Under the pieces are notes generated by a model that was not told the DNA's origin, made no database searches, and saw only the letters and a program-made list of their open reading frames with translations. From the NCBI GenBank assembly GCA_001247695.2, contig LGRX02035214.1:16305-80304 (forward strand): a stretch of DNA of 64,000 bases, in the 5' to 3' direction. Positions 1 to 64,000 of this stretch are shown in pieces (within the stretch, counting starts at the first letter, position 1; every line of letters begins with the position of its first letter). Source of the stretch: Cymbomonas tetramitiformis (Eukaryota; Chlorophyta; Pyramimonadophyceae; Pyramimonadales; Pyramimonadaceae). The translations under genes were made by a program, and so were the position numbers.

Positions 1-1846
1 TTATGAGGGAATCAGCCAGCCTTCAGCCATCAGAGCTCCCAGTTCAGCCAGCTCGGCAGGCTCAGCCAGCTGGACAGCCCTCAGCTCCTCAAGGGGACAG
101 GCAGAGGTCGCCAGACAGGAGGAAGGATCCCCGGTCGCCTGAGCAAATGGCCCTGGACCGTGCGTACAGTAAGATAGTGTGGGAAGGACCAGAAGGTCAG
201 GGTAGTAAGATGGATAGAGGGAGCCGGCACTTCGTGGAGTGACCACAGTGGAGACAGCGCGGAGTCACAAGCTTCAGCCCCTGTGAGGTAACAGATAGTT
301 GCACTATCAGCTGAAGAGAAGAAGACCCTCACGCAGTGGTTCTATAGTGAGCCACGCACCCGGAATGGGAAGATCCTTTGGCATCCGGCCTCCCCGCAGG
401 AGTTGGCAGTGCTGCAAGCAGGAGTGACAGAGAGGGAATACAGACGCGCTCTCAAACACGGAACCCTGTTACACCAGGAGGGGCTACCAAGGAAACTCTT
501 TGCAGGAGTGAACTTTGGCAGAGCGCGCGCTAGGGAAAGTGGAGCGACCCCTACCCGCAACGCCTTCACAGCACTCTCGACGATCCCAGCAGAAGCCCAG
601 AGACAGCTAGCCGTGCAGCAATGGGTGGAAATACCCAGAAGCGGATTAGCATACCCACCAGGCTTTTCACCAATTCCCCGCTTCCCTCCCAGCGACAGCA
701 GCGGGTCCAGTGACTCCACAGTTTCCCCGGAACGAGCAGCGGCAGCGGCAGCAGGCGTAGAGGCAGAGGTAGCAGCAGCGGCAGCAGCAGACGGCAACGG
801 AGGCGAAAGAAGCAGCTGGTTAAGAAGAGGTCAGTCAAGGCAGCAAAATGGAAGGCTGTAGTTGAGGAGCCTGCTTCTCAGGTATCAGCTCTGGAGTCTG
901 AGCTGACGGAAGGAATGACGCTGTCAGAACCTTGTTCAAAGACAAAGCCCTGCGGGACCAGGCTTTTGAGTGCCTTCCAGAAGAGCGTCAGAAGGCCATC
1001 GCATGGGCAGCAGCTCGGGGTGAGGAGGTGAGCTAGGAAGAAGAGGGCTGGGAAGCCTTGATAGCAACCCAGAGATGAAAGGTCCTGAAGGGAAAGGAGG
1101 CCATCTGCGCAGTAGCACCCACACCTGAGGAGTCGGAGTGGGTCTGGTATGACTGGACTAACGCTCGACACCCCTCTCTGAGTCCCGACGAGGCGTGGCG
1201 TTTAGCCATAACCACCCGATCAGAGTCCGGAGGATCCCCGTCCAAGTCTGGCAATGATGAGGTATCAGGCTCAGCGTCATCGGCTAAGGCGGCCCCACCA
1301 AGCCACGAAGCCCTGGAAGAGTGGAGAGACCCACTGGTACCCATCACTGTAGAACAGGGTATCAGGGACTACGTGAGGCGCCACGACGCTGATGCTCAGA
1401 CGGCAGTGGCCATAGCCAAACAATACTCCACCCTAGCGATTAGCTATGGGCATGCCCAGAACCACAGGGCTCGGGAGTCACTGATCAGCCCGGTGATGCA
1501 GCTGGTAGGACCAAGGCGGGATCAGGCTGTTAAGAGCGGCACGGATTGCAGCAGATGCGGAAAACTGCTGTTATCCCCAGCTGGAGGGGTTAAGGTCGCC
1601 TCTGTGTTAGTATGGGACGTCACGCTGGGGCCCAACCGAACGTGTGAGCAAGTTCCACTCTGTCAGAATTGTACTCAGCCGCCCTGGTCTGGTGCATTGG
1701 CCCAACTGCCCAACATTCCAACTCCAAGTGTCACTTTACCACAGTCACAACCACCTCAACAGTCCCAGCCTCCACCTCCACCAGAGGAACCTGAGGAAGA
1801 ACCCCCGAACTGCCCGCCGCCCCGACGACCAGTCGAGCAGGAGTAG
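1..1846 (+). pseudogene. 5' gag-region remnant with a CxxC/CxxC cluster
   Basis: Short open stretches in shifting frames precede the recognisable Gag. The piece at 403-861 has alanine/serine-rich low complexity and no family I recognise. The piece at 1373-1846 has two CxxC pairs (CSRC and CQNC, about 40 residues apart), which could form a zinc ribbon, followed by a Pro/Gln/Glu-rich tail. Position and orientation suit the 5' part of the retroelement's gag region. Stops separate every piece, so no intact product is expected. Assignment to gag rests on context only. Confidence 0.4.
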
Positions 1847-2006
1847 GCAGAGAGGGACAAGCAGCGGTTAGAAATAACCAAGCTAAAGGAGCTGGAAGCT
1901 GAGGACAGATTGTTGCTCTCTCTACGGAAGCTACGAGACCGCATCACCACGTACACATGCCCTACGGACAGCCCAAGCGAGCGGGGACAGACCATCTGGA
2001 CATCTG

Positions 2007-2545
2007 TTGGCTCCTCTGAAGAAATTCATGAGGGAACTGCAAGATCACTTCAAGGAAGCACTGGTGAAGAGAGCGTTGACGAAGAAGAAGTCCAGTGACG
2101 ATGGAGATCAGGAAGGAGCCACCATCACCACCGTTCCAGAAGAACTGCGACTGATCATCAGGGACCGGGTGGAAGGGTCAACGCAAGGAGTTCTAAATCA
2201 AAAGGTGGTGGCCAACCAGATGTCGAGTCCGGATGATTTAGTGGCCACACTTGCGCGAGCATGTGTCACTGACGCCCATTTGAGTATTTTACCCAACAGG
2301 CTGTCGCGAGCTCGCCAGGCCTCTGGCAAGAACGCGGGAGGAACGCCGCCACTTTCCACCACTCGCTAATGGAGTCCTTCGACATGCTGGAAATGCTGCA
2401 CAACCATGGGGTGACGGGACCGGTAAGTAGGGCGGCACTACCAGGAATATTTCTAAGTGGATTAACACCAGAGCTGCCTGCTAGGGTCCACAAAGAATTA
2501 GTTGGAAAGGTGGACTTCAACCAGAGCTCCGGAAAGGTTGGATGG
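2007..2545 (+). pseudogene. Gag capsid-like fragment of the gypsy element
   Basis: Two consecutive frames carry Gag-like sequence: 2007-2369, then about 2365-2545 after a frameshift. The second contains 'FLSGLTPELPARVHKEL', which matches the end of the Retrotrans_gag capsid region, where a 'GL.PE...V' pattern is usual. It sits about 200 bp before the zinc knuckle, the normal arrangement. The frameshift near 2290-2370 makes it a pseudogene. An exact start cannot be assigned. Confidence 0.55.
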
Positions 2546-3002
2546 TAAGTATGTGGAGCAAGCTACAATAGAGGAGCGCAAAGATCCCGCGCACCTGAAG
2601 ACTGCTCGCGACCAATCCCCTTTTCCTGTAGCTCCCTTGGCAGAGTTCTGGGAGGAGGAGGCATCTCCTAAGGAACTGTGCTACGCCATGCCCACGACTG
2701 CGACTCCAACGGAAGTGGAAGGTCGACAATTACCAGGATCGTCAACCTACTCAGGTTGTCGAAAATGCAAGTCAACGGAGCATCTGGCTCGCGACTGTCC
2801 ACATCAACACCAGCCCCAGCAGAAGGCAACTTGGGTCAAATGTATCTGGGAGGAGGCCTTCGAGATCTTCAAGAACGCGGGGGTGGATACTGGATCAGGC
2901 GGGATAGTGGAGCAGCAGCTGGCACTGGTAGCCCCGGAGCACATGGATTTTGCCGAGGGAGAGTCGACAGTGGCCGGTTCCTCTCCCGGACAACGCGGTT
3001 AG
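2502..3002 (+). pseudogene. Nucleocapsid region with CCHC zinc knuckle
   Basis: The frame contains CRKCKSTEHLARDC (about 2758-2799), a C-x2-C-x4-H-x4-C zinc knuckle of the Gag nucleocapsid type that binds the element's RNA. It is followed by a Gln/His-rich stretch and ends at a TAG at 3000-3002. Open sequence continues in another frame to about 3622 as a basic, Arg-rich linker before the protease. The capsid fragment lies immediately upstream and the protease about 0.9 kb downstream, as expected for a gypsy gag-pol. Confidence 0.65.
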
Positions 3003-3907
3003 GCCCCCAGGCCCGCGAGGTAAGTACTCCGCACCTCGCTATGGCCAACAGGAGGGAGGCCGGCTCTGGGAAGGAACCAGAGAGAGGCAGGCAAAGTCAG
3101 ACCTACCGGTGGATCACTCACTTCAGAGAGGATCATCGGTTGAGGCACGGACCAGGACCAGCACAGCGGGCGGTGGAGAAAATGAGGCGAGCATTACGCT
3201 GGTTGAAGAGGTCACGGCCAATCACGGTGGTAGCACCAGGAAGAACTGAACCAGAAGCTGCTCCAGCACAGGCATCCCAACCAACAGAGGTTCAGATCAG
3301 ATTCCCTCTGTTCGGCAAGGGGAGTCAAGGGGCCCCTAGCACGAAGGGGGTGTACCAGCGCGCGTTGCAGCCCCCAGGAGTCAGAAGGGTACGCTTTAGA
3401 GAGGAGGCGGCTCCGCGCCAGCTGGTCGGAAGAGCTCTGCGCCGACAACTGGATCGCGCCAAGCAGCCAGTTCTGTCACGCGCCCAGCAACGGTTACGCG
3501 ACGGGCACCTATCAGCAGCCTGGAAAGCAGCTCAGACAGTAACGCGCAGAAGGAAAGAAGTGGAAGTGCACGGGCACAGAGTAGTGCATTGGCGCAAATT
3601 CGGGAGCGTATTGACCAGCTAAGGAAGGTCACCCGAGCGCACCAGCGAGGACGCTGAGGCAGCTCGACCTGCGCCGTGGCCCGATGATCCAGAACCGGAA
3701 GATCTGATCACCAGGCAAGCTCGCTGGCAAGCCAAGATAGCAGAGGCCGGTACGTACCATCTGCCGGGGGACAACTCGGACGAGGAGCTGAATCCGCCTG
3801 AGAAGGAGCCGGGGCTGCACAAACTGGCTAGCATCAGACCAGGGATAGGAGTGGACGCGGGGTCTGGACGCTGGGGGGAATGACTGGACGCAGATGTACT
3901 AGCCGCA

Positions 3908-4231
3908 GTGGACGCGAAGGGGCCCACTCTGCTGATTTTCTGGGCTTGGGTAGGCAGAGTACGTGTGAAAGTCTTGGTAGACTCTGGAGCTTCTTCTAGC
4001 TTCACTTCTGTGGAGGCCGCCAAGAAGCTTAAACTCCAGCCCAAGGAACACGAGACGCCGATGAAGGTGCAGGTGGCTGATGGCACTGTGTACGACGCCA
4101 ACTCTTGCGTCCGTCCGAAGCGCACGGCCGAGACACGTAAGAGCAGTTATGCCAAACAGGTTACACTGCGCGTCATGCCACTAGCGCTCGGAGTGGACAT
4201 AGTGCTGGGTGGAGACTGGCTACGAGCATAG
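3908..4231 (+). pseudogene. Retropepsin-like aspartic protease domain
   Basis: The translated 108 residues contain 'VLVDSGASSSF' (catalytic DSG(A) at residues 25-28) and near the end 'VDIVLGGDWL', the usual hydrophobic-GxxWL closing strand of gypsy proteases. It would cleave the Gag-Pol polyprotein. The frame ends at a TAG right after the GDWL motif, so it is not fused in frame to the RT. It lies between the nucleocapsid and the acidic linker preceding RT. The domain call is firm; activity in this copy is unlikely because surrounding frames are broken. Confidence 0.8.
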
Positions 4232-4632
4232 AAGAAGGTTACATTTGACTACGCCCAGTATGGCAGCGTGAAGTTCGGACATGGGTCGCAGAAAGTAGTC
4301 ATCGCGGGTTGCAACCCCGGGTCATCATCTGCAGGAACAGGGCAGGCCATGTGACTGGTAGAGGCGCAGCTTATCAGTACTAAGCAGGCTAGGAAGGATC
4401 TGCGAGCCTTGAAGAATAGCGGCGAAGAAGCGTACCTGATGTACCTAGCTCCAGATGGCACGTTCAAAATGGAGGCCACCGACGACCCCAACTCTCCCTT
4501 AGAGGCATCTACAGCCTTATCAGAGTCATCTTCATCATCATCATCGGAGGCAGAGGGTGACAACGCTAGGCAAAGGGGGGGGAAGTTACCTCTGACGAGG
4601 AAGGCTGCAACAGCGACGGTACAGAAGCAAGC

Positions 4633-6886
4633 GTGGTCACCCTAATCTCCGACGGCAGTTCGTCCGAATCTGAACAAGATGCAACGGACCAGGAGGACTG
4701 GGCACAGGAGCAGGTGTGTGCTCTGCGACCGGTGACGTGCCCCACATCAGCGCAACCCGCCGTGCGAGACTGGGGACCTTACCCCACAAGGGCCAGATGG
4801 GAAGCGTTCCAGATGCTTCCGCGAGAGCGCAGGGAGCAAGCAGCACAGCACCATGCGGAAGAATTGGAACCTGAGTGGGAAGAGGAGGTATACTGTTTGT
4901 GGAAAACAGGGCAGGCACTGCGCCTGCAGCAGGAACAGCGGAGGAGCAGAGGGGCAAACCACAGGAGATCGCGCAGAGTTAGCGAGCCAGTACTGGCAGC
5001 ACCTATAGAAGCTGAGACAGGACAAAGCAAAGATGGGTATAGCTGTTTCAGGAAGGAGGCACCAGCTGCTGCGGCGAGGACACCTGATGATGAGCGGAGC
5101 AGCGGCGCGGACGGCAAGGTCAAGCAGCACGGAGGCGAGACCAAGGAGGCCACGCCGGATGAAGAGGACGCAGAGGTGCCACAATGGATCCTGGACGAAC
5201 TGGTGAAACTGAAGCAGCGGTACCAGGACGTGGTGAAAATGGAACTAACCAAGGGCGTGGTGGATCGAGAGCACAAATCGCCGCTAGTACTGGACCCTGA
5301 GTACAAGGAGGGGGCTCGGCATAAACGATGCTACAAACTATCCATGGAGGAAATGAAGCAGTTGCGTGTACAATGAGACGAGCTTCTGGCAAAAGGGTAC
5401 ATCCGCCCTTCTTCCTCGTCATGGGGCAGTCCGGTGTTGATGGTACCCAAGCCTTCTAACCCGAAGGAACTGATGCTAGTGATTGACTACAGGCAGATCA
5501 ATGAGATTGCCGTGAAAGACCGTTACCCCTTACCGGACGTGCACGCTCTTATTGATGACATGCAAGGAGCAACCATCTTTTCTACCGCTGACGCACTGTA
5601 TGTGGGGGGTTTGGCAAGTCCCTATGGAGGAAGAAGCAGTGGAGAAGACCGCCATGACCACGCCGTTTGGAGCATATGAGTGGTTGGTCATGCCAATGGG
5701 GCTGTCCAACAGTCCTTCGTGTTGGCAGCGGATGATGCAGAAGTACTTGGGCCACTTACCGTTCGTCAGAGTTTTTGTGGATGCCATTATAATCTTCTCG
5801 CGCAACCCCGAGGAGCACCTGGACCACCTGCGGCAGGTTTTGGAGGTATGTCGACAGAATAAGGTCAAGCTGAAGGAGTCCAAGCTGCGATGCTTTAAAC
5901 GCTCAGTACGTTTTCTGGGACATGTCATTATTGACCGCACTGGCTGCCGACCACAGCAGGACAAGATAGCATCCATACGGGACTGGCCGCGACTGGAGAC
6001 GGTGAAGCACGTGCGACAGTTCTTGGGTTTGGCTGGGGTTTATCGACGGTACATACAGGGTTTTGCTGACTTGGCGCACCCCCTGACCAAGCCAACCAAG
6101 AATCTAGTACCATGGGAATGGGGACCGGAGCAGGAACACGCTTTCGCACGCCTCAAGACCGCCCTCACCACTGCACCGACCTTGATCTTGCCCGATCAGG
6201 AAGCAGCTCATCGCGGTACCAGCCCCTTTGTTGTGCAGACCGATGCGAGCGCAGTGGCATTAGCTGGCGTGCTGATGCAGGATATAGGCAAGGGCCTGCA
6301 ACCCATAGCCTTCGAGAGTAAGCAATTCTCTTCAGCCGAGCAGAACTACCACGCGGGTGAGCGAGAGCTGGCCGCGATTCACCACTGCACTACACAGACG
6401 TGGAGACACTACCTGATCTTCACGGAGTTTAGGCTGATGGGGGACCATGCTCCACTGAAGTGGCTGTTTGCACCTGGACGTGAGCTCAGCCGACGACAGG
6501 CCAGGTGGTACGAAGATCTGGTGGAAGTAGGAGTGCATGCAATGGAGCACGTGCCAGGACGCACACTGGTGGTACCGGACGCTGCCTCACGGCGACCGGA
6601 CTATGTGCAGGCGACGGCGCGAGAGGGGCTTAAGGAAGCAGGGTATGTGGACCCAAGCACCGACCAGCCAGTATCTGCAGAGGAGGGCAGAAGAGCAGCG
6701 GGAGCTAAAGGGAAACCAGAGGAAGAGGAGAACGTGGTGGCTGGCCTGAAGAAGGTTGTAGAGGAGGAGGATCCCACTTCACCTTTGGACTTGGAGCTCG
6801 GCTCGTCGGATGAGGAGGAAGATGAGTGCCGGTTCAGGACGGTGTTAATCCAGGGGCACTCAGTGCACTGGCCTAAACCAGTCTGA
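4633..6886 (+). pseudogene. Reverse transcriptase-RNase H of the gypsy element, inactivated
   Basis: After an acidic linker, RT begins near 5280 (a 'YKLSMEEMKQLR' stretch followed by 'KGYIRPSSSSWGSPV' and 'VIDYRQINEIAVKDRYPLP'). RT continues to about 6100 and is followed by RNase H ('VQTDAS', 'ERELAAIHH', 'VPDAASRRPDY'). Three lesions are visible. A TGA interrupts the frame at 5374-5376. A one-base frameshift lies in the G-run near 5597-5605, so the rest is read from the frame containing 5552. The YxDD-type active site reads FVDA at 5774-5785, with GCC in place of an Asp codon. After RNase H come an acidic spacer and a stop at 6884-6886, where integrase should begin. Confidence 0.88.
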
Positions 6887-6930
6887 ATTAGGCCTGCATT
6901 ACCCCCACTTGCTGAGCACTGACGTAGCGC

Positions 6931-8118
6931 TTGATCACGGAGAGCGAGGCGGAGCTGAGCGTTGCCGCTGCCCAGTCCAGACAGCGTGAGGCACGGCGGC
7001 TGGCACGGGAGACAAGCAGTCAGCAGCTTGACATTGGCTATATGAGCACAGAAGGGTCAGGTCCAGAATCCAGTCCCCCCACACCAACATCAGTAGGAGC
7101 AATAAGGGCAGCAGCAGCATCGAGAGCAGCAGCCGCAGCCAATCAGTTCCTCTTTGCGTTTGACGACGTAGACGAGATGGATTACCATGATAGAGACAGT
7201 CACGCACCTGACAAGATTGATGACAAGCTTAGCTACATTGGTGGCAAGAATGAGGACAGGGCGCTTTTCATCAGGCGCTTTGTTGAAATGGTGGCAAAAG
7301 CAGAGCGGGCTCACGAGGCCAAGAAACGCAGGCACATGAGATCAGCAGCCTTTCACTCGCTCAGCGCACTGGCAAAGAAGGCCTTCATAGAATCCAAACC
7401 AGATTACAGATCGCTGTGGGACCTCTTGCCTTCACTCTTAGCAGGAGATGATTATGCCACCTCAGTCGCTTATGACTGGTGGTGCGCTTCATACATGAAG
7501 AATGGCCTCATGGCCTCCCATGCATTTCACGTCTTGAAGGACCTCGCCAAGAGGGACTCTTACCAGGGCTCAGTACGCTGCGCACAACCCCCTTTCCATG
7601 AGTTGGCGCCAGGGACAACATGGGCGGTCTGTAAGAAGTTCGAGGATGGTGATGCTGAGGGTGAGCCGTCTGACGAGTGGGAGAAGGAAGCAACTTCTAC
7701 CAAGGGTCTCACGGGGCTGGATGGCACGGAGGACTCTCACTATTTTGGGGCCTTGAGGGCGTTCATTGCAGAGCTCGAGACCAAGTTCCTGCTGAAGGGC
7801 ACCAAGGAGAAGGAGGACTTGTTGGTCGCCAAGTCGCAGACCGCCGAGCAGGATGGCCTTGCTTACGTGAAAAGTTGCCGACGCCGGGAAGCGGCGCTCA
7901 ACGCTGGCAAGTCAGTGGGGGACTCCATCGTCAGACAGGACGTTGAGGAGTGCACCAAGGGTCTGCGCATCAAGGAGTACCGAGATCGCGTATCGGAGCA
8001 GCTGCGAGTCAGTCATCCTGCGCCCAGTAGGGTCACCTGGGAGGACCTTGAGGTCATCGTGGAGGTGCAGGATAAGTTGAAGAACGATGCAGAAGCATGG
8101 GCCTTGACGCTCCAGTAG
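6931..8118 (+). CDS. Gag-like N-terminal segment of the nested polyprotein frame
   Basis: Open frame of about 395 codons, Lys/Glu/Asp-rich and predicted helical, with no strong match to a family I can name. It begins the long frame 1 that continues past a TAG at 8116-8118 into the next segments. No ATG is obvious at the 5' edge; the frame is closed upstream by a TAG at 6925. Position before a cysteine motif and an aspartic protease suggests a Gag role (inference). Confidence 0.45.
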   Translation: MITESEAELSVAAAQSRQREARRLARETSSQQLDIGYMSTEGSGPESSPPTPTSVGAIRAAAASRAAAAANQFLFAFDDVDEMDYHDRDSHAPDKIDDKLSYIGGKNEDRALFIRRFVEMVAKAERAHEAKKRRHMRSAAFHSLSALAKKAFIESKPDYRSLWDLLPSLLAGDDYATSVAYDWWCASYMKNGLMASHAFHVLKDLAKRDSYQGSVRCAQPPFHELAPGTTWAVCKKFEDGDAEGEPSDEWEKEATSTKGLTGLDGTEDSHYFGALRAFIAELETKFLLKGTKEKEDLLVAKSQTAEQDGLAYVKSCRRREAALNAGKSVGDSIVRQDVEECTKGLRIKEYRDRVSEQLRVSHPAPSRVTWEDLEVIVEVQDKLKNDAEAWALTLQ

Positions 8119-8589
8119 GAACTCGTACGCAGACTGACTTGCGTGTATTCCTGCTACGAAGCCAGGATGCTGGGGATTGACCTCTCTGAGTTGGTGTCCG
8201 CCATGAGGCGTTCTGGCTCCTCCCACAAGACGGGGGACAAACGCGGGGACACTAAAAAGAAGGAACCAGCTCAGTCTGGTGGTGATGGTGCGAAGAGGCC
8301 TTCACGGGAGGCGAACAATGCGGAGAGGCAGAAGCCCACTTACGGCAAGGTGTCGCCGCCTGACGCCTCGAAGCAGAAGCAGTTCGAATGCGAGTACTGC
8401 TTCACGAAGTTGCCCCACTCGCCAGAGCGCTGTTACACTGGGTGTTGGGAAGCTAAGGTACCTCACAACTTCCACACGGATCGCCAGCACTCGAAGTGGC
8501 CATCTGACGTCAAGAATGCTCAGATGCGTGCTTACAACATCGAGCACCGCTTCCACGAGCACAAGATGGGGATCACCACGAAGGAGTGA
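8119..8589 (+). CDS. Cysteine/histidine-motif segment of the nested polyprotein frame
   Basis: Continues frame 1 directly after the TAG at 8116-8118 and ends with TGA at 8587-8589. Basic low-complexity sequence leads to 'FECEYCFTKLPHSPERCY' (about 8386-8440) and further Cys/His residues, plausibly a zinc-binding nucleocapsid-like module although the spacing is not the CCHC knuckle. The stop separates it from the protease segment in the same frame, so either readthrough or a single inactivating substitution is involved. Confidence 0.4.
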   Translation, partial: ELVRRLTCVYSCYEARMLGIDLSELVSAMRRSGSSHKTGDKRGDTKKKEPAQSGGDGAKRPSREANNAERQKPTYGKVSPPDASKQKQFECEYCFTKLPHSPERCYTGCWEAKVPHNFHTDRQHSKWPSDVKNAQMRAYNIEHRFHEHKMGITTKE

Positions 8590-11500
8590 CTCAAGCTGCC
8601 GGAGTCCAAGCAGAAGCCGCAGCAGCCGCAGCAGGTGGCAGCCAGCGCCGAGATGAAGGAGAAGCTCGCCGCAGAGCTGACAGGTCTGCAGCCAGGAGTG
8701 CCGGCCAAGGGTGGCAAGGGCGTTGAGGCGCAGGCCAAGTCTGAGAACAGCGATGCTGAGACTGAGTACGACTCCAATTTCAACCAGCAGGCTGAGCACG
8801 AGGAGAATGAGAAGGACTGTCTCGCTGATGATGGGCTGGAAGATCGTCATGGTGCTGGCGTTACTCACGCACCAGATCTCCAGGCCAGGGCCGCAGTCGC
8901 CCTGGGCAGCACTCAGAAGATGCAGAGCTTCCAGGTCAAGACGCCGGAGGAGTTTGACAAGGCCGCTCAAGTGCCCAGAGCCATTCCTCCCAACGTCCTT
9001 ATTAGCAGGAAGTTTTACCTGCTGGCGTCCAACTTACGCAGTGCCGTGCGCGCTTGCTCGCAAATCACGGCCATCTTGATATCCCAGCACGCCATCGACC
9101 TTCCAAAGGACATCGAAAACCTCCTGGCGCTGGAGGAGCTCTTGGGCAACGAGCCGAATGACGCGACAGAGCAACCCACCGAGGTCAACGAGCATGAAAT
9201 GGAGGACGCGCACGCCACGGTGGTGCAGGGCGTAAGAGAAAGAGCAGACAGTGCAGAACACCGCACGATCGAGGAGGTGCCGCTGGACGAGATGCCCAAC
9301 GGCGTGGTCGACAGTGCCGCCGCTCAGTGCGCAGCCGCTGCCTGTGTGAACGACCTGGGGGTGGTTGACTTCAGCAACCTTGGGCATGTTCGAGCTGGCA
9401 CCATCAAGTCCCCCGCCTACGACGCGCTGAGGGCAAAGATGAAGCAGCATCTGACCGACGAGCAGGTGTTGCTGATGGCTCAGGTTCAACCCATCTGCAA
9501 ACTGAAGAATGCCACTCTGTACGAGGGTCTGGCGTTGGTGTCATCTGGTGGTGAGCTTATGTTGTATCGGGCGATCCTCATGGACACCGGCGCCAACTGC
9601 AACATCATCTCCATCGCGGTTGTGAGGCGGTTGGGCCTCACGGTGTACGAGGCCAGCACCGGCGCTAAGGTCACCAGGTGTGACAACAGCCCGACGAAGT
9701 TCACGCATTATTGCTACGTGGACGTCATCCTGGCTGCGGGCACGCCGCACATGACGCTGCACCGGTTGTATGCCTTCGTGACCTTCGAGCCCGAGAACTC
9801 GTGGGATCTGCTGATAGGCACCGGACCGTTGAAGAACTCCTTGATGGTCGACATCAAGCTTGGAAGTGGAGTGGCCATATCACATGCGCCAACGATTTTG
9901 GGCATTGACGCCCAGGTGGTGCTTCCGCTGGTTGACATGACGCCACCCAGGCGTCCTGACCTGCCCAGGCGCGTGGACCCAGTGGTGTGTCTGCAGTCGG
10001 AGATCTTTGGACAGGGGATGGAGTGTGAGTGGCTGAAGCACACGCCTCTGAGCACAAGGGAGGAACGATTTGCTGCTTCTGGGATTCAGCATGAGCACAT
10101 CGATGACGGTTACGTGTCACCGGTGAGGTCACCATCGCCTTCACCAAGACCTCCTGCTGATCGCCCACATCCTCGAGTCGAGGAGAGATCTCGCGGTCAG
10201 TCGTGTTCCCTTGAAGGTGGCCGGAGGTGTGACTTGCCGTCTCTGGCGCCCGCTGTACAGACAGCATCGGAACGCATGCTCAAACAGTTTTATGAGCAGC
10301 CGGACCCTTGGAAGGGTGGACACGCGAAATGGGTCACTGAGTGGACATGCAGTCCTTCTCGGGTGGTTGCTGGGGATCATCCGTCCCTGGACGCCCCTCT
10401 CGACTACTGCTGGGCGGATCAGAGACTGTACCTGGACCGGCACCACGTCGCACGTCTCTGCCGCATCCTTTCGAAATCAGCCTGGGACATGCCGAGCAGA
10501 CCTTCCCGCGATTATGTCTGCGTGGAATTTACCCGCTGTCTCGAGCAGAAGTGGGTGACGATGGACAAGCTGATGCTTCCTAACTGGCTGCACGTGGACC
10601 AGAAGTTGAATTACGTCGAGGAGAAGGACCGCTGGGTGCTCGCTGGCGACTACATGACGCATGTACCGACCTCTGCCAGCAAGCGGGATGTCGTCAAGCC
10701 CAGGGAGAGAGGCAGGACACGTCTCGACTTCAACTCAATCCAGAAGCTGCAGGACACGCTTCAGGCGTTGTTCAAGTATCCCAGTGGTGAGGTCACTGGC
10801 ACCCTTATGTGGGATTTGAAGCAGCGCGTCCTCTGCGTCCAGCCGAGTGACGCCAGGCAGCACCTCGATTTGATGCGCTGCACATTGGAGCATGCGCGCG
10901 TCCACAATGGCGAGGAGTTGCTGGATGAGCTCCAGCTCCCTCACTGGTACGAGAGCACTGGTGTCTGGACATACCAGTTGCTCAGGTACCTCTGCCCAGT
11001 GGACATGGAGTCCCTCTCGGTTGGCATACTCCGGCGATATGATTGGCATGGTCGCAAGACGCCACCCCTGGAGCTTGTCCCGATGGATTCCAACATTAAG
11101 TACTACCCCGTGGGGGATGGCCTCGGGGGGCCTGGCAGGGTGTCCTCCGAGAATGCCGCTGCCCAGGAGTACGTGCGCTTGGGGGAGATGCGAAAGATGC
11201 TCAAGTCAGTCGGCACCAGGCAGCAGGGATACACTGCGCTCGAGAAGGACGCAGAGCGCAGGCCACCGCCACCCAACAACATGGTCAACACCAGACTCAC
11301 GAAGCGAGCCCCTACGCACCCACCTGCTCCTACCGCAGAGGCAGGCCCATCTCAGGCTGTTGCAGGCCCGTCTCAGGCTGTCGCTGGACCGTCTCGTGCC
11401 AGGTCCGTCAGCAGCTCGCCGCCGCGCTCGTCACGCTTCAGCGCTTTCCAAGCTCTCAAGCATCTCCCTACGCCGTCGCCGACATCCAGCGACGTTGGGC

Positions 11501-11775
11501 CCGTGGGTAATTCTCGTGAGTTGTCACCTCGACTCGTTTGCGCCACCGCAGCTTGGCCGTCGGATCCTGCCGCTGGCCCTTCCCGAGGGAGATCACCCCC
11601 TGCATCGCCTGCTGTGAGCAATGCTGGCCCATGGGCGGACTCAATCCGCGCCCCACGTGATGCTCGACCACGTTCCCCGGATGGCCCTCCCTCTTCACCT
11701 CCGATTCCACCACGGGGGCATCATCGGTCTCCGTCCCCTGCGAGGGCGCCTCCATCTCCATCAGGGTCAGATTAG
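8590..11775 (+). CDS. Protease-containing central segment of the nested polyprotein frame
   Basis: Frame 1 stays open for over 1,040 codons. Acidic and coiled regions come first. A retropepsin-like domain at about 9500-9900 follows, with 'ILMDTGANCNIIS' (DTG catalytic motif, about 9574-9612) and 'WDLLIGTGPL' about 65 residues later. The following 400 residues (10270-11270) are rich in Trp, Tyr and charged residues and look globular, but I recognise no family and none of the RT blocks. The last 170 residues are Pro/Ser/Arg-rich and disordered. The segment ends in a TAG at 11773-11775, and the same frame reopens at once. Confidence 0.6.
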   Translation, partial: LKLPESKQKPQQPQQVAASAEMKEKLAAELTGLQPGVPAKGGKGVEAQAKSENSDAETEYDSNFNQQAEHEENEKDCLADDGLEDRHGAGVTHAPDLQARAAVALGSTQKMQSFQVKTPEEFDKAAQVPRAIPPNVLISRKFYLLASNLRSAVRACSQITAILISQHAIDLPKDIENLLALEELLGNEPNDATEQPTEVNEHEMEDAHATVVQGVRERADSAEHRTIEEVPLDEMPNGVVDSAAAQCAAAACVNDLGVVDFSNLGHVRAGTIKSPAYDALRAKMKQHLTDEQVLLMAQVQPICKLKNATLYEGLALVSSGGELMLYRAILMDTGANCNIISIAVVRRLGLTVYEASTGAKVTRCDNSPTKFTHYCYVDVILAAGTPHMTLHRLYAFVTFEPENSWDLLIGTGPLKNSLMVDIKLGSGVAISHAPTILGIDAQVVLPLVDMTPPRRPDLPRRVDPVVCLQSEIFGQGMECEWLKHTPLSTREERFAASGIQHEHIDDGYVSPVRSPSPSPRPPADRPHPRVEERSRGQSCSLEGGRRCDLPSLAPAVQTASERMLKQFYEQPDPWKGGHAKWVTEWTCSPSRVVAGDHPSLDAPLDYCWADQRLYLDRHHVARLCRILSKSAWDMPSRPSRDYVCVEFTRCLEQKWVTMDKLMLPNWLHVDQKLNYVEEKDRWVLAGDYMTHVPTSASKRDVVKPRERGRTRLDFNSIQKLQDTLQALFKYPSGEVTGTLMWDLKQRVLCVQPSDARQHLDLMRCTLEHARVHNGEELLDELQLPHWYESTGVWTYQLLRYLCPVDMESLSVGILRRYDWHGRKTPPLELVPMDSNIKYYPVGDGLGGPGRVSSENAAAQEYVRLGEMRKMLKSVGTRQQGYTALEKDAERRPPPPNNMVNTRLTKRAPTHPPAPTAEAGPSQAVAGPSQAVAGPSRARSVSSSPPRSSRFSAFQALKHLPTPSPTSSDVGPVGNSRELSPRLVCATAAWPSDPAAGPSRGRSPPASPAVSNAGPWADSIRAPRDARPRSPDGPPSSPPIPPRGHHRSPSPARAPPSPSGSD

Positions 11776-12813
11776 GATGCCGTGCGAGCGGCCACCTCAT
11801 CCGTGGGCAGGTTTCTATCCGTGGACGAGGTGAGAGCCTTGAAGGATCGCCGCAACCTCACCGTCTTCATGGTGAAGTTTGGCACGCCACTCGTGAACCA
11901 GGCCCGGGACATACGGGTCGTGTATGAGCTTGGCGTGTGCAACCAGGAACGAGGTCTCAGGCTGCGGAATCATCCAGGCCTCACCAGCAAGGTCACCAGA
12001 AAGCATGACAAGACCATCCATTACGGGAACATGGGCTGGCGTCTTCCTCTTGGGGGACAGACTACGTCTTCCAACCTGCTGGAGGCCATCATGTTGGCCT
12101 ATGCTGATCTGTCGCCCTATGGTTCGGGGCACAAGCGCGAAGGGGGTCATGCGAGGAACGTCGAATTTTCGCTGTGCACCAACGTGGCGCTTGGGGCAGT
12201 GCACGTGCTGCGCTGCATGGCGCACCCGAATGCCACTCCAGTGTACTACATCTTCATGGATGACCAGCGGAATTTGTCATGGCGCGCTGAGTTCACGAAC
12301 GATTACCTCAGGCGAGACGACTGGAAGTTCACGTGCTTGCAGTGGGGAACCAAGGACGTGGCCGCGCCGTGGTTGCAGCTAGCCATGGGTGCCTTGGAGA
12401 CACGTCTTTTCCCGCCTGCGCCGCCTGCCCGTCAAGCTCAAGTGGCCGAGAGACCCGAGCACGTGGACACGGCCTGGACAAGGAATGTTGACGAAGTTCG
12501 CAACCCCCCTGCGCGTCGTCCGTGCCAGCCTTCTGTCAGTACGTCTGAGCATCAACCAGGTGCGGGCGGTGCTGCACACACGTCTGCTCCTTTCACTGGC
12601 CGCCACGGGGCTTCTACCCATGTCGTCCCTGCGCCGAGGGACTCCAGGATGCCGGCCGGCCACAGCTCACGGCGCCCTCACTCTCCGGCAGTTTCCGTAT
12701 GCAGCGCGGTGACAGAGGCGTTTGAGCGCCACACCGACGATCGGCGTGAGGCGCAGCGGCAGCAAGCGTATTTTCATCAGGGCTCCCCGGGTGCAGCGGG
12801 CGGGTGGCCCTGA
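11776..12813 (+). CDS. C-terminal segment of the nested polyprotein frame, unknown function
   Basis: Same frame as 6931-11775, reopened after the TAG at 11773. About 200 residues look folded ('FMVKFGTPLVNQARDIRVVY', then 'VYYIFMDDQRNLSW'), followed by a Pro/Arg/His-rich tail. FMDDQ superficially recalls an RT active site, but no other RT block surrounds it, so I do not call it RT. No family recognised. Overlaps at its 3' end with hydrophobic frames starting near 12804. Confidence 0.4.
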   Translation, partial: DAVRAATSSVGRFLSVDEVRALKDRRNLTVFMVKFGTPLVNQARDIRVVYELGVCNQERGLRLRNHPGLTSKVTRKHDKTIHYGNMGWRLPLGGQTTSSNLLEAIMLAYADLSPYGSGHKREGGHARNVEFSLCTNVALGAVHVLRCMAHPNATPVYYIFMDDQRNLSWRAEFTNDYLRRDDWKFTCLQWGTKDVAAPWLQLAMGALETRLFPPAPPARQAQVAERPEHVDTAWTRNVDEVRNPPARRPCQPSVSTSEHQPGAGGAAHTSAPFTGRHGASTHVVPAPRDSRMPAGHSSRRPHSPAVSVCSAVTEAFERHTDDRREAQRQQAYFHQGSPGAAGGWP

Positions 12814-13298
12814 TGCGCGACCGACGCTGTGGCCGTGGGCTGCCTGCACAGGTGGTCCACTTAAGGCCAGGAGTCCTGCGGGCGTGTACATCGCTTGCAG
12901 GCAGTGCAGTGGTTTGGTGGTGGCTGGAACGAGGTCCCGTGCCCGTGGTCGCCGTCTGGGCGATGTGGGAGACAATGGCGTGGCACGTGGAACAGTGCCC
13001 TTTTCAAGTTTGGTGGAGGCGCTGCGTGGCCTCGCTTATGGGTCAGCTACCGGTATGGTGGTCGGCTGCTCGACGTTATCCCCGTCGTGCGTGTTACGAC
13101 ATTTGGGTATTGTGGGCCCTCGCCTTTGGTTGGTACGTTGGGTTCCTTATCATGCGCACGACGGGCATCTACGTTGGTATGCACCGTGTTCGCGCAGAGG
13201 GTTGGATGATCGTGCCCCTCAGGGGGGTGGTCATTTCCTTGGCGTGCTGGTCTCGGTGTGCCGCCGCCCTCCTCCTCATGGTCCTCACTTGGCTTTGA
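12804..13298 (+). CDS. Hydrophobic Trp-rich open frame with several possible membrane segments
   Basis: Open frame of about 165 codons with long hydrophobic stretches: one around 'VPVVAVWAMWETMAW', one around 'IWVLWALAFGWYVGFLI', and a C-terminal one ending 'CAAALLLMVLTWL'. This would suit a multi-pass membrane protein. Two other frames are also open over this GC-rich stretch (12722-13321 and 12895-13209), so the choice of frame is uncertain. It starts just inside the end of the long polyprotein frame. If real it could be an envelope-like or accessory product of the nested element; equally it may be chance. Confidence 0.3.
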   Translation: MALMRDRRCGRGLPAQVVHLRPGVLRACTSLAGSAVVWWWLERGPVPVVAVWAMWETMAWHVEQCPFQVWWRRCVASLMGQLPVWWSAARRYPRRACYDIWVLWALAFGWYVGFLIMRTTGIYVGMHRVRAEGWMIVPLRGVVISLACWSRCAAALLLMVLTWL

Positions 13299-13325
13299 GT
13301 TTGCACCCGCATTTATGCTGAGGAT

Positions 13326-13904
13326 GTGACGCGCCGCGCTTCTTGTATCGTGGACGGCCCTCTGGACGCAGGTCACGTTCGGCGTGACCACGGGTGGACT
13401 GTTCCGTCCCTGCGTTGGTCCCAAGTTTTCTCGTTGGGCCGCGTGTGCCTGCCTACTTTGCCGGCCAGGTTAGACAAGCCTCGCTTTGCGGCGCGCTGGG
13501 CGCAGCTTCGGCGCAATCTTCGACTTCATCGCGTCGCGCAGGCCGCCTACATGGCGCTTGTCCTTACAGTCGTGGTCTCCGCCGCCGCTGGTGGGAGTAC
13601 TCACTTGGCGCACGGGGGGTGGAGAATTATGGCGTGCTTCTTCGCTTCGAACTCGCCGGCAGCCGCAGTGCATTTTAACAGAACTTTTCGATTTTTTCTG
13701 CTTTTGTGCGGAATCTTGTGGGTCGCTGGTAAGCTGACTGGCATTGTGCCTACGTACGGTGTCATGTCACCCACGCGCAGTGCCTGGAGTGCGTCCCCCT
13801 GCACTTCTTGGGAGGCTCAGCAGTCCTCGAGGCAATGGGAGCCGGGCTGGGAAGCCAACGTCGCGGAGCAGGATGAGGTCTTGCAGATACGTGGCCGCGA
13901 GTAG
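13326..13904 (+). CDS. Open frame with two hydrophobic segments near the end of the nested block
   Basis: About 192 codons with hydrophobic segments 'AYMALVLTVVVSAAAGG' and 'FRFFLLLCGILWVAGKL', separated by some 60 residues and followed by a polar tail. There is no recognised family. Together with the preceding hydrophobic frame it makes the 3' end of the nested block unusually membrane-like. It is a weak gene call, because starts and expression cannot be judged from the sequence. Confidence 0.28.
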   Translation: MTRRASCIVDGPLDAGHVRRDHGWTVPSLRWSQVFSLGRVCLPTLPARLDKPRFAARWAQLRRNLRLHRVAQAAYMALVLTVVVSAAAGGSTHLAHGGWRIMACFFASNSPAAAVHFNRTFRFFLLLCGILWVAGKLTGIVPTYGVMSPTRSAWSASPCTSWEAQQSSRQWEPGWEANVAEQDEVLQIRGRE

Positions 13905-13921
13905 ATACGTGAAGAGATTCG

Positions 13922-15355
13922 TTGAAGCAAACGTTGAAATATAGATGCGTTGAAGATACGGCGGCACGTCAAGAGTCCACAGGAGTGACACCGTTCACTT
14001 TGCTGTTCGCCCAAGAAGCAGTGGTGCCGCCAGATCTGAAGCAAGCGCCCAGTATAGACTTCAGTCCAGAGGTCAAGGATGACAAGGACGCTCGGGTCAA
14101 GGACCTCCTCCTGAGAGCAGAGGTGGTGAAGCGACTGATGGTGCACGCGGGTTGCAGCCTGGAGGTTGCACAACATCGTGACACTCTACATTACGAAGGA
14201 AGAAGGGGTGGTGGCATTGAGCCTAAACCACACCAGTTTAAGGTGGGTGACTTTGTCTACATTAGACAGAAGCCTCGCAGCGGCATGGAAGTCGCGACCA
14301 AGTCCGCCATTCTGAAGCTGGTCAAGATACAGCGAGATGGTGTGGTGGTGCTTGAGGACGCCACCAAGTTGAGAGAGAAGAGCACCGTGCAGAGCATCGC
14401 GCCATGTCACCTACAGGTGAAGGACCAGTATGACTGCAGTGCAGCCGTTCCCAGCAAGCACCTAGCATGTGAAGTGTGCAGGAAGACTGATGGGGAGGCA
14501 GAGATGTTGTTGTGCGACGCATGCAACAGGGGTTACCACTTATGGTGTCTTAACCCAGCACTGGATGGAGTACCAGAGGGCGAGTGGCTATGTCCCAGGT
14601 GCTCAGGCACGGGGATGCAAGCTGCCAACGCTGAGGTGCAGACCCAGGAAGACGAGAGCTCTGGTGTCCTGGAGGACAAACTGGGCATGAAGGAGCAGCA
14701 ATTGAACGAGAAGCTGTCCTCAGAGATGCGCTTGCTGCCAGCAGACGTGGGTCCCCGTCGTGTGGTGAAGGGAGACAAGTTTCAGCCATGGCATGCCATC
14801 TCATCGAGGGAGATGCTATTGGAAGAAAAGGATGTGTTCTTTGGCTTGCCAGATCAGATTGATTGGGACAGGCAGGACAAGCTCTCGAAGGCCGTGCAGA
14901 CCTTCATGCCAGGGCATTGGAATGAGGGGCATCGCACGGTGCTGAGCAAGAAATATCGCAAACAGAAGGCAATGGCAAGGCAGCTGAGGGAGGCACCTCT
15001 TGTGCCTGCTTTGGCTGAAGAAGAAGTTGAAAAACGAGGAGGGGTGAGACACATGACCAAAGCCCAGGTGCGAGAAGCTAGCGCACTGCAGTGGGGGCTT
15101 GAGCTGGTCATCACCGTGCCCTCTGAGGTGAGGCGTCTGGCGACAGAGGTGGACTGGAAGTCCATCGATGGCGTCTGGGACCCGTGGGCAGGTACTGGGG
15201 TCATCAGTGAGGTGATGGTGGAGCAATGGCCGCAGTTGAGGTTTATGAACAATGACTGGAATTCTCAGTTGGGTTGGCCTGAGGCGCGTGACGCACTTCA
15301 GCCAGGCAATACTGTATATGGAAGGAGAAATATGGTGTCTGTGACGCGATGGTGA
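13922..15355 (+). pseudogene. Integrase C-terminus, PHD finger and start of a methyltransferase-like domain
   Basis: Residues about 20-165 are the end of a gypsy integrase: 'GVTPFTLLFAQEAVVPPDL', the end of the rve core, then 'FKVGDFVYIRQ' and 'GVVVLEDATKLR', the C-terminal SH3/GPY-type module. Residues about 182-230 form a C4HC3 PHD finger ('CEVC', 'LLCDACNRGYHLWCLNPAL', 'WLCPRC'). Near residue 415 comes 'GVWDPWAGTGVISEVM', a class I methyltransferase motif I (DPWxGTG). The frame ends at 15353-15355, while the methyltransferase continues in another frame. The integrase zinc finger and catalytic core are missing upstream. PHD fingers read histone tails; here one would be joined to integrase (inference: targeting of insertion). 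Confidence 0.75.
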
Positions 15356-15705
15356 CATCACCTTGGTTTGCAGCGCTGGATACCGCGTTTCCGTTGGCAG
15401 TAATGGCCAGTCGTGTGGTGGCATGTGTCCACGTTCCATCTTATTACTTGGCAGACATGACCAAGAGCAGGGCCGCGTACTTCAGACGATTGAGTCAGGC
15501 AGGACGCTTGCATGTGATTGGGCATCTGGAACATGGACCTATTGGCCGCAGGTGTATGTGGGTCTTGGTGTTCAAGAACCCGCTGGTCAGAGCCAGGATG
15601 CTACAGGGTGGAGAAGGTGAAGGCATTGGTATGTTCACTTTCAGTTTGGGCAAGTTCATGGCAGATGGTGATACAACTCAGTATGCTGAACAAGCCCATA
15701 TTTGA
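15322..15705 (+). pseudogene. Second part of the amino-methyltransferase-like domain
   Basis: In the frame containing 15349, 'YGVCDAMVTSPWFAALD' includes a TSPWF at 15355-15369. This matches the [NDS]PP[YFW] motif IV of amino-methyltransferases, with Pro-Trp in place of Pro-Pro. Hydrophobic strands typical of the Rossmann core follow ('RVVACVHVPSYYL', 'RRCMWVLVFKNPL'). It joins the DPWxGTG motif just upstream after a one-base frameshift between about 15310 and 15330. Family known: such motifs occur in N6-adenine or N4-cytosine DNA methyltransferases. I cannot decide the substrate, and an RNA or protein methyltransferase is not excluded. Confidence 0.6.
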
Positions 15706-15785
15706 GTCTGTGCTACTGCGCGCAGCAGCTACAGATGGGGGATGTTGGAAATCTGGGCTTGCATGAAAGAGCTTAGTGTTCGATC

Positions 15786-15953
15786 TCAGAATTTCAAAAA
15801 TTTTGTAGTTCTATGATCTCGTGCTGTGTTGAGAATTGCTTGAACAGTTACCGGCACCAGTGAATGTTAATGACGAACTTATGATCATCCGCGAGTATTA
15901 AGGTTGCTCGATTCCGAGGATATTCGTACCATCATATACACGCGTTTGCGACA
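15786..15953 (+). repeat. 168-bp direct repeat, copy 1
   Basis: Identical by eye to 16479-16646 (constant offset of 693 bp, no indel). The two copies bracket 525 bp rich in TGACAG-like motifs. It starts within 100 bp of the end of the methyltransferase frame. Confidence 0.95.
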
Positions 15954-16478
15954 GCTGTAACAAACGCCGGCTTCTCATGGTACCGCGCCGGGTTTGTCCA
16001 GCTGGTGACACACGTGACAGAGATGACAGTATGACAGGTTCTGCCAAGACGACTGCTCGAGAGGTGCAGACCTGCTGGAGAAGATATGGTCGTTACTTGG
16101 TGACCAGAGAATGATAAGATGAAGATGACAGTGACCCCTCTGCCACTGACGTGTCAGTCAGAATGTGGTAAACGGTAACATTGTTAGCGCTGGCATGGAA
16201 TAATGACTTTCCATTGACCAGATGAAGATTTGAGGGCTAGAAACCGTTACAGTTTTGGGAAATGTGACAGAGCATTGAGAGATAAGTAAGCTCTGACCGA
16301 AGGTCAGACTAGTGGACTCATTATTGTTTTGCCTTCGCAAGTGCTAGGTGGCTGTTCGCGTACCTACGCTAGAGTGCTAAGACAGTTCTGCTCACAGCTT
16401 GTGTACACAATAATTCGTATTTTGTGGTGATTATACCAATCTTGACAAACATATTTTACTGCTGATTTCATATCTTTT
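15954..16478 (+). other. Non-coding TGACAG-rich spacer between the direct repeats
   Basis: No open frame of note. Repeated TGACAG, GACAGT and TGACC words resemble the word composition of the 3' LTR starting at 18112, but I could not align the two. With the flanking repeats it has the layout of a TRIM-like element or an LTR remnant. Confidence 0.5.
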
Positions 16479-16646
16479 TCAGAATTTCAAAAATTTTGTA
16501 GTTCTATGATCTCGTGCTGTGTTGAGAATTGCTTGAACAGTTACCGGCACCAGTGAATGTTAATGACGAACTTATGATCATCCGCGAGTATTAAGGTTGC
16601 TCGATTCCGAGGATATTCGTACCATCATATACACGCGTTTGCGACA
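16479..16646 (+). repeat. 168-bp direct repeat, copy 2
   Basis: Second identical copy of 15786-15953. Its right end abuts the start of the chromodomain-coding segment (about 16665), and its left flank is a T-rich run. Confidence 0.95.
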
Positions 16647-16664
16647 AATGGTAGAAGGTCAAAG

Positions 16665-17281
16665 AGAGCGCGAGGTAGATAGAGCGCATCATCCGCACAC
16701 GCTTCAGGAAGCTAGGCGGGAAGACCGGCGGGTCAGTGCAGGAGTGGTTGACCAAGTGGAAAGGATTGCCACACATTCACAGTCAGTGGCGAACCAGAGA
16801 GGACTTGGAGGGCAAGGGAGGCAGGCTGGAGCCTTTGAGAGCCTTCGAGGCCGACGAGGAGAAGCAGAGGAAGGCCCCAGAAAAGAGGCGTAGGGAGACG
16901 CACGGCCAGCAGCAGGAGCAGCGGGCTCAGCTCATGGCAATGAGAGCCCCCACCCCGAAGGTTTACAGTAGGGGTGCCAGTCAGGTCTACCAGCCGCATC
17001 TCACGACGGTGCAACATCCTGTGAGGATCCTGGTCCTCTTCCGTGGGACTGGGTCTATAGAACAGCAGTTCCAACGGCAATTCGACGGCTGCGAAGTGGT
17101 GACAGTGGATATTCTTCCTAAGTGGCAAGCAACATGCACCGAGGACATTCTTCACTGGAACTACAGGCTGTACCCCCGGCACCATTTCGACGTGATCTGG
17201 GCGAGCCCACCATGCGTAAGGAGTACAGCAAGGCCAAGACTAGGGGAGTACCGGACTTGGAACAGACTGATCGGCGAGTGA
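16665..17281 (+). pseudogene. Chromodomain fused to the first half of a C5 DNA methyltransferase-like domain
   Basis: In the frame containing 16736, 'IERIIRTR' and then 'EWLTKWKGLPHIHSQW' followed by 'REDL' form a chromodomain with its aromatic/acidic pattern (about 16665-16810). After a Lys/Gln-rich linker, 'ILVLFRGTGSIEQQF' (motif I), 'VVTVDI' (motif II) and 'FDVIWASPPC' follow; the catalytic Pro-Cys lies at 17210-17215. Motif spacing matches the cytosine-5 methyltransferase-like proteins found in phages and large DNA viruses. The frame is lost at once after the catalytic Cys. Chromodomains in chromoviruses direct integration to marked chromatin. Confidence 0.75.
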
Positions 17282-17664
17282 AGCGTACCCGGCAGATCAT
17301 TGAGTACTACGATCCAGCATACTACTTCATTGAGAACCCGACTGGAGATGCACTGCGAGGGCTGCACACGCGATCCGTGATGAAGGGTTTGCCCGATCCT
17401 CACCCAGTCTCTTACTGTAGGTATGGGACGCCCTCCATGAAACCTACACATATATATCTGGACGAATGCCTTGTTACCCGTACCCCTGCTGCAGTGTACC
17501 CAAGCAACACCATGTCCCGCGAGAGCTGTGCTGGGAAAGCACGAGAACACCGCGCAGGAAGGAGTTTCGGCGTCCAGAACACGAGGCATGGGGTCAGCCC
17601 AAGCGGTATACGCGATCCCACGCACTTTGTTGCACCGCCTGTTCTGTGGGCTGAAGTTGGGTAA
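17216..17664 (+). pseudogene. Second half of the C5 DNA methyltransferase-like domain
   Basis: In the frame containing 17122, 'KEYSKAKTRG' follows the catalytic SPPC of the preceding frame. Then come 'RTRQIIEYYDPAYYFIENP' (motif VI, with ENP as in the phage/viral subfamily) and 'YCRYGTPSMKPTHIY' (motif VIII region). The break between the halves needs a change of 1-2 bases near 17216, so this copy is inactive or has suffered a recent frameshift. No target-recognition domain stands out after it. A residual open stretch runs to 17767. Confidence 0.72.
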
Positions 17665-17884
17665 GCGCATGAGCGAGGAAAGCGCAGCAGCAGTCATGGA
17701 CCTCATCGCCACTCTGACAGCGCAGACGGACGAGATCCCGATGCAGGAACAAGATACTGGGGTCTAAAACCCTCAGGGCGCAAAGCAGCGCAAGACCCGC
17801 AGAGCGAGAGGAGTACCAGGGCGACAGAACCGTTTAAGCGTTGGCAGCGTAATTCGGGGACGGAGCCTCGGGAAACCTCCAGCG

Positions 17885-18010
17885 CGGAAGGGGACTCAGA
17901 CCCAAGGACTGGGGGGCACGGGACCCAAGAACCCGGGGCTTAGAAGCCAGGGGGACTCAGACCCAAGGACTGAGGGGCACGGGACCCGAGAACCCGAGGC
18001 TTAGAAGCCA
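17885..18010 (+). repeat. Two tandem copies of a 63-65-bp unit before the polypurine tract
   Basis: The unit contains GACTCAGACCCAAGGACT, GGGGCACGGGACC and GGCTTAGAAGCCAG and occurs twice head to tail with a few differences. It is non-coding and lies between the methyltransferase end and the LTR. Confidence 0.85.
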
Positions 18011-18096
18011 GCATCACTGTGCATATTTGCTGATCCCCAGACAATGTAAATACAGGCGAACACCCAAAAGCTAGCGAGGACGTAAGCGCGCGCCTA

Positions 18097-18111
18097 AAAG
18101 GGGGGGAGACT
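18097..18111 (+). promoter_or_regulatory. Polypurine tract (plus-strand primer)
   Basis: AAAAGGGGGGGAGAC lies immediately before TGTGCTAGGG, which starts the presumed 3' LTR. A purine run abutting a TG is the usual plus-strand priming site of LTR elements. Confidence 0.7.
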
Positions 18112-18680
18112 TGTGCTAGGGTAAGTCACGAGACAGACTGACAGCGTGTCAGAATGACGAGTGACTGGTACTATGACAGTCACAAATGACAGGCATTTAT
18201 ATGACCAGATGACGAGAGTGTCTGACAGAAATGACTGACAGAAATGCCTGACCCGAAAGTGAGTTTTGGTGGGAAAACCAGCAGTCAGAGAAATTGGAGG
18301 GAACGCTGGCAGACCTCCAATATTGCCGAGTCAGCACAGTTATGATTATTCAGAGTGATATGGAATGGCCTGGAATGATTGATAATGAAACTGGGCTAGT
18401 CGGCAGATTCTATGATGTGACAGATCGAGTTCTCATGAAACATGATGGGACATGACAGGAGTCGACATCGAGTTGTGTTCGAAAGTTCGAGATCTGAAAC
18501 CATGGCATAAGGCAGCCGAGCAGGCTGAATGAGTCAGTTTGAATTTTGTTACTGTGAACAGCCACACCTGGTTGTTTGTAACTTCGACATTAAAGAAAAG
18601 ATCCGATTCATATATGTATCATGCTTACAGCAATATATATATCTTTGTAGGACTGAACTAGGTTCCCTGCATTGTGTAAG
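18112..18680 (+). repeat. 3' LTR of the gypsy element (right end approximate)
   Basis: Begins with TG after the polypurine tract and is AT-richer than the internal region. It carries many TGACAG-type words in its first 150 bp and ATTAAAG near 18591 as a possible polyadenylation signal. The matching 5' LTR lies outside the window, so neither the end nor LTR identity can be tested here. Confidence 0.55.
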
Positions 18681-18699
18681 TAGACTGAGAGGCTCTTAG

Positions 18700-20865
18700 A
18701 AAGCACCCCCGAACAAATATAAGTGTGGCTGGATTTACAAGAGAGCTGGGCCCTTCCTACCTTTTATTGCAGTCGGTTTTATTGAATACATAAGTATGCT
18801 ACTAAGGACATATGATCCCATATGCCTGAGATTCTAGTGCAAAATGCGAGGCTCAAGAATTGAACTCCAACGTCATGCAGTAATATCCATTGCTCCACAC
18901 AAGATCGACGCTGGTACCCAGTGCCCTCCTTGTAGTACTCATGCGGTGCAAGGCCACGTTTTAAAGCAGTTTATTGGAGCCCCTCCCTTCGAGCAGTGCG
19001 GAAAGTGATAGGTTACCGTAAGGTAGATATGGGAGCTTCGTAATTGTTTAGAGTCGTCTTTATTCAGCAAGCTGTTCGTCCTTGCGGTCCCACAGGATCC
19101 TTGGATCCACTTACCATAGACATCAAGAGAGCCGAAGCCGCCGCCAAAATCCCTCTCACGAAAAAATTGCTTCGAGCAGTCTCAGCACCCACGTCCACTC
19201 CGCTAGATCGAAATTAGGTGCCTTTACGTTTCCTGCGTAACTTCAATAGATGTGATTCAGCAGGCGGCTGCCGATAACGCTCGCCCCTACGTAGGAGGTT
19301 TGAAACCCTCTTGGCGCTTTCCGCCCTGATTTCGGTTTGCAGGCTGCCTTACTTATGTATAGACTGGGCAGGCTTGTCATGCGGCTAGCCGGCTACAATG
19401 GTTATCTGTTTTTAGTAATTGGCATGTTTTCATTTTGTCGAATCCGTCAAGTATTTTGTCAGTCTCCGGTCATTACTGTGTGGCCTATTGCCATTACATG
19501 CAGCGTAGCATTATATCCGCATTGCTATTAAAGTAGTTGCACCTAACCTTTGATCTATTGAAACCAAACACTCATTAGAGATACACTATGAGGTCTTGCT
19601 CTTCCGATCGGAGGAGCAAGCGCGCCAACGAAATTTGAAGATGCGGACCAACAAACTGAAGGCGCGCTTCGAATTTCAACAGTGAGGGGGATTCTTTCAA
19701 CGATAATGCGAAGTTACTTCTACGTGTAAACGCCAAAATAATTCTGGAAGATCGCAACTATAAAGTTCTCTAACTTTCGATAGGCGTGATCCCGCTGAAA
19801 TGCAAGAGAACGGATGGCCTCACACAAATGATTGCTTCCACAGCCGAGTGATTCCCTCAGAATTAGGTGCCACTTCCAGCTGGAAACGCAGGGTGGTCAC
19901 AGGACAAGTTCGGCAGAAACTTAAAACTTGGTCTATTTGATTAGCACTTCTGTTCTTAACTGCCCTTCACTACCTGTCTTGTGTTATTTCAGGTTTGGAA
20001 CGCGTTGGTACAACCGAACAACTGTCAGGATGTGTGAGACATATATTGAAAGAGTATGCTGCCTATACCGTGCTATAATAACACTCGTCCGTTAAACCGT
20101 CTCGGTCCCTAGATGTATATTGGAATGGAATGCTGCTTTCAAAATTACTTTTGCCAGAAAGAAGACGACAAACTATTTTGCACAACACCTCATTCACGGC
20201 ATGATAGCTTCGGTTGGAAGGCTAGTCCGTGTCCCTGTTTCCCCCTCGATAGATGATAAGGACCCCTCCCATACAGGTCGGTCAAGTCATTCCAGCCGAC
20301 TTTGCACATTCGCCCATTATCTGTAGGTGTCTCTCATATCAGCACCACGTCCTTGTCAGCGGATTCAGTTATAAAAAAACACGATAATTGTGGTTACAGT
20401 GTTTGCTAAGGGAGCCTGCCTTCTTTGTCGCCAAGTTCCCCAAGTCGGACTTCCGAGGCATATCACGCAATAGATATACACGATCGTAAAGTGTTAATGG
20501 TGCTTACTGGCGTTTACGGACATTCAGTGCTGGCCTCTGAATGCTAATATGCATTGTTGCCATATGGCTTTCGCAATAGGAAAGGGTTTTGAATTACAGT
20601 CTACGCACCAAGGTTGCAATCAGACCCAGAGTTGGAAACAAGTTATAATGTGCTCGTTATGCTCGTAGATCATGTCCATCGTGCTGAGTTGGAAGCAAAT
20701 CTAAGAAAAAAACGCGAGGGAGAGAAGCCGTAAAAACACACTGGTGGAAGTTATTTTGAGCGTTGTACAGCTAGTGACAAGTGCTGAGATTACGTGAAGT
20801 CCACTTAAAACGAATCCAAATTTAGTGGGAGTGCTCTTGAGTAACTAGCTGGAGGGTCGGGTCGG
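18700..20865. other. Intergenic, no gene seen
   Basis: AT-richer unique-looking sequence with no coding stretch longer than about 70 codons, no tandem array and no RNA gene I could recognise. It separates the retroelement from the thioesterase gene. Confidence 0.6.
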
Positions 20866-21648
20866 CTACTCTATTGGAACAACTCTGTCGACCCACTCTC
20901 CGATGTCAATAAGCTCTTTGAAAGATCCGCCATGTGCCAAAAACTCGTATAAATGAAACTCGATGTCTGTTGCACCTAGCTTTATCAGTTCGGTGTGCGC
21001 TAGCTGTCCCCAGTCGTGCTGCACCACAGGATCTGAGTCCCCGTGTCCCATGAAAATAGGGGTTGTGCCGTTCCAAGTTGTTGGTAGGTTGTTGAAACGA
21101 GGGAGGTCGCAGGAAAGCCCAATGACTCCAGAGATTCGGGTATTGATATTCTCATCTATCAGGGCAGAATAAAGGGCTAGCGAACCTCCTTGCGAAAACC
21201 CGCCGAGAATAACCTTGGAGTTGGGCCGAGATAGTTCGTCTATAACCAATTGACTTACTCGTTTTGAGGACTCCTCCAATCCTTCACAGGGCTCTTCGGT
21301 GCGATCTGCTAAACCCAAAAGGTCATACCAGGAAGTTGTACGCGATCCCCGATTCATGGTTACAGGCTGAGAATGCGCATTCGGTAACACCAGCCGCAGA
21401 CCAGGTGGCCCGTGTTCAGAAAAGACATCGGCCCAACCGTGTGCACTGTCACCGAGTCCATGTAAAAATACTAATGTGCCTTGGTAAGGCGCTCCTCTTC
21501 GTGGTTCGATGACCACTGTTGGTGGAATTTCATCGCCTTCTGCTGTACAAAAGCTCCTGCCGTAGGGCTGTTTCACGTGTGCGCCCGTAACCTGAGGCAA
21601 CGCCCGTGAGGGTAGTATCTGACGAGCACAGCGCAGTGCCCGGAGCAT
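20866..21648 (-). CDS. Acyl-protein thioesterase / lysophospholipase-like serine hydrolase
   Basis: A single uninterrupted frame of 260 residues from the ATG at 21648; the frame is open five codons further upstream but without an ATG. Fold markers, numbered from that Met: 'TLVFLHGLGDSAHGW' (oxyanion region, about 58-72), 'SWYD' near 106, nucleophile motif GFSQGG with Ser152, 'GHGDSDPVV' with the acid Asp near 204-206, and the catalytic His239 in 'FLAHGG'. This is the APT1/2 (LYPLA) family, which removes palmitoyl groups from S-acylated proteins and can hydrolyse lysophospholipids. The first 45 residues are Arg/Ser/Ala-rich with few acidic residues, which suggests an organelle-targeting presequence, possibly mitochondrial. 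Unlike both neighbouring genes it has no introns. Length beyond the presequence is normal for the family. Confidence 0.92.
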   Translation of the reverse strand: MLRALRCARQILPSRALPQVTGAHVKQPYGRSFCTAEGDEIPPTVVIEPRRGAPYQGTLVFLHGLGDSAHGWADVFSEHGPPGLRLVLPNAHSQPVTMNRGSRTTSWYDLLGLADRTEEPCEGLEESSKRVSQLVIDELSRPNSKVILGGFSQGGSLALYSALIDENINTRISGVIGLSCDLPRFNNLPTTWNGTTPIFMGHGDSDPVVQHDWGQLAHTELIKLGATDIEFHLYEFLAHGGSFKELIDIGEWVDRVVPIE

Positions 21649-21663
21649 TTTCCGAATATACAA

Positions 21664-23178
21664 TATACAATATTGAACCCAGACTTACTTTGCGCTCAAA
21701 TTATCTCGAGGTATCCAACATGATAACATCCTTCATGCGAGCGAAAGCTATTATATTTCAGGAGTGGACACACGATACGACACGATCTCGATGCGACATC
21801 ACAACAAAATTCCCAAACCAGTTTTAACGACGCGACGGGGTCTGACTCCGCTCGCCCCGTCCGGTCGCGTGGTCCGTGACAATGTAACTTTTAACTAAAA
21901 AATAATGGGGAACAATAATGCCATGTAGGGAAGCACGACAGGACAATAGGGAAAGGTACTTTTGAATTGTCACGTAATGTAAACTTGAGAGAGAATTTCC
22001 GAGTTTTTCATGAAGACGGGGCAACGTCGTCGAGAAGTGCGCGCAACGCAACTGTTCGACACACTTTTGTGATTTTGAACAGGTATCGCCTCGATTTCCA
22101 AACTCCGCGCTGCCTTGTTGAGTGCTGATTTCCTATGAAAGTAAATTTTTCTAAACGTGGTGTTTTGTGTGCCGTATAGTTTCCACAATTTCCTGTAGAC
22201 GTGGACATCGTCTCAAAGACTATTTCCGCTTCGGTGAGTTACTCCCAGCACGTCACGATCTTCCCCTCCCTTTTCCTGAGCTGATCGGAGAGAATATTGG
22301 TATTTAAATCCCCTGTACTTTGCTAAATGCGATACTTAAAGTCTGTTGCAAATCTCGTGCACGTTGAGAAAGCTCTTTTGGGGGCCATGTGAATAAGATC
22401 ATCTTCACCCACCCGCCGCCCTCATGGGAGGCGACGTGCAGTATCGCCAGACACTGCTCCGCACTTGCTGGCGATTGTATTTTTTGGGGACTGCCTCAAC
22501 GCCCGTTGCGCTTTTCGAAGTGCTCTACTGTCCTGGCCCATTGTGCATCCTTAGTCGAGCTGTATGTACGAGCTCAACCACATCAGCTGTTGCTGTTGGT
22601 GACTTAATGCAACTCTTGCCGATGGCTGTCAGCAAAATAAACCACAAGCCGTACAGGCGGGCCGATTTCCTGGGACGCGGTCGCCCTTATCGCGTCCCGG
22701 TTAGCACTTGCAGTCCTGGTCTGGGCAGGTCTGGAACGCAGCCAGGGGGCGTAATCTTGTAGTGTGGACGCCCTCAACATCTCCCGTTGCCGTTGCCATC
22801 GGCTTACTGACCTGCGCCAATCTGCCTCAAGATGGTTGTCACGTGCAGCCCCAGGCCGAGCTGGTCCGCCAAGCTAGCTGCAGGGGGCCTGCACTCTTTT
22901 GCTGAGTTGGCGTTCGCGTCTCCCGCTGCCTTTAGTGAAATACATTGCTGTGCTGCGCCGATCTGCCTTGCAAACCAGGCGACGTGCTCCTGTAGTAAGG
23001 CGACGGCGGCATCATTGTGAAGAGGGGAGTAATTTGGAGCACTTTATATATGGGGAAGGGTTGCTTGAAATGTCGGGCGAGGGGGACTGCGACGTGAAAT
23101 AGGGGGGTCCGGGGTGCAGCGTTGCAGTTGAAACAGGCGAGTGTGGGATAGCACTGCGCTGTAGAGGGAGTGTGCTGT
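21664..23178. other. Intergenic, no gene supported
   Basis: Only short overlapping open stretches in several frames; nothing looks conserved. Around 22490-23000 there are weak internal resemblances (segments around CGCCCTCAAC and CTGCGCC-ATCTGCC), probably degenerate repeats. Confidence 0.5.
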
Positions 23179-23430
23179 TGCCTTGAGCTTTAGGGCGGAG
23201 GGGCTTTGTGCCTTGAGCTTTAGGGCGGAGGGGCTTGTGTGCCTTGAGCTTTAGGGCGAAGGGGCTTGTGTGCTTGAGCTTTAGGGCGGAGGGGCTTGTG
23301 TGCCTTGAGCTTTAGGCGGAGGGGCTTGTGTGCCTTGAGCTTTAGCGGAGGGGCTTGTGTGCCTTGAGCTTTAGGGCGGAGGGGCTTGTGTGCCTTGAGC
23401 TTTAGGGCGGAGGGGCTTGTGTGCCTTGAG
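23179..23430 (+). repeat. Minisatellite, about 31-bp unit, about 8 copies
   Basis: Unit CCTTGAGCTTTAGGGCGGAG plus GGGCTTGTGTG, with small indels between copies. It lies about 400 bp upstream of the GT77 start codon, in the likely promoter or 5' leader region. Confidence 0.95.
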
Positions 23431-23831
23431 TCGCGCAGGGGAACTCGCTCTGCGTTTGCTACCTCGTGTTTCTGTAGAGACGCTCAAAGCAAGGTAAGCT
23501 TGACACGTCTTTCACCGAAGTTGCCGACTGGGCTGTGAATCGTCCCTTCTCCAGGAGATCACCGTGTCATAATCACGAACATCATTCGGAACCTACAACT
23601 CATGGTCCTTGTTAGTGTTTATGTTCAAATCGATGGCACCACTTTCTCATGCTTTTGTGGTTTTCACATCTTTTATTGCAACAACGTGTGATCTCGGAAA
23701 GGATCAACTATTTTTGGGGACCCGTTGTCTCTCTTGCAGGACTGCGATCGCAAACAAAACTTCGACCTCCTGCCTACCGCGTTACCTGGGCAAACTTGAG
23801 CAGTGGTGGTGCAGCCGTTCTGGGGTTCAAG

Positions 23832-26800
23832 ATGGCGAAGCAGTCTTGGAGTGCCGACTGCTCGGCCAGGTTTTTGCACCGAGTCGGAGGTTGCCTCCTC
23901 TCGTTGATGCTGGCACATTTTGCCTTGAACAGCCACCTCTTCCACGTCCACCTCACGCATCACACCCCGCACAACACGCGGAATCCTCACGGGCGCTCCA
24001 GGCAAAATGTCGGATGGTCCGACCTACATTCTACGGATGCAAGCTCATCTGAAAGCGGCCTGACCTTGTCACCCCCGCCCGCTGCCAAGGCGCATCCTAT
24101 ATGGGGGACCCTTCTACCCCCTGCTCCTGCCTCGATCATGCTCACCTTCGGCAGCTCAGCTGTCAGCGACTTCATTCTGAACTGGTGAACATCCTCCACC
24201 CCTTCCCTGTAGCTACCCTTGCTGTTCTGCTGCGAAACCGTACACGAGCGTGCTCCCCCTGCTGTAACTCTATGACAGGACTCGGCACACGGGCGTGCTC
24301 CCCTCGCTGTAGCTCTATGACAGGACTCTTCACCCAGCACTTATCAAGCTCTAGTTCTACCTGTTTTTTAGCCGAGCAGCATATACTCTCCCTCACCTGC
24401 TGACCCATAGTATCCCACGATGATTTTCCGCAGCCAGGTCATCTGACGACATGCTTACCGTCCGATGACATTGATTTCTGCCATCGCTCCTCCGATGCAC
24501 CGCGATGCAGCGCGCGTGCTCAGCGATGCCAAAATGACCGCCAGATGCGATGCGCCGCGTCCGCAATCATAGGGCCGCTTCGAGCACATCCGAGCTCTCT
24601 GTCGGGGTGCGGATCTACGGCTGAGCACCCGCGGCACGCGGGATGCCCAAGCATGGCATGGACACCTTGTTGTTTCCTATGCGCCCTGGATGGAAGTCCT
24701 TCAGCCGAGGCGCTTGCCATTGGTGCAGGGTGAAGGCGGTGGAGGCTATTCCCACCTTGAGGCCGTACGTCGTGGCAGCTATGGATGAGGAGCTGCTCGA
24801 GCTGTGCCGGTCGAAGGGTATTCCCTCCTTCCTTGCGCAGGGCGCGGACATCATTGGTGACAAGCGGAATCTCGGAGTGAATGGCCAGGGACGCGGCGAC
24901 GAACAAAGGCTCGGCGCTGATCGGTGAGCCCAGCGGGTGGACCTGACGCACATTGGAAGAAGGAAGTAACCAATCAGGCACCTGAACCGGGATTCTGTGG
25001 GATCACTTTCAGAAGAGAGTGGGCTTTGGGGAGTCAGCTATTCCCGTACCCGTGCATACGGCAATTGCATCCCGGCATTGAGAGGCACCAGACATGCCCC
25101 CATTTGCGCTAGATCACACCGGCCATGGGCATATTTTCGCTCATCAATAAATGCACATAGCTCCTGAAAAGGAAGGGTACATCCAGCATGTTCCTCGCAT
25201 TCCAAATTATAGCTGTGACCTCTCGAATTGAGCGTGTCAGGCGGTGGCAGCAAGCAAGATCTCCCCTCATGAAGCCGTTGGTGCTTAGCATCTTGCAGAT
25301 CAGTGGCATGTGAAGTGCCCTAAGGTGCTTTGAGCCGTTGATGTTTAGCATCTTGCAGATCGGTGGCATGTGAACTGCCCTAAGGTGCTTTGAGCCGTTG
25401 ATGCTTAGCATCTTGCAGATCGGTGGCATGTGAAGTGCCCTAAGGTGCTTTGAGCCGTTGATGTTTAGCATCTTGCAGATCAGTGGCATGTGAACTGCCT
25501 GAAGGTGCTTTGAGCCGTTGATGTTTAGCATCTTGCAGATCAGTGATATGTGAACTGCCCGAAGGTGATTTGAGCCGTTGATGTTTAGCATCTTGCAGAT
25601 CAGTGGCATGTGAAGTGCCCTAAGGTGCTTTGAGCCGTTGATGTTTAGCATCTTGCAGATCAGTGGTATGTGAACTGCCCGAAGGTGCTTTGAGCCGTTG
25701 ATGTTTAGCATCTTGCAGATCGGTGGCATGTGAAGTGCCCTAAGGTGCTTTGAGCCGTTGATGTTTAGCATCTTGCAGATCGGTGGTATGTGAAGTGCCC
25801 TAAGGTGCTTTGAGCCGTTGATTAGCATCTTGCAGATCGGTGGCATGAAGTGCCCTGCTTGAGCCGTTGATGTTTAGCATCTTGCAGATCAGTGGCATGT
25901 GAAGTGCGCTAAGGTGATTTGAGCCGTTGATGTTTAGCATCTTGCAGATCGGTGGCATGTGAACTACCCTAAGGTGATTTGAGCCGTTGATGTTTAGCAT
26001 CTTGCAGATCAGTGGCATGTGAAGTGCCCTAAGGTGCTTTAAGCCGTTGATGTTTAGCATCTTGCAGATCGGTGGCATGTGAAGTGCGCTAAGGTGCTTT
26101 GAAGCCCGTAGTTAGTTGGGAGGCATCAGCCTGCACACCTACGGTTCGCAATTCCATCCGCAAGCACGAGTTTGGGAAACTCCGGATTCCTACTTGCAGA
26201 GAATCGGTGATCTACGGCTCAGACCGACAGGCCCTCTCAAGCTTGTGCAGCTCTCCTACATGTCGATGATTTCGATGCCAGCGTCAACGGCGATTTGCAT
26301 TGGCACACATTGCACACAGTACTGGGCGGACCCTTACAGTGCACCTCGGCGGCGAAGTGCGCACTGTGACAGCACTGCACCGGCCTTGCTGCTCTGCATC
26401 GGCTATCAAGTGTGAAATGCGGCATTGCCAACTTATGAGATAAACAGGATATGACTGCCGTGAAAGTTTTGTCGAGTCCGCGATGACAAGCAAACCATGT
26501 CCGAACATTCTCTGAGCATATATTCATATAAGTCGAGTTCTCTGACCCACCACCAACACCGCCTTCTGAGTTTCTCATACTGAAGCGATCCCAAGTGTGA
26601 CGGATGACGTGTGAATGGCCTGTGCGGTGCGGCCTGCTGCAGATACTACCGCACGGACGGTGCTGCCTTCAAGAAGATGGGAGCGGTGAAGGCTAGGCTG
26701 CTCCAGGTACTGTCCCGCCTAATCCTTTCCCTCCCCCCTTCCTCTCTCTCTCGCTCTCTCCATTTTTATCTTGGGGTAGCACCAGCGGCAGGGAAGTGCT

Positions 26801-29800
26801 CTGGACATGGTGGTGCAGGGGTATCAGCGGGTGAGTTTAGGCGAACAGCGTCAGGGTCGAGTGCAAGAACGCCTGACACGGCGCGCGATGCGTCCTCGGT
26901 GTGGGTTGTCGACAGGCAATGCTGGAGGCAGGGTATGATGTGTTCATCAGGTGCGCCTCCGAGCTCCCCCATGCGCGCGCGCGCTTGCCACCTGGGGCAT
27001 GGGCCCCGCAGTCGCCTTGCTCGTCCAAGTCAATTGTTTCCTGCGCTCGCCGCGCCCGTCTGGACCGCTCGACACGAAACGCCGTGTGGTACTAGGTCGG
27101 AATGCGCGCCCTGATATGAGCGCCATCTGTTTTGGAGGAACGGCTGAGCCCTGCTCAACTCCAACCTCGGACTGGTTGAGGCGCTCCCTGATGTGCTCAC
27201 CACTGGGGGGCATTTCTGGGGCGCAGCGATGCCGACGTGGTGTGGAAAGGGGACCCGTGGCACGTGGTGGGGCGCGTGGACCACCCGGCAGAGGTGCGTG
27301 AGGACTGCTCGATCCTGGCGGAGGCAGACGTCCTTGTGAGCACCGACTGCATCAACTACAGCGAGGACTTTGGCCCCGGGCAGATCGTGCATGAGTTCAA
27401 TACCGGAATGCTGTTCCTGCGGGCCAGTAATGCGACGATCGAGCTGACCAAGGAGTGGCAGGTAATCATGACACCCGAAGTCAGGGTAGCTGCGGCATCC
27501 ATGAGAAGCTTCCGAGATGCGTGGGGCATTGCTCGCAGCAGCGCAACTGCGGGACCGCGCTTGTGCTTGCCAACCTGAGCTTTGGTCCTCGTGGGGAAGG
27601 CTGCGGGCCGACGCTGCGAGGGGCTGGCCGGCTGGCAGATCAGGGCACTGGAGACCACGGATGGGCACGACCAGGCAGAGTTCAACCGCATTCTCCGAGG
27701 CCTGTACTTCCCGGGCACTGCTGGCAAGAACCCGCACAGCGCTTACATGCCCTGGCCGTACCTCCCGACTTATCTGGAGATCCCCGACTCTGCGCCCAGG
27801 CGGACCTCCAGGTGGCACATCGTTTTCTACCCACGTACATCGCCGGCAGAACCCCCAACCCCCTTTCCCCCGCGCTTCCGGTCCAATCCTACCCTCATCA
27901 CTTTTTGCCACCTCAAAGTTTACTCCTAACTATCAGGGAGATTGAGCTTCCAGCACTTCTGTCAGTCGCGTGGTTCCCTGAGATTGAGATTGAGCTTCCA
28001 GCACTTCTGTCAGTCGTGGTTCCCCTGAGATTGAGATTGAGCTTTCCAGCACTTCTGTCAGTCGCGTGGTTCCCCTGAGATTGAGACTGGCTTCCAGCAC
28101 TTCTGTCAGTCGCGTGGTTCCCCTGAGCTGGCAGCTGAAGATTGAGATTGAGCTTGAGATTGAGCTTCCAGCACTTCTGTCAGTCGCGTGGTCCCCTGAG
28201 ATTGAGATTGAGCTTCCAGCACTTCAGTCAGTTGCTGGTTCCCCTGAGCTGGCAGCTGAAGATTGAGATTGAGCTTGAGATTGAGCTTCCAGCACTTCTG
28301 TCAGTCGCTGGTTCCCCTGAGCTGGCAGCTGAAGATTGAGATTGAGCTTGGGATTGAGCTTCCAGCACTTCTGTCAGTCGCGTGGGTCCCCTGAGATTGA
28401 GATTGACCTTCCAGCACTTCAGTCAGTCGCGCGGTTCCCCTGAGCTTGAGATTGAGCTTCCAGCACTTCTGTCAGTCGCGTGGTTCCCCTGAGCTGGCAG
28501 CTGAAGATTGAGATTGAGCTTGAGATTGAGCTTCCAGCACTTCTGTCAGTCGCGTGGTTCCCCTGAGCTGGCAAAGCGGCAGCTCAGCGCATACACCTGC
28601 GATGGTGCCAGGGCTCCTCGTGGTAGACTTCGATGGAGTCTGACTCCCTCTGCCGTGAGGTCATGAGGGCGCACTGCTTTCGATTGGCTCACAGCGGACC
28701 GTGCTCCCCGCCTGTAGCGCAAATAGCGCTTGATCGGCCATCGCGCGTCCACGTGTGCGCGTGCATGCAGGTCACACACCCAGCCCGGTTAAGCTTCGTT
28801 CATCCTCTCGGGTGGTGGTGGGCTGGGTTGAGCCCTCGGGGCCGCGCGCCATCCAGCGCGCTGCTTCGCGACTTCCCCTCGATGCATCCCGGCAGTGCTT
28901 GCAGCGCATGCCGCGAATATGTAGCAGTGTCATGATTTGTCATTGGAACACATATGCCTAACGCGGCCCCCTTCCACAGGGCCGATTTGTACCCCATCAA
29001 GCTCAATGGTCAGCTGAAGCAGCTTGTGAGCACCCATTTTCCCGTCCTTCCCCTCCTGCTTCGCCACGCGGATTGTTGCCCTGGCGCAGCAACCCCACAA
29101 GCCCGAGCGACATACCTTGGCATCCTCTTTTGCCTGGCTCCCGCAGATTAGTGGTGCCATGGCTCCTGCGATGTGGACGTGCCGGGCTAGCTCGCGACAT
29201 GGGCTCCGGCTCGTTGCACCACTGACGGACCAGTAAAGAGTCTGTCGATGGATGCAGGGTAATCTCACGGATGCGATGTGGTCCGTCGATGGATGCAGGG
29301 TAATCTCACGGATGCGATGTGGTCCGTCGATGGTTGCAGAGAAGGTCTCACGGATGCGATGTGGGCCGCCGATGGATGCAGGGTAATCTCACGGATGCGA
29401 TGTGGTCCGTCGATGGTTGCAGGGTAATTGCACGGATGCGATGTGGTCCGTCGATGGATGCAGGATAATCCCACGGATGCGATGTGGGCCGTTGATGGAT
29501 GCAGGATTAATCCCACGGATGCGATGCGGACCGTTAATGGATGCAGGATAATCTCACGGATGCGATGTGGAAAACCCACAACAATCACAAAGCAAAGCAA
29601 ATTCGGGATACCTACTGGATGTGGCACGGCCGCCTCAAGGTGCACTTCTGCTTCCTCACTCGTCCCTTGGGAAATGCAAACTTGGCCAAACTCTTTGCAG
29701 CACATGTGACGCATACGTCAGCAAATGCGTCAGCACATACGTCTGCACATGCGTCAGCACACTCAGATCCCTTCCGGATTATGATATCTTGCGGTGCCCA

Positions 29801-32800
29801 CCGGTCTCCGAGGATGCCGCGTCGCAGTCGCCGGTCTCCGAGGATGCCGCGCCGCAGTCGCCGGTCTCCGAGGATGCCGCGCCGCAGTCGCCGGTCTCCG
29901 AGGATGCCGCGTCGCAGTCGCCGGTCTCCGAGGATGCCGCAGTCGCCGGTCTCCAGGATGCCGCGTTGCAGTCGCCGGTCTCCAAGGATGCCGCGCCGCA
30001 GTCGCCGGTCTCCGAGGATGCCGCGTTGCAGTCGCCGGTCTCCGAGGATGCCGCGTTGCAGTCGCCGGTCTCCGAGGATGCCGCGTCGCAGTCGCCGGTC
30101 TCCGAGGATGCCGCGCCGCAGTCGCCGGTCTCCGAGGATGCCGCGTCGCAGTCGCCGGTCTCCGAGGATGCCGCGTTGCAGTCGCCGGTCTCCGAGGATG
30201 CCGCGTTGCAGTCGCCGGTCTCCGAGGATGCCGCGCCGCAGTCGCCGGTCTCCGAGGATGCCGCGCCGCAGTCGTTGCGGATCATCTCTAAAGTTGTGCT
30301 AACGCCTGCACTAATCCATTGCGGTGATTACATGCGCTGCTAAGGGAGATGCCACGTCTTGCACTAGCTTGAGCGTGGCACCGTAGTGCCCGTGGCATGA
30401 CGCAGGTACAATCATACCTGAAAGATGATACTCCTGATGACACCCCTGATGACAGCACTACGGTTCTTGTTGCGTTGCCCCGAAAAGAGCTGAAAGCTGT
30501 GGGACGGGTCGGGAGGGAGGGCGGGAGGCGGGGAAGCGGCAGGTGGGGGAACTTGCCGATGGCGGAGTTCTTGAATGGGCACATGTTCTTCACGAGGCGC
30601 GTGCAGGAGTACTCCGGCATCAAGCCCATTGCCGTGCATCTGACCTATCAGTTTGGTGACACGGCTGACTATGTCTACGGTGCGTGTGCCTCGCCATCAC
30701 CCAATTCGCCTCTAGGCCCACCACCAATGGCATGGAACGTAGCAGCAAGCACGTACACCTTTCAGGCGCCAAGGGGCTGGTACTGCCTCCCAGTCTATAC
30801 CAAGAGGGGCGCCACTTCCCCACCCGAGAAACAGCCGCCTGCTCCGGGTCCCTACTATACCGCTGTGCCACGAGCAGCGCCGCTTTCTCCCTGCAGGGAC
30901 TAGGTCCCGCTGTTGGACATGGTGCACGCGCCGCACTGTTTGAGCCGCACTCGCTCTTGTTGCACTGATGAAGTGTCAGGGAGACCTGAGGGGGCTGAGG
31001 TGCTTGATGACCTGAACGGGTTACACAATTATTTATTCCCGGTGCGTAACTCTGCGAAGCTCTCGTGTGAACATAAAAGAAGGCAGCTGAGGCCTCTGCC
31101 GCTCCACTGGCTTTCTCATTCACATGTCCGTCGGTATGATTCCTCTTGGATCCGACGTACCAACACGAGCCCTTCAGTCGTCAATCAGGGCTCAGCTTTG
31201 GATAAGCGCCGATATTTTTCGAAGCCCGCTGAAACTCCGTGGACTGCAAGTCAAACCGAATGATATCCGATGCCCCGCGGGGGGGGGGTCTTGCTTCAAT
31301 GCGATTCGCTACTGCATAACAAAGAGAAGGAAGCGGGAGTCTCTTTGGCCTCGCGAGAAGTCTTGCTTCAATGGATTAGCTACTGCATATAAAGGAGAAG
31401 GAAGGCGAGTCTCTTTGGCCCCGGGAGGAAGTCCTGCTTCAATGTGATTCGCTACTGCATATAAAAGGAAAAGGAAAGGCCCGAGTCTCTTTGGCTTTCC
31501 TTGGGGGGTCTTTGCTTCAATGCGTTAAGCTACTGCATATCAAGAAGGAAAGGAAAGGCGAGTCTCTTTGGCCCTAGTGAGGGTCTTGCTTCAATGTGAT
31601 GCAGCTACTGCATACAAAGAGAGAAGGAAGAGAGCGAGTCTCTTTGGCTTCGCGGGGGACATACTTGCTTCAATGCGATTCGCTACTGCATGTAAGGAGA
31701 AGGAAGAGCGAGGCATCTCTTTGGCCTCGCGAGAGGTCTTGCTTCAATGCGGTCGCTACTGCATACAAGGAGAAGGAAGCGAGTCTCTTTGGCCTCGCGG
31801 GGCGTCTTGCTTCCATGCGATTACAGCACTGCATATAAAGGAGAAGGAAGGCTGAGTCTCTTTGGCCTCGCGCAGAAGTCTTGCTTCAATGCGTTAAGCT
31901 GCATATGGAAGAAGAGAGGCGAGTCTCTTTGGCCTCGCGGAGGGAAGTCCCTGCCTCCAATGTGATTCGCTACTGCATGTCAAGGGAGAAGGAGAGGCGG
32001 TCTCTTTGGCTTCGCGGGGGGGGTCTTGCTTCAATGCGTTAAGCTACTGCATATAAGGAGAAGGAAGGCGAGTCTCTTTGGCCTCGCGGGGGGAGGGTGC
32101 TTGCTTCAATGCCGATTCGCTACTGCATACCAAAAGGAGAAGAGGAAGGCGAGTCTCTTTGGCCTCGCGGGGCGGATCTTCCATGCGATTAGCTAGCATA
32201 ATAAGGAGAAAGGAAGCTGAGTCTCTTTGACCCTCGCGCAGAAGTCTTGCTTCAATGTTAAGCTGCATAGTAAAAAAGGAGAAGGAAGGCGAGTCTCTTT
32301 GGCCTCGCGCAGGGGGGGGTCTTGCTTCAATGCGATTCGCTACTGCATGTAAAGGAGAAGGAAGGCGAGTCTCTTTGGCCCCGCACCTCACTGGGATCTG
32401 TTTGGTTCTCGGAGACACGTCTTGAGGAGCTCGCATACTCTCCCACGTGGCAGGGAAGAGGCAAAGGCTGCGCGAGATGGGGATGTGGCTGATGGAGGAG
32501 GAGGAGTACTTCACGGAAGGCACTTTCCTGACCGTGGTGGACGAGCATGACGGCATCGAACCCATCATTCATCCCTATGCCAAGACGTGAGCTCCCCAGC
32601 ACGCGCAAACAGGGCGTGCTGAATCCTGTATCCCCGGAGTGGGTGTATAGCAGGCAGCTACTTAGATTCCTGAGGTGCGGGCATGCCATTGGCAGGTCGG
32701 TGTCCCTTGGTACATCACTCAAGAAGGCACGACAGGCTGTGGGGAGAGACACTGATGTGAAGCCCAAATATGATGACAGGCTGCGGGGGAGGTCAGGCGG

Positions 32801-35800
32801 GTGTGGAGCTTGAATATGATGATACACCGTTGGGAGGCAGGCTGATGTGACACCCGTATATGATCACAGGGCGGCTCTGTTGGCATGCCTCGTGCAACGT
32901 GGTGTGAGCTGGGCGGCTTTGCGGGAAACTTGTGGTGGAGGGCGGTTGAGGAGGGGTGCTTGCATGGGAGTTGTATGCTGCAGCGCTGCGTTCTGTAAGG
33001 AGACCGACATGGTCAAGGATAAGTGCTGGCATCCGGAGACCTTGACCGCGGCGGATCGCAAAGAAAGGGGAGTTCCGTTTCGCGACCCGGCGTCCTTGAT
33101 GGACCCTTGCAAGCCCCATCTCGAGGTAGGCGCACACGGGGGGGCGCCCACCGCACTGCGCTCCGAAAACTTGAGGGGTCATCCGCCATAGCAGTTGCAT
33201 CCCGTCAAGTCCGCACTCCCCGGCTGCAGGTAGAGTTGAGGCGGGATTGTTGGGTAAGCGGGCATCCTGAGACGTGGGGATCGCATCCATGGAGAGGGCA
33301 AGCTCGCTCCGGTAGTGACACTGCCCGTCAGCTTCAAACTCGGTGCATTCACTGGGCGCTCATTTTGCCCGAGAAGTGTCAAATCTTTTAACCTGCAGAA
33401 AAGGCATTGTGACAAGTGATCCATGAGGGCCGGGCACGGTGGCCTCCGACCGGCGAGTGGGGGCTTAGGTTCTTGCGAGCGCTGAGTGGAGGCCGGCAGA
33501 GGCGCTCAAAGAGAGCCGACATCCCGTTTCGAGAAGGGGATGGTTGATAAGTCAATTTAAAGAAATGAAGGCAGGCGAGGAGCGGGTAGGTGCAAGAGGA
33601 TAATTCACGTTTTGGTAGGCTTGACGCGGACATTCAGGTGTAGCAAGGAGGTTTTTTGTTGGCCAGGTGCAAGGGTGGATGCGCGGGGTGCTCCGTAACG
33701 CCCTGGTGCTGCACAAGAAGTCGGCGCGCGTCCTCATCCTGCCGCAGCTCAAATGCTATTGTGAACGGTGGCGCACTCCTCCATGCCAACCCATGTTGTC
33801 GCCATGATCTAGATGCACGCGCAAAACTCACCCCCATTCCTCTCCTAGCTCTAGCCCTTTCCACACAGGATAGTGACTAGAGCGTACACACACCTACGCT
33901 ACCGCCAGGGTGCAGGCTGCTCGAGCTGTGTTCTTAGGGCGCCCCCACTGTGGCGCGGTCGTGTTCCCATCGCTTGATGGCTGCCCTCCCGAGCGTTGTC
34001 AGATCAGATCAGTCAATTTCAATCCAGATTGGGCGTAGGCAAGTGAATTTTTTGTGTAGTTTGGGCGACAAACTGAAACAGGATCCAGATTGGGCGTAGA
34101 CTTACAAGGCTAGACGATCTCAAAATCTCCACTAGCCCAACGTGACTAGTCGGGGGAATCAGGGAAACGAACGGTCGATCTGTTGAATGCATGGTGCTGG
34201 TGTCGCCACTCGCGACGTCGCGCCGTGACCTCGTGAGTCGGGTTGACGAGTGACGATTCGGTTACGATGACACTATTCAGACTCGCGACACGTTCGACGT
34301 TGACGATCCGTTTTCGTTTTATACAATGAGACGTCGTGAACTCGTGATTCGTTTCCCGATTCCTTTCTTCGCTTCGCTCATCTGAGTGACAAATGACGTG
34401 GCATATCGTGATGTGACACACGTGCGCCGATCACAACGGCGGTTTGATTAACTTGATCGACTCAGTAAGTAAGTAAGCAAGTAAGTAATTTGCCCAGGTT
34501 TTTCTTCATAAAGAGCTAGCGTTGTATGTATGTATGTATGTATGTATGTATGTATGTATGCTTATCCTTGGACCGACTCCTTTGGCACACCGTACAGTCT
34601 GCGCCAAAGGCACACAGTTCTTCTCCGAGGCGCTCATGGAACAGGCTATGCACTGAAATGCTGCCAAGGTTGTTACAGTGCTGTAAAATAAATTTGAAGC
34701 TGTGCAAATATGCTTCCACGTTTGGCCCCTCTGGCATACTGCAAGAAATTCATTACAAAAATATCAAAGTGAATAAAGTGTACGTTTCTCTATGCAAGCA
34801 AGATTTCTAGTCCACACGTTCAGGGGAAGCCTTAGGTTTCTTGGGAGGCGGGATAAGAGGAGGTACAGGCTGCGGTGTCAGTAACTCATCGTACAACCAA
34901 TCGGGGAGCTCGTCGTTCCCTTGCTCAGGCTCACTGTCACTGATGACGACATACTCGATCACATCAGGTCCACACTCAGGCTTCGGCGACTTGATCTTGG
35001 GCGACTCGATCTTGGGCGACTCGATCTTGGCCACAAGAGGTTTGACAGGTGGAGGTGGAGAAGTTACAACCGCGGACTCGACGTCAGACTCCACCTCTGA
35101 CTCCTCGACGTCAGACTCCTTGGACTTGACAGAAGCCCCTCCTCCAGTTGGCATGCGGGCCCTCTTGACTGTTCTCGCCATCTTGAAAGTAATAACAATT
35201 ATACAAAATAAACAAAAAGATGAAAACAATCTAAGGTGTGGGTCGGGGTGGGTATATGTACCCTTGGGTGCTCTAAAGGAGGGCACGCTTGAAAGTGGCA
35301 CGAGGGGGAATTTGTGTGGGAGCCTCTCTACAGGCCGTGTACCACAGTGCAATATGTGTGTGGGGGTTCGGGGTGGGTATATGTACCCTTGGGTGACCTA
35401 GAGGAGGGCACGCTTGAAAGTGGCACAAGGTGCAATTTCTTCCCAATAATAATATGTGATGCCTAAGCTAAGGTTCTCCACTAGCTAGGCCTTTAGTTAG
35501 AACTGACTAAAGGCCTAGCTAGTGGAGAACCTTAGCTTAGGCATCACATATTATTATTTGGAAGAAATTTCCCCTCGTGCCACTTTCAAGCGTGCCCTCC
35601 TTTAGAGCACCCAAGGGTACATATACCCACCCCGACCCACACCTTAGATTGTTTTCATCTTTTTGTTTATTTTGTATAATTGTTATTACTTTCAAGATGG
35701 CGAGAACAGTCAAGAGGGCCCGCATGCCAACTGGAGGAGGGGCTTCTGTCAAGTCCAAGGAGTCTGACATCGAGGAGTCTGAGTTGGAGTCTGACGTCGA

Positions 35801-38300
35801 GTCCGCGGTTCAGTCAGAGGTGGAGTCTGAGGTGGAGACCGTGGTTGTAACTTCTCCACCTCCACCTGTCAAACCTCTTGTGGCCAAGATCGAGTCGCCC
35901 AAGATCGAGTCGCCCAAGATCGAGTCGCCCAAGATCAAGTCGCCGAAGCCTGAGTGTGGACCTGATGTGATCGAGTATGTCGTCATCAGTGACAGTGAGC
36001 CTGAGCAAGGGAACGACGAGCTCCCCGATTGGTTGTACGATGAGTTACTGACACCGCAACCTGTACCTCCCCTTATCCCGCCTCCCAAGAAACCTAAGGC
36101 TTCCCCTGAACGTGTGGACTAGAAATCTTGCTTGCATAGAGAAACGTACACTTTATTCACTTTGATATTTTTGTAATGATTTTCTTGCAGTATGCCAGAG
36201 GGGCCAAACGTGGAAGCATATTTGCACAGCTTCAAATTTATTTTACAGCACTGTAACAACCTTGGCAGCATTTCAGTGCATAGCCTGTTCCATGAGCGCC
36301 TCGGAGAAGAACTGTGTGCCTTTGGCGCAAAAGACGCTGCACTATGTACCCACGCACGACCAGAAGGCGAATCCCAGATTTCGGAACTTAGGAGCCCATT
36401 GAAAGAGGTTGATACAAGCATCTTCGGCTGAGATCTGAGCTACAACTGCTCACTCACAACCTTTTTGTAGTATTAGAAGTGGTCGAATCTTTAGCATTCA
36501 TATGTTGACCGACAATGAGTGCGCTTGCGCCATGGACCCAGAGCAGCAAGTTTAAGGAAAGCTAATCCGTGGCGGCGAAAAAAAGTCCGCTTCCCAGCAG
36601 GTATCTAGCGCTAGGACAGAGCGTCGGAGGAGGCGGTGTGCACCTGAGCTGCCAGTGGTGAAGGAACGAAGATGTTATCCAGTCATGTGCCCTTGCGGTC
36701 CTCATGCCATACCACGTGCAGGCTCGATGCCCTTCCCACGTCATTCTAAGTCGGCTGGGGGGCACGGGGAGAGCAGCCATTGGTTCATATTGGAGGATGG
36801 GCGGATCCCGGCGGGCCCTATTCAGATGCCCATGCCGTACGAGTGCCCAATGGACCACATCTTTGAGCCGGCCGATTGGTTTAGAAACGGAATTGAATTC
36901 CGCGAGCCTGGTACGTCCCCGCGGCATCGGCGCTCTCCCTGCATGCCCGGTCCACCACGCCCATCCCTCACCACGTCGTGCTATGTTGACCAAGAATTAC
37001 ACGTGGAGAAAACATGAGGTTGCGTGAGGTTGGAGGGTGCGACGGACGCGCGGGCGGGCGGCTGTTGGGGGCGGCATTGGGTGCACAGGGTTCTTGAGAG
37101 ACCACCGGGTGCCAGAGGCGATTACGGGTTCTAAAGTCCGGGTGTTGCTGGACCTACCCCACGGAAGCAGTCCGGTGTTCTCCACGGACCTCTTGCACCT
37201 TGCCAACCAGTCCACCTTCGATCAGGTTCTAGATGCCTTGGATGCGCATCGCATGCAGCACGGCCACCGTCGGGTTGTAGAGGTGGTTGCGCCTCTCTCC
37301 ACCCGTCCATCTCTCTCACTCTCTTTGCATCTGCATTTGAAGTTTTTTAGGGTGTGCCGATGTTTGCACAATGATACGGGGGGGCGCTGGTGCTTTCACG
37401 ATGCTACGGTGGTATTCTGATTGTCGTAAATTGATATGACGATGTGTTGATATTTGCACAAAGGTACGGTTGTGTGCCGATGTTTGTTGGATGATGTGTA
37501 GATGTTTGCACAAGGATACGGTGGTGTGCTGACATTTGCATATTGATATGGTGGTGTGCTGATATTTGCCCATTGATACGGTGGTGCTCCGATGTTTGCA
37601 CACGAGTGTTGGCTTGATTTCATTAAGTGCTTGCATGCAACATTGTATCCCTTCGCGCAAATTGCTTTATAATTTCCCTTTGTGGATATTTGCAACTCTG
37701 TTTATCTCCTTCGAAAAACCGAAATTGACAGCTGCGAGATGTCGGATATCGGAGCAGTTGCTCGGCATTGCCACGTGTCATCATGCAACATTTATAGTAA
37801 GATATCAACATCTCACTTTGGTAAACATATCTAGCGGCTGGGCTTACAAGATGATCTTCTAAGCCATGTCAAACCACGAAGACGTTATAATAATGCATTG
37901 ACGACGGGATTTTTTGCACCGATCGAGGGGCGCATCGCAGAGCCTCCATCCCAGTTGACGGTCGCCTGGGAAGCAGAGTGACAGCTCCCTGCTTGCCTGA
38001 TAGTGAGTAGTATGCCACGAACCGTCCGCAGCAAGCCTGTATGCGTGTGTGTTATGGAGGGGAGAGGGGAGTGGTGACGACAGATTAAGGCGGTTCATCT
38101 GCGGGACCACGTCTCCACATGCCTTTCTACAAGCCAGTCCGATGTGGACCAGTTCAACATGTTGGCCGCCAAGATTCTTGGTGGATGGCTGGTGGAGTTT
38201 TGTAGCCGGGACCGCAACTATCTGATTGCAGAGGTGGCCCCACCTCTGGAGGCACAAGGCAAGGATGTAAAAAATGGTTGGAACTGCTCGTATCCAGGTA
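23832..38300 (+). CDS. GT77-family glycosyltransferase (extensin/hydroxyproline arabinosyltransferase-like), multi-exon
   Basis: Exons by splice motif and phase: 23832-24184, 24729-24923, 26643-26706, 26916-26950, 27227-27461, 27639-27811, 30543-30679, 32454-32586, 32984-33125, 36655-36910 and 37089-37282. All phases match at the joins. A last exon near 38138-38300 is uncertain. The N-terminus has a hydrophobic segment (about residues 17-36), as in type II Golgi enzymes. The nucleotide-diphospho-sugar transferase core follows: 'IMLTFGSSAVSDFILNW', 'AAMDEELLELCRSKGIPSF', 'AFKKMGAVKARL', then the DxD motif in 'DVFISDADVVW' (metal/sugar-nucleotide binding), 'EFNTGMLFLRAS', 'HDQAEFN', 'FLNGHMFF', 'AVHLTYQF', 'GKRQRLREMGMWL' and 'YECPMDHIFEPADWF'. 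The family (XEG113/RRA) adds arabinose to hydroxyproline-rich glycoproteins in the Golgi; the exact sugar here is unknown. A small extra exon at 32651-32697 also fits in phase. Confidence 0.88.
25262..26110 (+). repeat. Minisatellite, 60-bp unit, about 14 copies, in GT77 intron 2
   Basis: The unit contains GTTGATGTTTAGCATCTTGC, AGATCRGTGGCATGTGAA and GTGCCCTAAGGTGCTTTGA. The 60-bp period is a multiple of three and the complementary strand happens to lack stops, giving long repetitive frames of 245 and 92 codons on the minus strand that I do not treat as genes. One copy is shortened near 25815-25860. Confidence 0.97.
27930..28575 (+). repeat. Imperfect minisatellite in GT77 intron (27812-30542)
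   Basis: About 11 copies of a 40-75-bp unit built from GAGATTGAGCTTCCAGCACT, TCTGTCAGTCGCGTGGTTCC and an optional GAGCTGGCAGCTGAAG block. Unit length varies through loss or gain of that block. Confidence 0.92.
29226..29575 (+). repeat. Minisatellite, about 41-47-bp unit, about 8 copies, in GT77 intron
   Basis: The unit contains CACGGATGCGATGTGGTCC and GTCGATGGATGCAGGGTAAT. It lies in the same intron as the arrays at 27930 and 29799. Confidence 0.92.
29799..30283 (+). repeat. Minisatellite, 30-bp unit, 16 copies, in GT77 intron
   Basis: Unit CCGGTCTCCGAGGATGCCGC plus GYCGCAGTCG. Sixteen near-identical copies, one 24 bp long. Because the unit is a multiple of three and GC-rich, several frames on both strands are open (for example a repeated SPVSEDAA). 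The array lies between two phase-compatible exons of the GT77 gene, so I treat it as intronic. Confidence 0.97.
31280..32395 (+). repeat. Minisatellite, about 70-80-bp unit, about 15 copies, in GT77 intron (30680-32453)
   Basis: The unit contains CTTGCTTCAATGCGATTCGC, TACTGCATATAAAGGAGAAG and GCGAGTCTCTTTGGCCTCGC with variable G-runs. Many copies carry CATATAAAGG, a TATA-like word. Confidence 0.95.
33126..34599. other. Intron sequence of GT77 left of the inverted repeat, no gene
   Basis: No supported coding sequence. A pair of direct repeats (ATCCAGATTGGGCGTAG at about 34023 and 34083) and a (TATG)n microsatellite at 34524-34561 are the only features I see. Confidence 0.55.
34524..34561 (+). 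repeat. (TATG)n microsatellite
   Basis: About nine uninterrupted copies of a TATG tetranucleotide, 40 bp outside the left arm of the inverted repeat. Confidence 0.98.
34600..35501. repeat. Left arm of the inverted repeat
   Basis: Outer limit TGCGCCAAAGG pairs with CCTTTGGCGCA at the right end. It includes an internal duplication: a block from GGGGTGGGTATATGTACCCT through GGGCACGCTTGAAAGTGGCAC occurs at about 35244 and again at about 35369. Confidence 0.92.
34807..35181 (-). CDS. Small acidic protein with a histone H3-tail-like N-terminus (left copy)
   Basis: 124 residues from the ATG at 35181. After Met the protein begins ARTVKRARMPTGGGA. Aligned without gaps to the histone H3 tail, 9 of 15 positions agree (A1 R2 T3 A7 R8 T11 G12 G13 A15), while Lys4, Lys9 and Lys14 are Val, Met and Gly and Ser10 is Pro. 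The middle is Ser/Glu/Asp-rich and carries 'KIESP' repeats. Near the C-terminus 'VIEYVVISDSEPEQ' fits a SUMO-interacting motif (hydrophobic core plus acidic Ser/Glu). The tail is Pro-rich. There is no histone fold. The start is set by the ATG shared with the other arm and by the upstream TATA-like segment, although the frame is open further upstream. Inference: a chromatin-acting H3-tail mimic. Chance similarity is the alternative. Confidence 0.6.
   Translation of the reverse strand: MARTVKRARMPTGGGASVKSKESDVEESEVESDVESAVVTSPPPPVKPLVAKIESPKIESPKIKSPKPECGPDVIEYVVISDSEPEQGNDELPDWLYDELLTPQPVPPLIPPPKKPKASPERVD
35615..35628 (+). promoter_or_regulatory. TATA-like promoter element of the right H3-like CDS
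   Basis: GGGTACATATACCC, about 70 bp upstream of the ATG at 35697, is followed by an AT-rich leader. The mirror copy lies at about 35250 and, through a local duplication, again at about 35375 for the left gene. Confidence 0.4.
35697..36122 (+). CDS. Small acidic protein with a histone H3-tail-like N-terminus (right copy)
   Basis: 141 residues, with the same first 15 residues as the left copy. It differs by a few conservative changes (Val/Ile, Val/Leu) and by 16 extra residues in two in-frame insertions: a QSEVESEVET-like segment and one more KIESP unit. Both length differences are multiples of three, which suggests the frame has been under selection. It contains the same SUMO-interacting-type motif VVISDSE and Pro-rich tail. 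A TATA-like word lies about 70 bp before the ATG, and the leader is AT-rich. The protein would be strongly acidic apart from its basic N-terminus. It reads in the same direction as the GT77 host transcript. Confidence 0.62.
   Translation: MARTVKRARMPTGGGASVKSKESDIEESELESDVESAVQSEVESEVETVVVTSPPPPVKPLVAKIESPKIESPKIESPKIKSPKPECGPDVIEYVVISDSEPEQGNDELPDWLYDELLTPQPVPPLIPPPKKPKASPERVD
36182..36329 (+). other. Exon-like segment at the outer end of each arm (mirror copy 34600-34745)
   Basis: An intron-end-like TTTTCTTGCAG precedes an open stretch starting MPEGPNVEAYLHSFKFIL that runs 46 residues to the edge of the inverted repeat in both arms, then continues into different flanking sequence. MPEGP recalls the start of Fpg/Nei DNA glycosylases, but nothing after it does. 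It may be a captured exon or the second exon of the H3-like gene. Function unknown. Confidence 0.35.
37360..37610 (+). repeat. Imperfect tandem repeat, about 38-bp unit, about 6 copies
   Basis: Unit built from GATGTTTGCACAATGATACG and GTGGTGTGCTGAT, diverged between copies. It lies 80 bp downstream of the last phase-confirmed GT77 exon. Confidence 0.8.
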
Positions 38301-39301
38301 CATATGTACTCACAATCCATCGCAGCCAAAGTTCAAGAGAGAGATAGAGAGAGACTCGTTGTGGTATATTTGCGCTTGCCTTGGGAGTGCATGAGAGGAG
38401 GATGGTGTGGAGGTGCATATTATTAACAGGCAAATGGCCAGTCACTTCCAATCCAGTGAGATGGAATAAGGATATCACGGAGGCGAATCGGTTGGCATGG
38501 ATTGGCCCACTGCTCAAATTTTGCCCGGCCAACAGCACAGGCTGAGGAGACCACAACAATGTGCAGCCTGTAGCGCTAATTGATATGCGCATTCTCTTCA
38601 TTGTCAGATTCTTCACTCCTCCGTTAACTCGATCCACTACAATCTCTTCATCATGGAGTCAAATGAGTGACAACAACAAATATTATTTTGGGACAAACTG
38701 TGGTAATGCAAGTATCATATCGCGAGGCTGGTGCCCTCCACAATTTCCATATGGTGTTGGCATGTCGATTTGATAATCTGATGTACACACCGATTCATAT
38801 CATGCGCACACCGATTCATAGCATGCGCACACGCGCACACGCGTGCTCATTGAAAGCAAACCCGTGGCCTATCCAATAGTGGGTTGCATAATTAACAAAT
38901 GATGCCCGAAGCCACTTAGGATTAGTAAGAAATATAGGGATGAGGGTTGAACACACAAGTTAGAACACCTCCGATGTGCCCCCATCAACTGTTCCCTTGG
39001 AAGAGACATCAAATGCCACATCGTGATAGGAAGACGGTTGTTCCCAAAGAGGGGGAGCGCCGGCAAGGTGATTCGATACGGCGCAAAATCCCTATCTACG
39101 TGCGAGGTTCTGCAGCCGAAATACACCAGTGGTATATCGGACTCCGGTTTACGCATTCCCAATGTGCGCTATCTATGGTGAGGCGCCGAGTGCAACTAAG
39201 CCAAGCGTTGACCGGTCAGTCATTACTTAAATATGGCGGGCGTAGACCTCAATTGTTTAATTTTAGGGTCGAAGTTGTCGCTAGACTACAAGAGAGTCTA
39301 C
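38300..39301. other. Intergenic or 3' region of GT77, no further gene seen
   Basis: Only short frames. A repeated CACACCGATTCATA(G/T)CATGCGCAC stretch at about 38788-38840 is a minor repeat. Confidence 0.5.
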
Positions 39302-39640
39302 AGAGCGGTGCACATAGAGTTTTATGTCAAAAGCCATACTTAGTATAAATGTCAACAACTTTCGCACTTTTGAAGATTTTTGAATTCTGACAAGCCAGGG
39401 TGAGTATATGGAACAAATCGAATCTTTCCACCTTCGAGGTTCTTCAAGATTTGCTGCGGGTCGCTAGTAGATACGGTTACACACCGAACCTCACGAAATC
39501 TGGATAGTCAAAATTTTCGCTTTGAGGCTACAATCGCCCTGGTTTCACAGAATTTGAAATTTATTTAAAGAAAACGGCGAAAGTTATTGGATTCTGAACG
39601 AAATATGGATTTTGGAATGAAACTCTATGTGCGCCGCTCT
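39302..39640. mobile_element. MITE-like element with long imperfect terminal inverted repeats
   Basis: The left end AGAGCGGTGCACATAGAGTT matches the reverse complement of the right end (AAACTCTATGTGCGCCGCTCT) with one mismatch. Weaker complementarity continues inward for some 80 bp (for example CAACTTTCGC against GCGAAAGTTATTG). Total length is about 339 bp and non-coding. No clear target-site duplication is visible, so the superfamily is undetermined. Confidence 0.6.
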
Positions 39641-42424
39641 CGCTGTCGAGCGAAAGCGGGATGCTCGCAATGCTAGGGGCGCGGGACCATTTGCGAACTA
39701 TGTACATTCGTCATGTTGCTGACCGGTAGCTTAATGCCCCCCGACGCCTCACCATAACTATCTAATCGGAATCAACTAGATCTTTAATTCATGTATTGTA
39801 GACCGCGAACTCGAATCCAATTCACTTTCGACAACTTGAGTATACATTCGGGTTACACACAAAACCGCCAAGTTCGAAATTAAGGCTGACGGGTCATGTC
39901 AGACATTGCTACATCCCAACGCTACTAAAGTCAGTGGTGGTATTTCTAATATCACAGCAAGGAGGTCAATATAATAGATAGTAGACATTGCGCGCTACGT
40001 ATAGCCGGTAGTCTGGGTTATTACGGTTTAGCGGAGTTATTTGGACACGTGCTGTCACAGGTCGGAAACGGTACGCTTCTGAACGACTGAACGGCTACGG
40101 TGATAGTCACAGCCGCCCGTAATGGCAGACAATGCTGCCATTCTAACACACCGCCCCGACCTTGAGTGCAGGGTGTCGCTGACCACAGCAGAACCCTAAT
40201 ACCTACGCTACTACGGATAGCTCGAAATGTCCCGGATCACTGTCAGTCAGTGGAAACAGGCAATGGGGACGAGGCTGCCTTTATCGGCAAGACCATCCCG
40301 GTGATCTATCGTTACCGTACACTAAGCAGACCATACGTACACGCCACTGCAACTTGCAACATCATTTCTACTGCACCAACAAATCTTGCCCTACAGCACT
40401 TACAGCCTACACGGATCTCGGCTGTGATGCAGGCCACTCAAAATCAATCTAGCCAGCATTGTGGAGGCGGTGGCCAGGAGCCAGCTTAGCACCTTCACGG
40501 TGCTGATCGGCAGGAAGATGGTCAGCAACCAGAGCCAATGACCCGTAGTAGTAATCGAAGGGTTGGTACATGATGGAGTCAATCTCTGTATTCAAAGTTA
40601 CGCTTTCGGGTTTTGACCCCCCCAAACTAATTCGATAGTGGGCTTTGAAAATCAGAATCGAATCGATTAATTTCGCCCGCCTCAGGCGCGATTCCCCCTT
40701 AAGTATGGCGAGGATGTGAAATTTTAGAATGGGAAATGCCGCGCGCGATAATCGATTATCGAGGGTAATTTTTGACATCCATCAGAGTCGATTCGATTGA
40801 AGGCTTGGACTTGTGAACCTAATTTAATTGTGAGTTTTGACCTCCCAACCTAATTCGATTGTGGGCTTTGAAATCTTAACTCAATTCGATGAAAGGTTGG
40901 CTCGTTCCCCAACCAAATTCGATTGTGATAATCGGAATTAGCTGATCAATCGGACAATCGGTCAAACTAATACCCAGCCTTAATCGAGTTCGCGGTGTGC
41001 ACGTCTGGCTACTATTTTCGAAAACGCGGCTGCGTCTCATGCACCCACGCCAAACACTCCGGTAGCGGCGGCACCGCCGGCTGCTGGATCAGCGTCACAC
41101 CCTTTTGTGACTGCTTGCAAAACATTGCTTCGCGTGGGGTTTGACGAGAGCGTGGCCAAGCAAGTTTTGAAAGAAATGCATGGACGTTCTCCACTTTAGG
41201 GCATCGAACTGCACGTTGGCATTTTATGCAGCTTATATACAAATTTCATCTCACACGGTTGACGGTTCAACCTGCACTGGTAAGAGTGTATATTCTGGCA
41301 TGTAGCCTTGTATGCCCTGTCCGCGCCCCCCCGGGACCGCATGCGTCGTGATTCTCACCGTCTGATTTAATTATCGGATGCCTCTCGTCTGTTGTTTGAC
41401 GTGGTACAAATCGCAAAATGCGTGGTGATAAGCCAGCGTAATACGATTAATGATATGTTGATATCCATATCGCACTTTTCTCGAAAGCTAAACCCACCGC
41501 ACGCAGGAGCGTAGAGGTTACGAGATTCGGCCGTTGCGCGGATGTTCGCGAATTTCGAATTTCGATACGACAAGGATCCTAGAAACAAGGAAGGCAGAAC
41601 GGCAACTCGTAATCTCCGGACTGTCGCTACTCTTGGTTCCCAGAAGTTCTGAACTTAGGACAAAATAACTCGTTTAAGGCGGTGTAGGGTTTGTAACGCA
41701 TATGGGGTTCAGAACGTTCGCCGAGCTCAAAACTTCATGCGTAACACGACCCTAATGCTCATGTCATGTTATCGCGGCCGATCAATCGCGGCCGCGGCTC
41801 GGCGAAACTCTAGAACCAGAGTAGGACTGTCGTCGTCGTGTGACCGCAGAAACTTAAAATGCAAAAAAAAAGATAAAATAAAAATTTGAAAAAATGCCTC
41901 CGGAGGCTTTGACTTGTGAGAGTCAGAGTGTAGATGTGACATGACATATGCCACCACACCGAGGTATAGGTGGATGCCCGATCCCTCCGGCTCCGCTACG
42001 GGTGGCACCGTCACATACCTAGTTCGCTTGCTTGCTTTTTTTTTTTTTTTTTTTTGCGAATTCTGTTGAGTTCTGGCCAGGCAGCTCTGACAGGCAGGCC
42101 CCTGGGTCTGAAGGTTCCATACTGAGATAGTGACTAGTCAGTAGTAGTACAGTAGTCAGCGATGACCGTCTCGGCTTTAGATTTAGGTTAAACACAAGTT
42201 ATCACACTTATGAAGACAGTTTAAGATATCACTCTGAAAGCACTCGTAGCGGTTCTGATTATCCACTTCTGAATATACCAGTTGGGTATATTCTACTAGG
42301 TCGTGGACCCATTCCACGTTTTTATTTCTCACTGCTCTTGGCCATGATTGGCTAAGCGAAGCCGCTTGGAGTAGGTATGGTGCGTGGACGCATGCTGCGT
42401 TCTCGCTAGGACGAACGCGAGCAG
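39641..42424. other. Intergenic with diverged repeats, no gene supported
   Basis: Around 40590-40960 the word AATTCGATTGTG and relatives recur about five times. The segment at about 41517-41610 is related to 44735-44818. A T-tract of more than 20 bases lies at about 42030-42054. No coding stretch looks conserved. Confidence 0.5.
41517..41610 (+). repeat. Dispersed repeat copy A
   Basis: Contains TTACGAGATTCGGCCGTTGC and ATACGACAAGGA and ends near GGCAACTCGTAA. It is clearly related, though diverged, to 44735-44818. Confidence 0.6.
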
Positions 42425-42679
42425 ATGTTGAGATGCCGTTCTGGTGGAGCTCGCCGGGTGATGCATTTGTTACGATTTTTATTTTCCACCTTGGCACACT
42501 ACTGGATTTCGCGCGTCTTGGTACCTTGCTGGAGGGCTATGCTAGCTGGCCGTATGTCGAACATTTTCCACCTCACCTTCACCGAAACGAGTCGAAGCAC
42601 GCTCCGGACATGTTCGGTTTCCAGCATTGCTAGCAACACGTGTCCATCCACCGCACCACCGTGCTCCTTAACAATGCAT

Positions 42680-43700
42680 TTTGAGACAATGATGACGGAG
42701 TGCGCCAACAACGAGAGCGAAGAGGAAGTTGTTGCTCGACAACGACATCGACTCTTCCATCAGGCTTGTCCCTTCGGTAAGGGACTCGCCAACACCATCG
42801 ACACCGCCTGTGCAAGTTCCTGCTGCGGCCCAGGCGAACCCCTCCGACGGGATCAAGCATGCAAGGGCTCTATTCGAGAGCAACGTCGACAAGGTGGGCG
42901 CCATCTACGCGAAAGGGCGACATCGACAATGGGCGAAAGCGGCTCGTGAGCTGGCTCAGGGCGGCAAGGAGAACTACTTTGAGGCGCCGGTGACTCCGAG
43001 AGATTGGTGAAGATCGTGGTCGTCTTGAAGAACGAGTTTGGTTCTGATGGGCTGGACCTGGTCCCCTTCGCCTTCGACGAGCCCTCCAAAGAGGTCATTG
43101 GGAAGGCGCAACGAGCTGCTGTACGACCAGGGAAGATATCTTCCGTTGAGCTGGTACGGCCCCAAATCAAAAATTCTTTCGGCCTGCCTTCGGCCCGCCC
43201 GGTCCAAACTACAAAATGCCCGCCGCAGGCGCGAAAATTTTAATCTTAAGTATGGGAAAATGCAAAAATCGCAAAATTTTCATCAAAATTTTAGGAGTTT
43301 GCGCCAAATTGGTTCGGCCCAAAGCAATTTCTCTTTCGGCCCCTCTTCGGCCCGGGCCTCATTTTGGCGACTCAGTTCGGCCCGGGGCCGGCCAATCGCG
43401 GTAAGATATCTTCCCTATGTACGACAACTTGGCGTACCGCATTGTGAAGTCCGACTCACCGGCGGAGTATTTTCTGTTGTGACGAACGAAGATCCCAGCG
43501 CAGTCACCAAGGAGTCCCATAGAAGTTGGCGATGTGGCTCACTTCCGGAAAATGATAACGCCTTCGTACCTAGCATGTCCTTCGCAACGCGCTTAACAAC
43601 ATCAACGTCCCAAGATGACTGCAAAACCGCGTTGCTACGTGTCCTATCAGCAGCAGCAAGTGTGGCATGCGCTGACTGTGGTGTGCTCTTATAGCGAGCA
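42680..43700 (+). pseudogene. Broken coding fossil of unknown family, split by an insertion
   Basis: Protein-like sequence appears in successive frames: 42729-43010 ('IKHARALFESNVDKVGAIYA', 'ARELAQGGKENYFEAPVTP'), 43004-43145 ('LVKIVVVLKNEFGSDGLDLV', 'FDEPSKEVIGKAQRAAVRP'), and after about 270 bp of unrelated sequence a stretch starting 'YDNLAYRIVKSDSPAEYF' near 43420. Changes of frame and later stops show decay. I recognise no family. It may be a transposon protein or an old gene. Confidence 0.35.
43145..43414. mobile_element. Short insertion flanked by a 12-bp direct repeat
   Basis: AAGATATCTTCC occurs at 43133-43144 and 43403-43414, on either side of about 258 bp that is rich in CGGCCC words and interrupts the coding fossil. 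The arrangement resembles an insertion with target-site duplication. No terminal inverted repeats were seen. Part of the insert (CAGGCGCGA followed by CTTAAGTATGG) recurs near 40685-40710, supporting a dispersed family. Confidence 0.4.
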
Positions 43701-43714
43701 CCCACGTTCCTAGC

Positions 43715-45572
43715 GAAAATCGAATCAAGACGCATTCTCGCGCCCAAGGCCGGTGTGTTAATGCTAGATGTACTCATTCAGAATTGAAATTCCTATAGGA
43801 GGGGTGTTGGGATAAGGCGAGGTGCAAATTGTAGGGTGGCGAGCGACGGATTCGCAGTTACGGAGTGAAGGGAAGTAGGGTTCGAACGAAACCAACGAAG
43901 TCGAATACGCGACGGCCAAGGAAGAGTTGACATGGGTGATCAATCCAAGTCGAAAACATAATCCAACGCGGACACTCGAAGAAGAGGCCGAAAGTTCCCA
44001 ATCCAAAATCTCACCGTAACATAGCGCTAACCGCGAGCTCTAAGATGGCCAATTGAACACCTCGCGAGGCCCCAACGCCCCGCCAAGCGGAAAAAACTTA
44101 GCCAATCATGGCAAATTCAGCAGTGAGAAAAGCGGGGTGATACCCCATAACCTGTGAGATATATTGTGCCGACAATATATCGGGTGTTCACTGAGTTCTT
44201 CTCATACAAGTGTAAACTGATTATAAGAGATAACCAATATAAAGCGGAACTGTGACCTGGTATCTGCCACCAAGTACTGTACGAGTACTGGTACAGCTAA
44301 ACGGAGTCATGCACATAATAATGACCTACGGTGCACTGAATCCAGCACGTTATGAGGCTAGTGAGCGTGCAAGGGGATAGGCCGAAAGTCGTTCGGCATG
44401 GGGTAACGCACCCTTACCGCCGCGTAGAACTCGGGGTCAAGCCGCTCGAACATTTTGTACTTACGAGACATCTCCGAAGGCGTCCAGTCCTCAGCCCTGT
44501 TGTCGCGGACCAGCTTTGCTTCTTCGCGAGGATGGGGAGAGGGTCCACAAGAGCGGGGTATCGAAGTTGAGAATGCTCCTTCTGGAGCGTTTGACGCACC
44601 CCAGGAGGAACACAACCTTTGATAAGGTCCAGAAGCGCGCGCCTACCATCCATGTCGGAAACAAGATCATTGGAATGTATATCAAGTTCCGACGAATATG
44701 TTCAATAGGATGAATGTACACGACTCGGCAAGACCGGGTTACGAGCTTCGGCCGCTGCGCGGCCGCTCGCGATTTTCGACACGCACGACAAGAAAGGAAC
44801 GCATACGCAACTCGTAAGGCCACCCCTTTTCATTGTGTAGAATACCCGCGCCGGTGACATTTGAGCCGTGCAACACAGGCGGGCGGGCGGGATTACGGCG
44901 TGGAGGCGTTTATGCCTTTCATTTAGCCCCCATACTTAAGCTATCGTGCACTTATGTTATTATGACTTTAATTAAACAAAGATTTCTTAACACTGTGATG
45001 GAAAAAGAGGTTTTACCGGACAACAGGGGCGGGCGGGTCACGGTATCGGTATTCTACACTACCACTATAAAAAGACGGCCTAACCTCAGGACTACTGTAC
45101 CACATAAAAAAAGAAAATCCCCAAAACCGGGGAAAATCGCTTCCGGAGGCTCTGACTGACACCGAACGAATACGATACGAGGCGAGGTAGGATTTGCGAT
45201 ACCGAGGTATGGCTAACGGTAGCGATTTCGATTCGATTGTTCCTCTCGCGCAAGACCGTATAAATATAAATAAGTCGGATCTCCCGATCTGTTTTTCCGA
45301 GACCCCAACGAGAACGTGCACGAGAATCCTTTGATTCACTTGCACGACTGTTAAACGGTGTTGTCGCTGTCGTGAGGTTTGTTGCTCGTTCTCCCGACCG
45401 TTTTCCCGATCACATTTATCATCCATTATGTTAACAAAATATTCGCGTTAGCTCCGAGTTCCCCAAATTCATGTCTCTCTTGACGTATGCTCAAGTGGCA
45501 GATGTCAGGTGACGCGTTTGCAATCAAAGGCAAGCAGCCTTAAAGGACACCACGTCCACTTTCGTATTCAAC
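43715..45572. other. Intergenic upstream of PI4KA, no gene supported
   Basis: Contains short frames in both strands, a small hairpin (GATATATTGT against ACAATATATC near 44157-44180) and the dispersed repeat at about 44735. The words CTTCCGGAGGCTCTGACT near 45140 recur in related form near 41895. Confidence 0.5.
44735..44818 (+). repeat. Dispersed repeat copy B
   Basis: Contains TTACGAGCTTCGGCCGCTGC and CACGACAAGAAAGGA and ends near CGCAACTCGTAA. Related to copy A at about 41517 in the same orientation. Confidence 0.6.
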
Positions 45573-48500
45573 ATGAAGTCCCAAATCGTTGAGAAACTTG
45601 CTAGCGTTCTTAGCGTTCGTAAGGATTCGTCTTGGGATGAGGTTTCAAAACTTATCGGAAGATGCGAAGCAGACATTTTGACGTCTCAGCGAACGCAAGT
45701 GAAGGAGCCAGGTTTCAGTCAAAAGGAGTACGTTGCTCCCTCCACGTTGCAGACGACCTTGCAGGCTCTCAAACTCATGTCTCAATACCTAGTGGCATCA
45801 GAAGGGCAATATGCTGACAGGTTACCTTCCTTCCTTCTTAATTCACTCTCGCTTCTCTTACAGTTCATATCCCTTCCTCCTGTATGTATGTATGTATGGG
45901 TACTTTTTTTTCGATCCGCGCCAACACATAATTACTTTGCAGTGATGTATTGAACCTTCCCCTAAATTTGTACACGCCATAAGTGTTGTTTCGAGAGCAG
46001 TTGGTGGTGTCACGTTGCTCACGCCACAAATTCTGCATTCCCATCGAACTTGACTCCGATGCGCACTTTTCATGTGGGAAATTAAACTCGCTCGGATGTA
46101 TGGCATATTTCGCTCTCATTTTACGGAGACACCTGTCGCCTCGCCGCGTGTTCCAAGGCAGTTTGCAAGGAATTGAGGAATTTCGAACTTCTTCTCAACG
46201 GGAGGAAGAAGCGCAAGTTTTTTGTGAGCTTGCTCGAGTCCTACAGTGATGCGGCATCGCCCTAAACTCTGGTCGGCTTTCAGAACAGAGCAAACAATCA
46301 TTCACCCGGAATATTGCGGAGTAGCTTGCGTAGGTTTCTTTTTTCTCTGAGGCGTTGAGCGTGAAGAACGCACTCTTCGACCGACACACAACTGCCCTTT
46401 AAGTTCACTGCTGTCTTCAGCGCCATGAACTCTTCGTGAATTTCGGGCACTTTTGAAGACGAGCGTTGTTGAACTGCGAGGAGAATTGCCTTCTGAATTT
46501 TGCGATCCGACTCAGCGAGCATACTAGCACTGCTCAACGCCCAACTTACTAAATCGAGTTTGTTGAGATTTTCGGGGAATATTCCACCAATCAGTGTATC
46601 GGCGTGCCACTCTCCACACACCCTTTAGCTTGGCTCCTCTCGTGTGACATACCGAAATCGTAAGGCGGCTCGAAGAAGTACGCACTGCTTTTGAATATCT
46701 TTGCAGCAACTGTATTGTGCCAGCAGCTTAGATTCTTGGCACCCTTCTTGCTCAGAACACGAAATCTGCCCTCGTGGCTATTGTTTTCGCAGCTGACACA
46801 GCTTTACCTTGAACTATTCGCGTTCGTTCACTATCTCATGTTCCACGCAGGATACTGCCCAAGCTGCTCAGCTTATTTGAAACGATACCTAAGCTTCCTT
46901 CGAATGAGCCAATAGTCGACCTTGCGGTTGCGTTCGACAACCTCGCTAAGATCGCGGTCGTGATTCCGCACCATTTGTCATCCATCAGCACCACCTTCTC
47001 GAGCCTAGTCGAGACGGCCATCTTGGTAAGCACGCAACCGCGCGTGCCTGCGCCCTACCCGCACGCGGTTTACCGCGTTGATGAGCCCCCCCCTAGTGCA
47101 TGGGGTCCCTGTGCATGCTTCCTTCGGAAGCGCCTATGAAGTTGAAGGGAGCTCTCTGAGCCCCTCCATCCCCTCCCGTTAGGGCTTTCGGTATGGAGGT
47201 CGCCTTCAGAGCCTCCGTGGAGGGCCCCCGTGGAAGGCCCCCAAGGCGGACCTCAACACGCTCCCCTTCAGACTTCAGGACACCCCTTGCGCGGGCGGGA
47301 CTGCCCCAATAGCACCGATGCATCCCACGCACACGGCCGGATCTCACGGCAACGCAAGGCACGGAGGTTCAAAACAGTTTGCTGCCACGGATGTCATCGA
47401 GGTCTCATCCCTATGCATCTATGCCTTCCTGTCCACACCTTCATAAAGATCGCTGGCCCTCCCTGGAGTTCTCTGCGCATCGTGTGCGACACACGCCGCG
47501 TGCGACACCTGGCTGTCAGCATCGCAGGCTTCGTTTAGGGTTGCCTCGGACGATATGAGGCTCGTGCTCTCTCACCTGCAGCGCATGCTTTTGTCTTCAG
47601 TTTGGAGGGTTTTGATTCGGTGTCGGGGAGCTGCCTGTTTGGGAATCAGAAGCTGGATGACACCCCGGCTCTGGGCTCGTCTCTTCTGGCCATCCTTGAT
47701 GCTGTTGGCGGCATGAGAGAACCGCTGCCCTTCACCGTCCAGGATGCCCATCGGCTGTTGAAGAAGGCGTGCTGGGACTGGGTCGCTCTGCGCGATCAGC
47801 ACCGCGCGCAGAGAATTACCTCATCAGAGTTGGACGGTGTCGATAGCGACCAAGGTGATGCCGCGTGCTCGCAGCCCGTCCTTTTGGTTTCGACAAGGAC
47901 AACCGCCCCCTCCCTTTGCCCGAGAAGCGATCCGCTTCGCCAGATCTGCTTTCTGTCCATGCCCAAGGCGCCGTATCCGGGGAGCCACTCGGCGGGAGTC
48001 CCCGTCATGACCGTTGTCCGGCCCCCTGATTCCCCCTGCCACGGGGCAGCGCCCGGATCTGCTATGTCCTCTGAGACGCGTGGGTCCGGGGCGGCCTGTT
48101 GCAGGCCAAGCCCCCGGCAGCCGAGAAACCTCGGCTGCGAAGGAAGTGCGGACCCTATCACTGGTGCAGCAGCTGCTGCAGGTCGGGGGAGCCCGCGAGG
48201 AGGGCCGCAAGGCCTCGACCCCGCGCGTCGCTCGTACCGACGTGGGGCAAGAGGAGGAGGAAGGGCAGGAGGAGGAGGAGGAGTTCGAGGAATGCGACTT
48301 GGACAACGAGAGCTTCGTTACGGCGGAGGACGGGGCGCACGTTAAAAACACTGTTCGCAAGCGATCCGAGGACGGGGAGCAGCTGGACATGCTGTTGCTG
48401 GATCTCATCGTGCGTGCCACCACCGAGCGCGTGGTCGCAGCAGTGGATCTTGCCTACAACGACAGGTGCGCGGGGTGTGCATAACCCCAGGCCGAGCCCT

Positions 48501-51500
48501 TTCCGACTGATGAGGCAAGCTCTCCAGGATGTAGCCGGCGGTTACGGGAGGCACTTGAGCCTGTGTGATCCATCTTCATCAGGGGAGACAACGGAGGCAA
48601 AGAGCACAACGCTCGGGTCCGCTTGGATGAGGGCCCAAGACGCTCGCTTGGCCTAGCTTTGGCGGCGTATCCCGCACGCTTGCTTTACCCCCCGTATCCA
48701 TCCTGGGGCTCAAGAGCTTTGAGCCTTGGGCTCGCGTGCCGCACTCCGAAGCAGATTGAGTTTCCAGGCGCGCGCCAGACTCGTCCGTGGCGTCTCCGCA
48801 CTACGAGCCACCTCCCGTGGCGGACTATCAGCGGCTGGCGCTGCAAGGCCCGCTCGCAGACAATCCTTAGCCTTTGGATCCCAGCGAGGAGATCAAAATA
48901 ACTCTGTGCCGAAGCACCTTCCCAGCTGCTGTGTTGAGCTGCGGAGGGGGAGGGGGACTTCCGGGGGGCTTGCCGGGGCAACAGTAACTGTGAGATGAAC
49001 CTCGAGGGTTCGGTTTTGGTCTCCACGAACCCGGTGGAGGAGGTCTTTGAGGTGGCGCAAGCGGCGGTGCTCGCCCTGAATGCGGCGGCCATCACGGAGG
49101 GCTCCCTGACCCAGTGCAAGGGGGCCCTGGAGACGGTGCTCAGCCTGCTGGAGGTGTGCATGAACTCGGCCTGGCAGGTGAGGGCTTTCTCTTTCTCCTT
49201 TGCACGACTCGCGCCCCTCACATGCAGCTCGCAGTGACGTCGGCGTACAGTGCAGGGGCAGTTGGCAATGGCATGTGTTGGGGGGGAGTGCGGGCTGCCG
49301 CGACAGGCGGAGGTGACCTGCTTGGAGCTGTGCAGGGGCATGGCATGTGTGGGGGAGTGCGGGCTGCCGCGACAGGCGGAGGTGACCTGCTTGGAGCTGT
49401 GCAGGGGCAGTTGGCAATGGCATGTGTTGGGGGGGAGTGCGGGCTGCCGCGACAGGCGGAGGTGACCTGCTTGGAGCTGTGCCGAGTGGCCATCGCCGAG
49501 ATGCCGAGGCTGGCGGCACTGCACAAGCAGGAGCTGCCAGCTATGGTGCTGCCTCGCCTGCGCACCATCCTCCTCACGCACGCCGTCCTCCGCGACGAGC
49601 TCCCGCAGGTGTGCTCTCCCATCGCTGCTCCTCGCTCATAGTTGCGCCTCTGGATCTGCTGTGTGGTCGGAGAGCTGCTGCTGCAAGATCTGCCGCATCT
49701 CCGCTCAGACGGCCGCATCTCTGCCCGGGCGGCCGGCTCTAGTTCTGGGGGCTTGCGCTGGACCCACGTGGCGTGAGGGTGGTGCGGCACGCCACGTGGA
49801 ATGTGGCGGTGAGGGTTGTGCGGCACGCCACGTGGAAGGTGGGCGTGAGGGCTGTGCGGCACGCCACGTGGAATGTGGCGGTGAGGGCTGTGCGGCACGC
49901 CACGTGGATGCCACGTGGAAGGTGGGCGTGAGGGTTGTGCGGCATGCCACGTGGAAGGTGGGCGTGAGGGTTGTGCATGCCACGTGGAAGGTGGGCGTGA
50001 GGGCCGGCATGCCACGTGGAAGGTGGGCGTGAGGTTGTGCACGCCACGGGAATGTGTGAGGTTGTGCGGCACACCACGTGGATGCCACGTGGAAGGTGCG
50101 CGTGAGGGTTGTGCGGCATGCCACGTGGAAGGTGGGCGTGAGGGTTGTGCGGCATGCCACGTGGAAGGTGGGCGTGAGGGTTGTGCGGCACGCCACGTGG
50201 AAGGTGGCCGCGTGGTCTCTGGGAACCCCCTGCTTGAGCTGTAGCGAGTTCCTGTGTTAACTCTTCGGTGCCTCAAGTCGCCCGCAGCCCCGGGCAAGCA
50301 CGGGACTGGCTCGTGGTGGCGAGAGAATGAATCGGGTGGAGGGAGGGAATGCGGGGCGACCAGCTGGTGCAAGTGCAGCAGTCGGAGCTGCTGGACACTG
50401 TGCTTCGAACCATCTGCACCATCGCACGCGCGGCCTGGGACGGCGGCAGGCACGCGGTGGTGCAGAGCCTCGTCTCCTCCATGGACTCCGCGCTCGTTGG
50501 CGACCAGATGAGCTTTGTGGCGGCCAAGCAGGTCTGCCGGCCCCTTGACCGCCCTTCACGGGCAGGGCGGCCATCTTTGTGGCGGCCAAGCAGGTCTGCC
50601 GGCCCCTTGACCGCCCTTCACGGGCAGGGCGGCCATCTTTGTGGCGGCCAAGCAGGTCTGCCGGCCCCTTGACCGCCCTTCACGGGCAGGGCGGCCATCT
50701 TTGCGGCGGCCAAGCAGGTCTGCTCGGCGTGCCAGGTGTGCTTCAAGCCGCCCATGACCCATAGTGTGGGGTGGTGTCTGTGTGGCGGCGCGTGACGCAG
50801 GGAGTGGCAGCCGACCTGCTGAGGCTGTTGTCAAAGGAGCTCCCGGACAGTGCGCAGGTGACGCTCGCGTCCCTGCCGCTGCTGATGGATGCGCTCATGT
50901 CCTCCTTCAACTCGCCGAATCCGTACCCCATCGACAAGGCACGCCCTCCCTCCCACACCTCACTCTCCCTTTTCTGTTGCCCCGATCTCACCTCGACCCA
51001 GACCAGAGGCCCCGTGTGGAGGCGGCCGGGAGCAGGCCGCTGCGACCCAGACCAGAGGCCCCGTGTGGAGGCTGCTGCGACCCAGACCAGAGGCCCCGTG
51101 TGGAGGCCGCCGGGAGCAGGCCGCTGCGACCCAGACCAGAGGCCCCGTGTGGAGGCCGCCAGGAGCAGGCCGCTGCGACCCAGACCAGAGGCCCCGTGTG
51201 GAGGCCGCCGGGAGCAGGCTGCTGCGACGGAGGTGGTTAAACTCACAGGAAGCGAGATTATCTCATTTCAGGATTTCGCTCGCTGCGTCCTGGCTGGGGC
51301 ATGGCGATGACAGGGTGTGGGTTCGGGGGCTGCAGGTGGCATCTGCGCTGACCACCATCTCCAGGAACAAGGTGCGCGCATGCCTGTCGCTTATCCATCA
51401 TATGACGCTTGCTCCCTCTCCGTGTCCAGTGCTTAATGGTTATTACACGTGCCGGGGGACTCTTGTTCTTTGACCCGGATGTGAGGTACTGGCGCATCGC

Positions 51501-54500
51501 TGTGAACGGGGATGGCCGCCGGGTAGAAGTGTGTTTTGGGAGGCGGTTGTCCTTGTGGTGCCATTCTGGCGGGCACTGCCTCTTGGAGAGCTCAGTGGAT
51601 TCGTCTGCCTTTGCTACAAGGAGAGGCAGAGGGTGGTGAAGTCCACGTTCTGTGTTTTCCCTTGATTTTTGTGGGGAGCACTTAGGTGCCCGCATGTTTT
51701 TGTTTATTACCATGGGGTGTCCATGCCGTGTGGTGTGACTGCATTCATGGCATAACCATGGACCAACGGGTCCCATCAATCGACCGTGAGCCACTGGGGG
51801 GCATGCCAGCAGGGTCCGCTTACTCCGTAACCCAGGGACCAACAATTGCTGGGCGATGATCGGTCACATCGAATCATCTTTCCATGCTGCTTTGCATCTG
51901 GGTTGGGAGTATGTATGAGTTGGTGGTATCTTGTCGCGGCCCCGCCCTGCTCTTGATTTGCTTCTCACATCCACTGGGATGATGGTGGGCTGGCTTTTGT
52001 CGGCTGATCTCATGCCATTCAGTGTGTGGCCTGTGACATACCGGACAGCTCCCCAAGGTTTTGTTGTGACACTTGTTTTAGTGAGTGGAATCATAAGCTG
52101 AACGGATCAGACAAGAGTTTCATCTGAAGCTCCCCCCGCTCCCCCCTTCATCTCTTGACTGGTGGCTTCTGTGGTGTTGTCCAGGACGCGGCGTACCGGG
52201 AATATCTGGCTCTGCTGGTCCGCCTGTACTCAGACCCCTTCAATACCTCAAGCTTCAGGGTGTGCCCCGCACCCTCTTCCTGTGGGCACCTGCTGCGCAC
52301 CGATCCGCCTCGCTCCTCAGTGCCAGGCGCCTGTTGCAGGGATGTGCTTCCGGCCAGGACCCCGTGAACCTATCCATGCAGGCGTCTGAACGGGGTTGGG
52401 CGGCGGTGTGAACATTGCGTCCGCTCTACAGCCGCCAAATCTGCAGCGCCGATGACTGCTGGATGTGTGCACGGAATCGTGTCACCTGCGAAATCCCGCC
52501 CCTGTTTTAATGCCACTTGTGCTGGCAACGGGGAGGGGGGGGTGAGGGGTGTATCCACCTTCCAAGATGATGAGAGGAGTGTGGGCCGGGGGTGTGCGGC
52601 GCTGAGAGGAGTGTGGGCCGGGGTGTGCGGCGCTGAGAGGGAGTGTGGGTGGAAGGTGTTGGGGACGCTTGAGTGAGAGCGCGAGGGGAGTGCTGGGTCC
52701 CGGGGGGGTCTCTGCCACAGCTGGAGATGCTGCGTTCGTCGACCTTCAAGGCGCGGGCGATGTCTTTGAACCAGCCCGAGCCGACCAGGGGGCTCAATCA
52801 GAGCCCCGTGGTCGGGCAGCCCAACCCGGTGTTTGACCCGGTGGAATCTCCGCGAGCGATGACGAACCCCCACGAAATGCTCCCCTCCTGCATGCTCCAG
52901 CTGGCGCAGCAGCTCGCCGATCCCGAGAGCCGGCGGGACATGCTGCACCGCCTGCTCGTGCTTTTCTCCGAGGTTGGCCTGCTCACGCAGAAGGTGCGCT
53001 TCAGCAGAGCCCGCACGAGCGAGGGAGGGAGAGCGAGAGCGACCTTTTCATGCTGGCCGTGGCGCAAGTTGTAAGGGGGTGGCGCCAGCGTCCCGAAGCG
53101 TTGGCGCGGCGTCAAAAGTTTTACCCCTGCCTGTAACGTTGGCGCGACGTCACTCCCATCTGGCGCGGGTGGCGCGTCCGGACGCCGTCCCGCCGTCGCG
53201 TCTAAAGTGCGTGCTTGCTTGTCGTGTCCGCCTTGTTCGTGGCCCTTCCCTGAGGGAGGCTCGGGGCGAGACGCGGCGCAGGAGCTGGTGTCGGATCAGG
53301 ACATGGACGTCAAGGCGGTTGCGCCATACTTGGGCAGTCTCCTCCCTGGTACCCCAATCTCTCCCTGCTCTGGATCTCGCAACACAACGCACCGTCATCC
53401 AAGTCCATGGTCTACTCAGAGCATTGCTAGAAGTGTGACATGCTGCACGCGCGCCTTGCCAGCTCAGCACGGGTCGCGCCAGCCTGTCATGTTAGCTCTC
53501 CGTAGCCCCAGTTCCGCTCACTTCAGAGCTGAAGGGGGCGTTGGGACTCGGGGAATTAGAGGGGAGTGAAGCTGAGAGCGATGAGAGGTGGGGAACGGGG
53601 GCGCATTGTGGCTCCTCAGCCATTGCGGAGCTTGGGGTGCTGCCCACTTTCGGCGAGATTCCGAAGCGCGACGGCAACTTCAAACTCCTGCGCAACCTGT
53701 GGTTCTACTGCACCATGTATGAGCTCACGCCGACCACGAGGAGCGAGAACACGGTGGGCTACCCCCCTGTCGTCACATGCATTTTCGCAGCGTGTGCTTG
53801 CTACCGGTCCTTGCCCTCCACGATGGCAGCCGCGCTCGCTCTGGGTGTCTTCCGCCGGGCCGCCGTGGCATGCAGTGCCATGCGTTTGCGAGTCATCCAC
53901 AGCAGCGTGCGTGAAGGGGATGTGCGCGGGGGAGGATGGGGGTTGGTCATCTGCGATTGGGCGGCTGCAGGACAAGTGCTACATGTGGCCGAGGGAGTGG
54001 TGCGCGCCCTCTACCCGCTGACCGCCTCACTTGCACTTGCACAGAGCACCCGGCGCCTTCCTGCGATCCAGGCGGGCCTTTCTCGACCTCTGCCTCGCTG
54101 CACGCGCGGGTGAGCACTGACGGGCTAGCCCTGGCGGTAAAGAGGGCGGGAAGCTGGGTGCGGTGGCGGCGCCAGGTGGAGCGCGCTGCGAGACATCGCC
54201 TGCTTCACACCGCCTTTGGCGCCCGAGTCGCAGCCCGAGAGGTGCACGGATCCCCTCCGCCCGCTGGAGACATGAACATCGCAGCGCCATGCGCCGAGAC
54301 GTGATTGGAATGAGTGATCCTTCATTTGATGAAGGGCGATAGAAGGCGCGCCAGCGCCATGTCCAGGCCGTGCCCCCCTAATGCGGGGGCCTTCGTGGAG
54401 CGGGGGGCGGGGTGCAGAGAGGAGACCGCGGTGGAGCTGCAAGCCATGCTGGAGGGTCTCAACAAGGTAACCGCTGCCACCTCCGTCATCCTTCGCTTGG

Positions 54501-57500
54501 CATCTGAGGCCTGACTCCAGGAGCTTGATGCGGCCGCGCGGCGCCCTGTCTTGGAACGTCTGCGGAGGTCGGCAGCGCAGCCACGCCATAGCGGGCCATG
54601 CGCCATAGCGGGCCATGCGCCCGGTGGCAGGTGTGGTCTCCTGCAACCGCGGCTATCAGTGCGGCTGCGAGGGGAACTCCGCAGGGGTCATGAGCTGGCG
54701 CCGGCGGGGGCGGGGCTGGGTGGTGCAGTCGTGGCTGTCGCAGATCTCAGCGCGGCTGTCCACGGCGCTCAAGGCGGATGTCGTGATGACCGGCAATCTC
54801 TCTTCCCTGAGCCAGGGGGGCTCCGGGGGGCTGCTGTCCTGCATGGCCCTCGAGGCGATGCGGGCGGAGTTCGGGCCCATCGCCTCGTCCCTTGCTTACC
54901 TCGACCCGGAGATCACAGACGAGGTGCGCGCCAGGACAAAGGAGGGGAGGGGAGCGGGAGCATGCGCAGAGGGAGCGGGGTCAGGGATGTCTGTGTCATC
55001 CGACCGTGGCCGAAGCCAGCTACTCTGAGATCCGCACTCGCCCAAAGGAAGGCCCACGCCTCGCGTTGCTGCGCGCTCCTGGTACTGCGGACTTGCGAAC
55101 TGCGATGAGTCGTGTAAAGAGATGGGTCCACATTGGGATATCCCCTGGCGCTCCGGGCACTGCTGGGGGGGTCTCTCCCCCATCTGCATGGGAAGCCTGG
55201 GTTCAAGCTGGTGTAGACGGGTTCTGGTGTGCGGCGTGCCGGGGCGAATGGCGGGCCCAGGCGCACCACAAGGTGGTGAGCCGCATGACCGAGCGCACGT
55301 GCGAGATGCGCTGCCGGGCGCACCTCAACGGCACCGCGCGCTTCTGCCAGGGTGCGCCTCCGCCGCTCCACGCCCGGCAGAGCCTCCCCTTCGCTGCCCC
55401 TCTCGCCTTGCGCGCGGAGTGCATACCCCCGCCGCTCGCTCCTGGTCCTCGCCCGCAGCTCCCTTTTACTGCAAAGGCCTTTCTAAGGGAGCCCCGAATA
55501 CCGCCTAATGCATGAGAAACCCGACCCAGCCCCCCCTCCCCCAATGCCCGGCGACGGGCTCAGTACAGTTGCAAGCCGATATGTATCCCACCTATTCCCC
55601 GCCTTGCCTAATCTCACAGCTGACCCCGTCATCAGATATACCTCGTATCTCTCTCTCTCTCCTCGTCATGCGGTCATGCGCGTGGGAAACAAGCTCCGAC
55701 TTCGAGGCGCTTTATAAGCTCAAGCGCGACGATAGCATCCATTGCTGTCGCCGATCACTTCCAAGGTGATGCGTGTGCTGCGCTTCGGTGGCGCTGCGCG
55801 CACCGTTGATTGCGCTTCAGTGGCGCTGCGCGCACCATTGATTGCGGTCTTGGCGATACATCTCTTGGCGCGGGCCAGCGCGTGGCACGAGAGACGCGCG
55901 TCTCAGAGCATCGAATGTGCGACGCTCGGCGCCGCAGCGAGGGAGCCCTTGGCGTATCCTCCGAGCTGTCGAGCACGCGGCCCGCGGGTCAGAGCCCCGG
56001 GCGTTCAGGAGACCGCACCGCCGCCGCCGGGAGATGCTCCGCGCGGGTGCCGGCAGGGCCTGCGGAGGGAGGGCTCCTCGAGGGTGCCTTGCTGCGCTCC
56101 CGCTGCTGCGGCGGAGGGAGGGCTGCCCTGCTGCGGGCCTGCTGCACAGGCGCTGCTGCGGAGGGACGGCTCCTCGACGCTCTGCATTGCCTTTGCAGAG
56201 CTCCAGGATCCGGGAGCTCCGTCAGCCATCTTTGCACTTTGGGGCTGAGACATCCTCTTTGGTCTTGGAGCCCGCGCCGGTGGCCAGGGCTTCCCCCCTC
56301 TGAGGGAGTGAGCTGAACGAAGCGCGGGCGGTCCTGGGGGGCGGTCCTTGGGGGCGGTCCTGGGGGGCGGGGGCGATTGGAGCAGACTCCAACCTCTCCC
56401 CGCTGGAGATGGACATCTGCGGGGTGCTCAACGTGCTCGCCACGGGCTCCCCTCCGGCAAAGCACATGGTGAGCCTGACAGTCCCCGGGCTCCAGTGGGT
56501 GCCCCCGTAGACCAGTCCGGCCGCCTTGGGACGAGGCCCGGGGGTTTGCCGATCTCTGTTTTGTCCCCTCCGGCATTGTACCGAGTGCTGTTTTGTGTTC
56601 TGACGTGAGCTCAACGCATTTGGCATCTCCCCGCTTCCAGCATGGGATTTCCACGTGGCGCGTGGGGTATTGCACACATATTTCGCACGCGGACGATGGA
56701 GCGAGGACGGGAGGGTGTGCACCGATGGTTTACTGTACCCATGGATAGGAATGAGGGTCAGAGCATCGCTACCGCCCGATTCGGAAGAACAAATGTCGTT
56801 CCCACGGCCATCTGTGTGCGGGGTCACTCCGGCGGAGGCGAAGCGGGCGCGCTGCATGCGTGTTCCGCGGCCCATTATTCCTGGTCTATCTGATCTCCCC
56901 TCGGCACATGCCAACTCCCTGTGGATGCGGCGGCAGCACTCATATGCCGGGTCATCTACCGGGTCATCTGCCGGGTAGAGGAGGGATCCGCAATGCCGCA
57001 CGTTTGCTGCAAGGGTGCGAGGGTGCGAGGGTGCAAGGGGGGCTGAAGAGATGGCGGGGCGCTTCCGCCATTGGCAAGGCCGCTTCGATGACATGGAGAG
57101 GACTCGAAGGGCTCTGGTGGTGGTGATGGTGGTGCTGGTGACTCGGGGAGGTGGTGGGTGCAGGGCCAAGAGTTGATCACACACATGATCGTGGAGCGCT
57201 TCCCACAGACGCCCTGGAGCCAGCCGTGCATGGTGCCCCGGCCCCTTCCCTTGCCTGGACCCTCTCACCCCTGCAGGAAGCGCCCGCTTCATATGACAAG
57301 TCCACGTCAGTAGTAGCAGGGGTGGATCGTATGATTACTCGTAATGTGCATATAATCGCGGCGATGGGGAATGGAGCAAATTGCCGATTCCACAACTTTT
57401 GCATTTGCACGGATCAGATTGGAGCTGCGCGGACGTAGCGGTCTGGATAATTTTCACGGATCAGATTGGAGCTGCGCGGACGTAGCGGTCTGGATCATTT

Positions 57501-60500
57501 GCACGGATCAGATTGGAGCTGCGCGGACGTAGCGGTCTGGATCATTTTGCACGCGGATGATCATTTCTGCGCGGACGTAGCGGTCTGGATCATTTCACGG
57601 ATCAGATTGGAGCTGCGCAGGCGTGGCGGTCTGGATCATTTCACGGATCAGATTGGGCTGCGCGGACGTGCGGTCTGGATCATTTCCACGGATCAGATTG
57701 GAGCTGCGTGGAGGTAGCGGTCTGGATCATTTGCACGGATCAGATTGGAGCTGCGCGGACGTAGCGGTCTGGATCATTTGGCAATGGAATGCTCTTGTAG
57801 ATGTTGGACCCTTCACGGCATGTTGGGCTGCGGCGGACTCTACGAGCCGTCTGCGAGCCAGGTGTCTTCACAGCACACTCAAATCAGCGCGTCTTCGAAA
57901 AGCAAAGCCTTTGTAGCGTGCTCTCGCAGCGCCGTCAGTTCATTTTGACTTGCGCCGCGTACAAAGCAAGAAATTTCATGGCAGCATGCCACAGGTCATA
58001 GGAGTACAGTTCTAAAACAAACCAAGTCACAGGATTATTACGTCTTTCTTATGTGCTACCCACAGCAACATGCCACAGGCAGCACAGGTGAATTACACGT
58101 GACAGCAGTAACACAAAAGCGGCCGATTACGTTGAAACCCGCGGCAGCATGCCACCGGCCACAGGAATACAAATCTATAACAAAACTGTCAAAACGATTA
58201 CAGTTCAAATCAGTCAAACATCGCCCTACAATCCGGAACTCAATCCGAACGTGGGGAAAGACCTTCAGCCATATACCCGGATTGAGTTCCGGCTGAGTTG
58301 TTGCGCCACGTGGAGCATCTCTGCCAGGTGTGCAGCCGTTGAGAGGGCAATTTCGATGGCCGATGGTCGAGGGGGGAGGGGGGAGGGCCGCACAGATGAC
58401 AATGCTGAGGCTGATGAAGGAGGTCGAGGAGGAAGCGAAGCCCGAGAACATGATGACTCAGCTCAGCGCTGTAAACGTGCTGCGGCGCGTGCAGTCCACG
58501 TGGCTGAGCAAGATCGTGGAGTCCGCGCCCTCCGCGGCGAAGGCCTTGATCGAGACGCACCTCCTGCCCATCCAGAAGGGCAGCAGCGGGCCCGGGCACG
58601 ACTCCGGGCCACATAGCGGCGTTGGCCACCTCGTATGCCCCTAACTCCCCCCACCCCATCCACGCACAGAACTGTCCATCCCTCCGGCTTTCTGTGCCTC
58701 CGCCCTGCCCTGCCCCAGGCTCCAGATAGCCGCAGAATTGCCAGCTGCACTGTGTACCCACCCGTGCGGGACGCTTATCCGGATTCTCCGGAGCTCGCTA
58801 GTGGAGAATGGGACCTCCTAAGCCTCATTGGGCCACCTGATTTAGAACTGCACAAGGGGACGGGTGGGCTGCCACTCCACGGCGGCAGAACTGACCGGGG
58901 GTCTGGATGCTGGCGCGATCGGGTGGGCCGCTGTACGCTGCAGTGCACACAACTTAAGAACGGTTCTGGATCACTAGTCGAAACTCGGGTAAAATGTTCG
59001 ATGGATATTTGTTTCTTCCAGTGACGAGATATATCGTCAGCTCAGGAACGGTAGTACCAAACCCTTGACTGGTAATCAGCCGCAGGCGGCGGCCGAATAC
59101 AGTTCCAAGAAAAAGGAATAGCGATTGCCCCTCCCCTGGGCCCACTTTCACAGCCCAGTGTAAGGGGGTAAATCCGCGCGATGGCGCTGGCGGTTGACCC
59201 TGCGAGGGCCCCCTCCCCGGAGTCCCCTCTGCATTGAAGCGAGAAGCCCGGCTGAGGGAGTCCACCTGGGCGGGCACCGCTGAGCGCCGAACTGAACATA
59301 GCGCTCGACCCGCTCGGTGTTTGGGGGTGTCGCAGAATGCGCTGCTGAACACCCTCGTCAACATCTCGGAGCCCCCGGCGCTGGTGCGTTCCCTGCTGCG
59401 CCGTATCACCCCCTCCACATAAATGTTGCCCTCTGCCGCGAGGTCTGCACAGGCCGGGTCGGGCGCCGGCCATTTCCTCAAAGGCGGCCTCGCTGGGCCC
59501 TTAGACTCGCTGGGCCGCGCGCTCTCCGTGTTATTTCCGCATGAGAAGGGCGAGAGCTCGCCTGGAGTCCCTTTGAGCGCCCTCCAGCCTGCGCAGCCAC
59601 CAGGGGCAACGGGCACCGACCAGTCTTGGCCAGGGGCAACGGGCACCGACCAGTCTTGGCCTGGGGCAACGGGCACCGACCAGTCTTGGCCTGGGGCAAC
59701 GGGCACCGAGCAACCCGACCAGTCTTGGCCTGGGGCAACAGGCGACCAGGCACCGACCAGTCTTGGCTAGCCATGAATGCCGAGAGAGCGATGATTGATC
59801 CTAGGCTCCCTTCTTTCCCCCCCCTCCCGCGGTCTGAAGTGTGCCTTGGGGGGCGAGCGCATGCTGCGGTTGGGAGCTGAAGAGCTCTTGACGGCCGCAT
59901 GCGCTGTTGCAGCTTTCGGGGGCCGGCACGGCTACACTGGAAACGCGGCTGTGGCTGAGCGGCAAAAAGGGAGCGTGGGGATGCTCCAGGCTAGCAAGGA
60001 CAAGGAGCTCGGCAAGGACTCTACTCAGGACGCGGTGACCCGCGAGGCCACCCTGCTCACTCTCAAGGCGCACTACTACGGGGGCCTCAACGCGCTCCAG
60101 TCCCTCTGCAACGCCGACGTCTACGCCGTGGTGGCAGATTCGCGCCGCAACATCATAAAGGTATCCGCCCCTCGGCTGGCGCCCTGCTCACCCCCTGCCC
60201 ACCCTGCCCCACCCTGCGTCGTGCCCGCCGCGAATAGCTTTGGTCATCTGCCCAGGGGACGTCCACGAGAGCTGAGCTCATCCCGCAGGCGAAGGCTCTC
60301 CCCCGCCTCCCCCCCGGCTCGCTTGCGATTCCCGTGAACCTGGCTTGCCTCCAGGCGTGATCTCAGCGCCCTGGACACTCTACCCGCAGGACCTGGCGTC
60401 ATGTGTGAATATGGCTGATGGTGCGCCGCCGGAGAAGACGTGCGACCTCGGCAACGCACTGTTCTGTGCCGTCACGCTGATGCAGACGTCCTCAGAGCCG

Positions 60501-63500
60501 GACGGTGCGCCGCCCGCCGCTGCGGCCACGTGTTGGTCCACCCTTGTGGGCGACTCCAGCTGCCTGTGCCCCCCCCCTCTGTGTAGTCCACTTCTTTAGG
60601 CTTCTGCGTGTGGAAGAGGTGGGGGTGTTCGGCATCCCTGAGAGGAAGTTCCGCCAGCTGGTGTCTGCTGGGCTCCTTGCGAGCATCTCGGCTCAAGGCG
60701 ACAGGGCGCCTGCATATATTGACACTTTAGCCTTCGCCTCGCAGCGGAACTGCTACGACTTCTATGCTGGTGCCCGGCCTATAAGTTGACGCGAGTGGAC
60801 CTTAGGTGGGCGCCCCCTCCCTCTGCCACACCTACTTCCCCTCCACCATGCCCCTGCCTCGCCTGATGAACCACAGTGTAGGTGACTGTCTCGCAGGTCG
60901 TGCGGTTAGGGGGCGTGGTGCCCGGTCTCTCAGCCAGCTTCTCAGCCAACTATTCAGCCCGCTGACGATCTTGCATGGCCTGAGGGAGAGCGCGGCTGGC
61001 GCTGCGGTGTCCCCCCTCCCTTCCACTGCCCCTCCCTCCGATGGGGGGCCTTCATAAGTGCTCCCTTCCGTTCCAATCCATGACTTATCGTTGCCACAGG
61101 GGCAATCCCCCCCTCTGGGAGAGAGGTCCTACGTGCACCCCGGTTTTCAGTATTGTCGCATGGATTGACCGTGCCGTCTGCCTCCTATCATCCTTGCATC
61201 CCTTTCATTGGCTGTCCCCTACCCTTGTGATCAGAGATTGTCCCCGGACCCCTCACACGAGGCTGTCCCCTGCCACCAGTCCACGGTGTCCCTGGCCCCC
61301 TCACGGGCTGTCCCCTACCTTGATCGGTGTCCCCCCTCCCACCACGGGCCACTATAACAAATCGGTGTCCCCTCACTGCAGGGCTGTCCCCTATATGATA
61401 CGGTGTCCCCCCTCACACGGGCCAGCCACCTATATGATCGGTGTCCCCCTCACACGGGCTGTCCCTATGATGTGTCCCCCGCCCCCTCACACGGGCTGTC
61501 CCTATATGATACGGTGTCCCCCGACCCCCCTCACACGGGCTGGCTGTTCTGAGAAGCTCATGGACCGGCTGCTGGCTGGTGGGGTGCACGCGGTGCAGGA
61601 ACGCTTCTTTCTCGTGGAACTGGCTGCTGTCGTCGCAGCCCCACCTGACCAACAACCTGCTCAGGTGAGACCTTGTATATCGGAGGGCTCAGGTGAGACC
61701 TTGTCTATCGGAGGGCTCAGGTGAGACCTTGTCTATCGGAGGGCCTGCTTGCCTCACGCCCACTCTGTGCACGCTTGCCCCACCCTCTTCTACCCCCTCT
61801 GGCTGCCTTGCCCACCCTCCTCTACACCCCCCTCTGTGCATGCTTGCCCCCACCCTCTTCTACACCCCATCTAGGCCTTGCTCACCCCCTCTAGTGCGCT
61901 CCCCTCCGCTGGCGTGCACCCTCTCCCATGCTCCCGACTCTATCCCTGTACTGCACTTCCGTCCCACCCCCCTCCCCCTCCCCTCCCGGTTTCGCGACCC
62001 TGAATGTTGGGATGGCCACTGGGAATAGATGGAGTGGATCTGCCTCGATTCGAGGTAGCCTGCTCATGCTCTCCCCTCCGGGTGACGCACCTGTGAGTTG
62101 GATGTGGCACCTGTGAGTTGGATGTGTGGCACCTGTGAGTTGGATGTGGCACCTGTGAGTTGGATGTGGCTGGGGCGGGGATGGTGGGCCAGCGACATTG
62201 TGGAGGGCCTTCGTGTGGACCGTGGATGGCCGAATAGGACTCTTCGCCCCCTCACGTGCCTCCCTGCTCTCCTCTCCCCCCTTTCCTCGTGTGCATCCCG
62301 CCCTCCCCATCCACCACCCCTGGACGCGCGACGCGTCTCCCCACACCCGCACCGCCCGTTCTTCCCCCTGCTCAGGGAAAATTCCCGAGAGTGAAGATCA
62401 AAGTGGTGTCAATTTGATCATGACATTGGAGTCAAATCGCGATTGAGCTGAGCTGAGCTGCACGCGCGCGTCCATGCATCCGCCGGGCCCCCGCTCCCCT
62501 TGATCGAGGGCAAGACCATCGCAGCCCCAGAGGCCCGCCTCCACCTCCTGTCTCGGGCACGCCAGGGGTGCCTCCACGCACCACCAAGGTCTGCAGCGCG
62601 GCCCTCGAGCGCGCTGTGAGTGCACCTGTCATGGTGTGACGGGCGCAGCGGCGCCGTCGCACCCCTTGAGGATGACCTGACGGGTGTGACGGGTGCAGCG
62701 CAATCGCCTCATCTCTGCCCAAAGATGGTGGCGGAAGACCCATACGTCTCAACGGTGGGCCGCGGCGTGTACAAGCGCGGGGGCGAGGCCTCGGTGGTCC
62801 AGGGCATTCTCGCGCACTGCACGTGGATCACCTTCCTGCTGGACCGCTGGCAGGTGGTGCAGACCTTCAACAGGTCTGCCCGCCCGCATCGATGCTTCTT
62901 CCGCGCCCTTCTCCCCCGCCTCCCCCTCCCCCCGGGTTGTCCGCCATGCACCTCTTCGCTACTTCCCCTTGTAGCAGCGATGTTCCTATTTATAGTCCTA
63001 TTATACGCCGTCTCAATGAGCCCCACCCTGATGCAGCCTGGCGCCCGCCTGGTGCCCGCTTGCCACAAGGCCTCGCGATTTGGCGCCTGGCGCACCCGCA
63101 GCACATCGTGCGCTCTCCACTTTGCACTCGGTTTCTCGATGGCTCGGATCGCTTTGCCAGTCGCCGGAGAGCCATCCGCTCGAAGTTTGCGGGGGAAGCG
63201 CGCCCTCCCGAGGACTCTGCTCGGATCCTCCGCGCTTGAGAGCTTGAGGAGCCCAGAGCGCCATGCCCCTGACGCCGCGGACAAAGAGCATATACCGCTC
63301 AGCGTCTGAAAAGGCGTGAAATGTTGCTGCCTGCGTGTTGTGACTCCGCAGCCACGAGTCGCTGCAGCTGATGATGCGCCTCGTTGCGAAGGCGTTGCAC
63401 GACCCCTTCGGGCTCTCCTCCCACCCCACGGCGCTCGGGGCCATCTTCAAGCTGCTGCTGCTCGCGCTGCGAGTGCTGAACAACCAGGCCTTCCGCGAGA

Positions 63501-63501
63501 T
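45573..63501 (+). CDS. PI4KA: Phosphatidylinositol 4-kinase alpha (PI4KIII-alpha), N-terminal and middle part, multi-exon, continues beyond the window
   Basis: Phase-consistent exons: 47601-47854, 48105-48465, 48985-49177, 49456-49608, 50379-50531, 50801-50938, 51336-51371, 52185-52259, 52721-52993, 53282-53348, 53620-53753 and 53971-53999. The first exon is 45573-45820 and another is 46851-47025; the link between them is unclear. Later exons (some ends approximate): 54410-54466, 54743-54923, 56389-56468, 57164-57232, 58396-58632, 59337-59382, 59945-60160, 60390-60504, 60617-60780, 61551-61663, 62720-62873, 63352-63501. Landmarks shared with plant PI4K-alpha: 'MLHRLLVLFSEVGL', 'FKLLRNLWFYCTMYELTP', 'CYMWPREW', 'LITHMIVERFPQTPW', 'LKAHYYGGLNALQ' and 'WITFLLDRWQVVQTF'. 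The enzyme makes PI4P at the plasma membrane. The catalytic domain is not in the window. Confidence 0.88.
46298..46621 (-). CDS. Antisense open frame of 107 codons inside the PI4KA 5' region
   Basis: An open frame on the minus strand from ATG at 46621 to TGA. Its amino-acid composition is normal and non-repetitive ('NLNKLDLVSWALSSASMLAE', 'KIQKAILLAVQQRSSSKVPE'), and the + strand here is closed in all frames. The end could be a splice donor (GTGAATG) rather than the stop. No family recognised. It may be an exon of a nested minus-strand gene or chance. Confidence 0.3.
   Translation of the reverse strand: MCGEWHADTLIGGIFPENLNKLDLVSWALSSASMLAESDRKIQKAILLAVQQRSSSKVPEIHEEFMALKTAVNLKGSCVSVEECVLHAQRLREKRNLRKLLRNIPGE
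49251..49482 (+). repeat. Tandem repeat, 71-80-bp unit, 3 copies, spanning a PI4KA splice acceptor
   Basis: Each unit contains GGGCTGCCGCGACAG, the acceptor of the exon at 49456, followed by GCGGAGGTGACCTGCTTGG, the first codons of that exon. Only the last copy reads on into the rest of the exon. Confidence 0.92.
49770..50215 (+). repeat. Minisatellite, about 36-bp unit with G-box core, 14 CACGTG copies, in a PI4KA intron
   Basis: Unit GCCACGTGGAAGGTGGGCG followed by TGAGGGTTGTGCGGCAT. Fourteen units keep CACGTG intact; one reads CACGGG. CACGTG is the palindromic G-box/E-box bound by bZIP and bHLH factors. Confidence 0.95.
50514..50725 (+). repeat. Tandem repeat, 62-bp unit, about 3.3 copies, spanning a PI4KA splice donor
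   Basis: Each unit contains TTTGTGGCGGCCAAGCAG, the last codons of the exon ending at 50531, then GTCTGCCGGCCCCTTGACCG, the intron start. The donor site is therefore repeated at about 50593, 50655 and 50717. Confidence 0.93.
50993..51235 (+). repeat. Minisatellite, 30-48-bp unit, 5 copies, in a PI4KA intron
   Basis: Unit GACCCAGACCAGAGGCCCCG, TGTGGAGGCCGCCGGGAGCA, GGCCGCTGC; the second copy is shortened. It lies in the intron after the exon ending at 50938, whose donor appears to be GC (AAG|GCACGC). Confidence 0.93.
52555..52650 (+). repeat. Short tandem repeat in a PI4KA intron
   Basis: About three imperfect copies of GAGAGGAGTGTGGGCCGGGG plus GTGTGCGGCGCT, 70-170 bp before the exon at 52721. 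Confidence 0.8.
57405..57785 (+). repeat. Minisatellite, about 46-bp unit, about 8 copies, in a PI4KA intron
   Basis: Unit CACGGATCAGATTGGAGCTG, CGCGGACGTAGCGGTCTGGA, TCATTT with small indels; one copy has lost its centre. Confidence 0.94.
58233..58292. repeat. 15-bp perfect inverted repeat with a 30-bp loop
   Basis: CCGGAACTCAATCCG (58233-58247) is reverse-complementary to CGGATTGAGTTCCGG (58278-58292). It lies in a PI4KA intron about 100 bp before the exon at 58396. Confidence 0.85.
59598..59766 (+). repeat. Minisatellite, 29-bp unit, about 5.5 copies, in a PI4KA intron
   Basis: Unit GGGGCAACGGGCACCGACCA plus GTCTTGGCC; the later copies carry insertions of CAACC and GCGACCAG. Confidence 0.93.
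61230..61545 (+). repeat. Degenerate minisatellite, about 35-40-bp unit, about 8 copies, in a PI4KA intron
   Basis: Built from CACACGGGCTGTCCCCTATA and TGATCGGTGTCCCCCCTC, increasingly degenerate to the left. It ends directly before the exon at about 61551. Confidence 0.85.
61655..61745 (+). repeat. Tandem repeat, 31-bp unit, 3 copies, spanning a PI4KA splice donor
   Basis: Unit GGTGAGACCTTGTATATCGG plus AGGGCTCA. The first copy starts at the donor of the exon ending near 61663 (GCTCAG|GTGAGA), and the next two repeat CTCAG|GTGAGA exactly. Confidence 0.9.
62085..62170 (+). repeat. Tandem repeat, about 20-bp unit, 4 copies, in a PI4KA intron
   Basis: Unit GGCACCTGTGAGTTGGATGT, four copies with a two-base insertion in one. 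Each copy has CACCTGTGAG. Confidence 0.93.
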
Positions 63502-63887
63502 GTGAGCCCGCCCAGCACCCGTCCAGTGGCCCCCTTCACCGCGTACTGCAATGGTTCTGACGGGGCGTCGTGTCCGCCCTTCGTCTCTCGCTCATTCCTC
63601 CCGCCCTCCTCCGCAGGCCGCTCGTATGCCGCAGGTCCGAAGCGCGGATGCCTCTGAATACAAAGCTTCGTCCGCGCCCCATACTCGCGTTCGAAAGGGG
63701 CATCAGGGGCCCTCTCCACCCACGAAGTGCATATCCATTTCTGATTTTGCAGGGAGCATATCCCGCAACCACATTAGAGATCTATCATGGTATCCGATGA
63801 CCTCGTCTGTCATAATCGGCAGAGAACTGAAGATGGGGAAGGAGGAGGAGCGTGTGGAGATATTTCTGTGGAAGAGATTATCTGACC

Positions 63888-64000
63888 CATGTTCGGATCT
63901 GAGCCGCTCATGGCAGGCCACGTCATCGGATCTGATCCGCTCATAGCAGGCCGCGTCATCGGATCCGATCCACTCATGGCAGGCCGCCTCATTGGATCTG
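63888..64000 (+). repeat. Start of a 35-bp tandem array cut by the window edge
   Basis: About three copies of CATCGGATCTGATCCGCTCA plus TGGCAGGCCGCGT at the right end. It lies in the intron after the exon ending at 63501. Confidence 0.9.

Follow-up and report, generated by a model that had tools for sequence, protein, structure and literature searches.

The window analysed here, a stretch of 64,000 nucleotides that looks eukaryotic, holds two copies of a small gene that are oriented divergently, i.e. transcribed away from each other. The right copy is an open reading frame (ORF) at 35697-36122 on the forward strand, encoding 141 amino acids, and the left copy is an ORF at 35181-34807 on the reverse strand, encoding 124 amino acids. 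Both proteins share the N-terminus MARTVKRARMPTGGGA, and their first 23 residues (MARTVKRARMPTGGGASVKSKES) are identical. The resemblance of this start to the tail of histone H3, pointed out in a preliminary description of the locus, was confirmed at these coordinates: in register directly after the Met, A1, R2, T3, A7, R8, T11, G12, G13 and A15 of H3 1-15 are kept, giving 9 matches out of 15. The description had rightly named Lys4, Lys9, Ser10 and Lys14 as changed, though not exactly these are, as the full set of changes reads K4V, Q5K, T6R, K9M, S10P and K14G. The ATG of each copy is the first in its own open frame and, by inspection of the sequence, no other ATG intervenes between it and a TATA-like site about 70 nt upstream. 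A TGTAA, which we take to be a polyadenylation-type signal of green algae, is likewise seen about 50 nt past the stop codon of each copy.

35700..35744, forward strand: H3-like segment of the right copy, ARTVKRARMPTGGGA, 9 of 15 identical to H3 1-15; numbered 1-15 on the assumption that the initiator Met is cleaved off
35134..35178, reverse strand: H3-like segment of the left copy, identical to the right one, 9 of 15 identical to H3 1-15
35620..35628, forward strand: TATA-like box catatacc, about 70 nt 5' of the right ATG (inspection only)
36172..36176, forward strand: TGTAA about 50 nt past the right stop codon (inspection)
34753..34757, reverse strand: TGTAA about 50 nt past the left stop codon (inspection)

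Strength of the resemblance to H3

The start of the two proteins stands apart within the window. Among the 240 ATG-initiated ORFs of at least 60 amino acids, both copies included, the runner-up reaches 5 of 15 matches to H3, while the two copies score 9. When the register was scanned over eight offsets, only the start at residue 2 gave a good fit, the other seven yielding 0-4 matches, and controls with H4, H2A, H2B and a reversed H3 tail gave at most 5. With the composition of the ORF starts in the window, the probability of at least 9 matches out of 15 is 7.5e-8 per start and about 2e-5 over the 240 starts, and 24 of 1,000,000 shuffles of the protein's own first 20 residues reach at least 9 of 15; these figures take H3 as a single preset target, and their true significance is much weaker because H3 was singled out only once the sequence had been read, and from an unknown number of windows. 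It is thus possible that the likeness is a coincidence.

A relative closer to H3

Three word-based searches of about 5.8 billion proteins returned a single relative, the EukProt protein P0001 (E 8.1e-14). These searches require shared 5-residue words and similar length and can therefore miss relatives; per search, 23 screened candidates gave 1 match, 3346 gave 2 (P0001 and P0002), and 1281 gave only P0001 itself. P0002 (E 5.9) was rejected as a relative, as it shares only a Ser/Glu/Val-rich stretch and does not have the H3-like start.

P0001 begins with MARTIKRARMSTGGGA (longer stretch, MARTIKRARMSTGGGASIKSKES) and matches H3 1-15 at 10 of 15 positions, i.e. all nine positions at which the window copies match and, in addition, Ser10; it has Ile at position 4 and Met at position 9. 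None of 1,000,000 shuffles of its N-terminus reached 10 of 15. The replacements at K4 and K9 are thus aliphatic in all three proteins. The full H3 N-terminus ARTKQTARKSTGGKA is absent from each of them, with K4, K9 and K14 all replaced. The ARMSTGG of P0001 equals residues 7-13 of the H3K9M peptide, where the window copies read ARMPTGG, and its R8-M9-S10-T11-G12 leaves the recognition sequence of the enzyme intact apart from K9M. The preliminary description had looked to homologues, and to whether they carry the H3-like start at residue 2, as a decisive point for its reading: the one relative found does carry it, is closer to H3 than the window copies, and has Ser10 as in H3.

A search of the PDB with the start of P0001 returned 7 distinct sequences at E values up to 10, all of them histone H3 (E 0.39-4.6) and none individually significant; the same search with the start of the window proteins returned nothing at E values up to 10. 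The right copy and P0001 are identical at 20 of 23 N-terminal residues and at 28 of 42 residues in the rest of the BLAST-aligned part (Fisher p 0.09), so that any extra constraint on the N-terminus would be slight. Towards its C-terminus P0001 bears no relation to the window proteins, and a tblastn search of the window with that part gave no convincing match. P0001 may be a paralogue encoded in the same genome or in a closely related one.

An origin in phages, viruses or prokaryotes was considered and rejected, as no relative was found in phages (DNA search), viral contigs or genome contigs. Separate scans of the viral contigs gave 13, 14 and 21 pattern stretches and the genome contigs gave 15, none of which was confirmed (by tblastn for the viral contigs), in contig sets that may omit the host or near genomes. 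The DNA pattern of the gene gave 2 matches in the window and 0 in the viral contigs.

Predicted nature of the protein

No Pfam family was found for the right copy or for P0001 at E values up to 10. The AlphaFold2 model of the protein is disordered (mean pLDDT 59, pTM 0.14) with one short helix, a weak indication of disorder since the underlying alignment has only three rows. The statement of the preliminary description that there is no histone fold agrees with both results. The net charge alternates along the chain, being +5 for residues 1-23, -11 for 24-48, +3 for 49-86, -10 for 87-120 and +2 for 121-141, and the second acidic segment contains VVISDSE, a putative SUMO-interaction-type motif. 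To judge from these sequence features the small H3-like protein is probably nuclear, and its layout would fit a small protein acting as a partner in the nucleus better than an enzyme.

35979..35999, forward strand: VVISDSE, candidate SUMO-interaction-type motif, residues 95-101 (sequence)
36027..36047, forward strand: DWLYDEL, residues 111-117, sole helix of the predicted structure (AlphaFold2 model)

The inverted duplication and its surroundings

The two genes lie in the arms of an inverted duplication whose centre is only 2 nt long (35501-35502).

34600..35500, no strand: left arm of the inverted duplication (repeat analysis, arm alignment)
35503..36329, no strand: right arm of the inverted duplication (repeat analysis, arm alignment)
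35240..35313, reverse strand: promoter-proximal module of the left copy, with mirrored TATA-like box (repeat family D3, inverted repeat I2)
35365..35438, reverse strand: second promoter-proximal module, 91% identical, extra in the left arm (repeat analysis, arm alignment)

When aligned, the arms show 9 substitutions in 776 bases (about 1.2%) plus indels. As they are the arms of a single inverted duplication, the two gene copies count as one occurrence and not as independent ones. The left arm has 125 extra bases with the second promoter-proximal module, which the right arm has once, and the left gene copy is shorter than the right by 36 and 15 bases, both in frame. Besides these indels, the coding sequences show five changes, of which 3 are synonymous and 2 alter an amino acid, and a signal of selection between the copies is not significant (2 of 5 changes affect amino acids; binomial p 0.10). 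The 36- and 15-base indels fall in tandem repeats with units of 12/36 and 15 bases; because repeat units of these lengths keep the frame by themselves, the in-frame indels are weak evidence of selection.

The preliminary description spoke of an element-encoded protein, for which support has so far not been found: the inverted duplication is there, but no mobility gene was recognised in its arms, no target-site duplication was seen at its ends, outside which the flanks diverge abruptly, and no further copy lies elsewhere in the window. A haplotype mis-join behind the inverted repeat is unlikely, given the abrupt divergence of the flanks next to arms with only the substitutions and indels listed above. 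We also observe that read-through RNA from the inverted repeat at 34600-36329, with its 2-nt centre, would fold into a long hairpin and could feed small-RNA silencing.

The outer arm ends, 34737-34600 on the reverse strand and 36192-36329 on the forward strand, contain the start of another open frame, MPEGPNVEAYLHSFKFILQHCNNLGSISVHSLFHERLGEELCAFGA, just 5' of which a ttcttgcag resembles a 3' splice site. By eye this frame (MPEGPNVEAYL...) could be taken for the start of an Fpg/Nei DNA glycosylase, an assignment that we rejected: Pfam gave no support, the best PDB match was an aminopeptidase at E 0.11 with no support for a glycosylase, and 40 candidate stretches in viral contigs yielded 0 confirmed.

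Elsewhere, a retroelement encoding reverse transcriptase and RNase H domains lies in the left part of the window, as does a retroelement region at 13913-15352 and 16679-17278 with a PHD finger (E 7.7e-13) and, at E 2.8e-06, a chromodomain. What follows the chromodomain (RGTGS...DVIWASPPC) resembles a cytosine methyltransferase on inspection, but Pfam reported none. The retroelement ORF at 4570-5376 contains VVTLISDGSSSESE, followed at a distance by VPQWILDEL, an arrangement with a superficial likeness to VVISDSEPE...LPDWLYDEL in the small protein. An Abhydrolase_2 gene is found at 20.9-21.7 kb, and an open frame at 36685-36930, HWFILEDGRIPAGPIQMPMPYECPMDHIFEPADWFRNGIEFREPG, adjoins a GT and looks like a host exon, with no Pfam match. 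No tRNA was found in the window, and no Rfam family reached its gathering threshold there.

A possible H3-tail mimic

Whether the small protein is a functional mimic of the H3 tail, whatever its target, is in our estimate close to an even matter, leaning slightly to the negative. The mechanism that we favour among those considered, in which its start is a pseudo-substrate trap for an H3K9 methyltransferase, is possible but doubtful. These estimates reflect that P0001 departs from the sequence needed by the enzyme in K9M alone, while the Pro10 of the window copies may weaken them. In the proposed mechanism, the initiator Met would be removed before Ala, exposing A1-R2-T3 as in H3. Val or Ile at position 4 and Met at position 9 would stand in for the methylatable lysines of H3, and because of these aliphatic residues the mimic could be bound as a substrate yet not be modified. 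Met9, flanked by A7-R8 and T11-G12-G13, would enter the lysine channel of an H3K9 SET methyltransferase, which would be held as a pseudo-substrate complex, like H3K9M on Clr4/G9a and EZHIP on PRC2. The result would be less H3K9 methylation on the chromatin that bears the gene. The analysis establishes the sequence, its register, its recurrence in P0001 and the predicted disorder; that the protein is expressed, enters the nucleus and binds a target there, and what role it plays, we infer.

That Lys-to-Met mimicry of H3 is a workable mechanism, as the preliminary description stated, is borne out by known K-to-M/I pseudo-substrates. At position 27 of H3 and at residue 406 of EZHIP, Met or Ile is reported to inhibit PRC2, and Lys or Arg is not (PMC6513997). 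According to PMC5030085, H3K9M with SAM is bound more tightly than the wild type by the SET domains of Clr4 and G9a, the H3K9M peptide ARTKQTARMSTGGKA was crystallised with G9a, and H3K9M dominantly blocks H3K9 methylation in fission yeast. The same source describes a strong drop in the binding of Clr4 to H3K9M upon phosphorylation of Ser10 or with S10D (PMC5030085). For DIM-5 in vitro, the substrate is reported to need R8-G12 only, K4L and K14R being immaterial, and S10A is reported to lower activity greatly (PMC3248561). The window copies have R8, M9, T11 and G12 but Pro in place of Ser10, and they may be weaker ligands of H3K9 enzymes since changes of Ser10 reduce binding or activity. The earlier idea of a decoy for H3K9 writers thus gains from P0001, a closer H3 mimic with Ser10, and loses from Pro10 in the window copies.

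In its widest form, the proposal holds that an H3 N-terminus with aliphatic replacements of K4 and K9 poisons the H3K9, and possibly the H3K4, methylation machinery, keeps its own DNA unsilenced, and evolved independently of EZHIP; we regard this as unlikely, and the anti-silencing role of the small protein is unproven.

Alternative explanations

The serious rival among the explanations listed is coincidence, to which we assign a substantial chance, though one somewhat short of even. The protein would then be small, disordered and nuclear, and its basic, Gly-rich N-terminus, with a KRAR-type nuclear localisation signal, would resemble the H3 start without mimicry. The N-terminus is indeed rich in residues of the H3 tail, and the shuffle within its own composition is far weaker than the background estimate; moreover, H3 was chosen after the fact, the conservation of the N-terminus is not clearly above that of the rest, and Pro10 is unlike H3. 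Chance does not sit well with the greater closeness of P0001 to H3 at no loss of the nine matching positions, with a register that fits exactly from residue 2 and is lost at each of the other seven offsets, or with the aliphatic character of all the K4 and K9 replacements. A history as a histone-derived fragment, in which the first exon of H3 was captured and its modifiable residues were lost by drift, with no mimic function, would also give a colinear, gap-free match from residue 2, and K9 would need a single base change (AAG to ATG). As K4 and K14 would require two or three base changes and the similarity is over by about residue 18, we hold this last explanation to be the most improbable of those considered.

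Two further readings are nested in that of an H3-tail mimic and differ in the target. With its aliphatic neighbour, the exposed A-R-T could dock on a PHD finger of the UHRF1/VIM type, or on another one that binds H3K4me0, displace H3 and prevent DNA methylation from being maintained, in the manner of mouse DPPA3 with its VRT; PAF15, which counts in favour of this reading, is a small disordered protein. ART occupies residues 2-4 in all three proteins (and would be exposed by removal of the Met), the PHD finger of UHRF1 is reported to bind ARTK of H3 and VRTK of PAF15 (PMC8034647), Leu88 after the VRT of human DPPA3 is described as sitting in a hydrophobic pocket (PMC11187062), and Pro10 should be tolerated. 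Antagonism of a PHD finger would nevertheless leave the conservation of A7, R8, M9 and T11-G13 unexplained, and human DPPA3, with VRT alone, is reported to be a poor inhibitor of UHRF1, in contrast to mouse DPPA3 (PMC11187062); we consider this target improbable. It is less probable still that the H3-like N-terminus with its hydrophobic residue 4 (V4 in the window copies, I4 in P0001) is a tight, H3-like ligand of the active site of LSD1 (KDM1), as H3K4M and SNAG are, and recruits or blocks the demethylase. Four of the five PDB alignments listed for the start of P0001 involve H3 peptides that carry Met as residue 4, and 2v1d, among the alignments to that start, is an LSD1-CoREST complex. SNAG domains are described as imitating the H3 tail and recruiting LSD1 (PMC12612597), whereas position 4 is here a branched Val or Ile and not Met or Phe.

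Comparison with known systems

Among the closest points of comparison for an H3-tail mimic are EZHIP/CATACOMB, a largely disordered protein, and H3K9M. Like the small protein, EZHIP is reported to be a non-histone protein with an H3-like stretch bearing Met at a methylated position, where Met and Ile both inhibit PRC2 (PMC6513997), and to have tandem repeats and a putative nuclear localisation signal (PMC12713659). It differs in that it mimics H3K27M in its C-terminal part, whereas here it is the H3 N-terminus itself with K4 and K9, and in that it is reported from placental mammals. H3K9M is identical to P0001 over residues 7-13 and differs from the window copies there at Pro10; unlike the small protein, which shows no histone fold and has changes also at K4, Q5, T6 and K14, it is described as a true histone (PMC5030085).

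SNAG-domain factors and H3K4M also present an N-terminal H3-tail mimic with a hydrophobic residue 4. SNAG starts with Pro-Arg-Ser-Phe, and SNAG proteins carry zinc fingers; unlike the small protein, they have no ARM.TGG. DPPA3/Stella and PAF15 share with it an H3-like xRT motif, which is N-terminal in PAF15 and followed by Leu in human DPPA3; in the excerpts of the sources, only VRT or VRTK is compared with H3, and not residues 7-13. To go by its title, a paper by Chen et al. 2021 (Biochem J, PMC8166343) describes other proteins that mimic the N-terminus of H3. Partners of EHMT1/2 and HP1 are described as non-histone proteins with linear motifs that mimic H3K9, in which the lysine is kept as a proposed methylation target (PMC10611923), unlike the Met found here. 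Influenza NS1 and SARS-CoV-2 ORF8 are described as viral non-histone proteins with a short H3-like motif, which in ORF8 is ARKS, a target of KAT2A with its lysine kept (PMC10208167), whereas here the lysines are replaced. The VANC proteins of VANDAL transposons provide a precedent for a mobile element that counters epigenetic silencing; they are reported to be sequence-specific anti-silencing proteins, and excerpts of both sources make no mention of histone mimicry (PMC5735166, PMC10398659).

H3 mimics with no histone fold are therefore already known, in the form of EZHIP, the viral motifs and the partners of EHMT1/2 and HP1. Within the part of the literature covered, from which absence cannot be proved, no described protein was found that has an H3 N-terminus bearing replaced K4 and K9, nor was such a mimic found to be encoded by a mobile element. 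If functional, an H3 N-terminus with replaced K4 and K9 would be a new form of the H3 mimicry already known.

Conclusion

The claim of mimicry is cheap to probe, with two 15-residue peptides, ARTVKRARMPTGGGA and ARTIKRARMSTGGGA, against a few purified domains. If it is true, the K-to-M/I poison-substrate trick, otherwise known from cancer mutations and EZHIP, would have evolved a second time, on other lysines and at an authentic H3 N-terminus. The small protein would then serve directly as a genetic tool for counteracting H3K9 methylation, and proteomes would be worth searching for other N-terminal histone decoys.
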